From: an uncultured Marinicella sp.
GTDB taxonomy: Bacteria > Pseudomonadota > Gammaproteobacteria > Xanthomonadales > Marinicellaceae
DNA length: 64,000 bases
Direction of reading: 5' to 3'
NCBI GenBank assembly: GCA_947502595.1
Contig: CANNAM010000006.1
Location: 62,001-126,000 of the forward strand
Part shown: in pieces, positions 1-64,000 of the stretch
How positions within the stretch are numbered: position 1 is the stretch's first letter
How the letters are laid out: every line of letters begins with the position of its first letter
Notes under the pieces: generated by a model
What the model was told of the DNA's origin: nothing
The model's input: only the letters and a program-made list of their open reading frames with translations
The model's database searches: none
Position numbers and translations under genes: made by a program

Positions 1-2
1 AT

Positions 3-68
3 TTACTTACACAAAGAATGGAATTTCACGAAAAAAATGCCTGGATGTTACGCTCAATGCTGGGCTAA
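3..68 (+). CDS. C-terminal tail of an unidentified gene cut by the window edge
   Basis: An open frame enters from the left edge and runs 21 codons to a TAA at 66-68, ending in residues NAWMLRSMLG. It converges on the hpf gene, and a bidirectional terminator sits between the two, as expected if this is a real gene end. Too little is present to name a family. It could also be a chance open frame. Confidence 0.3.
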   Translation, partial: LLTQRMEFHEKNAWMLRSMLG

Positions 69-88
69 GCAAAGCATGTATTCAACCT

Positions 89-123
89 GAAAAAAAACCA
101 GCACAGTTGTGCTGGTTTTTTTA
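89..123. terminator. Bidirectional Rho-independent terminator
   Basis: A perfect 8-bp stem (ACCAGCAC / GTGCTGGT, 97-104 and 109-116) with a 4-nt loop is flanked by an A-run on the left and a T-run on the right. It can stop the minus-strand hpf transcript and any gene arriving from the left edge. Confidence 0.85.
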
Positions 124-140
124 TTTAATCCTGACGCCTT

Positions 141-455
141 TTAATTACCGCGGCGCTTTTCAACGGTTTTCCTCACTGACCGAGTAATTCTTTCAGCTGC
201 ACCATCAATTGCCATATTGATGTTTTCTGCATGGTGAGTAACTACAATCGGCTTTAAGCCACGAATACGGGCTTCCATGGTACAACGCAAATCATCATCA
301 CCGCCCTTGTGACTGTTTTCATCTGCTAGATAAACTTCAACCCTGGTGACTTCATCCTTGAAACTGTTTAAAACATCATTCAACAGGTTTTCAACATGTT
401 GTCTCAATAAATCACCGCCTTTGACATGATGATCAGTATTGACTTGTATTTGCAT
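141..455 (-). CDS. hpf: Short HPF/RaiA-family ribosome-associated protein
   Basis: A 104-residue protein of the S30AE (sigma-54 modulation) family. These proteins bind the decoding region of the 30S subunit and promote ribosome hibernation or block translation in stationary phase. The start MQIQVNTDHHV, the acidic middle (EVYLADENSHKGGDDDLRC) and the basic C-terminal helix (RITRSVRKTVEKRRG) fit the short, single-domain form. Two ATG codons lie in tandem. GAGGAG is only 3 nt from the first (458) but 6 nt from the second (455), which also matches the usual MQI start, so I use 455. The rpoN/ptsN neighbours common for hpf are not visible here. Confidence 0.85.
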   Translation of the reverse strand: MQIQVNTDHHVKGGDLLRQHVENLLNDVLNSFKDEVTRVEVYLADENSHKGGDDDLRCTMEARIRGLKPIVVTHHAENINMAIDGAAERITRSVRKTVEKRRGN

Positions 456-696
456 CATTTACTCCTCGTTGTTATATTTGTGAAATGTCCTGTATTCATT
501 CTGAGGTCAATATTTAAATTTTCAAACCTTTTTGTGGCTATTTCTGACTAAAGCCTAAAAATGCTGCACTTGAACGATGAAAACCAGTCTAAAGACACCT
601 TTAAAGCAATACAGGTTTCAGCAACCTGACAAATACCTTGGCATGGCAGCCGCCTTTCTCAGGCAACCTTTAAGCAAGAATTATTCAAAAAATCAC

Positions 697-724
697 TTGC
701 CATAAAATAAAAATCTACTATACT
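697..724 (+). promoter_or_regulatory. Sigma70-type promoter of tRNA-Leu
   Basis: TTGCCA at 697-702 and TATACT at 719-724 are separated by 16 bp. The expected transcription start lies just before the mature tRNA 5' end at 736. The rest of the 456-696 gap shows no gene. Confidence 0.6.
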
Positions 725-735
725 TTACCGCCTGT

Positions 736-820
736 GCCGGGGTGGCGGAATTGGTAGACGCGCCGGATTCAAAATCCGGTTTCTTCGGAAGTGCGAGTTC
801 GATTCTCGCCCTCGGCACCA
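736..820 (+). tRNA. tRNA-Leu (anticodon CAA)
   Basis: The 85-nt cloverleaf has a fully paired acceptor stem (GCCGGGG / CCTCGGC, one G-T pair), a D-arm beginning TGGCGGAATTGG, anticodon loop TTCAAAA (CAA, reading UUG), a long class II variable arm, a T-arm with GTTCGATTC, and an encoded CCA at 818-820. It is a single tRNA gene, 72 nt upstream of fabR. Confidence 0.97.
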
Positions 821-891
821 TTAATACCTTCCATACAAGACTGATTGTTGCTATTCTTACCTACAACAACAGTATTCAGATTGATTTTAAT

Positions 892-1497
892 TTGCCTAAC
901 CTCAGATCTCAACAAAAAGAACGCACCCGCCGAGCCATCATTGATGCAGCCATTGGCCAACTCAGCGAAAGCAAAAGTTTTGCCAGTTTAAGTTTGCGTG
1001 AAGTGGCCCGCGAAGCTGGGATTGCCCCCACCTCTTTTTACAGACACTTCAAAGACATGGAAGAATTAGGCCTGACATTGGTAGATGAGTCAGGTTTGGC
1101 TTTACGACAATTGATGCGCAAAGCACGCCAACGAATGTTGAACAAACGAAGTGTTATCGCCACTTCGGTAAAAACCTTTCTCGAATTCACCCAAGCCAAC
1201 CCCAATATTTTCAGGATATTATTTCACGAACGATCTGGCACCACCCAAGCCTTAAGGATGGCTGTTACACGTGAAATACAGTATTTTGTGGACGAATTAA
1301 CTGAGTACATTCAAAATGAAGGCTTTGGCCAAGCCTCAGCCCACGCACAAGCCGAAGCCATGGTGGCAGTGATATTCAACACTGGGGCAGAATCAATCGC
1401 TTCCAAACCCAACCAAAGAAAAACGCTTGAAGAACGTGCCATTAAACAATTGCGATATATTGCTACTGGCGCAGCCGCACTGAAAGAAAAGGAATAA
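892..1497 (+). CDS. fabR: FabR-like TetR-family repressor of unsaturated fatty acid synthesis
   Basis: This TetR-family regulator matches FabR closely over its whole length. The N-terminal helix-turn-helix contains [20 protein letters not shown] followed by [20 protein letters not shown], and a ligand-sensing helical domain follows ([18 protein letters not shown]). In enterobacteria FabR represses fabA/fabB in response to acyl-thioesters. The frame extends back through the tRNA, which cannot be coding. After the tRNA there is no ATG, so translation must begin at a rare codon. TTG at 892 gives a protein starting [14 protein letters not shown], aligning with the known FabR start. No good ribosome-binding site is visible. 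About 201 residues. Confidence 0.82.
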
Positions 1498-1543
1498 ATT
1501 CAGTAATCAACCTGGTTAACTTTGATGCTGAACTGAACGCAAC

Positions 1544-2164
1544 TCACCCTTCAGCAGCCACCCAATTCGCTTCTACCAACAACCGTTCTCCAGAACGTAT
1601 GCGACCAAGGAATACATCACCTGCAATCACCTCTCCCACTCCTGCAGGGGTCCCTGTCATCAACACATCACCATCCACTAAACTGATGAATGACTTGATT
1701 TCTTGCAGTAACTCCAGCGGAGAATACAACATCATATTACACCCTCCTTGTTGTCTTAATTGACCATTGATAAATAATTCCAGACTGAGAATTTCTATTC
1801 CATCAGTGATGGGCACAAACTCGCTGAATAGCGCTGATTGATCAAATGCTTTGGCCCGTTCCCAGGGCAGCCCCTGGCTTTTAAGGCGGTTTTGAACCTG
1901 TCTTTTGGTTAAATCCAAGCCAAAACCTACAGCCACTAAATCACCCTGTTCAACTAAAAAGGCCATTTCACCTTCATAATGAAGCACTTCACCTTTCGGC
2001 ACCAGCAACTTATCAGAAACTGCAGAATTTGGTTTGATAAACACCACAGGCTCAGTAGGCACTGCATTGTTCAGTTCTTTGATATGCTCAGCATAATTGC
2101 GCCCCACACAAACCACCTTTGATGGGGGTAACTGACGGCCTTTAAAGCAGATGTTATTTATCAT
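1544..2164 (-). CDS. Fumarylacetoacetate hydrolase-family protein (YcgM-like acylpyruvate hydrolase)
   Basis: About 206 residues, the size of the small YcgM/FAHD1 branch, whose characterised members hydrolyse acylpyruvates or decarboxylate oxaloacetate. Family marks are KVVCVGRNYAEHIKELNN near the N-terminus, EPVVFIKPNSAV, the metal-binding glutamates in HYEGEMAFLV, the aspartate in GFGLDLTKRQVQ, PWERAKAFDQSALFS, and the C-terminal DVLMTGTPAGVG loop. A TTG four codons upstream (2176) is an alternative start. The ATG at 2164 is preferred. The true substrate cannot be read from the sequence. Confidence 0.82.
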   Translation of the reverse strand: MINNICFKGRQLPPSKVVCVGRNYAEHIKELNNAVPTEPVVFIKPNSAVSDKLLVPKGEVLHYEGEMAFLVEQGDLVAVGFGLDLTKRQVQNRLKSQGLPWERAKAFDQSALFSEFVPITDGIEILSLELFINGQLRQQGGCNMMLYSPLELLQEIKSFISLVDGDVLMTGTPAGVGEVIAGDVFLGRIRSGERLLVEANWVAAEG

Positions 2165-2372
2165 GTTGTAATCCAAGGTTGCTCACATTAGCTGAAGGTT
2201 AATTGTTATCGCTATCTTAAGAATTGAGCAGCAGAGAATCAAACACATAAACCAAAAGTTTGTTATTTTATGGTGTTGAATAAATCGATTGGCATGTGAT
2301 TTTTTGTGACACAGGCATCACCACTATATAACATTTCAGTTAAAATCATTGTTTTTTTAATTGCCTGAATCC

Positions 2373-3821
2373 ATGAAAACTTTGCCTCACTTGCTTAAGC
2401 CATTGCTGCTGTTACTGTTAACGGAAACTGTTACAGCTGGTGGCATCCCACTTACAACAGATGATTTAGACATCATCACAGCAATCAACAGCAACCAAGC
2501 AACATTGGATGTCTTAAGCAATGATGACAGTGGCATATTAAATGATCCGTTCAAAGCAGTGGTTGCCGTTTGCGACATCAGCAGCAGCGACATGGATTGT
2601 GTTGGAACCAGTTTCAGTGATGGTATCGGCACAGTAACAGTCAACGGCACAGGCAGTGACAACAATGTTTTGTTTGATGCTGAACACCACCAAAGTCATC
2701 AGTTTAAATTCAAATACAAGATGCAGAACAGTGCCAACAACCCAGGTTTTGCAGTGGCAACGGTGGATTTGGCTTTTTTGGAAGTAAACACCCTGACTGA
2801 TACAGCGAACAACAGTTGTGATGCCACAATGTGCAGCCTCAGAACAGCCATCGCTTTTGCTGTTAATGACAATGAGCCAACTGTGATAAAGTTTAAACGC
2901 GACATGAATGGCACCATTGCGCTCAACAACAGTTTAGTGATTAACTCGATTGACCTTTCAATTATTGGGCCTGGCGCTGACAAAATAACCCTATCAGGTC
3001 AAGACTTGTACCGGGTTTTATCGGTGCCAATCGGGACCGAACGTTTTTATCTTGCAGGATTGACCCTCAGCAATGGACAGACACCCAATCAAGAAAATGG
3101 TGCAGGCATTTTGATTGAAAGCGCACTTGAAACAAGGTTAGAAAATATCCGCGTCACGGAAAACAATGCCGAAGACAATGGTGGTGGTATATACGCATTG
3201 AATGCTGGTCTGACACTGATCAACAGTGAAATCAGCTACAACAGCGCTGTCAATAACGGTGGCGGGATTGGTATAACTGGCGGTTTTGGTAGCGATGTGA
3301 CAATAATTAACACCACCATCAGTCACAATCAAGCCGGTACAGTCAGTGGCGGTTTATACATCAATTCAAATTTTGGACAAAATACCACTTTGAAATTTAT
3401 TACGGCAGCTTTCAATGCTGCCGGTGTAATTGACAACCAAATTACCGGCAATGGCAATGTAACAATCGAATCAAGTGTGTTTGAACCCGGGCTTGCAATC
3501 ACTGCCAGCAATAACTTCACCAACAACTCAATTTTCCAAAATATTTCAGGCACAATTGTTGGCAACAACAACCTTACTGACACAACGTTCATATTATCTC
3601 CTGCACTGACTGAAATCAATCAATCGGGTCTACATGGGCATAAATTTGAACCAAACAGCTTGGCATATAACCACGTTGACAATAATGTGGGCAACCCCAG
3701 TTGTGGCAATCAGATCACCACAGATCAGTTTGCCACACCCCGACCTTTAGATGGTGCTTGCGATGCCGGCGCTTATGAGTACTTGCTGATTGATTTAATC
3801 TTTGCCACTGGTTTTGAGTGA
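2373..3821 (+). CDS. Secreted right-handed beta-helix protein with C-terminal IF-x-x-x-FE motif
   Basis: An exported protein of about 482 residues. The ATG at 2373 gives a signal peptide (MKTLPHLLKPLLLLLLTETVTAGG); an in-frame TTG at 2361 would only lengthen its N-terminus. The body carries a CSLRTAIAFA segment, seen in polymorphic/choice-of-anchor surface proteins. Asn/Gly-rich repeats typical of parallel beta-helix coils follow (ITENNA-, NNGGGI-, SHNQAG-like turns). Cysteines are sparse. The protein ends exactly at DLIFATGFE, a motif shared with other exported proteins in this window. Function is unknown; adhesion or surface-polymer binding is plausible. Confidence 0.75.
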   Translation: MKTLPHLLKPLLLLLLTETVTAGGIPLTTDDLDIITAINSNQATLDVLSNDDSGILNDPFKAVVAVCDISSSDMDCVGTSFSDGIGTVTVNGTGSDNNVLFDAEHHQSHQFKFKYKMQNSANNPGFAVATVDLAFLEVNTLTDTANNSCDATMCSLRTAIAFAVNDNEPTVIKFKRDMNGTIALNNSLVINSIDLSIIGPGADKITLSGQDLYRVLSVPIGTERFYLAGLTLSNGQTPNQENGAGILIESALETRLENIRVTENNAEDNGGGIYALNAGLTLINSEISYNSAVNNGGGIGITGGFGSDVTIINTTISHNQAGTVSGGLYINSNFGQNTTLKFITAAFNAAGVIDNQITGNGNVTIESSVFEPGLAITASNNFTNNSIFQNISGTIVGNNNLTDTTFILSPALTEINQSGLHGHKFEPNSLAYNHVDNNVGNPSCGNQITTDQFATPRPLDGACDAGAYEYLLIDLIFATGFE

Positions 3822-3897
3822 AGTACCGATATTAGGACAGAAATAAAACCCAACAACAGTTTAAACCGCCTAAACCTGGCATTAAATGAGGCTTTAA

Positions 3898-4794
3898 TTA
3901 GGTTTTATTTAAAACGGCATCAAACTCCTCAGGCAAAGGTGCCGTGATGCTGTACGTACCAAACTGCAGGGTGTGGGCATGTAGAAATAACTGCCGATCT
4001 GAATTCGTATAGTTTTTACCATAAAACCGATCCCCTAAAACTGGGTGCCCCATGAATTGAGCATGGACCCTGATTTGATGGGTGCGTCCTGAACTGATGT
4101 CACATTGACTCAAGGTGAACTGACCATTACTTTTAAGCGGCTTAAAAACAGTTTCGGCTGACTGTCCTGTTTCACTGACAACAACATGACGAATGCCATT
4201 GATTCGGTGCGCAGTATCCAAAGCCCTATTAACTGTTGTTGCTGCTTTAAGCTGACCTACTAACACCGCCAAATAAGATTTTGAGACCGCATGCTGTTGC
4301 AGCGCTTGCTGAAACACCAACAAGGCGGGCCTGTGCATGGCCAACAACAAACAACCACTGGTGTCTTTATCCAAACGGTGTGCCAATTGCACATCAGCAT
4401 AGGTTGCTAACGACGACAAAGTTTCGATTACACCCAGGGCGTGTCCAGTTCCGGTGTGGCATGGTATGCCTGCAGGCTTATTCAACACCAAGTAATCGGC
4501 ATCTTCATAAATAATGTGTTTTAATAATTGTTGCTGTAAAGTTTTGGGCACTGTAACTGGCTGCCGATCAACAAAATACAAAAACGGTGGCACCCTAATC
4601 TGGTCACCTGCAGAAAGTTTATGTAAGGCTTTAACTCTTTTGCCATTGACCCTAATTTGACCTTTGCGAATCAATTTATAACAACTGCTTTTGTTGAGGT
4701 GTTTACACTGCTTAAGCAAATAATTATCAACCCGTTGACCGAGGTCATTTGCAGTGGCTATAAAAATTGGTTTTTGTTCGGTTGTCGATGGCAT
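3898..4794 (-). CDS. rluC: 23S rRNA pseudouridine synthase RluC
   Basis: A 298-residue RluA-family pseudouridine synthase. An N-terminal S4 RNA-binding domain (about residues 17-75, with KLIRKGQIRVNGKRVKA) is followed by the catalytic domain. The signature HRLDKDTSG is at 139-147, with Asp142 the catalytic nucleophile. GRTHQIRVHAQFMGHPVLGD marks the C-terminal part. RluC makes pseudouridines in helices 39/74 of 23S rRNA in E. coli. Divergence from rne, as in E. coli, supports RluC rather than RluD. Confidence 0.9.
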   Translation of the reverse strand: MPSTTEQKPIFIATANDLGQRVDNYLLKQCKHLNKSSCYKLIRKGQIRVNGKRVKALHKLSAGDQIRVPPFLYFVDRQPVTVPKTLQQQLLKHIIYEDADYLVLNKPAGIPCHTGTGHALGVIETLSSLATYADVQLAHRLDKDTSGCLLLAMHRPALLVFQQALQQHAVSKSYLAVLVGQLKAATTVNRALDTAHRINGIRHVVVSETGQSAETVFKPLKSNGQFTLSQCDISSGRTHQIRVHAQFMGHPVLGDRFYGKNYTNSDRQLFLHAHTLQFGTYSITAPLPEEFDAVLNKT

Positions 4795-5352
4795 ATTTAC
4801 GGTTGTTTCAGAATGTAAAGCGGGCTAAATCAGTTCATATGACCAGATAGTCCTGTGAAAAGGCTGAAATAATGTTAAAATCTCGCGCAACTTGGCAGCC
4901 TGAGGCTGTTAAGCACTTATATTTTGGCTTAATTATTGATACCAAGCCACAGATTATACGATTTAAAACTGTTTAGTTCCAAGGAGTCGAAAATTATATT
5001 TCGCAGGAACGCAGAATCATTGGAATGATCATAAACAACTACTGAATGGAACGAAACCATTTCAGTGAATAAATGACATGAATACTGGCGACCATTCAAC
5101 ACCTCAAAAGACTTGGGTATTGAATGTAAAGTCACCAACGATAAGCGACTAAAAACACCGCGAGTGGTTCAGTGGATGGCTCAACACAGTTGGCCAAACA
5201 CCCATAGCACAACTTAGATTTAATTATCAGCTGGCTAGAACTGCATCATCGAAAACGACCTCAATCAGCACTACAATCTGCTGTTAGTGGTTTAAATTAT
5301 GCTTATTTGGCATCACTGAAGGTTCATCGTTCCTAAAACAAAAGGAACCAAG
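4795..5352 (+). promoter_or_regulatory. Long rne leader with candidate promoter and hairpins
   Basis: These 558 bp between divergent rluC and rne contain no convincing gene. An extended -10 (TGTTAAAAT, 4873-4881) with a weak -35 (CTGTGA, 4853-4858) could start the rne transcript, giving an untranslated leader of over 450 nt. Within it are hairpins ATCAT-TGGA-ATGAT (5016-5029) and a 9-bp bulged stem at 5041-5066. In E. coli a long, structured rne leader lets RNase E cleave its own mRNA. A similar feedback here is inference. Confidence 0.45.
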
Positions 5353-8247
5353 ATGAAAAGAATGTTAATCAATGCAACGCACACCGATGAAATTCGCGTG
5401 GCAATTGCAGATGGTCAGAAACTCTACGATTTAGACATCGACTCAGCGGGACATTACCGCAAAAAAGGCAATATTTACAAAGCCAAAATCACCCGTGTAG
5501 AACCCTCATTAGAAGCCTGTTTTGTGAACTATGGTTCAGAAAGACACGGCTTTTTACCTTACAAAGAAATCAGCCCAGCTTATTGTAAACAAGCCCCAAG
5601 AGGCAAGGCCCGCTTACCCATCAATGAAGCCCTGAAAGAAGGCGATGAAATCATTGTTCAGGTGAATAAAGAAGAACGTGGCAACAAAGGCGCAGCCCTC
5701 AGCACTTACATTTCATTGGCTGGAAGGTACTTGGTTTATATGCCTGGTAACCACCGTGCTGGTGGCATCTCACGTCAAATTCATGGCGAAAAACGTGAGC
5801 AGTTACAAGAAATCATGCGCAAACTGGAAATTCCCAAAAATGATGGCGTGATCATCAGAACAGCTGGCTTGGGTAGGTCGTTTGATGAACTACAATGGGA
5901 TTTCAATTATTTAAAACAAGTTTGGGAAGCCATTGGCACCGCCGCAGAGCAGAAAAAAGGACCCTTCTTTATTTACCAAGAAAGCGACTTATTTATCAGA
6001 GCATTACGCGACTACTTACAACCTGACATCGGCGAAATTCTGATTGATGACCGTGAAGCCTATGAAAAAGCCCGCGAATTTATGCAGCAAGTGATGCCGC
6101 ACAATTTGAAAAAACTGTCCTACTACAATGACAACACCCCACTATTTTCACGTTACCAAATTGAGCGTCAAATTCAATCCGCTTTTGAGCGTGAAGTAAA
6201 ACTGCCTTCAGGTGGTGCATTGGTGATAGATCAAACCGAAGCCCTGCTTTCAATCGACATCAACTCTGCCAAAGCCACCAAAGGAATTGACGTAGAAACC
6301 ACTGCTTTGAACACCAACTTAGAAGCGGCTGATGAAATTGCCAGACAGTTAAAAATCCGTGACCTAGGTGGATTGGTGGTGATTGATTTCATTGACATGC
6401 GCAACAACAAAAACCAACGCGAAGTTGAAAACCGCATGCGTTCTGCCGCTGAATCAGATCGCGCCAGGGTACAAATAGGTAAAATATCTAAATTTGGCTT
6501 GCTCGAAATGTCACGCCAAAGGTTGCGTTCATCGATATCTGACTCCAGCCAAATCACCTGCCCAACTTGTGGTGGACATGGCTTTATACGTTCTATGGAA
6601 TCATTGGTCATTTCCATCATTCGATTGACTGAAGAAGAAATGATCAAACCCAAAACAGGCCGTGTGGTGATTCAAGCACCGGTAGAAACCACCAACAAGA
6701 TACTCAATGAGAAAAGAACTGAGTTGTCAGAAATGGAAACCAGACACGGGGTACAGGTTTCTGTCATATCGAATGACAACCTGAGTTTTCCAGATTTTCA
6801 TGTTCAGCGCTTGAACACCAATGAGTCACACATCAGTGTTGATGCCATTGAACTGGTTAAACCAGAAGACTGCCATAAGCCTGTGTCACTGGACCCACCG
6901 GCACCTACAGTCGAAACCCCTGCTTTGCGTATGGTTAAACCCAATACCCAAGCACCAAAACGCTCAATTGGATTGGCCATTTCAGCTTGGTTCAAAAATT
7001 TGTTCACACAACCTAAGGACAAAAATAAAAAAACCACGCAACCTAATAAAAAGCCTTACAAGAAAAAGCCATACAACAAAGGTGGCAAAGGCCCGCAAAA
7101 CAATCAAAATCAGAACAAAGCCAAAAACGGACAACAAAAGCCTGCTCAAAAACAAGCTCAAAAACAAGCTCAAAAACCTGCGGCCAAACAAAAGCAGTCT
7201 CAAAACCAGCAACAGAAACCTGCTGCCAAAGCCAATCACAACAAACAAACTGCCAACAAGCAGGCCAACAGCAAACCGACCAATAACAAGCAATCGCCTA
7301 AAAAACAAACGCCGAAACAGCAGCCTAAAAAGCAGCATGATAACAACCAAGCCAACGGCAAACAGAAACAGGCAGCTCAAAACAATCAACAGCCTAAAAA
7401 TACGGGCAACAACAATCAGTCGAATAATAACGACAAACAAAACCAAGCCAACAATAAAAACACCAAATCCATATACGGTAATAAAAACCAACAACGCAAC
7501 AAAGGCAAACAAAATGCCGAAACCAAAGAAGTTGATGCCAATACCGTAAAAATGATGACCCGCCCGCTCGGTAGTGTGGCTGAGTTGGCCGCAAAGAAAG
7601 AACCCATCGTGCCTTCTGGTGCTAAAAAAGCACGTCCAATCGACAGTATTGATGTTGAAGCCAAAATGAATAACCAGGCACCAACTGACAACCAACCTGC
7701 CGCTAAACAGGATGCTACGCAGCAAACTGCTAACAACAAGTCAGCTGAAAAGAAATCTGTGGATATAAAGCCTGCGGATAAGAAACTTGCGGATAAGAAG
7801 CCTGCGGATAAAAAACCTGCGGATAAAAAACCTGCGGATAAAAAACCTGCGGATAAGAAACCTGCGGATAAGAAGCCTGCGGATAAGAAGCCTGCGGATA
7901 AGAAGCCTGCGGATAAAAAACCTGCAGATAAAAAACCTGCGGATAAAAAGCCAGCGGATAAAAAGCCTGCGGATAAAAAGCCTGCGGGTAAAAAGCCTGC
8001 AGATAAAAAGCCTGCGGATAAAAAGCCTGCGGACAAAAAGCCTGCGGATAAAAAGCCTGCGGATAAAAAGCCTGCGGATAAGAAGCCTACGGATAAAAAG
8101 CCTGCGGATAAAAAGCCTGCGGATAAAAAGCCTGCAGATAAAAAGCCTGTTGAAAACAAACCAGCTGAAAGCAAAGCAAAAACTGAGTCAGCAGTGACCG
8201 CTCAAATGATAAAACCTGGCCTGTATAAAGCCAAAAAGACAGACTGA
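5353..8247 (+). CDS. rne: Ribonuclease E
   Basis: A 964-residue endoribonuclease, core of the RNA degradosome. The first 510 residues are conserved: MKRMLINAT start, S1 domain (NIYKAKITRVEPSLEACFVN), 5'-sensor/RNase H-like region, the DNase I-like catalytic part with magnesium-binding aspartates (LLSIDINSAKAT and VVIDFIDMRNN), and a Zn-link CPTCGGHG joining subunits. A hydrophobic amphipathic stretch (IGLAISAWFKNLFTQ, about 535-550) resembles the membrane-targeting helix. The remaining 400 residues are low-complexity: K/N/Q-rich, then a tandem KKPAD array. Such basic disordered tails carry RNA and degradosome-partner sites in other species, but no known microdomain is recognisable. AAAGGAACCAAG precedes the ATG. 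Confidence 0.96.
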   Translation: MKRMLINATHTDEIRVAIADGQKLYDLDIDSAGHYRKKGNIYKAKITRVEPSLEACFVNYGSERHGFLPYKEISPAYCKQAPRGKARLPINEALKEGDEIIVQVNKEERGNKGAALSTYISLAGRYLVYMPGNHRAGGISRQIHGEKREQLQEIMRKLEIPKNDGVIIRTAGLGRSFDELQWDFNYLKQVWEAIGTAAEQKKGPFFIYQESDLFIRALRDYLQPDIGEILIDDREAYEKAREFMQQVMPHNLKKLSYYNDNTPLFSRYQIERQIQSAFEREVKLPSGGALVIDQTEALLSIDINSAKATKGIDVETTALNTNLEAADEIARQLKIRDLGGLVVIDFIDMRNNKNQREVENRMRSAAESDRARVQIGKISKFGLLEMSRQRLRSSISDSSQITCPTCGGHGFIRSMESLVISIIRLTEEEMIKPKTGRVVIQAPVETTNKILNEKRTELSEMETRHGVQVSVISNDNLSFPDFHVQRLNTNESHISVDAIELVKPEDCHKPVSLDPPAPTVETPALRMVKPNTQAPKRSIGLAISAWFKNLFTQPKDKNKKTTQPNKKPYKKKPYNKGGKGPQNNQNQNKAKNGQQKPAQKQAQKQAQKPAAKQKQSQNQQQKPAAKANHNKQTANKQANSKPTNNKQSPKKQTPKQQPKKQHDNNQANGKQKQAAQNNQQPKNTGNNNQSNNNDKQNQANNKNTKSIYGNKNQQRNKGKQNAETKEVDANTVKMMTRPLGSVAELAAKKEPIVPSGAKKARPIDSIDVEAKMNNQAPTDNQPAAKQDATQQTANNKSAEKKSVDIKPADKKLADKKPADKKPADKKPADKKPADKKPADKKPADKKPADKKPADKKPADKKPADKKPADKKPADKKPAGKKPADKKPADKKPADKKPADKKPADKKPADKKPTDKKPADKKPADKKPADKKPVENKPAESKAKTESAVTAQMIKPGLYKAKKTD
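7777..8151 (+). repeat. 25 tandem 15-bp units encoding DKKPA in RNase E
   Basis: The unit GATAARAARCCTGCG is repeated 25 times without a frame break, encoding DKKPA with rare variants (DKKLA, GKKPA, DKKPT, DKKPV). Third-position differences (AAA/AAG, GCG/GCA) vary along the array and often cluster in adjacent units, suggesting slippage or unequal crossing-over. Copy number is likely to differ between strains. Confidence 0.97.
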
Positions 8248-8265
8248 TTTAGGGCAATTAAGTGT

Positions 8266-8300
8266 TTGATCCACGCTGGTTTACATTCAACGTGGATCAA
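8266..8300. terminator. Perfect inverted repeat between convergent rne and comEC
   Basis: A 10-bp perfect stem (TTGATCCACG / CGTGGATCAA) with a 15-nt loop lies between the rne stop and the comEC stop. It lacks a clear T-run, so it may be a terminator, an mRNA 3'-end stabiliser or a convergent-transcription barrier. Confidence 0.45.
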
Positions 8301-8305
8301 TGCCT

Positions 8306-10528
8306 TTATCGCCAAATTCTTGGCTGTTTTTGCCGCAGCGACTGAACTGTTAAACTCGGGAAACTGTGCAAAGTTATTAAACCACTGCTTTGGGTATCAA
8401 CCACCTGAACATCTGCTGCCTTGTACCTGGCCATTATGCTGCTGGCTGGGTGATTAAAAGGGTTGTATTTGCCCGATGAATTAATCGCCAATTCAGGCTT
8501 AACCGCCTGGATAAAAGCTTCAGTAGATGATGTTTTACTGCCATGGTGTGGAATCAACAACACATCAGATTGAAGCTGCTCATTTGGCAACTGCATCAAA
8601 CGGTATTCCACTGCTGACTCAATGTCACCAGTTAACAGTAAACTGTGATTCACACCAGTAACCTTCAAGACACAAGATGAATTGTTTTTAAGGTAGGGCA
8701 ATAAATTGTATGGACTCAAAAATTCAAATTTAACACCACCCCAAAGCCACTGATGACCCACCACACAAGCCTTATGATCTGCTGCAGTTCCCCACACAGT
8801 ATCGACTTCGATATGCTGCAATAACTGCCCTGCAGCGCCAGCATGGTCATTGTCCTGATGAGAGAGCACCAAAGCATCCAATTTGCCGAAATTATGTTTC
8901 TGCAGCCAAGGCAACACCACAGCATCTGCCAAATTAAAACCACTGTCATATGCAGCACCTACATCATAAAGCAGCACTTGATTTTGTGTGGCAATAACCA
9001 CTGATAAACCTTGGCCTACATCCAGCACATAGGCAGAAAAATAACCTTCTGGGATGACAGGGTGCGGACGGTACAAACCCAGAAAAATAAACACCAGTCC
9101 CCAATAACGCTGTGGTATGGCCGCCGGTAATACCATCACCAGTGCGCCAATGATCAGAGCCAGGTACTGCCACCATTCAACCACCACTGTATTCAACACC
9201 CAAGTTGAAAATTGGTTGAACCAATCTAAACCCCAAATAAACAGCTGACTGACTGAGGTTATTAAACTTACCAACAATGCGGGGAAATACTGGAATATAC
9301 TGCCCATCACCAACAACAACAGTAAAGCAGGCACCAATACAAAAGTCATCAACGGTATCATCAATAAATTAACCAACGGTGACAATAGGTTAACCCGTGA
9401 AAACACCGCTAGGCTCAAAGGTAACATGCCCACCAACAAGGTCACTTGTAGACGGATAAATGCCCAAATTTTACTTTTTGGTTGGCTTTGCCCATTGAAA
9501 GCCAATATCAATACTGCCACAGCAATGAAAGACAACCAAAAACCATTATCCAACACATTCAGCGGATCAATCAGTAACACCAACACCAAACCAGTGGCCC
9601 AAACATCCCAAGCATAGCTGGACCTTCTTACTATTTGATAAGCCCCCAACACCAATAACATGATCAAAGCACGTTGTGTTGAAACCGACAAGCCCGCCAG
9701 ACAAGCATAGTAACCAGCAAACACCCAACCCAAAGTAACTTGCACAACGGGCTTGGTAATTTTTTGCGAAGGCCGAAGCTTAAAAACCAAACCACCCAAC
9801 AACCAACCCATCAAAGCCACCATTCCCACATGTAAACCTGAGATTGCAATCAAGTGAGCAGTGCCTGTTTGCTGAAAAAGTTGAACATCTTGTTGGTCAA
9901 AATGAGATTTATCACCAATAGATAAGGCATGAATCAAAGCATTGACTCGGGGTTCAGCAAATGCACCGTGAATCAAAGCAGATACTTTGTTTCGCCATTG
10001 GTTAATCAGTCCCATTAAGGTGAAATAACCCGTACCTGTGGCTTGCAGTGTTTTAACACTACCCACAGCATCTATGCCGTGTCTGAACAACCATTTTTCA
10101 CGATCAAAACCCACCCCATTGACTGAACCATGAGGTGGTTTTAAGTGACTTTCCAGTTGATACACTTGATTGAATGCCAACTCAGGCAAAGCAACATCTT
10201 GATGCTTATACCAACTGAGGTAATACAGCTGTTTGCTGCCAATATCTTCGGCTATGAAACTGACTTTTTGAGCTGAGTATTTAGGTAAAGAATGAACCAC
10301 TACCTGAGTACTTGTGTGCTTGGGTGTTTTGATTTGCTGTTGTAACTGTTGATGTCCATGCAACAACGCATAACAAAAGCCCAAAGCGATAAATAAGAAA
10401 GGTGATGTGTGACGGAATTTGACTGCTGCTAGCAACAGTAACAAGGAAGCTGCAGCACCGATAATAAACACCATGACATTGATCTCTGGCAGCCAAAGCA
10501 GCAATGCAGCGCCCAACAAAAATGCCAC
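8306..10528 (-). CDS. comEC: ComEC/Rec2 DNA-uptake channel protein
   Basis: A 740-residue inner-membrane protein, near the usual length. ComEC moves single-stranded transforming DNA across the cytoplasmic membrane. Order: N-terminal membrane segments, a DUF4131/OB-like region, the Competence domain with TGTAHLIAISGLHVGMVALM, several further helices (FWLSFIAVAVLILAF), then a C-terminal metallo-beta-lactamase-like domain with LSHQDNDHAG and LIPHHGSKTSS. It lies 23 bp after lolD in the same direction, as in many gammaproteobacteria. With the extracellular nuclease nearby it suggests use of external DNA, but no other competence gene is in the window. Confidence 0.92.
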   Translation of the reverse strand: MAFLLGAALLLWLPEINVMVFIIGAAASLLLLLAAVKFRHTSPFLFIALGFCYALLHGHQQLQQQIKTPKHTSTQVVVHSLPKYSAQKVSFIAEDIGSKQLYYLSWYKHQDVALPELAFNQVYQLESHLKPPHGSVNGVGFDREKWLFRHGIDAVGSVKTLQATGTGYFTLMGLINQWRNKVSALIHGAFAEPRVNALIHALSIGDKSHFDQQDVQLFQQTGTAHLIAISGLHVGMVALMGWLLGGLVFKLRPSQKITKPVVQVTLGWVFAGYYACLAGLSVSTQRALIMLLVLGAYQIVRRSSYAWDVWATGLVLVLLIDPLNVLDNGFWLSFIAVAVLILAFNGQSQPKSKIWAFIRLQVTLLVGMLPLSLAVFSRVNLLSPLVNLLMIPLMTFVLVPALLLLLVMGSIFQYFPALLVSLITSVSQLFIWGLDWFNQFSTWVLNTVVVEWWQYLALIIGALVMVLPAAIPQRYWGLVFIFLGLYRPHPVIPEGYFSAYVLDVGQGLSVVIATQNQVLLYDVGAAYDSGFNLADAVVLPWLQKHNFGKLDALVLSHQDNDHAGAAGQLLQHIEVDTVWGTAADHKACVVGHQWLWGGVKFEFLSPYNLLPYLKNNSSCVLKVTGVNHSLLLTGDIESAVEYRLMQLPNEQLQSDVLLIPHHGSKTSSTEAFIQAVKPELAINSSGKYNPFNHPASSIMARYKAADVQVVDTQSSGLITLHSFPSLTVQSLRQKQPRIWR

Positions 10529-10551
10529 AGCATGGGTTATTTTGAAGGGGT

Positions 10552-11244
10552 TCAGGTGTTTGTAGATTGGATCAACGCTCCTTGCTTCAACAGGTATTTT
10601 TGTTGCATTAAATCAGCAACTTTTCGATCATGCGTCACCAATACCAATGCAGTATTGTATTGTTCCTTGAGTGACAAAAACAAATCCATAACTGCAGCAG
10701 CTGTTGATTCATCTAAATTACCAGTAGGTTCATCAGCTAGAATACAAGCCGGCTTGGTTACCATGGCTCTAGCTATGGCTGCTCGCTGCCGTTCACCTCC
10801 AGATAACTGTGCTGGTCGATGGGTCAATCGATCAACCAATCCGACCTGCTGTAAAATATCGTGGGCACGGCTGTGCGCCTCGGCTTTACTTACTTTACCA
10901 ATCAACAAAGGCATCATGACATTCTCAAGGGCTGAAAATTCTGGCAACAAATGATGGAACTGATAAACAAACCCCAAGTGTTGGTTGCGCAGCAGACCGC
11001 GCTGTTTGCCACTCATTTTTGAGAGTTGTTTACCCTGGATAATGATTTCACCGGCATTGGGGGTATCTAAACCGCCTAATAGATGCAGTAAAGTACTCTT
11101 GCCAGATCCGGAGGCACCCATAATTGCCACCGATTCTGCCGTGGCAATACTGAAGTTCAAAGCTTCAAAAATTTGAATTTTACGTTCACCATCGGTGAAA
11201 AACTTAGTCAGATTTTCACAACTGATTACACTGTGATTACTCAT
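10552..11244 (-). CDS. lolD: Lipoprotein-releasing ABC transporter ATPase LolD
   Basis: A 230-residue ABC ATPase of the MacB/LolD group. Walker A GASGSGKST, Q-loop NQHLGFVYQFHHLLPEF (typical of LolD), signature LSGGERQR, Walker B CILADEPTGNLD and switch histidine VLVTHD are all present. It powers release of outer-membrane lipoproteins from the inner membrane. The open frame extends 25 codons upstream into lolC, but ATG 11244 (MSNHSVISCENL) is the sensible start and leaves an 8-bp overlap with the lolC stop, implying translational coupling. Confidence 0.93.
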   Translation of the reverse strand: MSNHSVISCENLTKFFTDGERKIQIFEALNFSIATAESVAIMGASGSGKSTLLHLLGGLDTPNAGEIIIQGKQLSKMSGKQRGLLRNQHLGFVYQFHHLLPEFSALENVMMPLLIGKVSKAEAHSRAHDILQQVGLVDRLTHRPAQLSGGERQRAAIARAMVTKPACILADEPTGNLDESTAAAVMDLFLSLKEQYNTALVLVTHDRKVADLMQQKYLLKQGALIQSTNT

Positions 11245-12481
11245 AACGCAAAGCCTCCGCTGGTTCCACTCGCGATGCCCGCCATGCGGGGTATAAAGTG
11301 GCCAAAATAGACAGACCAAAAGCTATTCCCACTATAGTCAGCACATCAGCAGTTTGTAAATCGGCCGATATTTCAGTGATGTAATAAACTTCTTTTGACA
11401 AGAATTCGGTATTGAACCACCCTTCCAGGACTTGAATAATGCTGTTGATATTCAACGCAAATACAATACCCAAAATGGTGCCTATTGAGGTCCCAATCAG
11501 ACCAATCAAAGTACCAGAAACCATGAACACGCCCATTACTTGACTGCCAGACAGTCCCAAGGTGCGTAAGATGGCCACATCGGATTGTTTTTCAGTTACC
11601 AACATCACCAAAGTTGACAAGATATTGAAGGCCGCTACAGCAACAATCATAGATAAAATTATGAACATCACCATGCGTTCGGTGCGGGTTGCTTTGAAAA
11701 AGTTAACATGTTCTTGGGTCCAGTCCCTGATGCGATAAAAGCCCTCCAGCTGAGGTCCCAAATCACGTGCAATTTTAGGCGCTTGCATCAAATCATCGAC
11801 CTTAATTCGCACCCCCTCTGCCGACCCTGGTGGTATACGCAACAACTTCCTAGCATCCTCCATATGGATCAAAGCCAGTTTAAAGTCATACTCATACATC
11901 CCCACTTCGAATATGCCGCTGACGGTAAATCGTTTCAACCTTGGCGTTACTCCAACTGCAGTGGTGCGAAACTCAGGCACATATAAGTTCACCGTCTCAC
12001 CAGGCCCAACACCCAAATGTGCAGCCAAATCAACACCTAAAATGATGTTAAATTCACCACTTTGTAAATCATCTAATGTGCCGTAGCGCATGGCATCCTG
12101 AAACTCTGTTACCTGGGTTTCCAACTCAGGTATGATGCCTTGAATCAATGCCCCTTCAGTCCTGAAGCCTTGTAACATGCCTTCGGTCTGAATGTAAGGT
12201 GCTGCCCCTTCGACATGTGCGCTGTTTTTAACTTGATCAAGTGCGTTTTGCCAATCATCCAAATGGTCACCTTTAAAAGCCGAGATGGTGGCATGTGATA
12301 CAGTACTTAAAATACGTTCTTGAAATTCTTTGTTGAAACCATTCATCACAGAAATCACCACAATCACGGTCATTACCCCCAGTGCAATACCGGCCATTGA
12401 GATAAGTGAGATGAATGAGATGAAATGATTTTTACGTTTGGCTTTGGTGTATCTGAGCCCAATAAATAAAGGTAAATTCAT
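11237..12481 (-). CDS. lolC: Lipoprotein-releasing system membrane subunit LolC/E
   Basis: About 414 residues with MacB-type topology: one N-terminal helix (SLISMAGIALGVMTVIVVIS), a large periplasmic domain, and three C-terminal helices, ending in YPAWRASRVEPAEALRYE. The ATG at 12481 gives MNLPLFIGLRYTKAK, matching LolC/LolE starts; GTG at 12493 is the alternative. Only one membrane subunit is encoded here, so the transporter may be a LolC/E homodimer (LolF type) with LolD, or the partner lies elsewhere. Confidence 0.9.
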   Translation of the reverse strand: MNLPLFIGLRYTKAKRKNHFISFISLISMAGIALGVMTVIVVISVMNGFNKEFQERILSTVSHATISAFKGDHLDDWQNALDQVKNSAHVEGAAPYIQTEGMLQGFRTEGALIQGIIPELETQVTEFQDAMRYGTLDDLQSGEFNIILGVDLAAHLGVGPGETVNLYVPEFRTTAVGVTPRLKRFTVSGIFEVGMYEYDFKLALIHMEDARKLLRIPPGSAEGVRIKVDDLMQAPKIARDLGPQLEGFYRIRDWTQEHVNFFKATRTERMVMFIILSMIVAVAAFNILSTLVMLVTEKQSDVAILRTLGLSGSQVMGVFMVSGTLIGLIGTSIGTILGIVFALNINSIIQVLEGWFNTEFLSKEVYYITEISADLQTADVLTIVGIAFGLSILATLYPAWRASRVEPAEALRYE

Positions 12482-12762
12482 AAACAGTTCCACTGAATCA
12501 TAGGTGTTGCGGCTTAATTCATTAACCCGGCGACATCAGCATGTCGCTCATTTCAGTCTAAGCCTGTTTGTCCATAGCAAAGCGTCAGCATAAAGGTTTA
12601 GCCTGCCTATATCAAGTGTTGATACGTAACCTTCAAATTGCGCAGCCCGGGTAATCTGGTGCATTATACCCATTGATTTACAGCACAGCCAGCGGCAATT
12701 GATCTAAGCTCAAATGACCTCAGGTTTTAAAGCCCACCGTGCCAAAGTACAAAATTCAAAGC

Positions 12763-12793
12763 AAAAAAAAGCCACCGAAATTAATTCGGCGGC
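12763..12793 (-). terminator. Terminator of the amphipathic-repeat lipoprotein gene
   Basis: On the minus strand GCCGCCGAA-TTAAT-TTCGGTGGC forms a hairpin with one mismatch, followed by eight T residues. It lies 27 bp past the stop of the lipoprotein gene. Confidence 0.8.
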
Positions 12794-12819
12794 TTGGTAC
12801 AAATAGTAACGATCAGTTT

Positions 12820-13323
12820 TTACTGGTCGCCATCTTCGTCTTCAGCTAATTCTTCAGCCTTGTCTTTGGCATCTTCTACCATTTCAGCGGCTTTTTCTTT
12901 GCTTGCGTCAACCATGTCAGCAGCCTGTTCTTTAGATGCATCAACCATCTTTGCAGCTTTTTCTTTGGTTGCATCTACCATGTCAGCAGACTTCTCTTTG
13001 GCAGCATCAATCATATCAGCAGACTTCTCTTTAGCTGAATCGACCATGTCAGCAGCAGCTTCTTTGCTGTCTTCATAACCTTCTTCTATCGCGTCAGCGG
13101 CATCAGCAGCACCTTCTTTAACTGCTTCAGTTGCATCACCAGCCGTTTCTTTAACCGCTTGGCCCACTTCTTTGGCTTTGTCGGCTGTTTTGTCAGCAGC
13201 TTGTTTAACTTCTGTTTTGACTTTGTCCATAGCCGATTGATCCGTTTTAGCGGCGTCATCACCACAGGCAGTTAAACCCAATAAAACCAAACCACTCATT
13301 ACCAAAATTTTAATTTGTTGCAT
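12820..13323 (-). CDS. Small lipoprotein with LEA/apolipoprotein-like 11-residue repeats
   Basis: 167 residues. The ATG at 13323 follows GGAGGATATT and opens a lipoprotein signal ending in the lipobox LTAC. The mature part is almost entirely Ala/Lys/Asp/Glu and consists of 11-residue units of the type KEKAADMVDAS, repeated six or more times, ending in an acidic tail (EELAEDEDGDQ). Such periodicity predicts a long amphipathic helix, like late-embryogenesis-abundant or apolipoprotein-like proteins. A stress or envelope-stabilising role is possible but unproven. It has its own terminator and stands alone. Confidence 0.8.
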   Translation of the reverse strand: MQQIKILVMSGLVLLGLTACGDDAAKTDQSAMDKVKTEVKQAADKTADKAKEVGQAVKETAGDATEAVKEGAADAADAIEEGYEDSKEAAADMVDSAKEKSADMIDAAKEKSADMVDATKEKAAKMVDASKEQAADMVDASKEKAAEMVEDAKDKAEELAEDEDGDQ

Positions 13324-13640
13324 AATATCCTCCAAAAAATAAATGTTGACGGTAGATATATAGGTTTTACTCTTAAATAACAAGTCATTTCGCTGTTACA
13401 GCCTGAAATTTGATTCTTTTTACGCCTAATTAACAGTCGTTTACACTTTGAACAAAAAACCAACTGTTAAGCCTTAACTCCCTTAATACGCACAATTGAG
13501 TCAGGCTGAATTCAGCTATATAAAAAGAGCTTTTTAGCAAGGCTGATTGACATGACATCGACTAATAATTTTTGATTAATTTAACCTCTGGTCAATCAGC
13601 TGCCATGATAATATGGTGTTTTTTTTAAATGGTCCGTGCC

Positions 13641-15455
13641 ATGAAGTTAATTACCGCTGTTTTTTGTTGTCTGACGGCTTTATCAAGTTCAGCCAACAAC
13701 CATTCTTGTCAACAACCTGCCACTGCCATCGCCACAATTCAAGGCAATCAGTCAGTCAGCCCAATGGTTGACAAAATCATATGGGTTAAAGGTATTGTAA
13801 CGGCTGATTTTCGTGGCAAAAACCAATTGTCTGGTTATTTTATCCAAAGCCAAACAGCAGACAATGATCCAGTCAATTCGCAAGGCCTATTCATTCATGA
13901 AAACAATCTGCAACTGCCCATCAAGGTTGGCGACCTGGTGGCATTACAAGGTTTGATTTCAGAACAACACGATGTAACCCAAATCACCCAAGTACGAAAA
14001 ACTGCGATTTGCTCTTCAGGCCATCAGTTACCTGAACCTGTATCAATTAAGTTACCCCTCAATGATTTGGATCTAGAGTCATTGGAAGGCATGTATGTGA
14101 CCTTGGCTGAGCCTTACATCATCAGCGATGTCAGCCAATACGTAAAGTACGGAGAGCTGAAAGTTTCATCTGAATTGTTGATGAGCCCCACTGCTTTACA
14201 CCGACCAGGTGCTGCAGTTAAACAGCAGCTACAAAGCAATCAAAACAACCAATTGGTGATTGATGATGGTCGCAAGAATAAATACGCCACCCCGATTGGC
14301 AAAGGTTTGCTGCTGGATGCAGTAAAGCTGCAAAGCTTGAATGCCCAACAGCCCATTCAAATGGGCCAAAAACTGCAAACCACTGGTGTTTTGCATTATG
14401 CCTATGGTCAATACAAGCTACAGCCTACCGAAGCAGTCCAAATAAGTGGTGGCTTAAGCTCCAGCCAACGCCGTCCACTGCCCACCGGTGGCAACTTTAG
14501 AATAGCCAGTTTCAATGTCGAGAATTTCTTCACCACCTTAGACAATGGTGAAGCAATATGCGGACCGCTGAAGAACTTTTTTTGTCGCGGCGCAGACAAC
14601 CCAAACGAATACCACCGCCAATTGGCCAAACTGGTTGAGGTCATCAACACCACCGATGCAGCCGTGATGGGCTTGCAGGAATTGGAAAACAACGCGGATC
14701 AATCAATACAAGCATTGGTCAATGCACTGAATTTAGCTGCCAATTACAGCAAATGGGCATATATCGACACCGGTGTTTTGGGTGAAGATGTGATCAAAGT
14801 GGCTTTGATTTATCAGCCCAAACTACTTAAACCGCACGGTGATTATGCCTTACTAGACCAAGCTGCTGACCCCGCATTCAGGGCCGACAAAAATCGTGTA
14901 ATTGTGACTCAAACCTTCAGTGACCAACAAGGCCGCAGCTTCAACATGGCAACGGTACACTTTAAATCCAAAAGCTGTCGCGATGCCGAAGGTATATACC
15001 TCGATCAAAATGACGGCCAAGGCTGTTACAACCCAACCCGCGTTGCAGTAGCACAACAATTGGCCAAATGGCTGAATTCAGACCCAACTGGTCAACATGC
15101 CGAAGCCACTTTTGTGGTTGGGGATTTCAACTCTTACCAACAAGAAGACCCAATTTTCACCTTAAAATCAGCAGGATTCAGCAACTTAGCCGACAGCTAT
15201 TTGCCACCAGAAAACTGGAGCACCAGTTACCGTGGCACGGTAGGCACTTTGGATTATATTTTGGCCAACCCAGCTGCTCTGAAATTAACCACAGGCTTGA
15301 GCCAATGGCACATCAACTCTGTAAGCATAGATGAGTTCAACTACAACACCGAACCGTTCAGTGACACTGTAACCAAGCCAGCTGATTTTTATCACCTGGA
15401 CCCCTACGCTGCTTCAGATCATGATGTGGTTATTGCCGGAATTAAATTTAAATGA
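13641..15455 (+). CDS. Extracellular endonuclease of the ExeM/NucH type
   Basis: About 604 residues with a signal peptide (MKLITAVFCCLTALSSSANN). An N-terminal OB-fold region (IWVKGIVTADFRG...GYFIQSQTADNDP) precedes an endonuclease/exonuclease/phosphatase domain from about residue 285: FRIASFNVENFF, GLQELENN, VATVHFKSKSC-like strand, VVGDFNSYQQEDP and ASDHDVVI, holding the expected Asn, Glu, Asp and His catalytic positions. Cysteine pairs fit an exported protein. ExeM-type enzymes degrade extracellular DNA in Shewanella and Vibrio. An ATG at 13629 is an alternative start; neither has a strong ribosome-binding site. Confidence 0.85.
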   Translation: MKLITAVFCCLTALSSSANNHSCQQPATAIATIQGNQSVSPMVDKIIWVKGIVTADFRGKNQLSGYFIQSQTADNDPVNSQGLFIHENNLQLPIKVGDLVALQGLISEQHDVTQITQVRKTAICSSGHQLPEPVSIKLPLNDLDLESLEGMYVTLAEPYIISDVSQYVKYGELKVSSELLMSPTALHRPGAAVKQQLQSNQNNQLVIDDGRKNKYATPIGKGLLLDAVKLQSLNAQQPIQMGQKLQTTGVLHYAYGQYKLQPTEAVQISGGLSSSQRRPLPTGGNFRIASFNVENFFTTLDNGEAICGPLKNFFCRGADNPNEYHRQLAKLVEVINTTDAAVMGLQELENNADQSIQALVNALNLAANYSKWAYIDTGVLGEDVIKVALIYQPKLLKPHGDYALLDQAADPAFRADKNRVIVTQTFSDQQGRSFNMATVHFKSKSCRDAEGIYLDQNDGQGCYNPTRVAVAQQLAKWLNSDPTGQHAEATFVVGDFNSYQQEDPIFTLKSAGFSNLADSYLPPENWSTSYRGTVGTLDYILANPAALKLTTGLSQWHINSVSIDEFNYNTEPFSDTVTKPADFYHLDPYAASDHDVVIAGIKFK

Positions 15456-15520
15456 CACCATTAAACCGTCGCAACAGCTGGGCTTATGCCCATCAGATAG
15501 TCTTTATCGCTTAAACAGCC

Positions 15521-15628
15521 ATGTATCATAGCCTGAAAATGCAACTGCCTTTGACCCTATTGGTGTTGGTTTTCAATGGTTGCCTCATGTTTTTCGGCGT
15601 GACTGGCCATGACTTTAGCTTGAAATAG
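15521..15628 (+). CDS. Possible 35-residue membrane peptide
   Basis: In the 347-bp gap after the nuclease gene a short frame encodes a peptide with one hydrophobic stretch (LPLTLLVLVFNGCLMFFG). No clear ribosome-binding site or family is visible. It may be chance. Confidence 0.15.
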   Translation: MYHSLKMQLPLTLLVLVFNGCLMFFGVTGHDFSLK

Positions 15629-15753
15629 GGGCTGCACGCACCTGATTTGTTGATGGTTGCAGTAACCCCTGAACTTATCAAGTCAAAATTTTGAATGCTT
15701 TAGTGGCCAAATATCAAGCCGTATTTATACGATTGACCAAGAGATTTTAAGCC

Positions 15754-15784
15754 AAAAAAAACCCGAATAAATCGGGTTTTTTTT
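15754..15784. terminator. Bidirectional terminator between nuclease and OmpA-like genes
   Basis: A 6-bp stem ACCCGA / TCGGGT with a 5-nt loop is bordered by an A-run and a T-run, so it works for the minus-strand OmpA gene and for transcripts from the left. Confidence 0.85.
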
Positions 15785-15802
15785 ATTATTTCACAGTCAG
15801 TA

Positions 15803-16918
15803 TTAGTCTTGGATAACCAATTCTGTTCTGCGGTTTTTAGCCCTGCCTTCAGCAGTGTCATTGGTGGCAATTGGGCTCAATTCACCATAACCTTTCCAAG
15901 TCATGCGATCGGCTGAAATGCCTTGGTCAACCAAGTAGTTATAAACCACTTTAGCACGACGTTCTGATAAATTTTGGTTATATGCTTCTGAAGCTGTTGA
16001 GTCAGTGTGACCAGCAACTTCTACAACCAATGTACCATGTTCGCCCATGGTTCTTACCGCAGCATCTAAAATAGCGACAGACTCAGGTTTCAAAGTGGCT
16101 TTATCCAAATCAAAGTGTACACCTTGTAGCTCAATCACTACTTCTACTTCACAACCGTCGGCATCAACCACTGCACCAGCACGGGTGTCGGGACATTTAT
16201 CAACTGAGTTTTTAACTCCATCATTGTCATCATCACCATCGTGACAACCATAGGCATCAACTGCCATACCAGCTGGAGTATTTGGACATCGATCATTCTG
16301 ATCGCTTACACCATCACCATCTGAATCTAATTGTGGAGCAGGCTCAACAATCTCAGGTGCTGGGGTAGCAGTTGCTGCTGCGCCCAAAGCTATGTTTAAA
16401 CCCATGCTGAATAAATAATCATCATAACTGCTTTGAGTCCCTGTGTAATCATTGGTGTCTAAACGGTATTTAATTTCAGATATAAAACCCACGCGATCTG
16501 AGACATTTTTGCGTAAACCGGCGCTTAAATTTAGCATCAAGTCAGATGAGTCTACTGCCCGAGAAGCACCTTTGCCATTGTGATCCAATGAGCCGGCACC
16601 AAAACCTAAAAAGGGTCTTAATGTCGAACCTTGATTGAAATGGTATCTTGTCATCAAACCCAGCCCTGTTTGAGTAACAGAACCAGCAACATTATCAGAG
16701 TCAAGTTCAGTGCGATCAACTTCAAAATCCAGTGACCACTTTTCGTTTAAAAATTTACCTAAACCCAAACCAAACCCGAAATCAGATTCAATATTTTTAG
16801 CGTTGTCAGTGGCGGTAAAAATTAAGCTGGGTGATAACGTCCAACGATCATCATAGTCTGCTGCCAAAGCTGTTCCAGCCACACATGACAACGTTAAACC
16901 TAATAGTTTTTTCTTCAT
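15803..16918 (-). CDS. OmpA/OprF-family outer-membrane protein with TSP3 linker
   Basis: 371 residues. Signal peptide MKKKLLGLTLSCVAGTALAA, an eight-strand beta-barrel of OmpA type (about 22-180), an Ala/Pro linker, two calcium-binding thrombospondin type 3-like repeats (DSDGDGVSDQNDRCPNTPAG and DDDNDGVKNSVDKCPDTRAG), and a C-terminal peptidoglycan-binding OmpA domain (VEVAGHTDSTASEAYNQNLS and the RAKNRRTEL end). It ties the outer membrane to peptidoglycan. AGGAGAG lies 6 nt before the ATG. It is monocistronic with its own terminator. Confidence 0.93.
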   Translation of the reverse strand: MKKKLLGLTLSCVAGTALAADYDDRWTLSPSLIFTATDNAKNIESDFGFGLGLGKFLNEKWSLDFEVDRTELDSDNVAGSVTQTGLGLMTRYHFNQGSTLRPFLGFGAGSLDHNGKGASRAVDSSDLMLNLSAGLRKNVSDRVGFISEIKYRLDTNDYTGTQSSYDDYLFSMGLNIALGAAATATPAPEIVEPAPQLDSDGDGVSDQNDRCPNTPAGMAVDAYGCHDGDDDNDGVKNSVDKCPDTRAGAVVDADGCEVEVVIELQGVHFDLDKATLKPESVAILDAAVRTMGEHGTLVVEVAGHTDSTASEAYNQNLSERRAKVVYNYLVDQGISADRMTWKGYGELSPIATNDTAEGRAKNRRTELVIQD

Positions 16919-17139
16919 TGTTCTCTCCTAGCGAGTTTGAATTTAAAAAAGGATTATATCATATTGCACTTTTAAAACATGTAATGTGATATTGTTTTAC
17001 AAATAAATTTAAGGCCTCTCTTGCAGTTGTAAAAACCCAATATCAGCGCAATAACACCTGTGTAACTTAACCCCTTCTCAGTGAAAATCAAGTGAAACTT
17101 CAATGCCAGAAAACCAGCCAGCGGTGTTAATATACCCTG

Positions 17140-18672
17140 ATGTTTTTCAATGCCTATACATTCGTGGCTTTATGTGTGCTGACAGTGATTTTGCTTGGCA
17201 TTATCTACGCACTCAAAAAACAACTGCAGGCGGTCAACAGAACCACGCACATCCTGCAACAAAAATTAAACAAAACAACCCAACTACAACTACAATCCGA
17301 TGTAGCGAAATCAGACGCCATTGCCGCAAATTTAGCGAAAAACCGTTATTTATCAGGTATTTCGCACGAATTACGCACGCCATTGAATGTTATCATGGGC
17401 TATGCACAATTATTAGAAAACCAAACCTCTGATGATGACCGCCACCATGAAAAATACACTTTAATCAGACACAATTGTGAACATTTAGCACATTTGATTG
17501 AGGGTATATTGGAGTTTTCAGCCATCGAGTCGGGGAAATTAAAAGTTAAGCTTGAAACGGGTAACCTGCAAGACTTGCTGAATCAAATCATCGTGATGTT
17601 CAGTCACCAAGCCGAACAAAAAGGCTTGAATTTCAGCAGCAAAATTGACCCTCAACTGCCTCATACAGTTAAAACGGACCACAAAAGATTACAACAAATT
17701 CTGTTGAACTTACTGAACAATGCCATCAAATTCACTGACACCGGTGGCATCGAGTTCAATATCACTTACCGCAACCAAGTGGCTACTTTCAGTATCAAAG
17801 ACACTGGCCGCGGCATTGAACAGACTGATTTATCGCGTATTTTTGAACCCTTTGAACGCATTGAACATACCAACAAGCCCACCAAGGGCACAGGTTTAGG
17901 CTTACCCATCACTCGACTGTTGGTTGATTTACTCGGTGGCGAACTGCAAGTAAGCAGCCAAATCAACCACGGCAGTGTGTTCACGGTCAAAATGATGTTG
18001 GCAGCACCTTTCAGCCAAAACCAAGCTAGATACGACCTAGAGCCACCCCAAGTAATCGACCAACAACTCAACAGCAAACACCCTATTTTAGTGGTTGATG
18101 ATGAGCCCAGTCACCGTGAATTACTGGTTGAGATATTGACCCCTCTGCAGTTTAATATCAGCACTGCTGCCAATGCCAAGCAAGCACAGGAATTAATCAA
18201 CAACCAACATTTTTCTTTGGCAATCATTGACGTAGCCATGCCAGAGACCAATGGATGGCAATTAGCCACGTGGTTAAAAATCCATGCCCCAAAAACCAAA
18301 ATCATGATGTTATCAGCCAATCCAAGGGATGTAGAAGCCAGCTCCGATAACCCATACGATGCTTATTTAACCAAACCCCTTAAAATCAAAGCATTGTTGC
18401 ATAACATCAAGCAATTACTGGCACTGCAGTGGCAGCAAACCCAACCGACCAGCAGCAAAAAGACCACAGCTACAGCAGTGAACTTACCCGCAGAACATTT
18501 GAATGCTTTGATGAATATGCTAGAAATTGGCCACATCAATGGCATAGAATCTTACTTGACCAAGCTTAAACAACAACAAGTGATTAACCACCAACAACAC
18601 CAACAGCTGTTAAGACCCATTAAACACATGAACCTATCGGCTTTCAAAGGCGTGCTTGAAAATGAGCACTGA
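17140..18672 (+). CDS. Hybrid sensor histidine kinase with C-terminal receiver
   Basis: 510 residues. One N-terminal membrane helix (residues 5-25) with almost no periplasmic part, a short coiled coil, HisKA with phospho-acceptor His76 (GISHELRTPLNVIMGYAQ), HATPase with DTGRGI and GTGLGLPI, a receiver domain from about 313 with Asp364 (LAIIDVAMPETNG) and a lysine in YLTKPLK, and a C-terminal helical stretch. Lack of a sensor domain suggests an internal or membrane-derived signal. The stop overlaps the next gene by 11 bp, so the two are coupled partners. Confidence 0.9.
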   Translation: MFFNAYTFVALCVLTVILLGIIYALKKQLQAVNRTTHILQQKLNKTTQLQLQSDVAKSDAIAANLAKNRYLSGISHELRTPLNVIMGYAQLLENQTSDDDRHHEKYTLIRHNCEHLAHLIEGILEFSAIESGKLKVKLETGNLQDLLNQIIVMFSHQAEQKGLNFSSKIDPQLPHTVKTDHKRLQQILLNLLNNAIKFTDTGGIEFNITYRNQVATFSIKDTGRGIEQTDLSRIFEPFERIEHTNKPTKGTGLGLPITRLLVDLLGGELQVSSQINHGSVFTVKMMLAAPFSQNQARYDLEPPQVIDQQLNSKHPILVVDDEPSHRELLVEILTPLQFNISTAANAKQAQELINNQHFSLAIIDVAMPETNGWQLATWLKIHAPKTKIMMLSANPRDVEASSDNPYDAYLTKPLKIKALLHNIKQLLALQWQQTQPTSSKKTTATAVNLPAEHLNALMNMLEIGHINGIESYLTKLKQQQVINHQQHQQLLRPIKHMNLSAFKGVLENEH

Positions 18673-19528
18673 AAACCCAATCATTCTGGCGGTCGATGAC
18701 AACCCAGACAGCTTAAATATTTTGAATGAAACCTTGTCTGCAAATGGCTACACCACTTTGGTGGCTAACAGCGGTCAACAAGCATTGAATATCTTACACA
18801 AAGCCACTCCCAACCTGGTGTTATTGGACGCCATGATGCCAGGTATGGATGGTTTCACCACTTGTCAAAATATCAAACAATTACAGCCTGATTTACCGGT
18901 TATATTCATGACCGGCTTAAGTGAAACAGAACACATAGTCAAAGGCTTATCAGCTGGTGGCGTAGATTACCTGGTAAAACCCTTAAAGCACCAAGAATTG
19001 TTGGCACGCGTTAAAGTACACCTTAAGAACGCCAGATTAACCAACAGCACCAAATCCGCCTTGGACTCGACCGGTCAACACATGGCTGCCTTGAATGACC
19101 AAGGCCAAGTGATTTGGACCACTGAGCAAGCCCAGGTGTTTATTGACAGTTTCAGCAGCAAGGACAAAGCCCACTTGATCAAATGGCTACACAGTACATC
19201 AACAAATGCAACGCTAGAAATAGCACAAGGCAACACCACTTTGGTGTTGACCTACACAGATAAACCTTATACCGGCGCCCATTTGATCAAGTTCAAATCG
19301 CATAACCTTAAACTTGAAACCCAGACCCTAAAACTCAAGCTAAAAATCACTCGCCGTGAGGCCGATGTGATGTTCTGGGTGGCCAAGGGCAAAACCGATT
19401 GGGAAATTGCCCAAATTCTCAGCATTTCAGAACGCACAGTAAATAAACATTTGGAACAAATTTACCGCAAACTGGGTGTCAACAACCGCACTTCTGCCAC
19501 CACTTTAGCCATCAACGTATTGAACTGA
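18662..19528 (+). CDS. Response regulator with LuxR-type DNA-binding domain
   Basis: 288 residues. An N-terminal receiver (AVDDNPDS; phospho-acceptor Asp56 in LVLLDAMMPGMDG; Lys in YLVKPLKHQE) is joined through a middle region of about 85 residues with no clear family to a C-terminal GerE/LuxR helix-turn-helix (TRREADVMFWVAKGKTDWEI and SISERTVNKHLEQIYRKLGV). The middle region carries a PAS-like MAALNDQGQVIWTTEQA segment. The ATG at 18662 lies inside the end of the kinase gene; a TTG two codons earlier is possible. Presumed partner of the hybrid kinase. Target genes are unknown. Confidence 0.9.
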   Translation: MSTENPIILAVDDNPDSLNILNETLSANGYTTLVANSGQQALNILHKATPNLVLLDAMMPGMDGFTTCQNIKQLQPDLPVIFMTGLSETEHIVKGLSAGGVDYLVKPLKHQELLARVKVHLKNARLTNSTKSALDSTGQHMAALNDQGQVIWTTEQAQVFIDSFSSKDKAHLIKWLHSTSTNATLEIAQGNTTLVLTYTDKPYTGAHLIKFKSHNLKLETQTLKLKLKITRREADVMFWVAKGKTDWEIAQILSISERTVNKHLEQIYRKLGVNNRTSATTLAINVLN

Positions 19529-19559
19529 TCCAATGCCTAAAATACAACAGGAAACCTAC

Positions 19560-19952
19560 ATGCAAGACGCCACCACACTGCTCAAAATCAATGGCTTGAT
19601 TTACCTGCTGCTCGGCGCATTACTGGTTTTTCTGCCACCAACCATTATCTATTTTCTGAGCGAAACCAACCCCGCACCAACAGTGGCCATGTTAGGCACA
19701 GGAGTGGGATTTAACTTACTTGGCTTATTGCTGTTATGGCTGGCAAACCAAACAACGCCCAGTCCGCAGTGGATCAAGTTAACCGTGGTGATTGATCTGT
19801 TGTTGGCCGCTGGCATCTTTGGCTTGATCCTGATGAACATTTGGGTCACCACCATCAACGGCATCACCGCCGCAGGCTTGGTGGCCATAGTACTTGCATG
19901 GTTTGCTTGGCTACAATGGCAGCACCTCGCGAACCAAACCAAGTCACCTTAA
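19560..19952 (+). CDS. Small four-helix membrane protein
   Basis: 130 residues, four predicted membrane segments (LIYLLLGALLVFLPPTIIYF, AMLGTGVGFNLLGLLLLWLA, KLTVVIDLLLAAGIFGLILM, TAAGLVAIVLAWFAWLQW). CAGGAAACCTAC precedes the ATG. It lies 31 bp after the response regulator and may share its transcript. I do not recognise a named family. Confidence 0.7.
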   Translation: MQDATTLLKINGLIYLLLGALLVFLPPTIIYFLSETNPAPTVAMLGTGVGFNLLGLLLLWLANQTTPSPQWIKLTVVIDLLLAAGIFGLILMNIWVTTINGITAAGLVAIVLAWFAWLQWQHLANQTKSP

Positions 19953-19994
19953 CTGCGGTATGTATCACTCAACTGTTTAAGTGTACTTGGCCCA

Positions 19995-21116
19995 TTACTT
20001 CAAGGTTTTTTTTCGCACCCCGTGTAGCCAGATACACAACACCATCAAGTAATTCAAAGACCAAAAAAACACCGATAAACTGAGTAAAACGTCACGGTAA
20101 AGGCTGACATCTGCCCAGACCCTGGCCACAGTGGCCAACAGAATCAATAACATTGATGGATAGAAAACCATTGCTGGATAACTGCGCCTGGGCAGTGCAT
20201 ACTTGAGTATAACCACAGAAGACAGTGTGCCAACAGCACCCATGGTTATCACATGTAAAAATGCTTGATTGTATTGTTGTATGAACACCACATAAGCCAG
20301 CAGCAAAGCACCGAGCAGCAACCAAGCATAACCGGCCACCAATGCCATCAAATCACTGCGCTGATAACAACGCCAAAATTGCCAGCGCCACATTCTGACT
20401 GTGATTAACGTCCCCATAGCCACCAACAAAAAAGCCGTAATCAACGGGTTAACAGGTAAAAATAACCACATCGATCCAATGGCAGGCAAGACCAATAAAG
20501 CCCCTTCTATCCTGGGCTGAACCCTTGCTTTCAAAGTAAAGCCCTGGATTTGCATATCACCCGCCAAAGCAGGAGCCAGCATCCTACCAGCAATGAAAGT
20601 CATCAGCATTAGCAATAATATCAACAGGCTTTGATACAGGTATTGTGGGTTGAAAGCCACAACAAAATGATGACCCAAGAACCACACCATTGGAAAACTA
20701 AAAATTGCCAGCAACAACGGAATTATCATCCGATTGCGCCATTTTTTAGCCACCATGAAACGCGGCAGGATATGCCAAACCACCCACAGGGAAAAGCCGA
20801 TGTTAAATATTTCTGACCCAATCGGTTGGTTGGACAGTAAAAACATGATTCGAGCCAATAGCCACAGGAGCAACATAGAAAGCAGTTTAACCACAGGCAC
20901 CTTGCCCAAGGTATATCCACATATTAAAGCCAACACGAAACCGAACAACATTTCATGCGCATGCCCCAAACCGGTTAACTTGTGTGCCCAAGGCGCAAAG
21001 CCCATGCGTACCAGTTGAGCCATAACAGACAACACTATGGCGGCCACACAAGCTGCTGGAAAAAATACATCCTGTGCTTTTAAAGTCAATTTATGTGCTG
21101 GTTTTTTACTGCTCAT
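19995..21116 (-). CDS. NnrS-family membrane protein
   Basis: 373 residues with about twelve hydrophobic segments. The N-terminal GLGHAHEMLFGFVLALICGY motif is characteristic of NnrS, a heme- and copper-containing membrane protein linked to nitric-oxide stress in Rhodobacter and Vibrio. Several further histidines occur in membrane segments (VWHILPRFM, FLHVITMGAVGTLSSV). It is slightly shorter than typical NnrS (about 400). No denitrification gene is nearby, so the role is inferred from family only. Confidence 0.75.
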   Translation of the reverse strand: MSSKKPAHKLTLKAQDVFFPAACVAAIVLSVMAQLVRMGFAPWAHKLTGLGHAHEMLFGFVLALICGYTLGKVPVVKLLSMLLLWLLARIMFLLSNQPIGSEIFNIGFSLWVVWHILPRFMVAKKWRNRMIIPLLLAIFSFPMVWFLGHHFVVAFNPQYLYQSLLILLLMLMTFIAGRMLAPALAGDMQIQGFTLKARVQPRIEGALLVLPAIGSMWLFLPVNPLITAFLLVAMGTLITVRMWRWQFWRCYQRSDLMALVAGYAWLLLGALLLAYVVFIQQYNQAFLHVITMGAVGTLSSVVILKYALPRRSYPAMVFYPSMLLILLATVARVWADVSLYRDVLLSLSVFFWSLNYLMVLCIWLHGVRKKTLK

Positions 21117-21325
21117 GGCTTCAATTCAGTTATATATGACTTGGCCTAATTGGCGCAATTTAATCACCTGTGTGGCCGATGTTTTCAGCTGTTTGACTGG
21201 ATTGCCAGCTACAGACAGCAGTGTTTGCTACCCAAAAGCAGCAATACAATATAATTTTAAACGGTTCTGATAAAAATTTGATGGATTTCACATACATTTA
21301 AGTTACCATCCAGCATACTGTGTTG

Positions 21326-23041
21326 ATGATTAACCCATTGAACCGCCTTGCTGCTGCTGTTTTGTTCAGCTTATGTTTGTTGTGCACGCCCATTCAAGCA
21401 CAAACCACAGCTACTACACTGACCAGCTACTCCACCCATCATTCTATCGGCTTTGAATGGAACATCACTGGTGATGTCGAGCACAATGCCATCGCCACAA
21501 TACAGTATCGAGTCAATGGCAGCAACTTATGGTTACCAGCCCAACCCCTGTTTCGTGTTGACTTTCAGGCCTATGACATGTTGGCTGGCAGTGTTATGTT
21601 TCTGCAAGCAGACACCGAATATGAAGTGCAGTTGAGCTTGTCAGACACTGAGGGTGTCACCGGCGGTAACCCCCTACTACACACAACACGCATCAGTACC
21701 AAGAAAATACCGCAGTTTCCCACCACTGGTACCACTTACCACGTCGTTCCTGGCACGGGTGGTGGTGATGGCACATTGAACAACCCATTTCAAGGCGTGG
21801 CAGCGGCACAAATAATGGCACAAGCTGGAGATACTTTTTTGTTGCATGCCGGCGATTACGGCACAGCCGGTCAAGTCAACTTCACTCAATCAGGAACGCA
21901 ACACAATCACATTGTTTGGCGCTCGGCTGGAGATGGTCAAGCTGTATTCAATCAAGTCAGGATTGAAGCCGATTATGTTTGGTTGCATGAGTTGAACTTC
22001 ATTTACGATGATAACAATGGTAATTACGGGCTGCGAACCTCACCACCTGCGCCTGAAGGTGTTGTTTTGACCTATAACCACTTCGAAAACTGTCATTACT
22101 GTATTTTCCTCAATGATGGCGGAGAAAACTGGTACATCACCGACAACACCATCATCGGTAACAATGACATCACTGCTGGTTCCGAGTTTTCCGGTGAAGG
22201 CATTGAACTCCAACACACATCAGGGCACACAGTGGCCTACAACAAAATATCCAGGGTAGCTGATGGTATTTCATACCCACACCGTAATGTCGACATCTTT
22301 GCCAATGAAATCTTTGACACCACCGATGATGGCATTGAAGGTGATTATGGCCATGCCAACATCCGCATCTGGGGCAACCGCATCAGCAACACCCATAACA
22401 ACGGTATCAGTTTTCAACCCATGAATGGCGCACCTTGGTATGTGCTGTATAACCAAGTGGCCGCACCGGGCGAAGATGCATTGAAACTCAGAACCCGCAC
22501 CGACCGTGTGCTGCTGGCCCACAACACCTTGGTGGCCTGGAGTGGACCGGTCAGTTCAGGCGCTGAATTGTTAAGGAACTTTAAATCGAACAACAATTTA
22601 TGGATTTCAATCCAAGACCGCTATGTTTGGGAAAACGGCGTGGATGGCAGAAACAACTGGAAAACAGATTTGGATTATGATGGTTTTGATTGGGGCAATT
22701 ACACCTACGCGTTTAAATGGGGCAATAATGTGCGCTTGACTGACTTAACCGCCTTCCAAGACTTAACAGGACAACAATCCCACGGCATCCCAATTGATCA
22801 CAACAGTTGTTTCAATCAATTCAATATACCCAGTCCTCCTCCAACACCCATTGCATTGCAACATTTGACCTTAGACCCTGGGTGTCAGGCAGTTGATGCT
22901 GGTCTGCTTTTGGCCAACATCAACAACGGTTTTCTTGGTACTGCACCTGATTTAGGCGCTCTTGAAGTGGGTCAAAATTTACCACATTACGGTCCAAGAC
23001 CCCAACTTCCTGATTTAATCTTCGTCGATAACTTTGAGTGA
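21326..23041 (+). CDS. Secreted parallel beta-helix protein with C-terminal IF-x-x-x-FE motif
   Basis: About 571 residues. The ATG at 21326 (after GTG 21320) gives a signal peptide MINPLNRLAAAVLFSLCLLC with cleavage near IQAQ. A fibronectin-III-like domain (about 30-125, QADTEYEVQLSLSDTEG) precedes a pectate-lyase-like right-handed beta-helix starting at YHVVPGTGGGDGTLNNPFQG, the usual opening of DUF1565/PbH1 proteins. Later coils include GEGIELQHTSGHTVAYNKIS and DDGIEGDYGHANIRIWGNRI. It ends exactly at DLIFVDNFE. A polysaccharide lyase or carbohydrate-binding role is possible; no catalytic residues can be assigned. Confidence 0.78.
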   Translation: MINPLNRLAAAVLFSLCLLCTPIQAQTTATTLTSYSTHHSIGFEWNITGDVEHNAIATIQYRVNGSNLWLPAQPLFRVDFQAYDMLAGSVMFLQADTEYEVQLSLSDTEGVTGGNPLLHTTRISTKKIPQFPTTGTTYHVVPGTGGGDGTLNNPFQGVAAAQIMAQAGDTFLLHAGDYGTAGQVNFTQSGTQHNHIVWRSAGDGQAVFNQVRIEADYVWLHELNFIYDDNNGNYGLRTSPPAPEGVVLTYNHFENCHYCIFLNDGGENWYITDNTIIGNNDITAGSEFSGEGIELQHTSGHTVAYNKISRVADGISYPHRNVDIFANEIFDTTDDGIEGDYGHANIRIWGNRISNTHNNGISFQPMNGAPWYVLYNQVAAPGEDALKLRTRTDRVLLAHNTLVAWSGPVSSGAELLRNFKSNNNLWISIQDRYVWENGVDGRNNWKTDLDYDGFDWGNYTYAFKWGNNVRLTDLTAFQDLTGQQSHGIPIDHNSCFNQFNIPSPPPTPIALQHLTLDPGCQAVDAGLLLANINNGFLGTAPDLGALEVGQNLPHYGPRPQLPDLIFVDNFE

Positions 23042-23120
23042 GCGCAAGTCATGGCACCCCAGTGGTTTATAGTTAGCTGATAAAAACACTGGTTTCTCGG
23101 TGCCAAGCCACTCAATACAA

Positions 23121-24872
23121 TCACTCGCCTGTTTTGAACAACTCTTTGGCAAATAAGAAGCCCCAAATGAAATCAGTTTGCAGCACATCTAAGCTTGGTG
23201 GCATGTCACTGTCATGAAACCAGTTTTCATTGGGTACACCAAACACACTCCTTGCATAGCCATAATCACTTAGGCTGAGATCGAACACACTCAATTTAAA
23301 AAAGTCTGGCTTACCACGAGTGACATGAATACCTGCTCTGGCATGGCAGGTAATACAACTTGAACCATCCATAAAACCTGCTTCAGTCACTGAATTACCC
23401 AACAGTGTTCGACGCCCCATCAAATCTGTGAATTCAACCTGCGAACCTTTCAAACGGTAACTTAACCATGCCTTGTCACTGGGATCCGGTTCATGCAAAG
23501 AAGTGCTGTTATCGCCACCAATACCGAGTTTCAAAAACAATTGACTCAATTGATCACGCGGTTGTTCAACAGCGTACAGCTTATCGCGATCAAATACAGT
23601 TGAAGCACTGTTCAGTGCATCATTTTTTTGATGGGCAGCCACATAATTGTCATACACCCCAGGCGGTAAATCATCCGCACTTTTATACCCAAAAGAATCA
23701 TTACAACCAGTGACATCACAACGACCTGGCAAATACACATGTTCAAATGTAGTCCACACCCATTGTGGGATGTCTTTGGATGAAATATGGAAGGCCACTA
23801 AAAAATGTGGACCTCTCCATGCGCAAGTGTCAGCACTGCCAGGCACATTGACCGTGGTTTGCATGGTCTTGGTGATGTACGGATTGTTGCGATCAATTTT
23901 CATACCCAGCATCCTGGCTAAATCTTGATGAATCCAATTGCTTTTAATCATAATTGACTGCGCGGGAAAATCCACTTTGACTAATGAGGCATTCGGTTGC
24001 GCCCTGGAAGCTGAAGTATTATTTTTATGGTACGGCGCATTGCTGTAAGTACTGCCATCAATCACTCGTTTTAAATTATTGGCATTGCGGTTGAATACTT
24101 CCATCACCCCGTTTGCATTGTATAAATTATTTTCAAACAGATAATTATGCAACACTTCATCACGAACAGTGAGCTCTGCATTGGTTTGTCTGATAACCCG
24201 CCCGATACTTTCATATTCTGCAGGCACCAAGCCTTCGATCACTGCAGGTGAACAATTGGGCAGAGCTAAACTTTTGGCTTTTGTGGTCAACATGCGACTT
24301 GACAAGGCGTTGAGATCCACCGAAAAATCCGTGGCATGTTCAACAATCGAACGGGTACCCACTCGAATCAATTCTTCTTCAACCGCCATGGCAGCTGCTT
24401 TAGCACCGCTGGCTTTATCTAACTGATTCAATTTTTGCTGGTACTGATTGCCTGGAAAAACTGGACAATGGTCTTTGGGGTTGTTGCTCGATCCCGGCTG
24501 ACAACAACTCTCGCCAGGAGTCCCGCCTTTGACACACAGTTGATAGGGTTCAGGTGGCCAATTCTGAGATTCATCGGCCCAGCGTGACCAAAAGCGATCA
24601 TTCACCGCCTCCATAAACAGTTTCCATGAAAACATGTCTGGACAGGTAAGTGCTGGATTTGATATTTTTTGACTGAATACTATTTGGCCGTTCTCATAAT
24701 CCATAGCACATTCTTCAGCATCACGTATATCAGCCAAGAAATAATTGCTGTAGTCAATCTGATTGGCATGGCGCTTTAGCCCTTGTGCACTGCTGTTATT
24801 TTTCACAAACAACAATACAGTGATCAATCCAATTAACTTAATGAAAGAAACAAAACTTGAAAGATGGTACAT
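23121..24872 (-). CDS. Exported c-type monoheme protein of unknown function
   Basis: 583 residues. An N-terminal hydrophobic stretch (LIGLITVLLFVKN) acts as signal sequence. Near the C-terminus SCITCHARAG supplies one CxxCH heme-attachment motif. Other cysteines lie in CPDMF, ESCCQPG, CSPAV, CAWRGPH and GRCDVTGCND, suggesting several disulfides. The core segment IPQWVWTTFEHV resembles a motif I associate with uncharacterised periplasmic cytochrome-like proteins. No peroxidase or oxidase hallmark is evident. It converges on the beta-helix gene and stands alone. Confidence 0.65.
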   Translation of the reverse strand: MYHLSSFVSFIKLIGLITVLLFVKNNSSAQGLKRHANQIDYSNYFLADIRDAEECAMDYENGQIVFSQKISNPALTCPDMFSWKLFMEAVNDRFWSRWADESQNWPPEPYQLCVKGGTPGESCCQPGSSNNPKDHCPVFPGNQYQQKLNQLDKASGAKAAAMAVEEELIRVGTRSIVEHATDFSVDLNALSSRMLTTKAKSLALPNCSPAVIEGLVPAEYESIGRVIRQTNAELTVRDEVLHNYLFENNLYNANGVMEVFNRNANNLKRVIDGSTYSNAPYHKNNTSASRAQPNASLVKVDFPAQSIMIKSNWIHQDLARMLGMKIDRNNPYITKTMQTTVNVPGSADTCAWRGPHFLVAFHISSKDIPQWVWTTFEHVYLPGRCDVTGCNDSFGYKSADDLPPGVYDNYVAAHQKNDALNSASTVFDRDKLYAVEQPRDQLSQLFLKLGIGGDNSTSLHEPDPSDKAWLSYRLKGSQVEFTDLMGRRTLLGNSVTEAGFMDGSSCITCHARAGIHVTRGKPDFFKLSVFDLSLSDYGYARSVFGVPNENWFHDSDMPPSLDVLQTDFIWGFLFAKELFKTGE

Positions 24873-25082
24873 TTTAAAACTCCCCTGATCTAATAGTCTG
24901 TATAATTTAGCACAATAAAATTAAACAATACATACATTTTGTTCAATATTGTATTGCAAGGGGTGCTACGTACAGCGCCTGAAACTGATAAGACTCGCTG
25001 AATTATTGAATCAGGCGGTCACAGATAAAAATCCAAGCGGAGGAAATGAACAACCAAAAAACACCTGCCAAAGCAATGCTAT

Positions 25083-26438
25083 TTAAAGCCCCAGGTACCA
25101 TTTGGCAATTGAAAAATAGATCAACACCCCACTGATGTCAGCTATTGAGGTAATCAATGGCGCACTGGCAGTGGCCGGATCAACACCCAAGCGATTGAAC
25201 AAAAACGGCAATGACAGACCAACCAAACTACCGACCATTACAATACTGACCATGGTCAATGCCACCACTGGAATAACCTCAGGTGCACGAAAACCGGCAA
25301 TGGCAGCCACACCGATGGCCATGGTGGTGCCCAATAACAGTGACAAGGGAATTTCTTTTAACAGCAATTTAAACCAATCTTTTAAGTACGCCTCTCCGGT
25401 GGCCAAAGCCCGCAGCATAATGGTTGCCGACTGGCTACCTGCATTACCCCCAGAGTCAATCAGTAAGGGCAGAAAAAACACCAAAGCCACAGCCGCTTGA
25501 ATGGTCTCTTCAAATTGAACAATGACGGCACCGGAAAAAACATTCACCATCACCAACACGAATAACCAAGTGATTCTTTTGCGGTACAAGAAGCCTATGG
25601 TCGCCTCTACTGGGTTGAGCACACTGTCTTGTAATGAGCCAAATTTATGAAAATCTTCGGTGGCCTCTACTTCGGCCACATCCAATACATCATCCACAGT
25701 AACTATGCCCATCATCAAACCTTGGCTGTCAGTGACAGGCAAAGCAATTCGGTCATACATTTTAAAGATGCTGACAGCGGTTTCCTGGTCTTCATCAGCT
25801 TGCAGTGCGACGAAATGCTGGTCCATCAACGCACTGATTTCAGTCGTTGGATCAGCTAAAATAAAATCCCTAATACGCAAATCATCGACCAATCGAAAAT
25901 CATCATCCACCACATAAATGATGTTAATGGTTTCTGAATCCAAACCAATTTGGCGGATGTGCTCAAGCGCTTTGGCCACAGTCCAGTACGGTTTTACAGC
26001 CACATAATCAGTGGTCATTAAGCGACCAATGCTGTCCTCAGGGTATGCCAATAACCGAATTGCCGAAGCTTGCTCGTCTTTATTCAATAGCTTCAACAAG
26101 CGATGGGTCACCTCACTCGGTAACTCTTTAAAAAAAGCCGTCCGATCATCTGGCGACATGGTGTTCAACAAATCTGCCAAACGTTTGCGTTTTCCAGCCA
26201 GCACTTCAAGCAACTGATGTTGTTGTTTTGCCGATAAATTTTCAAACACCTGTGCGGCTTTAGTGCGCCGTAAAACACGGAATAAAAGTGCCGCTTCCAC
26301 GGCTGGCAAGGTTTCTATCAATGCAGCAATTTCAGCCGCATTCCAGCCATCTGCAGCACGTCGCAGCGCATGCAAATTCTTGTTTGACAAATGCGTTGTA
26401 AATTCAGACTTAAGCAAAACTTCTGGAAATTGTTGCAT
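25083..26438 (-). CDS. mgtE: Magnesium transporter MgtE
   Basis: 451 residues from the ATG at 26438, the usual MgtE length; the open frame upstream is non-homologous. Order: cytoplasmic N domain of helical repeats (MSPDDRTAFFKELPSEVTHR), two CBS domains (VAVKPYWTVAKALEHIRQIG, GIVTVDDVLDV), a connecting helix and five membrane helices with DSGGNAGSQSATIMLRALA, the pore signature. It forms a Mg2+ channel gated by Mg2+ binding to the cytosolic domains. No Mg2+ riboswitch is apparent upstream. Confidence 0.95.
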   Translation of the reverse strand: MQQFPEVLLKSEFTTHLSNKNLHALRRAADGWNAAEIAALIETLPAVEAALLFRVLRRTKAAQVFENLSAKQQHQLLEVLAGKRKRLADLLNTMSPDDRTAFFKELPSEVTHRLLKLLNKDEQASAIRLLAYPEDSIGRLMTTDYVAVKPYWTVAKALEHIRQIGLDSETINIIYVVDDDFRLVDDLRIRDFILADPTTEISALMDQHFVALQADEDQETAVSIFKMYDRIALPVTDSQGLMMGIVTVDDVLDVAEVEATEDFHKFGSLQDSVLNPVEATIGFLYRKRITWLFVLVMVNVFSGAVIVQFEETIQAAVALVFFLPLLIDSGGNAGSQSATIMLRALATGEAYLKDWFKLLLKEIPLSLLLGTTMAIGVAAIAGFRAPEVIPVVALTMVSIVMVGSLVGLSLPFLFNRLGVDPATASAPLITSIADISGVLIYFSIAKWYLGL

Positions 26439-26678
26439 AATAAACCCCAAGCAAAAAACTACCAATATAATAAAACTCAACAGCAGCACAACTCAAAACA
26501 GTCCACTGATTTACACTGATAAAGTCAGATCAAATACCTTTAGATTGCTTCAAGAAACTGCTGCTAACTTGATGATTGTACTTGATTAAGCCAATAAATT
26601 GCACCATGCCTTTACTTTACTCTACATGTTAGAATATGGCTTAATGAAACGCATGATTTAATACAAGCAGAATTACAA

Positions 26679-27155
26679 ATGACAGAACAAAACACCCCCA
26701 CCAACAAAATGAAACTTGCTGAAGGACTTTTATTAAGGGCTGACCTTATCAAGAAAATCGAACAACTTCAGCACCGAATAAGACCGGTACTTATTGTTTC
26801 TGATGATAAACTTCCACAAGAAGATCCTGATAAGTTAATCGCACAATTAAGAAATGCCATAACCGAACTGGAGTCTTTGGTCATCAGCATAAACAAAACC
26901 AACAATGCAACCCAGGTTTCTGGCGAAGGCTCTCTGATGGAAGCATTGGCTAAAAGGGACTCATTGAAAATGCTGGTTGAGAAACTGCGTAACATCAGAC
27001 AAGCCGCACAAATCAACAACAGTGGCGATAACAACCTCAAAACAACCATCAGCATTAAAAAACTGCAAACTGAAATGGATCAAACTGGCCGCGCATTCAG
27101 AGCCATTGACAGCAAGATTCAAGAAATAAACTGGCGCACAGAATTACAAGATTAA
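26679..27155 (+). CDS. DIP1984-family protein
   Basis: 158 residues, all-helical and hydrophilic. MKLAEGLLLRADLIKKIEQL, QEDPDKLIAQL and NKTNNATQVSGEGSLMEALAKRDSL match the DIP1984 (septicolysin-like) family of cytosolic proteins, whose function is unclear. It begins 241 bp from divergent mgtE and is followed by its own terminator. Confidence 0.8.
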   Translation: MTEQNTPTNKMKLAEGLLLRADLIKKIEQLQHRIRPVLIVSDDKLPQEDPDKLIAQLRNAITELESLVISINKTNNATQVSGEGSLMEALAKRDSLKMLVEKLRNIRQAAQINNSGDNNLKTTISIKKLQTEMDQTGRAFRAIDSKIQEINWRTELQD

Positions 27156-27174
27156 ACCGCGTAACGGAATGATC

Positions 27175-27198
27175 GGGGCGAGTACCAGCCCCTTTTTT
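27175..27198 (+). terminator. Terminator after the DIP1984-family gene
   Basis: A 5-bp GC stem (GGGGC / GCCCC) with an 8-nt loop is followed by six T residues, 20 bp past the stop. Confidence 0.8.
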
Positions 27199-27576
27199 AT
27201 GGTTTGGGTTTTCGGGGTAAATTGAAAACTCGACCAAACTCAGAAGCTGCTTGGGTTGCAGCAAAATTGTATTGTTTAAGACCCATTATTGCTTACAAGT
27301 AACATCAGTAAAACGTAAAACTTACTACCAGGTACTGACCGATCATTCTTTTTTATGGTTACCACACCCAACCACACTCACCCGACCAACATCATTCAGG
27401 TGGTCACTATAAAAGTAGCGAACACAAGGCGACGCTGTGCAAAAGCCACCCAACCTGAAGAGCCAAATATTTTTTATGGTGCAACTTGACTTAGGAAGCA
27501 CTCAGAAACCTTACAAGGAATCTGACCCAACGATGCGTTAAGCCCCATCGATTGAGTCCGTATATTCTTTTGGCAA
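27199..27576. other. Intergenic stretch with no recognisable feature
   Basis: Between the terminator and the convergent DUF11 gene I see no open frame with coding character, no tRNA-like fold and no clear repeat. Confidence 0.5.
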
Positions 27577-29037
27577 TCAGTTGCTGGACTGGATTATTAT
27601 CCCGCTTACTGCATTGAAGTTATTTGCTGTATTGGGATCATCTCCTGTTTCAGAATTAATAATGGCAAAGTTTTTTATTTCTTCACCCACCTCGCCACTC
27701 ACAAAAAACTCCACTGTGCAAATTTCGGTTTGTCCGACAGCTAAATTTGTAACAGCAGCCTCTCTGATATTCCAATCACCAACTCCACCTTCATCTTGTA
27801 AATCACAAGTGTCGGTAATAAATTGTATGGTATCAACATAATTATCATTGAAATAGACCATCAATTGTTCTGATGGGCCATTATTCTTCATGGTCAGCTG
27901 AAAAATAATGGTATCGCCCTTTCGTATTGGCTCTGAATTCAACAGTTTCTTGCTGATAGATAAGTCCGCAATCAGCAGTGGAAAAATAGCACCTGAAGAA
28001 ATTTTCTTGCCACTTTCAGCTGCCGCTAAAATATCAACTTTTACATCTGATTGATTCAGATTTTTATTCACAGCGTCAAAACCATTGGTAAAAATACCGT
28101 CGACCAATCCCAGATTAACCGCCACATCAGTCAAGCCTGGAGTCCCCAGAGGCAAATTTGTATCTTCAGCCCATGTTGATCCATCGTACACCCAAATCAC
28201 CCCCTCATTACCTGACATCCCGTCAGGTTTAAAGCCGGTGGCAACAATGTTATTGCTGCCGCTGCCATTCAGCCATGTCAAGGTTTGGTCATTGGGTACA
28301 CTGACCCCCATGTTGACCCATTGGTCACCATCAAAGTGAAAAAATTCATCGGTGTTATTAATGGCAAATACATCTCTGGGCTTAAACGGACCAGGCAAGC
28401 AAGCAGTCTTCGGCACGTAGACGCCTGTTAAATTCAAAGGGCTGATTTGTTCGTGTAGTGGATCCATGATGCCCTCAAACTCTCCCAACTGATTGTTATA
28501 GTGCAAGATATTTCCATCAGCCATAATCAGTTTGATGTCATCACTGGCGCCACACATCGCTAACATCGGCGTACTGTGGCCGCGACAGAACCCTTGAACA
28601 GCGGCACCAATTTCATGGGGGCAAATGAAGTTGAAAAAACCCAAAGATTGATAAAAAGCAAAGTCCTTTTCTGGGGTAATCCAAGTGCCAGTAAAGAAAG
28701 TATTGGTAGCACTCTCAACTACAGGTTGCCAATCCGAACCATCCCAGAGCAGCACAATGTCCTCACCGGATGCCAAAGCCAATTGTTGCGATGCCACAAA
28801 CACATCATAAAGGTCTTTATCAGTCCCGGATACCATCGAGGAGCCACTGTCGCCATTAATGAACTCAATGATGCTGCCATTTTCTCCCACACCCATGGCA
28901 TAGAAATTATTGGCTGCTGAAATGCCATTCAAAATTTCAGATGTCGGGCTTTGGTCTAAATTCCAGATGGGTGGCCCTGCATCAGCACTTAAGATCAATC
29001 CCAAACCCAGCAACAACGAAATTATTTTATTTTTCAT
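27577..29037 (-). CDS. Secreted protein with C-terminal DUF11 domain
   Basis: 486 residues. The ATG at 29037 follows TAAGGAGT and gives signal peptide MKNKIISLLLGLGLILSADA. Residues 20-310 contain repeated blades of the kind VLLWDGSDWQPV, EFFHFDGDQWVNMG and IWVYDGSTWAEDT, suggesting a beta-propeller or kelch-like fold. An internal LVDGIFTNGFD at about 317 resembles the terminal motif of other exported proteins here. A DUF11 (conserved repeat) beta-sandwich follows (ADLSISKKL...TIIFQLTMKNNGPS...TGDDPNTANN). It is probably a cell-surface protein of unknown role. Confidence 0.72.
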   Translation of the reverse strand: MKNKIISLLLGLGLILSADAGPPIWNLDQSPTSEILNGISAANNFYAMGVGENGSIIEFINGDSGSSMVSGTDKDLYDVFVASQQLALASGEDIVLLWDGSDWQPVVESATNTFFTGTWITPEKDFAFYQSLGFFNFICPHEIGAAVQGFCRGHSTPMLAMCGASDDIKLIMADGNILHYNNQLGEFEGIMDPLHEQISPLNLTGVYVPKTACLPGPFKPRDVFAINNTDEFFHFDGDQWVNMGVSVPNDQTLTWLNGSGSNNIVATGFKPDGMSGNEGVIWVYDGSTWAEDTNLPLGTPGLTDVAVNLGLVDGIFTNGFDAVNKNLNQSDVKVDILAAAESGKKISSGAIFPLLIADLSISKKLLNSEPIRKGDTIIFQLTMKNNGPSEQLMVYFNDNYVDTIQFITDTCDLQDEGGVGDWNIREAAVTNLAVGQTEICTVEFFVSGEVGEEIKNFAIINSETGDDPNTANNFNAVSGIIIQSSN

Positions 29038-29224
29038 ATGAATATACTCCTTAGGTATATCCATACATGCGAGAATTTATTACAAATTACGCCAATTGAT
29101 TTACAAAAACCCACTGCAACAAGCAATTAAGCCATTTCAAACCAACCCCAGACAGGTGCATCAATCAGCAGTCCAGTGACACTGTTATTCAACAAACCTT
29201 CATTTTCATGAACAAAGTACCGCA

Positions 29225-29356
29225 GGTTGGGCTAAGCAACGCGCAGCCCAACATCAAATCTCAACGCAAATATAAACCTCAAAACACAAACCATTGCACC
29301 CTTATGGCCAATACAACTTCAAAATCAATAAGGCCATTTGGGACAAAACGTTGGGC
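29225..29356. repeat. 132-bp dispersed repeat, copy A
   Basis: It matches 30267-30398 at 130 of 132 positions in the same orientation. The left end is itself a palindrome (GTTGGGCT, 11-nt loop, AGCCCAAC) and the right end carries GTTGGGC. Copy A starts 187 bp upstream of the DUF11 gene's start codon and ends just past the stop of the adjacent LamG-like gene. Confidence 0.95.
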
Positions 29357-29361
29357 CCACA

Positions 29362-30126
29362 TCATTGACCCACATTAGGCTCAAAACCAGCTTTAAAAAT
29401 CAGATCTGAAATTTGACCCTGCGCGTGCAGATTATCCACGATCAAAGAACTGCCTTCTGACGAAGTTGATTGAAACCCTGTTTGTATGATGCCGGTACCA
29501 CTTTCTAAATACAGTTCATGAGCTCGATCTGTCAGTAATTCAGCATCATCCAGATACACATCGTATAAACCTGTATCCATATCAAAAACCATCTTCAGCC
29601 GGTACCATTGGTTTTCAACATAGCTACCTACAAACCCAGCAAAACCGTTGGAGTCAGAAATACCAATACTGCCAGTGAGTCCAAAACTCAAAGATGAATA
29701 AAACACGCCTGAATCGCTGATCCTACCAAATGTTAAGGCATAATGATCTACGCTTGGAAAATCAACGTCCATTGCAACAGTCAATTGACCCGTGCTGTAC
29801 TCAATATCATGAAGGAACCCCCAAGTCACTGTATAGGCAATTCCATTTGGATTGGTAATTAACAACGCCTGGTTATCCAAGCCAGCTTCAATGACTTCAG
29901 TTTCCAAAGTATTTTGAATGGTTTCAGGTTCACCCACACTGGCACCACCTGTACCAATGGGTTGACCAAGGATTTTATTTTCTATATCCGCATCCAACAC
30001 CACAGATAAAAACGTCTCATTAACCACCCCATGTTTAGCACTGCTCAGCTCTGTAGCCGACCCCGCCATTGCACCACCAGTCAAAGTCACAAGCATTAAA
30101 TATTTTATTGATTGAACATCACGCAT
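29362..30126 (-). CDS. Secreted LamG/concanavalin-like protein with IF-x-x-x-FE motif
   Basis: 254 residues from the ATG at 30126 (GCGGAAAC upstream), signal peptide MRDVQSIKYLMLVTLTGGAM ending near AGSA. The body reads as a jelly-roll lectin-like domain (VDHYALTFGRISDSGVFYSS, WYRLKMVFDMDTGLYDVYLD, SSLIVDNLHAQG). Near its end is DLIFKAGFE followed by PNVGQ, so the motif is not strictly terminal here. The gene is bracketed by the two near-identical 132-bp repeats. Function unknown. Confidence 0.7.
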   Translation of the reverse strand: MRDVQSIKYLMLVTLTGGAMAGSATELSSAKHGVVNETFLSVVLDADIENKILGQPIGTGGASVGEPETIQNTLETEVIEAGLDNQALLITNPNGIAYTVTWGFLHDIEYSTGQLTVAMDVDFPSVDHYALTFGRISDSGVFYSSLSFGLTGSIGISDSNGFAGFVGSYVENQWYRLKMVFDMDTGLYDVYLDDAELLTDRAHELYLESGTGIIQTGFQSTSSEGSSLIVDNLHAQGQISDLIFKAGFEPNVGQ

Positions 30127-30266
30127 TTGAAAGTTTCCGCTGTTATTAGAAACGTTATTATAGATGTGAGCCAAAATCAACACCTGAAAAATACCTGATA
30201 AAGTTCTGAAATTGTCCTGTTATATCATTCTCAATAAAAACAGCAGAACAGGCACTTGGTAATACC

Positions 30267-30398
30267 GGTTGGGCTAAGCAACGCGCAGCCCAACATCAAA
30301 TCTCAACGCAAATATAAACCTCAAAACACAAACCATTGCACCCTTATGGCCAATACAACGTCAAAATCAATAAGGCCATTTGGGACAAAATGTTGGGC
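30267..30398. repeat. 132-bp dispersed repeat, copy B
   Basis: It differs from copy A at two positions only. It starts 1,042 bp from copy A, upstream of the LamG-like gene, and abuts a third related element. Confidence 0.95.
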
Positions 30399-30403
30399 TT
30401 AAT

Positions 30404-30568
30404 GTAGGTTGGCGCTGAGCTTGCGAAGCCCAACATCATCACTCAAATTACAGAACAGCTCAAAAACAAAAGCAACAATTCTCAAAGCCTCAGGACCAAC
30501 AAACCTTTGAAACCCACAAGGCCGTTAAGGGTTAAACGTTGGGCTTCGCCAAACTCAGCCCAACCTAC
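30404..30568. repeat. 165-bp palindrome-ended element related to the 132-bp repeats
   Basis: The ends are imperfect 31-bp inverted repeats (beginning GTAGGTTGG at 30404 and ending CCAACCTAC at 30568). Each end is itself a hairpin of GTTGGGCT / AGCCCAAC type. The interior of about 100 bp has no gene and differs from copies A and B. It resembles a REP pair or a miniature inverted-repeat element; no transposase is nearby. Confidence 0.8.
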
Positions 30569-30602
30569 CTTGCTTAAGTAAACCTGCCCATTTTACTGAC
30601 AT

Positions 30603-31136
30603 TCATTCAGGCTGCCAAAACACCTCTTCGCCGCCATTCAATACGCGGGCCATCACGAACAGATAATCGGACAGGCGGTTCAGGTACTGCATCACTTGGG
30701 CTTCAATTTCGTGGGTTTCTGCGGCTTGCCAGGCTTGGCGTTCGGCGCGGCGGCAGATGCTGCGAGCTAAATGCGCGGCGCTGCCAGCTTGGGTTCCAGC
30801 GGGCAAGATAAATTGCTTCAATGGTTCCAGTTGCGCTTGCCAAGCATCAATCCATTGTTCCAGGGTTTTGATCTCTGGATTTTTTAGGTTGTTGTCTTTG
30901 TATTGGGCCACTTGGGCGCCTACATCGAACAGTTTGTGTTGAATCTGTGACAGTTGGGAATCGATGTCCTGGTGCTTGGCTTGCACAGCGTTAAGTGCAC
31001 GCAGCATACCTATTTGGGCGTTCAATTCATCGACATCGCCGATGACGGCAAACAACTGATTGGATTTGTCTATTCTTTGGCCATTGGCTAAGCCACTTTT
31101 GCCTTGATCGCCACTGCGGGTATAAATTCTGGTCAT
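30603..31136 (-). CDS. ATP:cob(I)alamin adenosyltransferase, PduO type
   Basis: 177 residues. It transfers the adenosyl group of ATP to reduced cobalamin, making coenzyme B12. Family marks are RIYTRSGDQGKSGLANGQR (ATP-binding N-terminus), GDVDELNAQIG, FILPAGTQAGSAAHLARSIC and RRAERQAW, and the C-terminal LNRLSDYLFVMAR. It diverges from gcvT. No cobalamin biosynthesis gene or B12 riboswitch is in the window, so salvage is likely. Confidence 0.92.
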   Translation of the reverse strand: MTRIYTRSGDQGKSGLANGQRIDKSNQLFAVIGDVDELNAQIGMLRALNAVQAKHQDIDSQLSQIQHKLFDVGAQVAQYKDNNLKNPEIKTLEQWIDAWQAQLEPLKQFILPAGTQAGSAAHLARSICRRAERQAWQAAETHEIEAQVMQYLNRLSDYLFVMARVLNGGEEVFWQPE

Positions 31137-31216
31137 ATTGTGGAAACTTTGGTTGAAATGAGTGAGTTCTTTAGCGTATAGTTCGACTGATTTTTTTGCA
31201 AACAGTATTTAATTAA

Positions 31217-32287
31217 ATGAAGCAAACTGTACTCAATGAAGCACACCGCAAAGCCGGTGCCAAAATGGTTGATTTTGGTGGCTGGGAAATGCCAATTAAT
31301 TATGGCTCGCAAATAGAAGAACACCATGCAGTCAGGCAAAATGTCGGTATATTCGACGTTTCACACATGACTGTGATTGATGTTGAAGGCCCAGAAGCAA
31401 CTGCTTTTTTGTATCAGTTACTGGCCAATGACATCAAAAAAATCAACCTCAATCAAGCGCTTTACAGCACCATGCTGAATCATGAAGGCGGTGTGATTGA
31501 TGACCTGATAACTTATAAAATTTCCGAACAAAAATACCGCATGGTGGTCAACGCCTCCACCCGCGAAAAAGATTTGGCTTGGATTGAAGCACAAATCACT
31601 GAATTTGATGCTTTCATGCAAGAACAGACTGACAACGCCATCATTGCAGTCCAAGGCCCAAATGCCCTGGCAACCTTACAACCATTGGTTGATTTGGAGC
31701 TGCAAGAAATCAAACGCTTTTATGCAGCCTATAATGACGACATGTTTATTGGCAGAACTGGTTACACCGGTGAAGACGGTGTCGAAGTGATAGTCCCCAG
31801 CGAAGCTGCTGAGGCTTTGTGGCAGCAGTTGATTGATGCTGGCGCCCAGCCTTGTGGTTTAGGTGCCAGAGACACCTTGCGTTTAGAGTCTGGTATGCAT
31901 CTATACGGCCAGGACATGCATGAAAACATCACACCCTTGGAATGTGGTTTGGGCTGGACCTTACGAAAACACGATGAAACGTACAACGGCGCCGAGGCGT
32001 TGGCCGCATTGCGCGAAGCTGGGGTACAAACCAAACTGATTGGTCTGGTATTAGAAGGCCGAGGTATATTACGCCATGACCAAACATTGATCGACGGTGA
32101 CGGCAACCAAGGCGTCATCACCAGTGGTGGCTATTCACCCACCACTGAAAAAGCCATTGCTATGGCAGTAGTAGACAAGGACATGAACCCTGAATCTTTA
32201 CAGGTTCAAATCAGGAATAAAACACTGCCTTGTCGAGTTGTGAAATTACCTTTTGTCAGGAATGGCAAATCATTGATTGAGGATTGA
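31217..32287 (+). CDS. gcvT: Glycine cleavage system T protein (aminomethyltransferase)
   Basis: 356 residues. It releases ammonia from the aminomethyl-lipoyl H protein and passes the methylene group to tetrahydrofolate. MVDFGGWEMPINYGSQIEEH, GIFDVSHM, RTGYTGEDGVEV, GLGARDTLRLESGM and GYSPTTEKAIAMA fit GcvT across its length. gcvH starts 3 bp after its stop, so the genes are cotranscribed. The 80-bp leader is too short for a tandem glycine riboswitch. Confidence 0.96.
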   Translation: MKQTVLNEAHRKAGAKMVDFGGWEMPINYGSQIEEHHAVRQNVGIFDVSHMTVIDVEGPEATAFLYQLLANDIKKINLNQALYSTMLNHEGGVIDDLITYKISEQKYRMVVNASTREKDLAWIEAQITEFDAFMQEQTDNAIIAVQGPNALATLQPLVDLELQEIKRFYAAYNDDMFIGRTGYTGEDGVEVIVPSEAAEALWQQLIDAGAQPCGLGARDTLRLESGMHLYGQDMHENITPLECGLGWTLRKHDETYNGAEALAALREAGVQTKLIGLVLEGRGILRHDQTLIDGDGNQGVITSGGYSPTTEKAIAMAVVDKDMNPESLQVQIRNKTLPCRVVKLPFVRNGKSLIED

Positions 32288-32290
32288 ACC

Positions 32291-32683
32291 ATGAGTTATG
32301 TACCAGATAATTTAAAATACACCGCCAGCCATGAATGGTTAGAAGATTTGGGCAATGGTGTTTACCGCGTAGGCATCACCGAATTTGCTCAAGAACAATT
32401 GGGTGATATCGTGTTTGTTGAATTACCAGAAGTCGGTGAGTCTTATGCCCAAGAAGATGAATGTGGTGTGGTGGAATCGGTTAAAACTGCTTCAGACATT
32501 TATGCGCCTTTGGTTGGCACTGTGACTGCTGCCAATACAGCTTTGGAAGACACCCCTGAGCTGATCAATGATTCACCGTTTGATGATGGCTGGATTTTTG
32601 AAATTGAACTGGACGAAGATGCTGACATTGAATCATTACTCAGCGCTGAGGATTACCGCAATTCAATCGCTGACGAAGAGTAA
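32291..32683 (+). CDS. gcvH: Glycine cleavage system H protein
   Basis: 130 residues, the lipoylated carrier of the glycine cleavage complex. [20 protein letters not shown] and [12 protein letters not shown] are typical. The lipoyl-attachment lysine is Lys65 in VESVKTASD. It directly follows gcvT. Confidence 0.97.
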
Positions 32684-32832
32684 GCAGGCCCTTTATTGAT
32701 GAAATCATTGCATGGTCGCACTGAAAATGACTGCGCAAATGATTGTTTTATTGTGTTGCCGCCGTTGATTCATTGCGCTGATAGACCAGCCCAAAGGTTC
32801 AAGTCGTAACCAACTTACTGAATATAAATATT

Positions 32833-34191
32833 ATGCCATTTATCCCACACACAGAAACAGAAATCAAAGAAATGTTGGAAACCATTGGGGTTGACAGCAT
32901 CAATCAGTTGTTTGATGAGATTCCTGCTGAATTAATTTCCTCAAAATTGGACCAGATTCCTGACCGCATGAGTGAAATGGAAGTCACGCGTCACATCAAT
33001 AATTTAGCCAAACAAGACGGTACGCCGATGTGTTTTGCTGGTGCTGGTGCATATGAACACCACATCCCAGCAGCCGTTTGGCAACTGACCACTCGTGGTG
33101 AGTTTTATACCGCTTATACGCCCTACCAGCCTGAAGTGGCACAAGGCACCTTACAGGTGATCTATGAATACCAAAGTATGATGGCTCACTTAACTGGTAT
33201 GGATGTGTCCAACGCTTCGATGTATGACGGCTCGTCTGGATTGGCTGAAGCTGTGTTGATGGCCGTTCGCGCCAACCGCAAGAGCAAGGGTAAAAACATC
33301 TTGATCCCAAAGAACATCAACCCAATTTACACCCAAGTGGTGAACAACATTGTCAAAAACCAAGAGATCAACATCATTGAAGTTGACTTTGACCCTGCCA
33401 CTGGTTTGGTTGACCACCAACACCTGCATTCATTTGCTGAACTGGACATCACTGCGGTGGTGGTGCCACAGCCAAATTATTTTGGTTTGTATGAAGACGT
33501 GCATGCGATGACTAATTGGGCCCATGAGCAAAACGCTTTGGTGATTGGCTTAGTTAACCCAATGTCACTGGCGTTGTTATCCGCACCTGGTAATTGGGGC
33601 GAGCAAGGCGCTGACATCTGTTGTGGCGAAGGCCAATCAATGGGCGTGCCTTTGTCTTCTGGAGGTCCTTATTACGGCTTCTTGACTTGTAAAGAGCCGT
33701 TGGTCAGAAACATGCCTGGAAGAATTGTTGGCATGACCACCGACTTGGACGGCAACAATGGATTTGTACTCACTTACCAAGCCCGTGAACAACACATCAG
33801 ACGCGCCAAAGCCACATCGAATATCTGTACCAACCAAGGCCTGATGGTGACTGCTTCCACCATTTACATGTCATTGTTGGGTTCTACTGGTTTGCGCAAT
33901 GTGGCCGCCCATTGCATCAAAAACACCGAGACACTGAAACAAAAACTCAACGCTGTTGATGGCGTTAAAGTGCTGTTTGATGGCGCAGGCTTCCATGAGT
34001 TTGTGTTGCAGCTTGAATCCGCCAATGCCGCTGCTGTGATAGAAAAAATGGCCGCCCGTGACATCGTTGCAGGGGTTGATATCTCAGCTTACTACCCTGA
34101 ATTAGGTCAAGCTTTGTTGCTGTGTGTCACTGAAACCAAAACCGCAGCTGACATGGATTACTTGCTTGAAAACTTACAAGCTTGCTTGTAA
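32833..34191 (+). CDS. gcvPA: Glycine dehydrogenase (decarboxylating) subunit 1
   Basis: 452 residues, the N-terminal half of a two-piece P protein. MPFIPHTETEIKEML, CFAGAGAYEHHIPAAV, YTPYQPEVAQGTLQVIYEYQ and ASMYDGSSGLAEA are diagnostic. It pairs with GcvPB, which carries the PLP lysine, to decarboxylate glycine. It lies 149 bp after gcvH and is followed by a strong terminator. gcvPB is not present in this window and must be elsewhere. Confidence 0.96.
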   Translation: MPFIPHTETEIKEMLETIGVDSINQLFDEIPAELISSKLDQIPDRMSEMEVTRHINNLAKQDGTPMCFAGAGAYEHHIPAAVWQLTTRGEFYTAYTPYQPEVAQGTLQVIYEYQSMMAHLTGMDVSNASMYDGSSGLAEAVLMAVRANRKSKGKNILIPKNINPIYTQVVNNIVKNQEINIIEVDFDPATGLVDHQHLHSFAELDITAVVVPQPNYFGLYEDVHAMTNWAHEQNALVIGLVNPMSLALLSAPGNWGEQGADICCGEGQSMGVPLSSGGPYYGFLTCKEPLVRNMPGRIVGMTTDLDGNNGFVLTYQAREQHIRRAKATSNICTNQGLMVTASTIYMSLLGSTGLRNVAAHCIKNTETLKQKLNAVDGVKVLFDGAGFHEFVLQLESANAAAVIEKMAARDIVAGVDISAYYPELGQALLLCVTETKTAADMDYLLENLQACL

Positions 34192-34215
34192 TCTAGCTGT
34201 ACATTGAGCCCATAA

Positions 34216-34240
34216 AGCCGGTATATTTACCGGCTTTTTT
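34216..34240 (+). terminator. Terminator of the gcv operon
   Basis: A perfect 8-bp stem AGCCGGTA / TACCGGCT with a 4-nt loop and a T-run lies 25 bp after the gcvPA stop. Confidence 0.9.
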
Positions 34241-34257
34241 AATGCTAAAATAGGCTG

Positions 34258-34776
34258 ATGATCAAAAGCCTGTTAGACAAAATATTCTTCACTGTAGGTG
34301 CCATTGTTTTTTTACAACTGCCGCAATTTATTGCGCAATACACCCAACACATGGGTGGTTATGCAGCTTCACAAAGCGAACAAATTTCCGAGTATCAAGC
34401 CATTGCTGACCTGCATTTTAACGGCGACATTGAAGCATACCAGTTGCGCTTACAACAAAACACCGACCCCGCTGTGGCTGAATCAGCACAGCAAATCACC
34501 AAACGCCTGAAGTCAGCAAAGTCCATCCAACAGGAACTGGCGGTGTATGAACAAAAACCGTTGTGGTACCAAGCGCCCTATTTCATCACCCATTTACGCA
34601 TCGATTTAGTCAAAGGCACCGCACATAATTTTTCCCCCGGACTGCCTATTAACCTGTGGGCTTGGGGTTACGGTTTGGTCGGCGGCGTGTTGTTCAGTTT
34701 GTTGTTCAACGGGGTTTGTAAACTGCCACAATTGCTGCGCAAAAAAACCACAGCTCAAAACCATCAAACCAATTAA
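34258..34776 (+). CDS. DUF2937-family membrane protein
   Basis: 172 residues. The pattern is an N-terminal hydrophobic helix (KIFFTVGAIVFLQLPQFIAQ), YTQHMGGYAASQSEQI, a helical middle, and a C-terminal membrane helix (INLWAWGYGLVGGVLFSLLF) ending in a basic tail. This order matches DUF2937. The function is unknown. It starts 18 bp after the gcv terminator, so it needs its own promoter. Confidence 0.7.
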   Translation: MIKSLLDKIFFTVGAIVFLQLPQFIAQYTQHMGGYAASQSEQISEYQAIADLHFNGDIEAYQLRLQQNTDPAVAESAQQITKRLKSAKSIQQELAVYEQKPLWYQAPYFITHLRIDLVKGTAHNFSPGLPINLWAWGYGLVGGVLFSLLFNGVCKLPQLLRKKTTAQNHQTN

Positions 34777-34860
34777 GTTGAATTTAATACACCTATTCTT
34801 AAGGGTCTATTCTTAAGAGCCAACGCTTAAGACCCTTTGACTGGCACAATCTATTAAGCA

Positions 34861-34892
34861 AAAAAAAGCCAACTGTAATCCAACAGTTGGCT
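34861..34892 (-). terminator. Terminator of ppiB
   Basis: On the minus strand a 10-bp stem AGCCAACTGT / ACAGTTGGCT with a 6-nt loop is followed by seven T residues, 27 bp past the ppiB stop. Confidence 0.9.
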
Positions 34893-34918
34893 TGCTTAGG
34901 AACAGTTGTGTCGGCAGT

Positions 34919-35416
34919 TTAGATGAACTCATTCCATTCTTTGACACGATCAGCTTGGGCTGCCAATACGGCATCAACATCACCAGCCAATTCAATGATG
35001 GTAATTGAATCACCACCTACGATGGCATTAACCACAGCCTGGTCAGCATCAGACTCAACAGCACCAAACACGGTGTGCTTGCCGTCTAACCATGGGGTTG
35101 CAACGTGGGTAACAAAGAACTGACTGCCATTGGTACCTGGACCCGCGTTGGCCATCGATAAAACACCTGGCTTATCATGTTTCAATGAAGCATCGAACTC
35201 ATCTTCAAATTTGTATCCTGGGCCACCAGTTCCAGTACCAATTGGACAACCGCCTTGGATCATGAAGTCAGGAATCACACGGTGGAATGACAAATCATTG
35301 TAAAAACCGTTTTTCACTAAGTTAACGAAGTTAGCCACTGTTACAGGGGCTTTGTCAGCGTACAAGTTGATGTTGATGTCGCCTTTGTTGGTCTTGATGG
35401 TTGCTTTGATGCTCAT
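34919..35416 (-). CDS. ppiB: Cytoplasmic peptidyl-prolyl isomerase (cyclophilin) PpiB
   Basis: 165 residues from the ATG at 35416; the open frame extends 17 codons upstream without homology. [31 protein letters not shown] and [12 protein letters not shown] hold the active-site Arg, Phe, Gln and Trp of the bacterial cyclophilin fold. No signal peptide is present, so it is the cytosolic form. It catalyses cis-trans isomerisation of X-Pro bonds. Confidence 0.94.
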
Positions 35417-35578
35417 GTTATTGATCCAAAAATAAGAAAGTTTATGATATGGGAGTCGATGCAGCATAATTCAAGCTTTGTTTACAGATGAAATAATACC
35501 GCACAACACTTATAATGATTGCTTGTCATTATTTATAATCATCAGATCATTGGACCCCTACAATCTACAGAGGAATTT

Positions 35579-37699
35579 ATGCATAAAAAATTCAGTTTAT
35601 TGGTTTTATTTATTACACTCAGCGCTTGTAATCAACAAGCTACAAAACCCACACCATCATCCTCTACTGCAAATAATTCGTCTCCAGATGCTTTTCTGTG
35701 GTTGGAAGAAGTGGATGGCGAACAAGCCATAGATTGGGTCAAAGCACGCAATAAAAAATCATTGGATGTAATCAAAAGCCACCCTAAATTTACCCCGCTG
35801 TACAGCAACAACAAGACCATATATAACTCCAACGAACGCATTCCCTATGTCAGTCAAATGAATGGTTATTTGTATAATTTTTGGCGCGATGAAAATCATG
35901 TAAGGGGTTTGTATCGCCGCACCACATTGGCTGAGTACCGCCAAGCCGATCCTCAGTGGGAAACCGTACTGGATGTGGATGCCTTGGCCACGACCGAAGG
36001 TGAAAATTGGGTGTACAAAGGCATGAGCTGCCGATACCCAGTTTATGACCGGTGTTTGGTTAACTTGTCCAGAGGTGGCGCCGATGCCACAGTGGTAAAG
36101 GAATTCGATTTAAACAACAAGACCTTCGTTGAAGATGGCTTCAATATGAGCGAATCAAAAAACAGTGTTACCTGGGTAGATGCTGACACCATAATGGTTG
36201 GCACAGATTTTGGACCTGGCAGCATGACCGATTCTGGTTACCCAAGAACCACCAGAATGTGGCAACGTGGCAGTCAACTCAGTGAGGCACCAGAAGTTTT
36301 TGCAGGCCAAAAAACCGACGTAGGCGTGTGGCCAACAGTAATTAACGATGGAGAGAACACGTATAAATTCATCATTCAAGGTGACAGCTTTTACACCCGC
36401 TCTTGGTATGTGTTAGATGAGCACAACCAAGCCCAAGTTTTGGCCTTGCCTAAAGACATCAGCTTTTCCGGTTTGATCAATGGCCAGGCCATATTCGAGC
36501 TAAAAACAGACTGGCAAGTGGCTGGACAAACTTACCATCAAGGCCACCTCATTGCCATAGAGTTTGAAGACTTTTTGGCTGGCGCAACTGACTTTGAGCG
36601 CATCATGCAGCCGGCTGCTAACACCTCAATCAGCTCAGTAGTTACCACCCAAAACCATGTGTTGATTAACACCTTACAAGATGTCAGCAGTGTGATTTAC
36701 CAATTAAGTTATGACGGTGAACAGTGGCAAAAACAATCAGTTGATTTACCGGCATTTGGTGCCATGTCAATTTCTGGCAGCAGTGATCAAAACGATGATG
36801 TTTTTATCAATTACAGCAATTTCCTCACACCTTCAACTTTGTACCATTACAGTGCCAGCAACGGCCAAGCCGAACGCATCAAATCGTTACCCTCGATGTT
36901 CGATGCCACAGACCTACAAGTACAACAGTATTTTATGACGGCTGCAGACCAAACCCGAGTGCCTTATTATGTGGTGATGAAAAAAGACTTGGTACTGGAT
37001 GGCAACAACCCAACTATTTTATATGGCTATGGCGGATTTGAAGTCTCTAAAACGCCTGATTATTCAGGCATTCTTGGCACCAACTGGCTGACAGATGGCG
37101 GCGTGTATGTGTTGGCCAATATCCGTGGTGGTGGCGAATATGGACCCGCTTGGCACCAAGCTGCACTTAAGAAAAATCGGCATGTGGCCTTCAATGACTT
37201 CATTGGAGTGGCTGAAGACTTGATAGCCAAAGGCATCACATCACCTGAGCATTTAGGTATATATGGTGGCTCCAATGGCGGACTGTTGGTTGGTGCGGTG
37301 TTCACCATGCGGCCCGATTTATTCAATGCTGTGGTATGCGCAGTCCCACTATTGGACATGCAACGTTACAACAAACTATTGGCTGGTGCCAGTTGGATGG
37401 CAGAATATGGCAACCCTGACATTGCTGAAGAATGGGCTTACATCAAAACCTATTCGCCCTACCACAACCTCAAAAGCGATACAGCATATCCTGCAGTGTT
37501 TTTCACCACTTCAACCAGAGATGATCGAGTACATCCTGGACATGCCAGAAAAATGGCGGCTAAAATGGAATCCATGGGGCATGACTATTTTTATTATGAG
37601 AACATTGAAGGCGGTCATGGCGGCGCTTCCAACAACGACCAATCGGCTTATTTAAGGGCCTTGATTTATGCTTATTTTTGGCAGCAATTGGCACCATAG
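35579..37699 (+). CDS. Lipoprotein prolyl oligopeptidase (S9A family)
   Basis: 706 residues. AGAGGAA precedes the ATG at 35579, which opens a lipoprotein signal with lipobox LSAC. DAFLWLEEVDGEQAIDWVKARN is the standard S9A opening; a seven-blade propeller region and a C-terminal hydrolase domain follow. Catalytic Ser is about 565 (GGSNGG), Asp about 648 (TSTRDDRVHP) and His about 680 (EGGHGG). The enzyme cleaves short peptides after proline, here probably in the periplasm. The next two genes run in the same direction and also encode exported hydrolases. Confidence 0.93.
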   Translation: MHKKFSLLVLFITLSACNQQATKPTPSSSTANNSSPDAFLWLEEVDGEQAIDWVKARNKKSLDVIKSHPKFTPLYSNNKTIYNSNERIPYVSQMNGYLYNFWRDENHVRGLYRRTTLAEYRQADPQWETVLDVDALATTEGENWVYKGMSCRYPVYDRCLVNLSRGGADATVVKEFDLNNKTFVEDGFNMSESKNSVTWVDADTIMVGTDFGPGSMTDSGYPRTTRMWQRGSQLSEAPEVFAGQKTDVGVWPTVINDGENTYKFIIQGDSFYTRSWYVLDEHNQAQVLALPKDISFSGLINGQAIFELKTDWQVAGQTYHQGHLIAIEFEDFLAGATDFERIMQPAANTSISSVVTTQNHVLINTLQDVSSVIYQLSYDGEQWQKQSVDLPAFGAMSISGSSDQNDDVFINYSNFLTPSTLYHYSASNGQAERIKSLPSMFDATDLQVQQYFMTAADQTRVPYYVVMKKDLVLDGNNPTILYGYGGFEVSKTPDYSGILGTNWLTDGGVYVLANIRGGGEYGPAWHQAALKKNRHVAFNDFIGVAEDLIAKGITSPEHLGIYGGSNGGLLVGAVFTMRPDLFNAVVCAVPLLDMQRYNKLLAGASWMAEYGNPDIAEEWAYIKTYSPYHNLKSDTAYPAVFFTTSTRDDRVHPGHARKMAAKMESMGHDYFYYENIEGGHGGASNNDQSAYLRALIYAYFWQQLAP

Positions 37700-37735
37700 C
37701 AACAACAGAATGAAGGCCATAACGGGAACAAACTT

Positions 37736-38998
37736 ATGAAACCAATCATCATTTTATTATGCACAATTATGAGCGCACCACTGTGGGCTGATATACAACA
37801 AAACATCATTGATATTGAAGCTCAAATGCTCGATTGGCGTCGACACCTGCATCAAAACCCTGAGTTAAGTAACCGTGAATTCAAAACCGCAGCTTATGTT
37901 GAAAAACACTTAAAAGCATTGGGTTTAGAGGTGCAAACTGGCGTCGCTCATACTGGCGTGGTGGCAACATTGAAAGGTGCAAAACCCGGACCAGTGCTGG
38001 CATTGCGGGCTGATATGGATGCTTTGCCTGTGACGGAACAAGTTGACTTGTCTTTTGCTTCGACAGTCACTGCTGAGTACCGCGATGAAACAGTCGGTGT
38101 AATGCATGCTTGTGGTCATGATACCCATGTGGCTATATTGATGGCTGTGGCTGAAATATTTGCCAATAACCAAGCTGATCTTGCAGGCACCCTGTTGTTT
38201 ATTTTCCAACCCGCAGAAGAAGGCGCACCAGGAGACGAAGAAGGCGGCGCAGAATTGATGCTGGCTGAGGGGCTGTTCAATGACATCCAACCAGAAGCCG
38301 TGTTTGGTTTACATGTTTGGGCCAACTTAAACAGCGGTGTTGCAGGATTCAGGTCAGGTCCATCGATGGCGGCAGTTGATGACTTTGAATTGAAAGTCAT
38401 TGGCAAACAGACCCACGGTTCGACTCCCTGGAACGGTGTGGACCCCATAGTTACAACGGCGCAAATTATCAACTCTGTACAAACCATTGTGTCGCGCAAG
38501 ACCAACATCACCAAAGCACCCGCTGTGGTGTCATTCGGCGCCATCAAAGGTGGCATCAGAAACAACATCATTCCTGATGATGTGACCATGGTCGGCACCA
38601 TTCGAAATTTCGATATGGACACGCGCGATGACATCCACCACAGCTTAAACCATATCATCAACCACGTGGCATTGGCCAACGAGGCTACAGTTGAATTCAA
38701 AATCAACGAAGGCTACCCTGTTACTGTCAATAACCCAGAGCTGGCGGTAAAAATGCTGCCTACTTTACATAAAGTATTTGGTGAACAAAATGTGGTTGAT
38801 CCTGGTTTAATTACTGGCGCCGAAGATTTTTCCTACTTCGCCAACACCGTACCAGGGCTGTTTTTCTTTTTGGGCATCACGCCAACCGACCAGGATGCCA
38901 GTCAAGTCCCTTCCAATCATTCCCCTCATTTTAAAGTCGATGAAGCGGCCTTATTGAATGGCGTTAAAGCCTTGGTACAACTGGTACAAGATTACTGA
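37736..38998 (+). CDS. Exported M20D-family amidohydrolase
   Basis: 420 residues with a signal peptide (MKPIIILLCTIMSAPLWA). The M20D family includes hippurate hydrolase, N-acyl-amino-acid deacylases and IAA-amino-acid hydrolases. Metal ligands are visible in RADMDALPV, HACGHDTH (about residue 123), QPAEEG and, near the end, GAEDFSYF. The lid/dimerisation domain includes GKQTHGSTPWNGVDP. It begins 36 bp after the S9 peptidase and ends 3 bp before the lipase gene, consistent with an operon for periplasmic peptide or amide breakdown. Confidence 0.92.
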   Translation: MKPIIILLCTIMSAPLWADIQQNIIDIEAQMLDWRRHLHQNPELSNREFKTAAYVEKHLKALGLEVQTGVAHTGVVATLKGAKPGPVLALRADMDALPVTEQVDLSFASTVTAEYRDETVGVMHACGHDTHVAILMAVAEIFANNQADLAGTLLFIFQPAEEGAPGDEEGGAELMLAEGLFNDIQPEAVFGLHVWANLNSGVAGFRSGPSMAAVDDFELKVIGKQTHGSTPWNGVDPIVTTAQIINSVQTIVSRKTNITKAPAVVSFGAIKGGIRNNIIPDDVTMVGTIRNFDMDTRDDIHHSLNHIINHVALANEATVEFKINEGYPVTVNNPELAVKMLPTLHKVFGEQNVVDPGLITGAEDFSYFANTVPGLFFFLGITPTDQDASQVPSNHSPHFKVDEAALLNGVKALVQLVQDY

Positions 38999-39001
38999 TT
39001 C

Positions 39002-40360
39002 ATGCGGTATTTAATGCTGCTCATAGTGCTGCTCTTGAGTGGCTGTCAGGTAAGCAAAAAGCCTGATTTAGCGGAACTCTACCAACAACACGGCACTGAC
39101 CACAGTGACACCCCATTGATTTTGATTCATGGCACCATGGGCAGTAAATTACGCTTGATTGACAACCTTGTAGAGGTTTGGCCTGGTAGACTCAATCAAC
39201 TGATTTTCTCAAACTATAAAAACCTAGCCAACCCCATTAATTTCGATGGCAGAAGTTTGGCTGCCAGCAAGATTGAGTCATATGAAATTTTCAATTCATA
39301 CTCAGGCTTAAGCATATACGATGACATCATTGATACATTGGTCAAATTTGGTGATTACCAACTCAATGTGCTACCTACCCCTGCCAAACCCGGTAAGAAC
39401 TTATATATATTTCATTACGATTGGCGCCAAGGCAATGTGCACAATGCCAAGCAATTGTCGGTGTTCATTGGCCAGGTTTTAAGCAAACACCCGCAACATA
39501 CCAAAGTTGATGTAGTGGCTCATTCAATGGGCGGTTTGATTCTGCGTTACTACCAAAGATTTGGCGATCAAGATGTTCTCGATTCATTGGAACATTTGAC
39601 TGTAAATAATCCTTACAGCAAAGCCGGTTCTATCAGGCATGCTGTTTTTTTAGGGACCCCGCAACTTGGCTCAGTGAAATCGATTAAGCGCTTACAACAA
39701 GGTTTTGATTTCAATCTCAGGAACATTCCTGTCGAAGTGCAAATAACCATGCCCAGTGTTTATCAGTTATTACCCCACCCACAAAGTCACTCAATGGTAG
39801 ACAGCCAAGGAACACCGGTTGATATAAATATTTTTGATGTGGATTTTTGGCAACAGCATAAATTTTCAATTTTTAATCCAGAGGTACAAAATAGAATCAT
39901 CAAACATGCACAGGATGAGGACAGTGGTCAAGCCGAAGTGGCTACATTAAAAACCTTCTTTGCATACCAGTTAAAACGAGCTGAATTGTTCTGGCAAGCA
40001 CTCTCCCCAGCCTATGAAGTAGAACACGAAGGCTTTATTATCATGGGTGGCGACTGCAAAAAAACTTTGAGTAAACTGATAGTTGAACAGTCCGATACTG
40101 GCCTTATCCTCACCGACGAGTTAAATTCGAAAGATGATTTAAGTACCCGTTCACTGCGTAAATCAATTTTATTTGAACCTGGCGATGGTCAAGTAAGTAA
40201 ATCATCTTTAATGGGTCAGATACATGATGCAAAAACTCACAGAACAACCCGTACCATCAAAATAAAGTACCCTGTCTTCGTGTGTGAAGAGCACCTCAAG
40301 TTAACCCAAAACCTCACTTTTCAAGACAACCTATTACACATATTGTTGAATGGATACTGA
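39002..40360 (+). CDS. Lipoprotein lipase/acyltransferase-like alpha/beta hydrolase
   Basis: 452 residues. Lipoprotein signal with lipobox LSGC near residue 17. LILIHGTMGSKLR is the oxyanion-loop region, and VDVVAHSMGGLILRYY carries the nucleophile serine, as in the lecithin:cholesterol acyltransferase/lipase group. YIFHYDWRQGN (LCAT-like YDWR) supports that group. It follows the M20D gene by 3 bp. Substrate unknown. Confidence 0.8.
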   Translation: MRYLMLLIVLLLSGCQVSKKPDLAELYQQHGTDHSDTPLILIHGTMGSKLRLIDNLVEVWPGRLNQLIFSNYKNLANPINFDGRSLAASKIESYEIFNSYSGLSIYDDIIDTLVKFGDYQLNVLPTPAKPGKNLYIFHYDWRQGNVHNAKQLSVFIGQVLSKHPQHTKVDVVAHSMGGLILRYYQRFGDQDVLDSLEHLTVNNPYSKAGSIRHAVFLGTPQLGSVKSIKRLQQGFDFNLRNIPVEVQITMPSVYQLLPHPQSHSMVDSQGTPVDINIFDVDFWQQHKFSIFNPEVQNRIIKHAQDEDSGQAEVATLKTFFAYQLKRAELFWQALSPAYEVEHEGFIIMGGDCKKTLSKLIVEQSDTGLILTDELNSKDDLSTRSLRKSILFEPGDGQVSKSSLMGQIHDAKTHRTTRTIKIKYPVFVCEEHLKLTQNLTFQDNLLHILLNGY

Positions 40361-40364
40361 AGCC

Positions 40365-40397
40365 ATCCTACTTCTGAATATACCATCAAAGTAGGAT
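40365..40397 (+). terminator. Inverted repeat after the lipase gene
   Basis: A perfect 8-bp stem ATCCTACT / AGTAGGAT with a 17-nt loop starts 5 bp past the stop. There is no T-run, so termination is uncertain. Confidence 0.35.
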
Positions 40398-40615
40398 ATG
40401 AAATTTATTTATTGAATATTCAAACGGCATAAATCACAGCCACCATAAACTTAATTGACTCACCATAATGTCAAGCCAATACATTTCTAAATATACCTTC
40501 CCCAACATTTCAAATAGACACCACTGAACTCATTAAACTGTTTAATATCAATCACTTGAAATAAATTTCATTGTTCGATATATTGATATTGTGTGAAAAT
40601 TAAGTGTGTGTGAAT

Positions 40616-41443
40616 ATGAAAAAAACGATGTTTAGCATGATGCTGTGCCTGCCATTTGTAGGTGCTGCTTTTGATGAAGTTGAAGTAACGCCATTGAACC
40701 CCCAAGGCTGGCAAGCGGTCAATGTCAGGGCAGATGGCCTGGTCGAATTAAATAAGGCCCAACCACTGTTTGGCGATGGCTCATTGTTGTTGGCCACCGA
40801 CACCCAAACCAATGGTCAAGACAAAGCCGATTTTCAGCTGCTGTGGCAACAATCAACTGATGCCATTGACTACCCTGATCGTACATTAGGCAATGTATCT
40901 GCAGTGAATTATGCCTGGTACCGCGATGCAGCCAACAGCACCACAGCAGGTCACTTTATCCCGGTGTTTCGCTTGAACTTTTATGACGATGGCGGCACAC
41001 CAGCTGACTTCAGTGATGATGTGCTCGGATTATTGGTATGGGAAGGCGTATACAATGGCTTAAGCACACCCGCCACCGACAGCTGGCAAATTGTTGACCT
41101 CAAAGAGGGTAGTTTTTGGGTCTATGTTTCACAGAGTGCCCAAGGCAGCGGAGTGATTCAAAATTACAATTCAACACTGGATGATTGGATCAACAACAAC
41201 CCACAAGGCCAACCAGGTGACAAACAAGTTAGCTTAAGTGCCAACACTTACATCACTGGTATCAATGTCGGCGTAGGTTCTGGTTGGGGCAATACATTCT
41301 TAGGCTATGTAGATACGGTGCGGATAGGATTTGGTGAGTCTGATGACTTGCTGTACAATTTTGAAGTGTGTTCAACCTTTGTGCCTAACAACAACCCAGA
41401 TGTGATTTTTGACGACTCATTTGAGTGTTTTAAAAGACTGTAA
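40616..41443 (+). CDS. Secreted protein with C-terminal IF-x-x-x-FE motif
   Basis: 275 residues from the ATG at 40616, signal peptide MKKTMFSMMLCLPFVGAAF. The sequence reads as a beta-sandwich (GDGSLLLATDTQTNGQDKAD, FIPVFRLNFYDDGG, TFLGYVDTVRIGFG), similar in style to choice-of-anchor/PEP-CTERM-type exported proteins. It ends DVIFDDSFECFKRL, so the motif is five residues from the end. The two cysteines (CSTFV and ECFKR) flank the motif. Function unknown. Confidence 0.7.
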   Translation: MKKTMFSMMLCLPFVGAAFDEVEVTPLNPQGWQAVNVRADGLVELNKAQPLFGDGSLLLATDTQTNGQDKADFQLLWQQSTDAIDYPDRTLGNVSAVNYAWYRDAANSTTAGHFIPVFRLNFYDDGGTPADFSDDVLGLLVWEGVYNGLSTPATDSWQIVDLKEGSFWVYVSQSAQGSGVIQNYNSTLDDWINNNPQGQPGDKQVSLSANTYITGINVGVGSGWGNTFLGYVDTVRIGFGESDDLLYNFEVCSTFVPNNNPDVIFDDSFECFKRL

Positions 41444-41475
41444 CCCCAGTTCCAGCTACAACAAACGCCAAGCAT

Positions 41476-41502
41476 AAAAAAGCCGGCAACTACCGGCTTT
41501 TT
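41476..41502. terminator. Bidirectional terminator between the secreted-protein gene and tldD
   Basis: The stem AGCCGG / CCGGCT with a 6-nt loop has an A-run before and a T-run after it, and lies between convergent genes. Confidence 0.85.
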
Positions 41503-41529
41503 AGTTCACTCAAAACCTAATTGATACAA

Positions 41530-42969
41530 TTAAACCTGCGTGCCACCAACTGTTAACTTATCAATTTTTAAGCTGGGCTGACCAATGCCTACGGGGATAC
41601 TCTGGCCATCTTTGCCACACACGCCCAAGCCTTGATCAAAGGCCAAATCATTACCCACCATGCTGACTTTTTGCATCGCAGCCGGGCCATCACCAATCAA
41701 AGTAGCACCTTTGACTGGGTGCGTAATTTTACCGTTTTCAATCATATAAGCTTCGGATGCTGAAAATACAAATTTACCGTTGGTGATGTCAACTTGGCCA
41801 CCGCTGAAGTTAACTGCATAAAGACCTTTTTCTACTGACTCAATGATTTCTTTGGGGTCGTGCTCACCGGCCATCATGTAGGTATTGGTCATGCGCGGCA
41901 TGGGCAAATGGGCAAACGACTCTCGCCGCCCATTTCCAGTGGTTGGCACGCCCATCAAGCGGGCATTGAGCTTATCTTGCATGTAGCCACGCAGGATGCC
42001 ATTTTCAATCAGGATATTTTCTTGAGAAGGTGTGCCTTCATCATCAATATTCAAGGAGCCGCGGCGGTTGGGCAAAATGCCACTGTCAATAATGGTACAG
42101 GCTTTTGAAGTAACTTGTTGCCCCACTTTACCTGCAAAAGCCGATGAACCTTTGCGGTTAAAATCGCCTTCAAGACCATGACCCACTGCCTCATGTAATA
42201 ACACACCAGGCCAACCACCAGCCAACACCACCGGCATTTCGCCTGCTGGCGCTGCTTTGGCTTGTAAATTAATTAAGGCACCATGGATGGCTTGGTCGAT
42301 GAATGCATCGGCATAACCCGCATTGAACACATCAGTCAACAAAATACGACCACCACCACCGGCGTAGCCCATTTCCATGCGACCCTTGTCATCGGCACAA
42401 ATCACTTGGATGCTGAGTTTGACCATCGGTCTGATGTCAGCGGCAAACACCCCATCAGTAGCCGCCACCATGATTTCTTCTTGTGATGAAACCAAAGAAC
42501 AAATTACTTTTTGTACACGGTGGTCTTGTTGTCGAGCTTTGACATCCATTTCATTCAATAGTTGAATGATGGAAGCGTTGTCCACCCCCAATAAAACATC
42601 TTGTGGCGTATACAGCTCAGGCACGGCATTGGTGCGCAAATTCACGCCTTGATGAGTGGCTTGGCTGCGGGCAATACTGCGCGCTGTTTGAACCGCTTCA
42701 CTGATGCTGTTTTTATTCAATGCGTCGGTGTAAGCAAATCCAGTTTTTTCGCCTTGGTTGATGCGTACACCAACCCCTCGGTCAATGCTGTGACTGCCAG
42801 ATTTGACCTGTTGGTTTTCGAGTACCCATGATTCTAGACGTGAGGACTGGAAATATAAATCGGCGAAATCACCACCTGTAGACAAAGCATCTCCCAGCAG
42901 GTTTTCAAGGTCTGTAACACTTAAACCACCGGGTTCAAGAAAGGTTTTACTGGTTTGTTTGATTGACAT
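41530..42969 (-). CDS. tldD: Metalloprotease TldD
   Basis: 479 residues. TldD with TldE forms a heterodimeric protease that digests unfolded peptides; it matures microcin B17 and works with CcdA/LetD in E. coli. The zinc motif HEAVGH (HExxxH) lies in VLLHEAVGHGLEGDFNRKG. SLNIDDEGTP and FAHLPMPRMTNTYM are family blocks. tldE is not in the window. It is the last gene of the maf-rng-yhdP block, as in E. coli, and overlaps the pqiA-like gene by 23 bp. Confidence 0.95.
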   Translation of the reverse strand: MSIKQTSKTFLEPGGLSVTDLENLLGDALSTGGDFADLYFQSSRLESWVLENQQVKSGSHSIDRGVGVRINQGEKTGFAYTDALNKNSISEAVQTARSIARSQATHQGVNLRTNAVPELYTPQDVLLGVDNASIIQLLNEMDVKARQQDHRVQKVICSLVSSQEEIMVAATDGVFAADIRPMVKLSIQVICADDKGRMEMGYAGGGGRILLTDVFNAGYADAFIDQAIHGALINLQAKAAPAGEMPVVLAGGWPGVLLHEAVGHGLEGDFNRKGSSAFAGKVGQQVTSKACTIIDSGILPNRRGSLNIDDEGTPSQENILIENGILRGYMQDKLNARLMGVPTTGNGRRESFAHLPMPRMTNTYMMAGEHDPKEIIESVEKGLYAVNFSGGQVDITNGKFVFSASEAYMIENGKITHPVKGATLIGDGPAAMQKVSMVGNDLAFDQGLGVCGKDGQSIPVGIGQPSLKIDKLTVGGTQV

Positions 42970-43795
42970 GATTATTTAGTTTGTTGGTATTATTAATGAG
43001 GTAAGTTAAGAGCATAGAAGCGATTACATAGGCAACGAAGTAAAACACCCCTATTTGTAAAGTGGCGTCAGTAGCACCACCTGACTTGGTGGTAAAATAG
43101 GTGACCAATATAGCGATCACGAACACATCCAACATTGACCATTTGCCGATGTTCTTCAGCAGCCGAATACTTTTGTTTGAAAAATGTAAATTCTGGCTGA
43201 ACAGCACCACCAACATCATCAGTGATTTAAGTACTGGAGTCAAGATGGTAAAAGTAAAAATCACTGCGGAGATCACTGTTTGTCCAGAGTCATACAACTT
43301 TTGCAGTGCCGAGACTATACTTTTGGACTCAAACTGAAACACACTTTGGCCTAACACTGGAATGTCTTGATAAGCCACAATGGCCAGTATCGGGGCAAAC
43401 CAACCAGTGATCAAAGCAATCACAGTAACCGAAAGCAGGGCCAATAATGAAATTTTAGAACCCAAGAAACCATGCAGTAAAAACATCAAAACCATGGTAG
43501 CTATGAATAGCTTGGTGTATTTATAAGCCAGCTTATCGTGCGAGTTGGCTTTGTCCTGTAAGTCTTGCAAGGCCTCTAACTCATCACTGTAGCCTGAGTA
43601 CCAGTTAAAGGTTATGGTTTCTAAAACTTTTTTGCTTTGTGATTTAAAATTATCCGACATGGATAATTTTTCTGAGACTTCAGCGATGCGGTGCTCATAC
43701 GCCAAAGACTGGCCCCATGACTCATAAGCCAAGTAGGCACAAAAACTGGTCACCACCAACAAATACAAAGTATGTGCGGCTGTTTTCTTATTCAT
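42947..43795 (-). CDS. PqiA-like inner-membrane protein
   Basis: 282 residues with about five membrane helices. The C-terminal KNIGKWSMLDVFVIAILVTYF segment is characteristic of paraquat-inducible protein A. Only one PqiA domain is present, and the N-terminal half carries a long soluble loop (SMSDNFKSQSKKVLETITFN) rather than the usual Cys motifs. No pqiB/MCE gene is adjacent. Its insertion between yhdP and tldD suggests envelope lipid transport, by inference. Confidence 0.7.
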   Translation of the reverse strand: MNKKTAAHTLYLLVVTSFCAYLAYESWGQSLAYEHRIAEVSEKLSMSDNFKSQSKKVLETITFNWYSGYSDELEALQDLQDKANSHDKLAYKYTKLFIATMVLMFLLHGFLGSKISLLALLSVTVIALITGWFAPILAIVAYQDIPVLGQSVFQFESKSIVSALQKLYDSGQTVISAVIFTFTILTPVLKSLMMLVVLFSQNLHFSNKSIRLLKNIGKWSMLDVFVIAILVTYFTTKSGGATDATLQIGVFYFVAYVIASMLLTYLINNTNKLNNHVNQTNQ

Positions 43796-46700
43796 TATTG
43801 GTCATCCTTTTCTATTAACTCAATGACTGGGTCATCCCAAGTTCCAGTGACTTGGTAGATGATTTCATTGCTGTTTTTGATTTGTTTATCAAACAGGCCT
43901 TGAACTAAAAACCCTGCTGCTGCACCAACTGGACCACCAGCAATGGCACCAATAGTAGGGAAAGTTTTGCCAATCTGTGGTCGAACCGTGATGGTTTGTG
44001 CGTACGTTTGATCCGCAAAATCCACATCCCCTTTGATGTGAATTTTAGCCGATGATGCTTTGATTAGAAAATCATCGGTGGTGGCTACACCCGCAGTTAT
44101 TTTGAACTTCCCCTCCATACTGCTGAATAACAAGCCATCAGCCAGAACGTCGCGAAAGTCTAGAATCAACCTTCTGGGCAAATTGGTTAAATTGAACAAA
44201 CCCAAAACTCGGCCAAACCCAGGGTCTTGATCAAGCACTTGGCCTTGACCTATTTTAATCTCTAAATCACCATCAATGTTGGCAATGTTAAACTGACTGG
44301 GCACACCTTGCCATTGCGCTTTGATTTCAATCAAGGTTTGGGCGTTGGTGATGGGTGCGTTGAATCCAACCGTGTGTAAAAAATCTGCAATTTGTTCTGA
44401 GATCATCACAATATCGAAAGTCGATTCACCAATTGGGCCTTTGGTTTTATTCCAAAAACCAGAGACATTAATCTCAGCCAGGGTTGATTTTAAGCTCAGC
44501 TGTTCAACTTTAACTCCGTCAGCCACATTACGCATTTCCATGCGCAATGCACCCAAAGGAATACCCGCATAACTGAAATCATTGGCCCACAAATGTATAT
44601 CAGGGATTTTGGTTTGTGCCGCTTCTTTGACCAGTTGTTCAAAATTCTCTGCAATCGGTTCAATCCAGTCTAGGTATTCAAATTCTGCTACTATGCCTTT
44701 CTGATCCAGGTCATCATCCAACAACACCTGGCCCTTGATGGCGGCACTGTCAATTTCAATTTTATAGCTGTTGTCCATCCGCTGAATGCGCAAGTCCAGA
44801 TTCTGAAAAGCCCGTGACATAAAAATCAATTGCTTGATATTTAATTCAACCACACCTCCTGGCCAGCCAGCATTGTCAGTAACCACTGGTGTTGCTTCGG
44901 TTTTTTTGAGGCGCTCTTCTTTAAGTAACTGCAGCCACTGATCTAAATCCAGGACATCGATATGGCCCCCAAACAGTGCACCTTCATTGGCGGTATTGAT
45001 GGCATCAAGAAACTGTAATTTGGACAATTGATAATGACCCGCTTGGCTGTCTAAAGTCGATTTGATTTGGTTGTTGTAATTTATTTCAACTTTAGAATTC
45101 TGACACGGCATATCACAACTGATGGCTAAACTTTTACTTTCATCAGCGGTTTTATTCAACGGTGCTGGCAACGCAATGCTGGTGCCGGCCAAGTTTGACC
45201 TGGCAGACATTGCCAATTGGTCTTTGCTGATGGTGTGGGTGTTGTTGATATTGATGCGCCAGTCAGATTCACCTTTAATAGGTAAATCTTGTTGAATCAA
45301 TTCCAACAAATAATTGGCTTTAATAGGGCCACTCAGATCCACATCAATCTTTACACCCTCATCACTTTTAGTCACAATCTGTCCGTTCAGTTTGACTGCA
45401 GCTGCGCCAAGTTTAGCGGCTAAATCTTTCATCTTCAGTTGGTAGCCATTGAGCTCTACTGGGCCGTTGATTTGATCGATGGCAAAATGCTCGGTGAAAA
45501 ACTGTCCTTGTTTGAATTCAACTTGGCCACTTGGCGAAAAAGGCAAATCAACTGAAGGCTTGATAGCAACGTCAAAAGCCAAGTTCGTGGTTTGTCGCCC
45601 ACCGACTTTGATTTGTTTATTCAAATCAATGTTTTTAATCAATGGTGAGGTTCTGATGTAATCTAAAATTTGGTTGTCTTTACTTTCTGCAACTAAATCA
45701 ATCGATAAAATGCCTTGATCAAAAGATTGAATATCTACTGTCGCAGTCGAGATATTCAAGCCCAATGTACTGGCTGCTTGAATGTCTACATGCGCTGAAT
45801 CATGATTAAATACCGTAACCGCATCAATCCCAGTAACCACCGGCCATTCGGCATGAAACCGATTTTCAACGCCTTGGGTATAGGCCCTTGAAATAAACTG
45901 CGCAGCACCTGAATCAAAACCCTTGTGTACCATGGCACCGTTAACAAACACAAAGCCCGTTTCAACTTCTCCACCCAATAAGCCTTCATCTAACCAATTC
46001 AAGGTTTTTTCTTTCCACACATTGTGTGGCCAGTATTTATGCAGCGCACTGACATCGACCGCTGATAAGCGGCTGTTCAGTAACAGATTTATGGGCTCAT
46101 CAAAATTGATTTCAGACCATACTTGAAGATTAAAATCAGTACATTCACACCACAGGTTGTTCACTTTGAGGCTGGCTATGGGTTGAGTAAAATCAACAGA
46201 CATTTGCGCAATCAACTCGGCCCAGTTCAACTCACCGCGGTAAATATTAGGGATGCGCATAGCACCATCAACTGAATCAAGCAATAGCCGACCTTGTTCA
46301 GGGGTGAACTCAAATAACCCACTCAGCCCCCTGATTTGTAGACTCGGGTGTTGAGCTGACAACCCTGAAAAGCCAACCTCACCACCGAGCCATAGGTTGT
46401 TAAAATCATCATAACTCAAGGCCAAATGGTCAATTTCCCCACCAACAGTTGAACTCCAATCACTGTCCTGTTGTTCACCACGCTGAATTTCGCTCCAGAA
46501 TTCAGCCAACAAAGCCATGGGGATATCAGCGGCTTGAATTTGACTGAGGTCATCCTTGCGCTGTAATAACAGCGTAAAATCAGGCAACTGTTGTTGTTTG
46601 ATTAACATGTTTTGAACACTGACTGTGGCCTGCCAATCTTTAGCTTGTGCCACTTGTTTAATCAGCACATCCATTGAGAAATCTCGATCTGAATTCAACC

Positions 46701-47520
46701 ACTGCAAATGACCTGTTACAGACTTGACTTCACCCGTCTCTGCTGTCAACCACACTTCGCCGTTGAGCTGGCCTGCGGGTAAGCTGACCGCGGTCACTAA
46801 ATCATCTAATTGGCTTAATTCAAAATGATTGAATTTCAAATACCATTGGGCATCTCTGGTTAAAGACAGGCTCCGTAAGCCTTTGCTGATGACATCAATG
46901 CTTTGATTGCCCTCGTCATTTTCAATCAGTAAACGCAATGCACGGTAATCTTCATCTTGCTCTAACAACAAATCTGCTTTTAAACCAGCCAATAAAACCT
47001 GCCCTGATTCATCAGCTAAATTGAGGGTCATTTCATCTACACTGATGGAGCCGGTGGTTAAAATTTTATCCAACATTTCTGTGAACCGGGCTTCATCTTG
47101 ATCATCATTGATGGTGATACTGGGTCCATCGACCGCGTGTATCATGTCTAATTCAGCTTGGTTGATGCTCAAATCAATACCAGTGGCACCACCTGGAATT
47201 AGGAATCGATAGACATTAATTGAGAGGTTGGCAGTGCCCAACTGAATGCTCTGTTTACCGATGAGCTCCAAACCTTTGAGTGAAAAATATGGGCCATAAC
47301 CTTGCCAAGAGCCCTCAATTTCATTGACCTTAACTTGCAAGTTCCATTGCTCCTCAAGAAATGCTTCCAGCCGATCTTTATACAATGAATCAAAGGGCAG
47401 CAACAAACTCAATAAGCCAACAACCACACCGGCCAATACAATCAGCAATGCCAACAGGCCACGAATTTTCACCCACAGTTTGAATAACCAATGGTACTTC
47501 TTGGTCTTTGTCACAAGCAA
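43795..47520 (-). CDS. yhdP: AsmA-like lipid-transport protein YhdP
   Basis: 1,241 residues. An N-terminal membrane anchor (LLALLIVLAGVVVGLLSLL) is followed by a very long beta-rich periplasmic region with DUF3971 and AsmA-like C-terminal parts (LNGQIVTKSDEGVKIDVDLS, GRVLGLFNLTNLPRRLILDF, GAIAGGPVGAAAGFLVQGLF). YhdP bridges inner and outer membrane and moves phospholipid outward together with TamB and YdbH. The start is TTG 47520 or GTG 47514; GAGGG lies just upstream within the rng stop region. The stop overlaps the pqiA-like start by one base. Confidence 0.92.
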   Translation of the reverse strand: MLVTKTKKYHWLFKLWVKIRGLLALLIVLAGVVVGLLSLLLPFDSLYKDRLEAFLEEQWNLQVKVNEIEGSWQGYGPYFSLKGLELIGKQSIQLGTANLSINVYRFLIPGGATGIDLSINQAELDMIHAVDGPSITINDDQDEARFTEMLDKILTTGSISVDEMTLNLADESGQVLLAGLKADLLLEQDEDYRALRLLIENDEGNQSIDVISKGLRSLSLTRDAQWYLKFNHFELSQLDDLVTAVSLPAGQLNGEVWLTAETGEVKSVTGHLQWLNSDRDFSMDVLIKQVAQAKDWQATVSVQNMLIKQQQLPDFTLLLQRKDDLSQIQAADIPMALLAEFWSEIQRGEQQDSDWSSTVGGEIDHLALSYDDFNNLWLGGEVGFSGLSAQHPSLQIRGLSGLFEFTPEQGRLLLDSVDGAMRIPNIYRGELNWAELIAQMSVDFTQPIASLKVNNLWCECTDFNLQVWSEINFDEPINLLLNSRLSAVDVSALHKYWPHNVWKEKTLNWLDEGLLGGEVETGFVFVNGAMVHKGFDSGAAQFISRAYTQGVENRFHAEWPVVTGIDAVTVFNHDSAHVDIQAASTLGLNISTATVDIQSFDQGILSIDLVAESKDNQILDYIRTSPLIKNIDLNKQIKVGGRQTTNLAFDVAIKPSVDLPFSPSGQVEFKQGQFFTEHFAIDQINGPVELNGYQLKMKDLAAKLGAAAVKLNGQIVTKSDEGVKIDVDLSGPIKANYLLELIQQDLPIKGESDWRININNTHTISKDQLAMSARSNLAGTSIALPAPLNKTADESKSLAISCDMPCQNSKVEINYNNQIKSTLDSQAGHYQLSKLQFLDAINTANEGALFGGHIDVLDLDQWLQLLKEERLKKTEATPVVTDNAGWPGGVVELNIKQLIFMSRAFQNLDLRIQRMDNSYKIEIDSAAIKGQVLLDDDLDQKGIVAEFEYLDWIEPIAENFEQLVKEAAQTKIPDIHLWANDFSYAGIPLGALRMEMRNVADGVKVEQLSLKSTLAEINVSGFWNKTKGPIGESTFDIVMISEQIADFLHTVGFNAPITNAQTLIEIKAQWQGVPSQFNIANIDGDLEIKIGQGQVLDQDPGFGRVLGLFNLTNLPRRLILDFRDVLADGLLFSSMEGKFKITAGVATTDDFLIKASSAKIHIKGDVDFADQTYAQTITVRPQIGKTFPTIGAIAGGPVGAAAGFLVQGLFDKQIKNSNEIIYQVTGTWDDPVIELIEKDDQ

Positions 47521-47527
47521 TCAGCCC

Positions 47528-49000
47528 TCAAAGTAACACCACATCATGCTGGTGACGTTCATAACTGTCCTCTGCCTGAAAGCTGATGCGCTTACCCAAA
47601 CTCTCTTCCAATTCAGCCACCGTTTCAGAATGCTCTTCAATGATGTACTGCACCAAGCGCCTTGAACCAATGACCATCACCTTACTGGCCTTGAACTGTT
47701 TCACTGAGCGGGTGATTTCTCGAAATAATTTAAAGCTGATGGTCTGAATGGTTTCAATTGATCCCATTCCATGGCATTTGTCACAAGGCTCACAGAGCAT
47801 ATCGTGCAAGTTTTCAGTAGTGCGTTTGCGGGTCATTTCTACCAAGCCCAGACCAGTAAAACCAAGTACATTGGTGCGAGCACTGTCGCCCTCGAGCTGC
47901 TCCACCAAAGTTCTCAGCACCTCGGTTTGGTGAGACTTATCAACCATATCAATGAAGTCAATGATAATGATGCCTCCAATGTTGCGCAGCCGCAATTGTC
48001 TGGCCAGCGTTTGTGCGGCCTCCAAATTGGTCTTAAAAGCCGTATCTTCTAATGATTTGTAACCAACAAATTGTCCTGTGTTTACATCGACTGTGGTCAT
48101 CGCTTCGTTTTGGTCAAACACCAAATTACCGCCAGACTTAAGCGGCACCCGCTTACTGATGGAACGGTCAATTTCATCGTCAATGTGAAACTGATCAAAC
48201 AATGGTCTAGAAACGTTGTGCTCAATTAAATCACCAGACCATTCAGCAGCAAAGTCCTGAAGGAACAGTGACAACTGATGATAAATTTCATCTGAATCAG
48301 TGGTGATTTTAGTGAGGTTTTCAGTGACATGGTCGCGCACCACTTTTTTTGCCAATGAAAATTCACTGTAAATTAAGCTCGGTGACTTGGCTTGTGAAAT
48401 TCGCTGATCCAACCGTTGCCACAAACGACTGAGGAAGCGCCAATCATGAAACAAGGCAGTTTGGCCCACCAACTCGGCATTGGTTCTGGCAATCAAACCA
48501 AAAGCCTGATTGTCTTGGTTGATTTTGCTTAAAACCGCTGTCAAACGATCTCGCTCAACCTCATCACTGATTCTGGCTGATATGGCGATCAATTCGCGGT
48601 TATTTGGCATCATCACTAAATAACGACTGGGAATGCTCAATTGGGTGGTGATGCGTGCGCCTTTACTGCCGATTTGATCTTTATAAACTTGCACCACTAT
48701 AGCTTGGCCTTGGTGTAGCATCTGTGCAATTGACCCCGTGCCGGTTTCACCTACACCGGCTTCACTGTTAACTGGGCCTTCAATGTCTGAAACGTGCATA
48801 AAAGCGGCTTTATTTTCACCAATATTGACAAAAGCTGCTTGCAAACCAGGCAAAACCTTTTCTACTGTTCCTTTGTATATATTGCCTACTAAAGAATGTT
48901 GCTGCGCACGCTCTAACCAAACTTCGGAAAGTTGGCCGTCTTCTACCAAAGCCACTCGGGTTTCAAAATCATTGCTGTTGATTAAAATTTCTTTAGACAT
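47528..49000 (-). CDS. rng: Ribonuclease G
   Basis: 490 residues, a single RNase E/G catalytic module without the extended tail. The start MSKEILINSNDFETRVALVE, S1 domain (NIYKGTVEKVLPGLQAAFVN), catalytic DVNTGQFVG and IIIIDFIDMVD, and Zn-link CDKCHG are present. RNase G trims the 16S rRNA 5' end and degrades some mRNAs. It coexists here with a full RNase E. Confidence 0.96.
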   Translation of the reverse strand: MSKEILINSNDFETRVALVEDGQLSEVWLERAQQHSLVGNIYKGTVEKVLPGLQAAFVNIGENKAAFMHVSDIEGPVNSEAGVGETGTGSIAQMLHQGQAIVVQVYKDQIGSKGARITTQLSIPSRYLVMMPNNRELIAISARISDEVERDRLTAVLSKINQDNQAFGLIARTNAELVGQTALFHDWRFLSRLWQRLDQRISQAKSPSLIYSEFSLAKKVVRDHVTENLTKITTDSDEIYHQLSLFLQDFAAEWSGDLIEHNVSRPLFDQFHIDDEIDRSISKRVPLKSGGNLVFDQNEAMTTVDVNTGQFVGYKSLEDTAFKTNLEAAQTLARQLRLRNIGGIIIIDFIDMVDKSHQTEVLRTLVEQLEGDSARTNVLGFTGLGLVEMTRKRTTENLHDMLCEPCDKCHGMGSIETIQTISFKLFREITRSVKQFKASKVMVIGSRRLVQYIIEEHSETVAELEESLGKRISFQAEDSYERHQHDVVLL

Positions 49001-49008
49001 TCAACCAT

Positions 49009-49620
49009 CTACGACTGATTCAATTGGATTAATGGAGACATTATACCCAATTCATCCAATAAAGCGGTGGTCTCAAACAATGGCAATCCCATGATCGAAG
49101 AATAACTGCCGTTGATGTTTTCTATCCACATCGCGGCATAACCTTGGATGCCATATGCGCCGGCTTTATCCATGGGTTCACCAGTGGCCACATAAGCAGC
49201 AATTTGTGCTTCACTGATTGGGGCCATCTTGACGGTGCTGGCACTTAAAATCGTTTTTGATTTTCCAGCATGAAACACACAAACCGCAGTGTAAACCTGA
49301 TGTTCACCCCCTGACAGTTTATGCAGCGTAGATACGGCATCCGCCCGGTCTTTGGGCTTGCCCAATATTTCATCACCCAGCACCACAATGGTGTCGGCTG
49401 TTAGAACAGGCAATGACATCTGGATGCTGTTTCTGGCATGGTAAGACTTTTCCTTCGCCATCCGTAAACAGTACGCTTTAGCCGCCTCTCCAACAACAAC
49501 ACTTTCGTCAATATCAACCGATAAAATCTTTGGCACCCAACCCAGTTGAGCAAGCAGCTCAGCCCTGCGTGGTGAACCAGAGGCCAACACAATTTCATTT
49601 TGTGCAGTTTGATTATTCAC
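49009..49620 (-). CDS. maf: Maf-family nucleotide pyrophosphatase (YhdE type)
   Basis: 203 residues. IVLASGSPRRAELLAQLG, the catalytic region LTADTIVVLGDEILGKP and YGIQGYAAMWIENINGSYSS identify Maf. The YhdE branch hydrolyses dTTP and UTP and may act on modified nucleotides. The start is GTG at 49620, overlapping the rlmH stop by 8 bp. Confidence 0.93.
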   Translation of the reverse strand: MNNQTAQNEIVLASGSPRRAELLAQLGWVPKILSVDIDESVVVGEAAKAYCLRMAKEKSYHARNSIQMSLPVLTADTIVVLGDEILGKPKDRADAVSTLHKLSGGEHQVYTAVCVFHAGKSKTILSASTVKMAPISEAQIAAYVATGEPMDKAGAYGIQGYAAMWIENINGSYSSIMGLPLFETTALLDELGIMSPLIQLNQS

Positions 49621-50083
49621 GGTGGTAGGGATGGTTACTTAATAAGCTGTGAGCTCGATACAATTGTTCAGCCACAACCACCTTAACCAGCTGGTGTGGA
49701 AAAGTCAGTTTTGATAAAGACCAAGTTTGTTGTGCCTGAACCAAGACACTGCGATCTAAACCATCGGCACCACCTATTATGATGTTGACATCTTGTCCAT
49801 TCATCTGCCACTGGTCTAATTGTTTAGCCACATCAGTGGTTTTCAGTGCTTTGCCGCGTTCATCCAGCGCGATATTAAGGCTGTCTGGTTTCAATTGTTT
49901 TAAGATCAATTCAGCTTCTTGGCTTTTTATTTGCGCCACAGATAAACCTTTTTGTCTGGAAACAGCAGGCATTTCTTTGATGTGAATTTTCAGGTGATGC
50001 GGTAGACGATCGTTGTAGGTACTGAAAGCAACATTCACCCAATCAGGCATCTTATGCCCCAGGGTCAATAAGCTTATTTTCAT
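49613..50083 (-). CDS. rlmH: 23S rRNA m3-pseudouridine-1915 methyltransferase RlmH
   Basis: 156 residues of the SPOUT class. MKISLLTLGHKMPDWVNVAF, IALDERGKALKT, IIIGGADGLD and the knot region LSKLTFPHQLVKVVVAEQLYRAHSLLSNHPYHRE are diagnostic. It modifies pseudouridine 1915 of the 70S ribosome. Its ATG overlaps the rsfS stop (ATGA). Confidence 0.97.
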   Translation of the reverse strand: MKISLLTLGHKMPDWVNVAFSTYNDRLPHHLKIHIKEMPAVSRQKGLSVAQIKSQEAELILKQLKPDSLNIALDERGKALKTTDVAKQLDQWQMNGQDVNIIIGGADGLDRSVLVQAQQTWSLSKLTFPHQLVKVVVAEQLYRAHSLLSNHPYHRE

Positions 50084-50442
50084 TCTTCAGTGGATGCGTT
50101 GATGTCCCAAAGTCCTTCTAAATGATAAAACTCACGTGCCTCAGCACTCATGACATGCAAAACAGCATCGCCAGCATCAACTATCATCCACTCATCGGAG
50201 CTCAAACCTTCGGTACTGAGTACCTCGTATCCGTTGGCGGCCAATTCCTGCATGGCAGTCTCAGCCAAATGGCGCATGTGTCGATTGGAACTGCCGGTAC
50301 AAATAATCATGTAGTCTGTAACAGCGGTCAGGTGACCAACTTTCAAACTAACGATGTTAAGTGCTTTGGCGTCATCTAAGGCTTGCGTGATGACTGCTGA
50401 TATGTGATCGGCTTGTTTGGGGGTTTCTTTGGTTTCTTGCAC
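50080..50442 (-). CDS. rsfS: Ribosomal silencing factor RsfS
   Basis: 120 residues. HISAVITQALDDAKALNIVS, YMIICTGSSNRHMRHLAETA, EGLSSDEWMIVDAGDAVLHVM and ARFYHLE-like end match RsfS/Iojap, which binds L14 and blocks subunit joining during starvation. The start is GTG at 50442. It heads the run rsfS-rlmH-maf-rng-yhdP. Confidence 0.95.
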   Translation of the reverse strand: MQETKETPKQADHISAVITQALDDAKALNIVSLKVGHLTAVTDYMIICTGSSNRHMRHLAETAMQELAANGYEVLSTEGLSSDEWMIVDAGDAVLHVMSAEAREFYHLEGLWDINASTEE

Positions 50443-50490
50443 AAATGGTTATTCAGTTTAAACCAGCCCATTTTAACATGGCAACTCAGA

Positions 50491-50697
50491 TTAAATACAA
50501 AGCTTTCGCATAAAGCGGCTGTTTTTAGTGAGTTTTAATTGAGATTCACAGCAAGATTTGTAAAAAACTCCCAAGTTTGACCTGCAAATCACCGGCTCCA
50601 CTGCTTGGTTCAAGTCTTTACAAGCAACACTTGTACACCAAGAGCAAATACCCTGTAATGTTTTACGCACAATCCGGTCTGCTTTTGCAGGTGACAA
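50491..50697 (-). CDS. Possible small cysteine-rich protein (uncertain)
   Basis: A 68-codon frame from a TTG encodes ICSWCTSVACKDLNQ, CRSN and YKSCCES, eight cysteines in a basic protein, suggestive of metal binding. In-frame codons continue upstream through another Cys pair (GCEDC) to a TGA, and before that to an ATG at 50751. There is no ATG downstream of the TGA and no clear ribosome-binding site. It may be a gene with a rare start codon, a decayed gene, or chance. It fills the 333-bp gap between rsfS and divergent ovoA. Confidence 0.3.
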   Translation of the reverse strand: MSPAKADRIVRKTLQGICSWCTSVACKDLNQAVEPVICRSNLGVFYKSCCESQLKLTKNSRFMRKLCI

Positions 50698-50775
50698 CTG
50701 AACCCTTAAATTGATACAATCTTCACAGCCTCACAGCCAAACTATGCACATCAAAATAATAAACCACACATTGAC

Positions 50776-52893
50776 ATGACTTTACCCATCACCAAAACAC
50801 CGCTCTTGAACCAAGGCGAGGTCAACAGCAAACGCGCTGAAATCAAAGCACACTTCATCAGCACCTATGCTGCTTATGAAAACTTATTTACTTGTTTAAA
50901 GCATGATGACGCTTATTTTCACAAAGCCGAACCTCTGCGCCATCCTTTGATTTTTTATTTTGCCCACACTGCGGTTTTTTTTGTTAACAAACTCAGGGTG
51001 GCTAAGATCATTGATCACAATGTTGATGATGCTATCGAGTCCATGATGGCCATCGGCGTTGATGAGATGTCGTGGGACGATTTGAATGACGCCAATTATG
51101 CTTGGCCGTCGGTGGCGGCAGTACAAAACTACCGCAAGCAAGTCAAAGCTTTGGTCTTAGACTTGATTGACCGCTTGGATTTGCAACTACCGATTCAATG
51201 GCAAGACCCCTTTTGGGTCATCCTGATGGGCATCGAACATGAACGCATACACTTGGAGACATCCAGTGTTATCATCAGACAAATGCCAATAAAGTGGGTA
51301 CAAAACCAACCCTTATGGCCCAGACACCAAGTTGATCACCCGGTGCCAAACAACCAACTGTTGCACGTGGATGGCGGCACTGTGAAACAAGGCAGAAGCA
51401 CACCCAGTGAGACGTACGGCTGGGACAATGAATATGGCCAACAAAGCACCACAGTGGCAGCATTCAAGGCCAGTCAATTTCTGGTTTCGAATCATGAATT
51501 CTTAGAATTTGTAGAAGACGGAGGCTACCAAGACAAACAGTGGTGGAGCGATGAAGGCTGGCAGTGGCGTAAATTCAAACAAGCAGAACACCCTGTCTTT
51601 TGGTCTAAAAATGAGCAACAACAATGGCAGTACCGCAGTATGACTGAGGTGTTTAACATGCCTTGGAGCTGGCCAGTTGACGTCAATTTTTTAGAAGCCA
51701 AGGCTTTTTGTAATTGGCTGGCAGCCCGCACCGGTCGAGCCATTCGCTTACCAACCGAAGCCGAGTGGTGCCGCTTATACGAACAATGCATTGATGTACA
51801 CTACCCTCACTGGGACAAAGCCCCTGCCAATATAGAGTTGAACTATGCTGCATCAGCAGTGCCCGTGGACCAGTTTATTTTTGGTGCAGCCCAATTTGGC
51901 GATGTCATCGGCAATGTTTGGCAATGGACAGAAACCGCCATCGATGGTTTTGATGGCTTTCAAGTTCACCCAGTATATGATGACTTTTCAGTGCCTACTT
52001 TTGATGGTCAACACAACTTAATCAAGGGCGGCAGCTGGATCAGCACTGGCAACGAAGCCCATAAAGATGCCAGGTACGCCTTTCGCAGGCACTTTTTTCA
52101 ACACGCAGGATTTAGATACGTCGAATCGGAGCAAACAGTGGACCAAACCTTTAACACCTATGAAACAGATGAACTCATATCGCAGTACCTGGAATTCCAT
52201 TACGGTGATGAATACTTTGGTGTGCCTAATTTTCCCACAGCATGTATTGATGCTTTGATTCCGCATGTGAATACAACCAAAATGTCTCGGGCATTGGATT
52301 TAGGTTGTGCGGTGGGTCGCAGCAGTTTTGAATTGGCCAGGTATTATCAGCACGTCGATGCACTGGATTTTTCAACCCGTTTCATCCGCAACGCCATTAA
52401 CTTAGTCGAGCATGGCAAAGTTAAATACATGGTACCCACGGAAGGCGAGTTGACTGAGCTGAAAACCTTCAAATTATCGGCATTGGATTTGGGTGATAAA
52501 GTTCACAACGTCAAATTTTCCCAAGGAGATGCCTGTAACCTAAAAGGCAAATACAAGAACTATGACTTGATTTTTGCTGGTAATTTAATTGACCGTCTGT
52601 ACCAGCCTAAACAGTTTTTGGACAGCATAAAACTGCGCATTAACAAAGGCGGCTATTTGGTGCTAACCTCACCCTATACCTGGCTCGAAGAATTCACCGA
52701 CAAAGCCAACTGGTTGGGCGGCATCAAAGTCAATGGAGAGAACATCACCACCCTAGACGCTTTAAAAGCCCACTTAAAATCAGATTTTGAGTTGGTAGGA
52801 TCGCCACAAGACATCCCTTTTGTGATTCGTGAAACCGCCAGAAAGCACCAACACACTGTGGCACAACTAACCATTTGGAAAAAAATCAGTTGA
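50776..52893 (+). CDS. ovoA: Ovothiol synthase OvoA (5-histidylcysteine sulfoxide synthase with methyltransferase)
   Basis: 705 residues, full OvoA length. The N-terminal DinB-like domain carries the iron-binding HX3HXE motif (IEHERIHLE). The middle formylglycine-generating-enzyme-like domain has RLPTEAEWCRLYEQ, IGNVWQWTETAIDGFDGF and IKGGSWISTGNEAHKDARYAFRRHF. The C-terminal SAM methyltransferase has ALDLGCAVGRSSFELAR and YDLIFAGNLIDRL. OvoA joins cysteine to histidine C5 with oxygen, giving a sulfoxide, and methylates the final thiol-imidazole at the pi nitrogen. The next gene is a PLP enzyme suited to the lyase step. Confidence 0.94.
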   Translation: MTLPITKTPLLNQGEVNSKRAEIKAHFISTYAAYENLFTCLKHDDAYFHKAEPLRHPLIFYFAHTAVFFVNKLRVAKIIDHNVDDAIESMMAIGVDEMSWDDLNDANYAWPSVAAVQNYRKQVKALVLDLIDRLDLQLPIQWQDPFWVILMGIEHERIHLETSSVIIRQMPIKWVQNQPLWPRHQVDHPVPNNQLLHVDGGTVKQGRSTPSETYGWDNEYGQQSTTVAAFKASQFLVSNHEFLEFVEDGGYQDKQWWSDEGWQWRKFKQAEHPVFWSKNEQQQWQYRSMTEVFNMPWSWPVDVNFLEAKAFCNWLAARTGRAIRLPTEAEWCRLYEQCIDVHYPHWDKAPANIELNYAASAVPVDQFIFGAAQFGDVIGNVWQWTETAIDGFDGFQVHPVYDDFSVPTFDGQHNLIKGGSWISTGNEAHKDARYAFRRHFFQHAGFRYVESEQTVDQTFNTYETDELISQYLEFHYGDEYFGVPNFPTACIDALIPHVNTTKMSRALDLGCAVGRSSFELARYYQHVDALDFSTRFIRNAINLVEHGKVKYMVPTEGELTELKTFKLSALDLGDKVHNVKFSQGDACNLKGKYKNYDLIFAGNLIDRLYQPKQFLDSIKLRINKGGYLVLTSPYTWLEEFTDKANWLGGIKVNGENITTLDALKAHLKSDFELVGSPQDIPFVIRETARKHQHTVAQLTIWKKIS

Positions 52894-52936
52894 ACTTTAG
52901 ACTGACTGATTGGACACCCTGCTAGGCGGCTTATTT

Positions 52937-54049
52937 ATGATGCAATTTAAACCTTTTAAAATGGCTGCCTACAGTCAACAAGCCAACTGCAGTACAGCGA
53001 TTAACTTGCACAGCAGTAATCCAGAGCCTTTCAGTTGGTCCGAACTGGCTGCACTGACGCAGCTGGACTTAGGTCAAATCATCACCCAAAGTTCCTTTAA
53101 CTATGAATCTACCCAAGGCAACGTTGCACTGCGGGAACAGCTGGCACAACAACTCTACCCATCCACTTCAGCAGCCAATCTGGTGTTAACCTCTGGTGCC
53201 CAAGAAGGCATATTCTTAGTCATCAACAGCTTGATTCAGGCGGGCGACGAAGTGGTGACTTTCAGCCCTTGCTTTGAACCCCTGGTCTCAGTGGCCCAGG
53301 CTGCTGGCGCTCAGGTCAGCAGCATCCCATTGAACCCACAGGATAATTGGTCAATACCTTGGGCTACATTGGAGGCCAGCATCACCGCCAAAACCAAACT
53401 GTTGATCATTAATTTCCCGCACAACCCCACTGGATGCTCTATTCAAGCAACTGAATTGACTCGACTGATCGCATGCTGTGAAAAACATGGGGTGTGGTTG
53501 TTTTCAGACGAGGTGTTCAGGGGGCTGGAACATGACAAACAAGACACCTTAGCTGCTGTCGTGGAACAGTATAAAAGGGGTATTTCTATGGGCGTGATGT
53601 CCAAATCCATGGCCTTGCCTGGTATCAGAGTCGGCTGGTTGGTATGCCGCGACCAAAATTTACTGCAACAGTGGCTGACCATTAAATCTCATTTATCGAT
53701 TTGTCAAAGCAGTACAGATGCCCAATTAACCACAGCCCTGATACCATTCACTCATGCCATCCTGCAACGCAATACCAACATCATCAATACCAACAAAACC
53801 CTGCTTAACCACATGTTGGATGGTCACCCAAACTTTAAATTCAGCCTACCAACTGGATCAGCCACCGCATTCATTGAACTGAAATACCAAACAGGTGAAG
53901 CATTTTATTTACAGACGCTGCAAGAAAAGCAGCTGTTTGTGATGCCCAATCCAGCCTTTATGACCGCTGTCAATGGATTCAGATTGACCTTAGGCAAACG
54001 TCAGGCGGAACAACATTATCAAACAATTTTTCGCTTTGATACTGTTTGA
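52937..54049 (+). CDS. ovoB: PLP-dependent class I/II aminotransferase-fold enzyme, probable OvoB sulfoxide lyase
   Basis: 370 residues. PLP-fold marks: TSGAQEGIFLVINSL, INFPHNPTGCSI, LFSDEVFRGLE, and the PLP lysine in MSKSMALPGIRVGWLVC (about residue 224). The ATG at 52937 has GGCGG upstream; the open frame from TTG 52910 is less likely. By fold alone it could be an aminotransferase. It starts 43 bp after ovoA in the same direction. OvoB, the lyase that cuts the histidylcysteine sulfoxide to 5-thiohistidine, belongs to this fold, so I infer OvoB from context. Confidence 0.72.
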   Translation: MMQFKPFKMAAYSQQANCSTAINLHSSNPEPFSWSELAALTQLDLGQIITQSSFNYESTQGNVALREQLAQQLYPSTSAANLVLTSGAQEGIFLVINSLIQAGDEVVTFSPCFEPLVSVAQAAGAQVSSIPLNPQDNWSIPWATLEASITAKTKLLIINFPHNPTGCSIQATELTRLIACCEKHGVWLFSDEVFRGLEHDKQDTLAAVVEQYKRGISMGVMSKSMALPGIRVGWLVCRDQNLLQQWLTIKSHLSICQSSTDAQLTTALIPFTHAILQRNTNIINTNKTLLNHMLDGHPNFKFSLPTGSATAFIELKYQTGEAFYLQTLQEKQLFVMPNPAFMTAVNGFRLTLGKRQAEQHYQTIFRFDTV

Positions 54050-54078
54050 ATGACCAATCAATGGCCAGACGATGAGAT

Positions 54079-55848
54079 TTAAGATTTGAACGCCACAACT
54101 TGGTTGCGACCATTGTTTTTGGCTTGAAACAATGCCACATCAGCATGACTGAGTAGCAATGCCTTATTCAAGCCAGATAGCAATGAATTAGTCACTCCAA
54201 AACTGGCTGTGACATTGAACTGATGCCCGGTGGGTGAGCAGTCCAAATTTTCTATCGCTGCGCGCATTTTCTCTAACAACTTCACCGTCTTTTGCAATGA
54301 AATACCAGGCGTCACAATAACAAACTCTTCACCACCAAGCCTGGCGATTAAGGTGTCTTGATCCGTCACTTCCTCACAGGCTTTGATGACATTTTGTAAC
54401 ACCCAATCACCCACCATGTGCCCGTAAGCATCATTCACGTTTTTAAAATGATCTAAATCCATGATGGCTAAATTCACTTGGCTGGATTCTAGCTTACATT
54501 TTTTGATGATTTTCAACAGCTGTTCTTCAAAAGACTTGCGACTGAAAACCTTGGTCAAATGATCCACCTCAGAAATCGCTTTGAAATAATCATGCCGGCG
54601 TTTGATTTTATATGTCCAAAAACCCAGCAACAATAAACCAGTTAATACCAACAACATCAACAACTGCTGTTTCTGACTGGTTTCAGCAACCAATTTATTT
54701 TTTAATTGCAGAACTTGATTGTTTTGATTCAATTGCTCAATTTCTAGTTCTTGAGCTAAGTTGGCGTGCATGGCCCGAAAGTAAGCCACTTGAGTCGCCA
54801 TTTTTCGTTCAAACATATGCTTTTCAATGGTGTTTTTTTGTGACAAATAATTATATGCCGATTGCATTGCTTGATTTTCAAGACTCAAATTAATCAAAAC
54901 ATTAAGCACCAGTATCAATTGTTCTGACTCTCCTATGCTGCTGTTCCCGTCAAGGGTTAACAGCGCATAATATTGGGCTTTATCAGGTGCATCAACCAAC
55001 CAGTACATGTAGCTCAATACCGCATTGTAATAGACCTTGATGTTTTTAAAATTAGTTGCATCTACACTTTCTGCCATACTTTCGAGTTGCTGGACTGCCT
55101 TTTGAGCTTCAGCGGAATCAACAGATGGTTTATCAGTGAATTTATACCTGATTAGATCAAGTTTCAAAAAAACTGAAGCAATGGTGTTGTTTAATGACTC
55201 ACAAAGGTCAATGGCTTCAGTGATTTGTGTTTTATATGCCTCACCTTTGCCTTGCCGCATTAAAATACGGTACTTGTTATATACACCCATACACTTATCA
55301 TCTTCAGTGAAGTCACCCTTGATTAACAGGTCTGCATATTTGAGTGAAATGTCATCTTGATTCATCAATCGGTATGACAAGGCCACAACGTTGTAGGCCA
55401 TAGATAACAAATACTTATCAGCGGTTTGTTCAGTGAGTTGGATGGCTTGGTTCAAATTTTTTATGGCGGGCTCGAAATCGCCAGTAATGACCTGAAGATT
55501 GGCCAGCAGTTGTACAATCCTGGCTTGGTATTCAACAGCTAGACAGCGTGTTTTTAATGCTTTTAAATGTTCTATTGACTGTGCGTACTCACCCTTAAAA
55601 CTGTCTCGATACAGCAGCAAATAATTATAATAACAACGCTCATCCTCACTCATTAGAACTGTTTCAGACTGCAAAGCATTCAATGCAGCAGAAAACTCAT
55701 CTGACTTTGATTTACGAATCAATTCAAGCGCATACAGTTTTTGTTTGTAGTGCTGCGAATTTTGCTGGCTCACGCTCAAATCATCAACTTGAGCGTAAGC
55801 CACCCAAGAAATAAACAGTAACGCAATTATCGAACCAGTTTTACTCAT
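54079..55848 (-). CDS. Exported TPR-transmembrane-GGDEF diguanylate cyclase, copy 3
   Basis: 589 residues from the ATG at 55848, which opens signal peptide MSKTGSIIALLFISWVAYAQ; the frame also extends to a TTG at 55908, directly after the upstream peptide's stop. Helical TPR-like repeats (periplasmic, about 40-360), a coiled coil (EIEQLNQNNQVLQLKNKL), a membrane helix (QLLMLLVLTGLLLLGFWTY) and a C-terminal GGDEF domain with MDLDHFKNVNDAYGH and active-site GGEEF. No RxxD inhibitory site precedes GGEEF. It should make cyclic di-GMP in response to a periplasmic cue. One of three paralogues here. Confidence 0.88.
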   Translation of the reverse strand: MSKTGSIIALLFISWVAYAQVDDLSVSQQNSQHYKQKLYALELIRKSKSDEFSAALNALQSETVLMSEDERCYYNYLLLYRDSFKGEYAQSIEHLKALKTRCLAVEYQARIVQLLANLQVITGDFEPAIKNLNQAIQLTEQTADKYLLSMAYNVVALSYRLMNQDDISLKYADLLIKGDFTEDDKCMGVYNKYRILMRQGKGEAYKTQITEAIDLCESLNNTIASVFLKLDLIRYKFTDKPSVDSAEAQKAVQQLESMAESVDATNFKNIKVYYNAVLSYMYWLVDAPDKAQYYALLTLDGNSSIGESEQLILVLNVLINLSLENQAMQSAYNYLSQKNTIEKHMFERKMATQVAYFRAMHANLAQELEIEQLNQNNQVLQLKNKLVAETSQKQQLLMLLVLTGLLLLGFWTYKIKRRHDYFKAISEVDHLTKVFSRKSFEEQLLKIIKKCKLESSQVNLAIMDLDHFKNVNDAYGHMVGDWVLQNVIKACEEVTDQDTLIARLGGEEFVIVTPGISLQKTVKLLEKMRAAIENLDCSPTGHQFNVTASFGVTNSLLSGLNKALLLSHADVALFQAKNNGRNQVVAFKS

Positions 55849-55908
55849 AATTAAAAGTGCCCTCGAAGTAACCTCAGGCACTGTATTTTTAGTTGCACTT
55901 AGACACAA

Positions 55909-56073
55909 TTACTCTTCGTCATCATCACCAGGCAAATGCGAACATTTCAAATCAAGGTTAATCTGATTGATTTGTTTAAGCTCAGTGTCGGTTAATTTTT
56001 CAGTGATTTCATTGTTTTGATGAACCGAATCTGATTGACCTATTGACTCAAGTACTTTAATTATATTATTCAT
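55909..56073 (-). CDS. Candidate borosin-type RiPP precursor peptide 3
   Basis: 54 residues from an ATG at 56073, 5 nt after AGAGG. It shares with peptides 1 and 2 the leader pattern K-x-LE-x-IGQ-x-x-SVHQ and a tail DLKCSHLPGDDDEE. The middle KLTDTELKQINQ recalls the leader helix of known split-borosin precursors (from memory). The tail would be the core, with Cys, hydrophobic residues and Pro before the acidic end. This is the most divergent of the three. It has its own promoter and precedes the GGDEF copy 3 gene. Confidence 0.7.
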   Translation of the reverse strand: MNNIIKVLESIGQSDSVHQNNEITEKLTDTELKQINQINLDLKCSHLPGDDDEE

Positions 56074-56108
56074 ACACACCTCTTTTGTTATTTTAAATAT
56101 TGTCATTT

Positions 56109-56157
56109 CACCTGACTGCTCAGGTGTACTTATATTCTAACATTATCTGTCAGTCAA
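56109..56157 (-). promoter_or_regulatory. Promoter and palindrome upstream of precursor 3
   Basis: On the minus strand TTGACT (56157-56152), a 17-bp spacer and TATAAG (56134-56129) make a good sigma70 promoter. Just downstream, covering the expected start, is a perfect 7-bp palindrome CACCTGA-GCAG-TCAGGTG (56126-56109), which could be an operator or a leader hairpin. Confidence 0.6.
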
Positions 56158-56234
56158 ATTGATGATTTAATAAATCCTGCTGCGCAACTTAAACCCTGAA
56201 GAAGTGTTTAGCATACTGAATCTCTAACTATAAT

Positions 56235-56780
56235 TCAGCAGGGTATCTGCCGTGTTACCATCCATTCTTGCATCGAATCCCCTGTTGTTTTATGTTTAAA
56301 CACACGTCCTTTTATAAGTCCCAGTTTATGATTGGCTTGTATGGCAGCTTGGTTAGACACTCGATTAAATACATGTACTGTAGTTACAGCTTGACTGCTT
56401 AAAAGGTAATTAATTAATAAAGTTTTTGCTTGGTGTCCAATTCCTTTTCGATGCCATTCTGGTAGTACCATAACCCCCACTTCGGCAACACTTCTGGATT
56501 GCTTCAGGTACCAATTAGCCCCTATGATTCCGACTTGAGCACGACTGGCCAGATCAACTATTACATAACTTATATATTTAGGCAGTACCTGCTGTTGTGT
56601 ATACAGGGTTCGTTTGAAATACTGAGTTGCGCTGTCTAAGCTCATTGCATCACCAATGTGTTGCATGACTCTTGGGCATCCATACAAGGAAAAAAACACA
56701 TCAAAGTCATCATCACCTAATAGTTTTAACGCTATTGAAGAAGTGGGTGAGTTAGTTCGTATGTACGTTTTGACCGTCAA
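56235..56780 (-). CDS. GNAT-family N-acetyltransferase (RimJ/RimL-like)
   Basis: 181 residues. IALKLLGDDDFDVFFSLYGC, VGVMVLPEWHRKGIGHQAKT (acetyl-CoA loop R-x-x-G-I-G) and NQAAIQANHKLGL place it in Acetyltransf_3/RimJ-RimL. The only sensible start is TTG at 56780; no ATG precedes the conserved part and no ribosome-binding site is clear. It lies between GGDEF copy 2 and precursor 3 in the same direction. It could acetylate a peptide or antibiotic. A tailoring role for the peptides is speculation. Confidence 0.75.
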   Translation of the reverse strand: MTVKTYIRTNSPTSSIALKLLGDDDFDVFFSLYGCPRVMQHIGDAMSLDSATQYFKRTLYTQQQVLPKYISYVIVDLASRAQVGIIGANWYLKQSRSVAEVGVMVLPEWHRKGIGHQAKTLLINYLLSSQAVTTVHVFNRVSNQAAIQANHKLGLIKGRVFKHKTTGDSMQEWMVTRQIPC

Positions 56781-56984
56781 TTTATGTTTTCAGCAGTTGC
56801 TCGATGTTCTGTATTATGGCCCCAGTTGTTGCATGATTTTTGGCCCAATTCAGCCAATGTAACAATACATAACAAGTGCATGTTATATCTGGACCTTATC
56901 TGCATTGTTGTGCAGCTGGGTTCAATCATTATTCTGACTTTTTTGCTTCACTGTTGAAACCACCTGTAAACAAGTTAAAATTAA

Positions 56985-58820
56985 TTAAGGCACAGCTGGG
57001 TTGTATATCACCACTTGGTTGCGGCCTTGTTTTTTGGCTTGAAACAAGGCCACATCGGCATGGGTCAGTAACATATTTAAACTGTAACCAGAGCAGTTTG
57101 CAGATGACACCCCAAAACTGGCGGTAACAACAATGTCTGTGCCGGAGCTTGAACTGTCCAATGTTTCGACAGCCAATCTTAACGCTTCTACCTTGTTGTA
57201 CATTTCGTTGAAGTTTAAGCCCGGCATCACAATGCAAAACTCTTCACCACCTAACCTGGCTATAATGGTTTCACCTTCAATCAGCTCCTTACACGCATAC
57301 ACCACATTTTTTAACACCCAGTCACCAACCAAGTGGCCATGGTTGTCATTCACCCTTTTAAACCGATCTAAATCCATGATTGCTAAATGTATAGGCGCTT
57401 CTATTGATGCCATGCGTTTAATCAGCGCATTGGCCTGCTCTTCAAAAGCTTTGCGAGTCAATACTTTGGTTAAATGGTCTATTTCAGAAACACCTTTAAA
57501 GTAGTCATGACGTTTTTTAACTTTATACAACCACAACACCATCAGTCCCAATAAAGTGAGTATCAACATGATAACCAGCCGTTGGTTATTGGCCAATTGT
57601 TCGGTTAATTGCTTTTCTAGTTCCAGCACTGCTTTTTGCTGATTGAGCTGATCGATTTCAAACTCTTTGGCTAAATTTGAATGCTTAACCGTCATGAAGG
57701 CCATTTGTTTGGCTTTGGACTGACCATATAAATTCAATTCAACTCGATTTCTCTGACTCAAGTACTGGTAGGCGGCCAAGTACTTGTTCTCAGACAGTGC
57801 GACTTGTTCCAGCACCTCCAGTGCAAAAATTAACTGTAAGGTGTTACCCAACCCCTCATTCAAATCCAGGGTAGCTTTGGCAAACCCTTCTGCAGCATTG
57901 ATGTTTCCTTGTAATAAAGCAAATTTAGCTTCAATAGCAGCAAACTTTGCTTGAATGTTCTTGTATGGACCAACACTGATTTCAGGGCGCAAACCAACAA
58001 TCAGTTCACTCAACTCATTCAGTTTTGTTGGAGACAGGTTTTCGGTTTTTAACTTTCTATAGATGCTGTCCATCAAAAGCGATTGGGCGAACAACAAATT
58101 GCCACTGTCTATACAAGCATTGTCTGAGTAGTCGACTTCATTAACAGGTACATCTGATGAGCTGTCATGTAAATAAAAATGGTTTTTACTGAATTGTAAA
58201 CGGCATTTATTTTCTGTGGTTGGCTGCAGGTTGTATAAAATTTCACTGTATTTAATACTGAGTTGTTTTTGCCCCAAAATGTTATATACCATGGCTGCAG
58301 CCGAATAAGCGATTATTTTGGTGGTGGTGTCTGTGGTTTCTTTAAGTTCATTGATGGTGGTATCGATGTACAGTGATGCATCATTGTAGTCACCCCTGAG
58401 GGCAGCTAAATTAGCCAACAGGGCATCCATCCTAACAATATTTTTGATGTCTTTACACCTTGCCTTCAATTGTTTTGCATCATCAATGGCTGTTTGATAA
58501 TCCCCTTTAAAAGCCGTTTGATAGGCTTTTAAAAAACCGTAATGGCAACTTTGAAAAGCAGTCATACCATCTGCTACCAAGGCCAGGTTCTCTAAACCTT
58601 TTGCAAATCCGTCATGATCTGAGATTCGAATGGCTTCCAGCCTTAACATTTCTTGGTTAATTGACTCAGGATCGGTCAATTCATTTTGAGCTGAATGAGC
58701 CAGTCCAACGGTAAAAACAACACACAAGCAAAAGACGATTAAGCACAGTGCACCTGGTTGCTGACGAAAATAGTAGGGTAAATTATATTGGCTTAGCGGG
58801 TTATTCTTCGTCATCGTCAT
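56985..58820 (-). CDS. Exported TPR-transmembrane-GGDEF diguanylate cyclase, copy 2
   Basis: 611 residues. An N-terminal hydrophobic signal/anchor (LCLIVFCLCVVFTVGLAHSA), TPR-like helical repeats, a coiled coil (EIDQLNQQKAVLELEKQL), a membrane helix (RLVIMLILTLLGLMVLWLY) and a GGDEF domain from about 440 with MDLDRFKRVNDNHGH and GGEEF. No RxxD I-site. The ATG at 58820 lies inside the end of the precursor 2 gene in another frame, so the two overlap by 20 bp and are translationally coupled; ATG 58814 is an alternative. Very similar to copy 1 in the linker and GGDEF region. Confidence 0.9.
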   Translation of the reverse strand: MTMTKNNPLSQYNLPYYFRQQPGALCLIVFCLCVVFTVGLAHSAQNELTDPESINQEMLRLEAIRISDHDGFAKGLENLALVADGMTAFQSCHYGFLKAYQTAFKGDYQTAIDDAKQLKARCKDIKNIVRMDALLANLAALRGDYNDASLYIDTTINELKETTDTTTKIIAYSAAAMVYNILGQKQLSIKYSEILYNLQPTTENKCRLQFSKNHFYLHDSSSDVPVNEVDYSDNACIDSGNLLFAQSLLMDSIYRKLKTENLSPTKLNELSELIVGLRPEISVGPYKNIQAKFAAIEAKFALLQGNINAAEGFAKATLDLNEGLGNTLQLIFALEVLEQVALSENKYLAAYQYLSQRNRVELNLYGQSKAKQMAFMTVKHSNLAKEFEIDQLNQQKAVLELEKQLTEQLANNQRLVIMLILTLLGLMVLWLYKVKKRHDYFKGVSEIDHLTKVLTRKAFEEQANALIKRMASIEAPIHLAIMDLDRFKRVNDNHGHLVGDWVLKNVVYACKELIEGETIIARLGGEEFCIVMPGLNFNEMYNKVEALRLAVETLDSSSSGTDIVVTASFGVSSANCSGYSLNMLLTHADVALFQAKKQGRNQVVIYNPAVP

Positions 58821-58977
58821 CAGGGAGAATCATACAAACCAAGTCATGGTTTTGCGCTTTCAGCTGAATAAATGCGTGGTTTTGAGTCACTGAATCTGTG
58901 TACAATTGATCATTAGAATGTTGATGTACCGATTGAGTTTGACCCAATCGTTCTAAAATTTTTACTTTATTTTTCAT
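58801..58977 (-). CDS. Candidate borosin-type RiPP precursor peptide 2
   Basis: 58 residues from ATG 58977, with AGGGAA upstream. Starts MKNKVKILERLGQTQSVHQ and ends DLVCMILPDDDDEE. Same length as peptide 1, with closely similar ends and a variable middle. It begins 60 bp after the stop of the methyltransferase gene, the arrangement seen for split borosins, so it is the most likely substrate. The hydrophobic VCMIL before Pro and the acidic run would be the methylated core. Confidence 0.75.
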   Translation of the reverse strand: MKNKVKILERLGQTQSVHQHSNDQLYTDSVTQNHAFIQLKAQNHDLVCMILPDDDDEE

Positions 58978-59037
58978 TGTACAGTTTTCCCTATTTGATT
59001 GACGTTTACTGGTAATGCTTGCTTTGGTTAAAAAATC

Positions 59038-59829
59038 TTAACATAAATCCTTGATTTTCAACAATCTATTTACCTGCTCAGTGTTTTTTTGTTTTTTATG
59101 CTGAGGCGGTATGACCAAAGTGCTCTTCATTAACAAGGGCACAGAAGTTAAATTTTGCAACTCAACGGTCTCCATTCTGGGCTTTTCAATCGGCAGTACC
59201 GCACATTCATAAACAATCACTTCATGGTCTGGAGAATACGTCTCTAACAGCATATCCACCAACACTTGTTTGGCTTCAATTGAGGTATCAAATACTTTCA
59301 AGCTGCGGTCCCCTGCAATGCCCACCTGCCACAATACCAAATAAGCACTGGGATCAAACTTCGTATGATTGAACATGAAATTATTGGCTTCAAAATGGGC
59401 ACAACCACAGCTACCAGGATCAATACCTAAGTCTGCATACAAACAATCTTCCGCTGAAATCCCAGGCTCCATATGTGCTTGATAGCCTTCGGCTCTGGCC
59501 ATGCGAATGGTTTCGTGCGGTGGCAAAGCAAAAACCCCGGGATGACCATAGAAAGCACCGCAAACATTGTTGCCTGCCCTGACCGCTTGCATAATCATAT
59601 CCCCCATTTCACGGTAAGTTGTTTTTCTGGACTTACCCGCTTCATACAAAGGCTGTAAACTGATGACATGTTCGTTCATGGTTTTCACCCACTCTTCCAC
59701 CAGTTGATTCGAAGCTGCCACAAACACCACATCAGCTTGTTCAATAAAATGACGTGACAGTGGCGTGATGTGAGACCCCAAAGTCATCCCCAAACCTACA
59801 TTTACTAAGCGCCCTTTTTTAGTTGACAT
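59038..59829 (-). CDS. Split-borosin-type peptide alpha-N-methyltransferase
   Basis: 263 residues of the tetrapyrrole (corrin/porphyrin) methylase fold, SAM-dependent. The N-terminus RLVNVGLGMTLGSHITPLSR lacks the cobalamin-pathway GPG pattern. LYEAGKSRKTTYREM gives Tyr62, Arg68 and Tyr72, with the same spacing as the catalytic Tyr/Arg/Tyr set of the borosin enzyme OphMA. FYGHPGVF (93-100), MEPGISAEDCLYADLGIDPG and YLVLWQVGIAGD match the bacterial split-borosin enzyme SonM as I remember it. Such enzymes methylate backbone amides of a separate precursor. GAGGAG lies before the ATG. No corrin or heme gene is near; two small peptide genes flank it. Confidence 0.85.
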   Translation of the reverse strand: MSTKKGRLVNVGLGMTLGSHITPLSRHFIEQADVVFVAASNQLVEEWVKTMNEHVISLQPLYEAGKSRKTTYREMGDMIMQAVRAGNNVCGAFYGHPGVFALPPHETIRMARAEGYQAHMEPGISAEDCLYADLGIDPGSCGCAHFEANNFMFNHTKFDPSAYLVLWQVGIAGDRSLKVFDTSIEAKQVLVDMLLETYSPDHEVIVYECAVLPIEKPRMETVELQNLTSVPLLMKSTLVIPPQHKKQKNTEQVNRLLKIKDLC

Positions 59830-60004
59830 ACTTGCTCCTCACTGTTGTTAATTAAAGGTGTTTCACTGATTGTTGGTAAATCAACTAACCAATACCGGAC
59901 GAACTCAAAGCTGAATATGCAGCATCCCAAAAACTGAACACCTTAATCACCACTTGAGCTATGGCCTTGCTTTGCTCAGCTACAGTTGCTGCTTTTTTTC
60001 ATCT

Positions 60005-61828
60005 TTAAGCCACCACAGGGGTATTAATCACCACCTGATTACGACCCTGGTTTTTGGCTTCAAACAAAGCCGCATCTGCGTGGGTTAATAATAAATTAAA
60101 ACTGTACCCTGAATTGGTGGATGATGACACACCAAAACTGGCAGTCACTGATATGTCTGCACCTGAAACAGAACAATCTAAATGCTCAACAGCATGCCTT
60201 AAAGCCTCCACTTTGGCATACATTTGATTGAAACTCATATCCGGCATAACCACACAAAACTCTTCTCCTCCTAATCTGGCTATGATCATGTCTTCCTCTA
60301 CCAACTCCTTACAGGCATAAACCACGTTTTTCAGCACCCAATCACCAGTCAAATGCCCATGATTATCGTTCACCTTCTTAAAGTAATCCAAATCCATAAT
60401 CGCCAAATGTATGGGTGCTTCATTTGACTGCATGCGATTAATCAGCTCTATGGATTGCTCTTCAAACGCTTTGCGGGTTAAAACCTTGGTCAAATGATCC
60501 ACTTCAGACACACCCTTGAAATAATCATGACGCTGTTTGATTTTATACAACCACATTGCCATCAAGCCCAAAAGCGTTAGTATCAATAGAATAACCAGAC
60601 TTTGGTTGTTGGCCACTTGCTCAGTTAATTTTTTCTCTAGCTCAAGCACTGCTTTTTGTTGGTTGAGCTGTTCTATTTCAAACCCTTTTGCCAAGTTGGT
60701 GTGCTTGACTGTCATGAAAGCCAGTTGCTTGGCTTGAGACTGGTCATATAAACTCAATTCAACTTGGTTTTTTTTATTCAGATATTCAAATGCTTGGGTG
60801 TAATTGTTTTCGGATAGCGCCACATTTTCCAGCACATCAAGCGCAATAATTGATTGCTCAGTATTGCCAAGCTTTACATTAACATCCAATGAATTTAAGG
60901 CATATTGACGGGCCTTCTGCGCTTCACCTTTGAGCCAATATAGTTTGGCTTTTAATGCAGCAAAAATACCAAGTATATTTTTATAAGGGCTTTGACTAAT
61001 CTCGCCTTCTACACTGCTGATGGTTGTTTCAATTTCATCCAGCGCTTGTTTTTTGCTGCCGCTCTGAGTTAACTGCCATTTGATATGGTCTAAAATAAGA
61101 AACTGGCTGTACAGTAAGTTGCCACTTTTTCTGCATAATTCTGACATGTCCTTTATTTCAGAAAACGTCACTGGTTGACTGCCAACCTCATCCTGATACA
61201 CATTGCTGATGAAGCTTAAATGACAGAGGTTTTCATCGGTTGGACTGAGGTTGTATAAAAGTTTACTGTATTTTGCACCTAACGCTTGTTGGTCAAGTAG
61301 GTTATAAACAACTGAGGCCGCAGAGTACACCAATGTTTTGGTTACTGTATCATCTGTTTTATTGGCATTTTGAATGACCAGGTCTATATGTTTAGAGGCC
61401 TTATCATAGTTGCCACCAATCACTGCTATATTCGCAATCAACGCATTCATTCTGATTTTCACCCGGGTGTCATCGCACCTGGGCATCAAATTTTCAATGA
61501 TTTCGACGGCTGTTTTTGACTCGCCTTTAAAAGCCTGTTGATAAGCCAGTAAAAATGAATAATGACAGTGTTGGTATGTCGACATCTCAATTTGTTTGAA
61601 CTTTAGTTTTTCCAAACCTGAATCAAACATAAGTGGCGATTTAATTCTTAATGATTCCAACCTCAGTATTTCATCAGTAATTTCTTCAGCTTCACTGACA
61701 TCCGCAACAACAGACTTACCCGCTGCAGGCACCACCAGCAAACATAAAAAGAGCATGATAAAAACACATGCTCTTGTATAGATGTCAAACAACATGACTT
61801 TTAAATCAGAACTCAGGACATCAGTCAC
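60005..61828 (-). CDS. Exported TPR-transmembrane-GGDEF diguanylate cyclase, copy 1
   Basis: 607 residues from a GTG at 61828 that overlaps the precursor 1 stop (GTGA); ATG 61795 is an alternative opening the signal segment (CVFIMLFLCLLVVPAAG). TPR-like helices (about 45-370), coiled coil (EIEQLNQQKAVLELEKKL), membrane helix (LVILLILTLLGLMAMWLY), and GGDEF with MDLDYFKKVNDNHGH and GGEEF. No RxxD I-site. The linker and GGDEF are nearly the same as in copy 2, while the TPR part has diverged, as expected if the sensor domains recognise different ligands. Confidence 0.9.
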   Translation of the reverse strand: MTDVLSSDLKVMLFDIYTRACVFIMLFLCLLVVPAAGKSVVADVSEAEEITDEILRLESLRIKSPLMFDSGLEKLKFKQIEMSTYQHCHYSFLLAYQQAFKGESKTAVEIIENLMPRCDDTRVKIRMNALIANIAVIGGNYDKASKHIDLVIQNANKTDDTVTKTLVYSAASVVYNLLDQQALGAKYSKLLYNLSPTDENLCHLSFISNVYQDEVGSQPVTFSEIKDMSELCRKSGNLLYSQFLILDHIKWQLTQSGSKKQALDEIETTISSVEGEISQSPYKNILGIFAALKAKLYWLKGEAQKARQYALNSLDVNVKLGNTEQSIIALDVLENVALSENNYTQAFEYLNKKNQVELSLYDQSQAKQLAFMTVKHTNLAKGFEIEQLNQQKAVLELEKKLTEQVANNQSLVILLILTLLGLMAMWLYKIKQRHDYFKGVSEVDHLTKVLTRKAFEEQSIELINRMQSNEAPIHLAIMDLDYFKKVNDNHGHLTGDWVLKNVVYACKELVEEDMIIARLGGEEFCVVMPDMSFNQMYAKVEALRHAVEHLDCSVSGADISVTASFGVSSSTNSGYSFNLLLTHADAALFEAKNQGRNQVVINTPVVA

Positions 61829-62001
61829 TCATCATCGTCATTAGGAAACAACACACAAACCAAATCACCACTCTGGATTTTCAATTGACTGAAAGCCTGG
61901 TCGTCTTTATGCAGTGTTTCTATCATCTGGTTCACTGAGTCATATTGATGAATTGATTTGGTTTGGCCGATTTTTTCTAACATTTTTATTTTATTATTCA
62001 C
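61825..62001 (-). CDS. Candidate borosin-type RiPP precursor peptide 1
   Basis: 58 residues from a GTG at 62001, 7 nt after AGAGGAAA. Starts VNNKIKMLEKIGQTKSIHQ and ends DLVCVLFPNDDDE. The stop overlaps the start of GGDEF copy 1. The open frame runs further upstream, but the ribosome-binding site and alignment with peptides 2 and 3 fix this start. Putative core VCVLFP before the acidic tail. Confidence 0.73.
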   Translation of the reverse strand: MNNKIKMLEKIGQTKSIHQYDSVNQMIETLHKDDQAFSQLKIQSGDLVCVLFPNDDDE

Positions 62002-62048
62002 TTTAAACTTTCCTCTTTTTGTTAATAATTTGGTTGCAACCTCATGCA

Positions 62049-62077
62049 TATATAAAAATCTTAACACAAACATTGAA
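62049..62077 (-). promoter_or_regulatory. Candidate promoter of the precursor 1 / GGDEF 1 unit
   Basis: On the minus strand TTCAAT (62077-62072), a 17-bp spacer and TATATA (62054-62049) lie about 50 bp before the precursor 1 start. The -35 is weak. Part of it overlaps a 17-bp match to the end of the methyltransferase gene. Confidence 0.3.
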
Positions 62078-62186
62078 GCATCATAAAAACTATTTATTCT
62101 GACCCACTATTTAGTTATGATTATTGAGTTATTTGCCATAAGTCTATTTCTGAAAACTGATTGTTTCCCCGCCCAAAACCACCCCG

Positions 62187-62375
62187 TTATTGGTATTCAG
62201 GCAATATATTCACTACTGATTCAATACCGGCTTCCAAAGAACAGCACTGCATACCTGGTATACCTGACTTACATTGCATTTGTTCCTGTTCCACTACCAC
62301 AAATATTGCTTTTTTGTGGTACTCAGCTTGCAACATATTTTCGCATATTTGCACTGCCTTCTGATACGACAACAA
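62187..62375 (-). CDS. Possible small ORF upstream of the precursor 1 promoter (uncertain)
   Basis: A 62-codon frame from a TTG encodes IFVVVEQEQMQCKSGIPGMQ and a C-terminal VVNILPEYQ. It has no ATG, no clear ribosome-binding site and no recognised family, and an opposite-strand frame covers the same bases. The 541-bp gap 62002-62543 holds nothing else but the candidate promoter. Confidence 0.18.
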   Translation of the reverse strand: MLSYQKAVQICENMLQAEYHKKAIFVVVEQEQMQCKSGIPGMQCCSLEAGIESVVNILPEYQ

Positions 62376-62543
62376 AGCACCGTGGTGTTACATAATGATT
62401 GGGTTTTGCTAGCAACTCACAGTGAAATCTAGATCCGTGGCTTGTAATTCTATTAACTGATAAACTCACCTGTCCCAAACCTTCACACCATAGACACAAA
62501 ACTAAAAGCCCTGTGTTACTATATTTGCCCTCTTAAGCTGCTG

Positions 62544-63368
62544 ATGGTTGAATTGATTTTTATGGGTACTGTGTATATTTATCTGATGATTGGATTGTTA
62601 TTGGCAGGTGGCACCTATCAGTTTTTTAAATGGCGCAAAGCCAAGAGAAGACAACTTCTGTTCTCGATAGAAACACCCAAAACATGGCTAGAGCACATCA
62701 AAAACAATGTGGCCATTTATCATTTTTTGCCTAAAGAACTGCAACAGGAATTGCTGGGCCACATCAATATATTTCTGGCTGAAAAATATTTTTCAGGTCA
62801 TGCTGGTTTAGAAGTAACTGATGAAATGCGCGTCACCATAGCTGCCCAAGCTTGCTTACTTTTACTGAATCGCAAAACCAATTACTACCCACATCTAAAA
62901 ACCATCAGGATTTACCCGGCTGGATTTAAAAATCCCAAGCATGCTGATCAGCCCGGACATCACCTGGGTGAGTCATGGGTAAGAGGACCAGTGGTGCTTT
63001 CTTGGTCTGACACCATTCACGGAGGTAAGAATGCCAAAGATGGCACCAATGTAGTGATACATGAATTTGCCCACCAATTGGACCAAGCCGATGGTGCCGG
63101 TGATGGCCGGCCTTGGATAGACAGCGCACTGATAAAAACCTGGGGCAAAGTCATGAGCAAGGAGTTCAAGAGCTTAATGATCAAAGCCAAACTCCGAAAC
63201 CGGACTTTCTTCAATTTTTATGGTGCCACCAACCCAGCCGAATTTTTTGCAGTTATTTCTGAGCATTTCTACGAGCAACCCAGAACTTTCAAGCGTAAAC
63301 ACCCAGACTTATACCAGGTATTGGTTAATTACTACAAAGTGGATCCTGCCACTTGGCTACACAAATGA
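62544..63368 (+). CDS. mtfA: MtfA-like zinc peptidase (M90 family)
   Basis: 274 residues, close to E. coli MtfA. An N-terminal membrane helix (VYIYLMIGLLLAGGTYQFF) is followed by the peptidase domain: IPAQACLLLLN-like segment (TIAAQACLLLLNRKTNYYPH), GPVVLSWSDTIHGG, and the zinc motif HEFAH at about 173 in VVIHEFAHQLDQADGAGDGRP. NPAEFFAVISEHFYEQP supplies a further Glu ligand. MtfA binds and inactivates the repressor Mlc and is an aminopeptidase. The membrane helix is an addition relative to E. coli MtfA. Confidence 0.9.
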   Translation: MVELIFMGTVYIYLMIGLLLAGGTYQFFKWRKAKRRQLLFSIETPKTWLEHIKNNVAIYHFLPKELQQELLGHINIFLAEKYFSGHAGLEVTDEMRVTIAAQACLLLLNRKTNYYPHLKTIRIYPAGFKNPKHADQPGHHLGESWVRGPVVLSWSDTIHGGKNAKDGTNVVIHEFAHQLDQADGAGDGRPWIDSALIKTWGKVMSKEFKSLMIKAKLRNRTFFNFYGATNPAEFFAVISEHFYEQPRTFKRKHPDLYQVLVNYYKVDPATWLHK

Positions 63369-63468
63369 GGACAAACATAACTCAGCTTAGGGCCGGTTAA
63401 TTTTCTGTTCTATGTAACCATGACCATTTTCATGCGTTGATAGTACTGTCCTTGAACAGAGAATTAAC

Positions 63469-63603
63469 ATGACTCAAATAAGTACCCACATTCTGAATTT
63501 TATTAAAATCAGTGGCATAACCACCTTTATATTTGGTGGTTTATTGGCACAGAGTTATGCAATCATTTTAATCACGGATTCAATTTTAAAAATTAAAAAT
63601 TAA
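63469..63603 (+). CDS. Possible 44-residue membrane peptide
   Basis: A short frame starting MTQISTHILNFIKISGITTF has one or two hydrophobic stretches (TFIFGGLLAQSYAIILI). A CAGAGA sequence lies upstream. No family recognised. The rest of 63369-63898 shows no gene. Confidence 0.25.
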   Translation: MTQISTHILNFIKISGITTFIFGGLLAQSYAIILITDSILKIKN

Positions 63604-63898
63604 TGGTCTTTAATCCAGCTCACTGACCGGAAAATCAATTGGTAAATCTGTTCAGATAAAACCCAAGCTTTACTGATGTAATTAGGTGAAGAACAAACAA
63701 CAACTATTAATTTCAGTATTGAATACTTATATAGTTGAGCAGGGCGGAATGATTGTTTGTACAATCTGATAACTTCATTTATTACACACCCATGGCGGGT
63801 GAAAAATATTGGATATCAAACCATGCTTGCAGTATTATCTAGAGTCCCCAGGATGCAAGTTTATACAGAAATCAATCATCAAGATAAAGGCAATAGTA

Positions 63899-64000
63899 AT
63901 GAATAATAAAAACATAACCTCTGAAGAAGCCCAAGAAATAATTAGGCTGGCAAATATTTTGTATTTTAAATTTGGATCTTATGAAAAAACCAAATGGATG
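63899..64000 (+). CDS. Start of an unidentified gene running off the right edge
   Basis: An ATG at 63899 preceded by AAAGG opens a frame of 34 codons to the window end (MNNKNITSEEAQEIIRLANI...). Charged, helical, no recognisable domain in the visible part. Confidence 0.4.
   Translation, partial: MNNKNITSEEAQEIIRLANILYFKFGSYEKTKWM

Follow-up and report, generated by a model that had tools for sequence, protein, structure and literature searches.

The window, which is the whole 64,000-nucleotide stretch of Marinicella DNA analysed here, carries an ovoA gene followed by a gene for a PLP enzyme. It is probable that the two genes form a self-contained unit for the antioxidant ovothiol A, in which the PLP enzyme would be a non-orthologous lyase from the branch that holds GntC and OrfR. 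Judged from its sequence and surroundings, this enzyme is best read as the C-S lyase of the pathway (OvoB function), and it fills the slot beside ovoA that is filled elsewhere by PatB C-S lyases. On the observed side, the case is made up of gene content, gene order, co-inheritance and a complete cofactor site. The OvoA/OvoB pathway to ovothiol has been described in PMC12631010 and in sections of PMC9103826 and PMC10903977.

The ovoA gene and the enzyme encoded behind it

The ovoA product can be assigned securely to its family by sequence, and it is full-length and intact. The ORF of 705 residues scores 668 bits against TIGR04344 (cut-off 400) and 335 bits against TIGR04345 (cut-off 170), both of which are NCBIfam equivalog models. 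Residues 9-704 align with the solved OvoA chain 8khq (E 3.1e-263), and the methyltransferase part matches OvoM (9bxl) and OvsM (9bxh) with E values of about 5e-80. The sequence-only reading had stated that OvoA keeps its iron motif and its FGE-like and methyltransferase domains; the motif, the Pfam domains (DinB_2, FGE-sulfatase and methyltransferase) and both TIGR models agree with this. Sulfoxide synthase and methyltransferase activities are predicted from this full-length family membership.

On the same strand, 43 bases separate the end of the ovoA stop codon from the first ATG of the gene for the PLP enzyme; translation could also begin at 52940 (ATG) or 52910 (TTG). The class I/II PLP enzyme claimed earlier at this distance past OvoA is confirmed by the ORFs, the bases and the Pfam match. 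Because both neighbouring ORFs (50080-50442 and 54079-55908) lie on the minus strand, the pair stands alone. A scan for promoters and terminators returned 4 and 4 matches against 5.7 and 4.0 expected, and no use was made of it.

Table 1. Features of the ovoA-PLP region in window positions; residues of the PLP enzyme are numbered from the ATG at 52937
Feature	Positions	Strand	Basis
ovoA, 5-histidylcysteine sulfoxide synthase with C-terminal 5-thiohistidine N-methyltransferase domain (predicted activities)	50776-52893	+	TIGR04344, TIGR04345, 8khq alignment
Sulfoxide synthase part of OvoA (DinB_2 and FGE-sulfatase), residues 8-449	50797-52122	+	Pfam, NCBIfam
HxxxHxE motif of OvoA, reading HERIHLE, presumably the iron ligands	51238-51258	+	Sequence; within the 8khq alignment
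Methyltransferase part of OvoA, residues 462-703	52159-52884	+	TIGR04345; OvoM and OvsM matches
PLP enzyme of 370 aa with fold type I; putative 5-histidylcysteine sulfoxide lyase (function of OvoB)	52937-54049	+	Aminotran_1_2; OvoA co-occurrence and adjacency
F194 of the PLP enzyme, at the place of GntC Y189	53516-53518	+	Alignment
K223 of the PLP enzyme, predicted Schiff-base lysine	53603-53605	+	K in 45/45 rows; aligns with GntC K219

The PLP enzyme matches the Pfam family Aminotran_1_2 with 154 bits (cut-off 19.7), and its AlphaFold model has a mean pLDDT of 91.6. This label, which is shared by 12 places in the genome, favours the alternative that the enzyme is an aminotransferase lying beside ovoA by chance while another enzyme of the genome performs the lyase step. 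Candidates for that other lyase would be two PLP enzymes that we take, from their sequences, to be of the Cys/Met type (G000 C7:97533 and C2:50667). We consider this alternative unlikely. In the NCBIfam comparison, the enzyme falls under the cut-off of every family among its best 25 of 81 matches: it reaches 124 bits for methionine aminotransferase (NF006569, cut-off 420), 209.5 bits for the PRK07324 aminotransferase (NF005593, cut-off 476), 220 bits for GntC (NF041364, cut-off 415), 182 bits for capreomycidine synthase VioD (TIGR03947, cut-off 390.9) and 106 bits for the PatB C-S lyase (TIGR04350, cut-off 340). On these scores among the best 25 of 81 matches, a methionine or other known aminotransferase was rejected. 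EgtE (TIGR04343, cut-off 400) is absent from the same 25, and because the 25th-best match has only 83 bits, any EgtE score must be far under 400. In addition, neither PatB nor EgtE exceeds its cut-off anywhere in the genome itself; the best EgtE-like score there is 89 bits, and an EgtE-like rival lyase was rejected. The combination that would have overturned the earlier proposal, namely a firm grouping with a known aminotransferase and another OvoB elsewhere in the genome, was therefore not encountered.

In the profile comparison, the solved chains closest to the enzyme are 3op7 (uncharacterised), GntC (8fft) and OrfR (4m2j), and Foldseek puts the same proteins first for the model. With a second structure aligner, 3p6k/3op7 and GntC come top (Z 44), followed by a prephenate aminotransferase (42.8) and OrfR (42.0). 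Since many aminotransferases score only a few Z units behind, the fold alone decides little, and their closeness counts against the lyase reading. Judged from sequence profiles, the characterised proteins closest to it are the arginine cyclases GntC (L-enduracididine cyclase, 8fft/8ffu) and OrfR/VioD (capreomycidine synthases, 4m2j/4m2m), with 181 and 146 bits, Foldseek ranks 4-12 and Z scores of 44.0 and 42.0; however, the identity in the fold alignments is 22-23%, and the GntC and VioD cut-offs are not reached. The window enzyme also shares its fold with the PatB family, but it is 15-19% identical to nine PatB rows and lies outside the PatB clade in the PLP tree. EgtE and related class-V C-S lyases catalyse a comparable step in ergothioneine synthesis, whereas the window enzyme belongs to another Pfam class.

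Pairing with ovoA in relatives and across the class

In 61 genomes (the own genome and 60 relatives; OvoA over cut-off, PLP type at E <= 1e-50), OvoA is present in 29 and the PLP type in 29. Both are found in 27, OvoA alone in 2, the PLP type alone in 2 and neither in 30 (Fisher p 9e-13, ignoring relatedness). In the genomes with OvoA alone, ovoA runs off the contig (G007) or the genome is 84% complete (G026), and those with the PLP type alone hold a fragment (G032) or a copy with two stops (G048). Among the 33 genomes of the own family, three are without both.

All 17 genomes of the own genus that show both genes have them side by side; because synteny extends to most of the genes around the pair, this adjacency carries little weight. 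Adjacency nevertheless exceeds general synteny, as seen from four stretches of 10.5-18 kb (L002, L183, L252 and L253) in which the pair is the sole match above 60 bits to window positions 40-64 kb. The first of these, a 14-kb stretch of Alteromonas sp. 5E99-2, has no further match above this level, and its pair nests within the clade of the window's genus in both the OvoA and PLP trees, which fits a transfer of the two genes together.

For the sister genus g3, the distance between the two genes ranges from about 0.5 kb (G025, from an ovoA fragment) and 0.6 kb (G028) up to about 43 kb (G019), and in G031 they lie on different short contigs. PatB over cut-off is present in six of the 11 g3 genomes, whose PatBs make up a clade distinct from the PatBs adjacent to ovoA, and also in the genome of Alteromonas 5E99-2. 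Both the separation in g3 and the presence of PatB in these genomes count against the lyase reading. No PatB over cut-off was found in the 18 genomes of the own genus.

Across the class, an even set of 369 genomes was searched (PLP type at E <= 1e-40, OvoA over cut-off). The PLP type occurs in 15, OvoA in 19 and both in 4 (G000, G135, G208 and G266), a modest association (p 0.005, Fisher, ignoring relatedness). In these four genomes, the PLP gene directly follows ovoA on the same strand, and none has a PatB over cut-off. Because 11 of the 15 genomes with the type at this threshold lack OvoA, the wider PLP family has other jobs. Elsewhere, PatB adjoins ovoA directly downstream in 11 of the 19 OvoA genomes and lies at another place in 2 (G275 and G415); the exclusion between the window type and PatB among the OvoA genomes has a p value of 0.004 (Fisher, ignoring relatedness). 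The two others, G220 and G412, lack the window type as well as any PatB over cut-off.

From 581 confirmed OvoA loci, the best 80 were also fetched, with neighbours sought by phmmer (1e-5) and BLAST clustering, which other PLP kinds may escape. The window type stands beside ovoA in 5 of them (L001, L002, L005, L006 and L023), and PatB follows ovoA in 10 and precedes it in 1 (L009); of the downstream PatBs, 2/10 are over cut-off and 10/10 lie inside the PatB clade. EgtE/SufS-like class-V enzymes adjoin ovoA in 3 (L014, 4628-5851; L038, 8049-9287; L077, 4065-5303). Those of L014 and L038 score 158 bits each against the EgtE cut-off of 400, and such enzymes are a possible third kind of ovothiol lyase. 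At the sensitivity used, most of these best 80 of 581 loci show no PLP gene beside ovoA, a point in favour of a chance neighbourhood in the window. A 1150-aa open frame in L026 was considered as an OvoA-OvoB fusion; its first 474 residues have no Pfam match, and no fusion was seen.

The PLP tree has 85 rows. Of 113 distinct PLP proteins, the 31 below 330 aa in length were dropped and 82 kept, and three proteins of the own genome that we take to be aminotransferases were added; one gene is present twice, as L207 and L223. Here, 31 of the OvoA-linked versions group together (96/88). Outside this group lies the copy of G208, which has a long branch, is 25% identical and lacks F194; its divergence counts against the lyase reading. 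The unlinked relatives make up two other clades (9 rows, 100/100; 4 rows, 99/95). The fork joining linked and unlinked versions is weak (80/0), and the AU test does not reject a single clade for all 32 linked versions (p-AU 0.47). Relatives of the PLP enzyme from genomes of the same class without OvoA over cut-off (L186-L193 and L195-L198) form clades of their own.

In a quick OvoA tree of 75 hand-chosen rows (2 more were dropped as copies), 25 of the 27 OvoAs with the window PLP type form one fully supported clade. Because G208 and L023 fall in two other parts of the tree, the OvoA partners of this type come from three places in that tree, and this recurrence in other families argues against an aminotransferase placed beside ovoA by chance. 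The earlier argument from adjacency to OvoB thus holds for the function, which gene order and the phylogenetic profile support. Among the sequences compared, it finds no support for membership of a usual OvoB lineage; the enzyme lies outside the PatB clade and nearest to GntC/OrfR.

Active site, proposed reaction and other readings

The active-site alignment contains 45 rows including the window, of which 32 are OvoA-linked and 13 unlinked; the latter include one from an OvoA genome (L157, the second copy in G025). The residues K223, D191, N163, R231 and R349 are identical in all 45 rows, so that the PLP site of the window enzyme is complete; for the last four, the usual roles or those of GntC are assumed. 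H162, D261 and F341 are present in 32/32 linked rows, and in 7, 3 and 2 of the 13 unlinked rows, respectively. Where GntC has Y189, all linked rows but that of G208 have Phe (31/32), which speaks against the aminotransferase alternative. In the unlinked rows, this position is Tyr in 9/13 and Phe in 4/13, and the latter share counts against the lyase reading. Nine PatB rows, in turn, have His at this place, in the SDE motif, unlike the window enzyme. The absence of tyrosine from position 194 in the linked and PatB groups alike is suggestive only.

Based on these results, the following pathway is proposed. OvoA, as is known for its family, would join histidine and cysteine into 5-histidylcysteine sulfoxide, a role expected here from its full-length membership. 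The PLP enzyme would then form an external aldimine with the cysteinyl amino group via K223, remove the alpha proton and eliminate the sulfur group from C-beta. The products of this step would be 5-thiohistidine (after reduction), pyruvate and ammonia, and methylation by OvoA would follow. The lyase would thereby be drawn from a PLP branch whose members GntC and OrfR/VioD, according to the part of PMC10367076 that treats them, are cyclases eliminating a gamma- or beta-hydroxyl; elimination of a group from C-gamma or C-beta is thus reported for these enzymes, and elimination chemistry is likewise proposed for the window enzyme.

The same kinship gives rise to another reading, in which the PLP enzyme acts at a different step or on a different product, converting 5-thiohistidine or ovothiol further or cyclising the sulfoxide. 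The nearest characterised relatives are indeed cyclases and not simple lyases, and the existence of a 5-thiohistidine N-acetyltransferase is evidence of a branch in the OvoA pathway (PMC12631010). Yet the enzyme occupies the PatB slot, and its own genus has no PatB over cut-off that could serve the lyase step, so that this reading appears very unlikely. Because the enzyme is nearest to amino-acid cyclases, there is likewise a slim chance that its PLP-bound intermediate is used for cyclisation or substitution, giving a 5-thiohistidine derivative other than ovothiol A.

The lyase reading also invites comparison with a characterised enzyme. Naowarojna et al. 2018 reportedly described OvoB of Erwinia tasmaniensis (presumably locus ETA_14770) as a PLP-dependent sulfoxide lyase of ovothiol synthesis. 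The window enzyme is like it in being a PLP enzyme of the OvoA pathway with the same proposed reaction, but it probably belongs to another PLP family, as judged from four Erwiniaceae genomes (Erwinia phyllosphaerae, Winslowiella and two Pantoea). The window type is absent there: the best scores with profile A1 are 104-112 bits, while OvoA-linked copies from the own family and G135/G266 reach at least 385 bits, except G022 with 349, and G208 has 238. PatB is over cut-off in 4/4 of these genomes, and the best class-V scores are 68-93 bits. Common descent with the Erwinia enzyme is therefore unlikely by sequence, and orthology in the strict sense, for which the shared dependence on PLP would speak, is exceedingly improbable. 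By elimination from the four genomes, we lean towards PatB as the family of Erwinia OvoB; the earlier classification of its gene as an ergothioneine C-S lyase, mentioned in a section of PMC9103826, speaks for an EgtE/Egt2-like family.

On these findings, at least three kinds of PLP enzyme seem to occupy the position next to ovoA: PatB C-S lyases, EgtE/SufS-like class-V enzymes and the window type. If this is true, a homology search for a single OvoB undercounts ovothiol producers. The signature of F194 with H162, D261 and F341 would offer a way to find the window lyase type and a handle for testing what makes a cyclase-like PLP enzyme a sulfoxide lyase. In the literature searched, with most subscription journals outside its scope, we found no description of this lyase type, whose absence from print is not claimed, and no paper on ovothiol in Marinicella.

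Other genes near the pair

A TP-methylase is encoded on the minus strand at 59038-59829 and matches the solved alpha-N-methyltransferase SonM (7ltc) with 236 bits. Two short, similar proteins adjoin it on the same strand (58801-58977 and 61825-62073), and in both the C-terminal end consists of DLVC followed by several hydrophobic residues, a P and an acidic tail. Together, these genes look like a split RiPP system with two precursors, presumably of the borosin type. In a pattern scan, short ORFs resembling the putative precursors were also found in the matching regions L249, L255 and L258. In addition, three similar large ORFs lie on the minus strand (54079-55908, 56985-58820 and 60005-61828); the first and third, which were the two scanned, show GGDEF and weak TPR matches. 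The short putative precursors directly precede the second and third, and this placement hints at a link between the putative precursor peptide and cyclic-di-GMP signalling.

Follow-up and report, generated by a model that had tools for sequence, protein, structure and literature searches.

The split borosin pair SonM/SonA of Shewanella oneidensis (PMC8429565) is the closest described relative of the locus presented here. Both systems have a separate alpha-N-methyltransferase (50% identical, with the same active-site residues) and, encoded next to it, a short precursor from one shared family. The order methyltransferase, precursor, TPR-cyclase is also shared, as seen in the locus L144, where a methyltransferase 93% identical to SonM is accompanied by a SonA-like precursor, and the gene for the same TPR-GGDEF protein follows with a spacing of 0 nt. 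The RRNPP receptors (Rap, NprR, PlcR) are cytoplasmic TPR proteins of Gram-positive bacteria that read ribosomal peptide signals. They are comparable in that a TPR domain reads a peptide encoded next to it, as is proposed for the window; however, the TPR domain of the window is exported as judged by hydropathy, the outputs are different, and the peptide is probably backbone-methylated. For RcbB/RcbA of Vibrio vulnificus, the TPR domain of RcbB represses the fused GGDEF cyclase and the genetically linked partner relieves this repression (PMC12282931). A TPR-GGDEF fusion gated by a linked partner is a point of similarity, but that partner is another TPR protein and not a borosin precursor, and there is no methyltransferase (PMC12282931).

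GGDEF is listed among borosin architectures in the legend of Figure 1 of Xu et al. 2024, after Imani et al. 2022 (PMC11395268). This places the association on record. The initial annotation, which knew of no described borosin locus with diguanylate cyclases, is contradicted by L144 and by this legend. The cyclases do not make the locus novel, because L144, which is of the SonM type, carries the same TPR-GGDEF gene. The locus is a type IV split borosin, and its new feature is the multi-cassette arrangement, with three precursor-cyclase cassettes per methyltransferase, unlike SonM/SonA.

Organization of the locus

The window is the whole stretch of 64,000 nt that was analysed, from an uncultured Marinicella sp. 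(GCA_947502595.1, contig CANNAM010000006.1, positions 62,001-126,000 of the forward strand). The locus contains one methyltransferase (MT), three precursors (P1-P3) and three exported-TPR diguanylate cyclases (D1-D3), in the minus-strand order P2-D2-MT-P1-D1-GNAT-P3-D3 (Table 1). Two precursors of 58 residues had been noticed initially, one of them 60 bp past the methyltransferase stop. Both peptides are real and the distance is correct for P1, but the count was too low, since the third unit, P3-D3, lies outside the region then considered. As had also been stated, no corrin or heme genes were found among the annotated neighbours. The GNAT gene is probably an accessory gene of the borosin locus; GNAT genes adjoin the methyltransferase in loci L002, L007, L008, L010 and L149 and lie near both methyltransferases of L019. 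Scans for promoters and terminators gave site numbers no higher than in shuffles, and a search with a defence-system library gave no match.

Table 1. Features of the borosin locus, in window coordinates.
Feature	Position	Strand	Remarks
MT, SonM-family split-borosin alpha-N-methyltransferase, 263 aa	59038..59829	-	RBS GAGGAG; matches SonM 7ltc and dbOphM
Precursor P1, 58 aa	58801..58977	-	starts 60 bp past MT stop; core DLVCMILP, then DDDDEE; family A1
D1, TPR-TM-GGDEF, partner of P1	56985..58820	-	20-bp overlap with P1 gene; Pfam GGDEF 5e-34
Precursor P2, 58 aa, GTG start	61825..62001	-	core DLVCVLFP, then NDDDE; RBS AGAGGAAAG
D2, TPR-TM-GGDEF, partner of P2	60005..61828	-	4-bp overlap with P2; Pfam GGDEF 1.3e-35, TPR_12 5e-5
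Precursor P3, 54 aa	55909..56073 (stop included)	-	core DLKCSHLP, then GDDDEE; inner ATG at 56073 after AAGAGGTG
D3, TPR-TM-GGDEF, partner of P3	54079..55908	-	0-nt spacing to P3; Pfam GGDEF 9e-37, TPR_12 1.6e-5
GNAT acetyltransferase, probable accessory gene	56235..56780	-	Acetyltransf_3 2.6e-15

The methyltransferase and its precursors

The residues Y62, R68 and Y72 and the fragments FYGHPGVF and MEPGISAEDCLYADLGIDPG, on which the first description of the enzyme was based, are all present in MT. Comparison with the PDB gives E-values of 4.8e-69 for SonM (7ltc) and 1e-52 for dbOphM, and all strong matches are borosin enzymes. The identity to SonM is 49.8% across 243 aligned residues, and the active-site residues Y58, R67, Y71 and Y93 of SonM correspond to Y62, R68, Y72 and Y94 in MT. 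The chain stops after the methylase domain, with no fused clasp or core, as in the split type.

The fold of MT belongs to the TP-methylase family (Pfam 4e-18), which would also be expected of a tetrapyrrole methylase for cobalamin or siroheme, with the peptides as unrelated small ORFs. This is extremely improbable. The uroporphyrinogen-III methylase 1ve2 is matched only at E 0.96, precorrin and uroporphyrinogen enzymes in general stand near E 1 with far lower fold scores than SonM, and the NCBIfam precorrin models remain far below cut-off. The fold comparison gives Z of about 22 for SonM and about 13 for siroheme/SUMT enzymes; only Z and coverage were used here, because the rmsd values are large owing to domain shifts. 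In addition, the equivalents of the SonM active-site residues are retained and the precursor partner is conserved across dozens of genomes. In the PDB comparison CobA-type matches appear only at E of about 1, and no clustering with cobalamin or siroheme enzymes occurs. The original proposal, in which a borosin alpha-N-methyltransferase of the split type has its short precursors encoded apart from it, is upheld by the SonM match, the active-site residues and the fold score, and MT is almost certainly a borosin enzyme.

M1, L8, S16 and C48 are invariant across the 23 peptides of the precursor family A1. A profile built from relatives and including the three peptides of the window detects the family in 25 of the 61 related genomes, and the Marinicella genome of the window has three copies. 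This recurrence and the match of MT to SonM go beyond chance. The GTG start of P2 is preceded by a good ribosome-binding site, and its homologues begin at the same position; the start of P3 also has a good ribosome-binding site. P3 gives an E-value of 1.7e-40 with the P3 family and matches P1 at 3e-8.

A search of the PDB with the short A1 peptides gave no direct match to SonA. The longer precursors A4 match SonA over residues 6-59 (E 9e-5) and are aligned with A1 by hhalign with a probability of 97.3 and E 2.4e-11. As judged by sequence, the peptides of the window are shortened SonA-family precursors, linked through these longer ones. Compared with SonA, they are shorter by roughly the last helix or helices of the five-helix borosin-binding domain (the A1 peptides are about 11 residues short in its later helices, with P1 modelled at low confidence), and they have an invariant core Cys and an acidic tail in place of SHGNGD. 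It is very likely that P1, P2 and P3 are the substrates of MT. For docking, MT-P1 and P3-D3 were each modelled as one chain by in-frame read-through, with Gly at the position of the stop. In the AlphaFold single-chain model of MT-P1 the enzyme is folded well and P1 is not placed on it (pLDDT about 50-65).

The TPR partners

Hydropathy of D1-D3 gives a signal-like segment before the TPR domain and a TM segment after it, at residues 18-46 and 411-436 in D1. The TPR fold is seen in the AlphaFold model of D3, and the TPR part of D2 is 49% identical to that of D1. In the P3-D3 read-through model (mean pLDDT 87) the TPR-GGDEF protein is folded well and P3, mostly at pLDDT 33-63, is not placed on the TPR domain. 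The catalytic columns GGEEF, DxD, FK, ND, GH and GD are invariant across 28 D proteins, which carry intact diguanylate cyclase sites and are predicted to be active. An I-site RxxD upstream of GGEEF, the mark of product inhibition, is absent in D1-D3 and other Marinicella D proteins and is found in several from Lysobacter and Rheinheimera.

Among the closest genomes, a precursor is located directly upstream of 40 of 49 TPR-cyclase genes, mostly within 60 nt; four complete D genes have none (the third of G006, that of G011, and the second of G013 and of G016). The methyltransferase and a D-type TPR gene occur together in 36 genomes, the enzyme only in 2, the D gene only in 3 and neither in 20 (Fisher p 6e-11). 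A random sample of 369 genomes of the class, searched with a single query, contained a borosin methyltransferase in 10 genomes and a D-type TPR region in 4, three of these four being within 2 kb of such an enzyme. The precursor distances follow the TPR distances with r of 0.72. Linkage makes adjacent genes co-inherited, which is no proof that their products touch. Among 3072 within-genome swaps the true precursor-TPR pairing gives the best fit, and for the core region alone the second best. The partial correlation of precursor with TPR given GGDEF is 0.53, against 0.13 for precursor with GGDEF given TPR, and the TPR domain is tracked better by the leader than by the core (0.72 vs 0.37). In Marinicella, peptide and cyclase duplicate together as cassettes. 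Pairing of the core Cys with the invariant Cys pair of the TPR domain is not supported, since the SonA-type core has no Cys though its TPR partner keeps the pair; the kinase class, which lacks the pair, is further evidence against it.

In 296 genomes of one order other than that of the window, 103 of 108 borosin methyltransferase loci adjoin a TPR gene (93 from the main count, with L173, L175 and L178-L185). The top-hit statistic of the model A7 is partly circular, since this model derives from genes next to methyltransferases and 13 of its 27 rows are from the order then searched. The output is GGDEF in the window locus and L144 and HisKA-HATPase in other partners, some of which also have receiver and Hpt domains; still others are soluble TPR-only proteins, encoded one to four times per locus. 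The exported TPR domain is constant and the output domain is variable (GGDEF, histidine kinase/phosphorelay, or none). It is the exported TPR domain, not the cyclase, that is the essential partner; the cyclase was rejected in this role because TPR-only and TPR-kinase partners exist.

Where an output domain is present it is always regulatory. Biosynthetic clusters often come with sensors and two-component systems, and GNAT is repeatedly linked, as for a tailored product. These observations would suit a borosin with the role of an effector natural product, such as a metallophore or competitor inhibitor, with the TPR-cyclase or kinase sensing and controlling its production or a linked behaviour and the peptide not being the ligand. 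We consider this unlikely. Every extra precursor has its own TPR-cyclase while one methyltransferase serves three cassettes, and a production regulator needs no copy per peptide. Precursor and receptor also co-diverge, TPR-only partners could not regulate alone, and none of the annotated genes of the window encodes an exporter or a further tailoring enzyme. Peptide binding, also of acidic C-termini, is a classical property of TPR domains, and the exported TPR-only partners, with tandem copies beside the methyltransferase, could instead point to a periplasmic TPR domain that carries, chaperones or traps the modified peptide for export, immunity or display, with signalling secondary. This is less probable still, because in the majority of partners the TPR domain shares its chain with an enzymatic signalling domain whose active site is intact.

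Proposed mechanism and significance

The best overall explanation, with a probability of roughly 0.55, is a trans-acting MT with three precursors and their cognate TPR-cyclase receptors. The N-terminal helices of the precursors would dock on MT in the manner of the SonA borosin-binding domain, and the one enzyme would act in trans on P1, P2 and P3. Backbone amides would be methylated in the hydrophobic stretch that precedes the acidic tail, at putative sites within LVCMILP, LVCVLFP and LKCSHLP. The modified peptide, whole or cleaved, would then reach the extracytoplasmic TPR superhelix of its D protein by a presumed route of export and processing; the precursors have no signal peptide and the operon has no exporter. 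A shewasin-like pepsin-family aspartic peptidase gave no match in the genome of the window with PF00026 and a two-row relative profile, and such a peptidase is found in 15 of 61 relatives, sometimes beside the borosin locus. Binding to the TPR domain would alter the cyclase output (the binding and the sign of regulation are both putative), and local c-di-GMP would therefore report the presence of the peptide. In our estimate, the chances are about even that the adjacent extracytoplasmic TPR protein has the peptide as its ligand or modulator.

As of 2021, no split-borosin pathway had been linked to a final natural product (PMC8429565). As comparison across hundreds of genomes suggests, split-borosin peptides may be signals read by membrane TPR sensors. 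Only tentatively can this be extended to split borosins as a class of extracytoplasmic signals with dedicated exported TPR receptors and interchangeable outputs (c-di-GMP, phosphorelay, soluble binding protein), their cassettes being duplicated around a single methyltransferase. If true, Gram-negative bacteria would use a backbone-N-methylated ribosomal peptide for signalling, and TPR-cyclases and TPR-kinases, a large group of orphan proteins, would gain a ligand class; to our knowledge, each would be the first known. Should the constant partner prove to be an exported TPR receptor whose output is a second messenger or a phosphorelay, the role of the widespread split borosins would be directly testable in common laboratory strains such as Shewanella oneidensis.

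Organization of the borosin locus

The genes of the locus are listed in the table below. MT is the borosin α-N-methyltransferase, P1-P3 are short precursor peptides, and D1-D3 are the cognate TPR-TM-GGDEF proteins, each encoded directly downstream of its precursor.

Genes of the borosin locus in 5' to 3' order (window positions)
Order	Gene	Position	Strand	Start
1	P2 precursor	62001-61825	minus	GTG
2	D2	61828-60005	minus	
3	MT methyltransferase	59829-59038	minus	
4	P1 precursor	58977-58801	minus	
5	D1	58820-56985	minus	
6	GNAT acetyltransferase	56780-56235	minus	
7	P3 precursor	56073-55909	minus	inner ATG
8	D3	55908-54079	minus	

The initial annotation, a methyltransferase flanked by two 58-residue peptides, covered the first part of this locus and overlooked P3, D3 and the GNAT gene. 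The start codons of MT, P1, P2 and P3 are backed by ribosome-binding sites. D1 overlaps P1 by 20 bp and D2 overlaps P2 by 4 bp, while the gap between P3 and D3 is 0 nt, which suggests that the D genes are translationally coupled to their precursors. The source genome is Marinicella-like, with M. meishanensis and M. litoralis as the closest relatives by MT.

A perfect 7-bp inverted repeat, CACCTGA-CTGC-TCAGGTG (56109-56126), is located between the GNAT gene and P3, just upstream of the latter, and may be a terminator or an operator; it has one more match in the window, with two mismatches. At 50776-54049, a gene for OvoA (5-histidylcysteine sulfoxide synthase and methyltransferase, NCBIfam equivalog domains) lies beside a PLP aminotransferase-fold gene, probably an ovothiol pair flanking the borosin operon. 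An aminotransferase gene and a neighbour of similar size flank the operon at three other loci (L002, L003, L006) as well. Some RiPPs elsewhere are matured by TldD proteins; the TldD/PmbA-type metallopeptidase at 41530-42969 is found among housekeeping genes (RNase G, YhdP, Maf).

The methyltransferase and its precursors

MT is a borosin methyltransferase, as had been proposed, and not a cobalamin or siroheme methylase. Its best match among PDB sequences (phmmer) is SonM, the split-borosin enzyme of Shewanella oneidensis (4.8e-69), followed by the fungal borosin enzymes (1e-52 to 3e-44), whereas no corrin or siroheme enzyme does better than about E 1. The pairwise identity with SonM is 49.8% over 243 residues, and the SonM residues Y58, R67, Y71 and Y93, mutation of which lowers or alters catalysis (PMC8429565), correspond to Y62, R68, Y72 and Y94 of MT. 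The modelled enzyme part matches the fold of SonM with Z about 22, the siroheme enzymes reaching about 13. A tree of 40 methyltransferases places MT in a well supported gammaproteobacterial group in which 22 of 23 rows have an adjoining TPR-GGDEF gene; SonM is located with a Colwellia sequence just outside this group.

The short peptides form a family of 23 members from Marinicella and its family, with M1, L8, S16 and C48 invariant and E9, G12, Q19, P52 and D54 nearly so. This family aligns (hhalign probability 97.3, E 2.4e-11) to longer precursors that neighbour related methyltransferases in Lysobacter, Dyella, Rheinheimera, Colwellia and others, and the profile of these longer precursors matches SonA, the substrate of SonM, across the borosin-binding domain (E 9e-5). 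About 11 residues ahead of the core are missing in the Marinicella peptides. The putative core is a short hydrophobic strip preceding the acidic tail, where the methylation sites are predicted. A Colwellia ORF of near-identical repeats (NHKAFFVANDGQEFTMSAEVE; locus L019, 3533-3973), 43 nt downstream of a borosin methyltransferase, is a possible multi-core precursor.

The TPR partner and its output domains

In D1-D3, a signal-like N-terminus precedes the TPR domain, and a TM segment leads from there to the GGDEF domain. A read-through model of P3-D3 (mean pLDDT 87) shows the TPR part folded as a superhelix, joined by a long membrane-crossing helix to a domain with the GGDEF fold. The catalytic positions of GGEEF cyclases are all kept, and by sequence comparison the product-inhibition site is absent from D1-D3 and other Marinicella D proteins. 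All 27-28 cyclase-type proteins examined, which span Marinicella to the SonM-type locus, share two cysteines of the exported TPR part (C206 and C236 in D1); the pair, which looks like a structural disulfide, also occurs in TPR-only proteins and is absent from the kinase class.

In 61 related genomes, the methyltransferase and the D-type TPR gene are both present in 36, the enzyme gene alone in 2, the TPR gene alone in 3, and neither in 20 (Fisher p 6e-11). Among 369 genomes drawn from the class, four have a D-type TPR region, which in three lies no more than 2 kb from a borosin methyltransferase, an enzyme found in only 10. Both tests used a single window protein as query and are free of profile circularity. 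A search of 296 genomes from the Colwellia/Shewanella order yielded 108 methyltransferase loci, spread over 71 genomes; 93 of these loci have a listed TPR match within 4 kb and ten more a weaker TPR neighbour on inspection. The remaining five comprise two at contig edges, one with only a GGDEF remnant and two lacking a TPR gene. Of the top 40 TPR-profile matches, 39 adjoin a methyltransferase, a partly circular statistic because the profile was derived from genes next to methyltransferases, with 13 of its 27 rows taken from the order then searched.

The TPR domain is the constant element across borosin methyltransferase loci, and the output domain varies. The partner is TPR-GGDEF in the window and at L144, a locus of the SonM/SonA type whose methyltransferase is 93% identical to SonM and whose SonA-like precursor is followed by TPR-GGDEF at 0 nt. 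Elsewhere the TPR domain is joined to a histidine kinase, in some cases along with receiver and Hpt domains, and several small genomes have one to four exported TPR-only proteins by the methyltransferase. In cyanobacteria, a TPR protein of about 290-330 residues follows the methyltransferase in seven loci examined, where no precursor was recognised. The TPR neighbour is larger than TPR-only at 16 loci, where the scanned members have a histidine kinase in place of GGDEF, some with receiver and Hpt; the TPR-only proteins at five loci have about 350-375 residues and no output domain.

Diguanylate cyclases had been called undescribed at borosin loci. This does not hold, as GGDEF is named in the Figure 1 legend of a paper on borosins (PMC11395268) and the SonM-type locus itself has TPR-GGDEF. 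No paper joining "borosin" and "tetratricopeptide" was found in a literature search that did not cover the main borosin mining papers, and for this reason the TPR-partner rule may already have been noted.

Pairing of precursor and TPR domain

In the closest genomes, a precursor is located directly upstream of 40 of 49 TPR-cyclase genes; the other nine comprise two apparent over-extended ORF starts, three contig ends and four truly alone. One solitary gene of the D family (L117, 1907-3715) is in a Marinicella-like genome with neither methyltransferase nor precursor, and others are in three further genomes. Several precursor-cyclase units in three genomes are distant from the methyltransferase.

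In 32 units from 21 genomes, precursor and TPR distances correlate with r 0.72. Among the 3072 arrangements that arise by exchanging partners within genomes, the true pairing ranked first, or second using the core region alone. The precursor-TPR correlation is 0.53 with the GGDEF signal removed, and the precursor-GGDEF correlation is 0.13 with TPR removed. This co-variation supports a specific pair, short of proof, since linkage alone can yield co-inheritance and the TPR part is simply more variable.

Pepsin-family (shewasin-like) aspartic peptidase genes are found within the borosin operon at six loci and near it in five genomes; the gene order in the Shewanella order is peptidase-GNAT-methyltransferase-precursor-TPR-cyclase. 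This is consistent with shewasin A, which reportedly processes a borosin precursor.

Several observations count against the peptide being a ligand of the TPR domain. The enzyme is cytoplasmic and the TPR domain exported, while the precursors have no signal peptide and an exporter is absent from the operon; a search of the window's own genome revealed no shewasin-like peptidase; peptide docking is absent in the models; and the precursor leader co-varies with the TPR domain more strongly than the core does. Alternatively, though less probably, the peptide may be an effector that the sensors do no more than regulate. The reading taken as most likely, at about even odds, is that the methylated peptide is the ligand of its TPR partner, because each peptide has its own receptor while all share one enzyme, because the TPR domain is conserved across differing outputs, and because a TPR domain is known to hold its GGDEF domain repressed until a genetically linked partner binds (PMC12282931). 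The peptide methylated by MT would then act on the cognate exported TPR domain.
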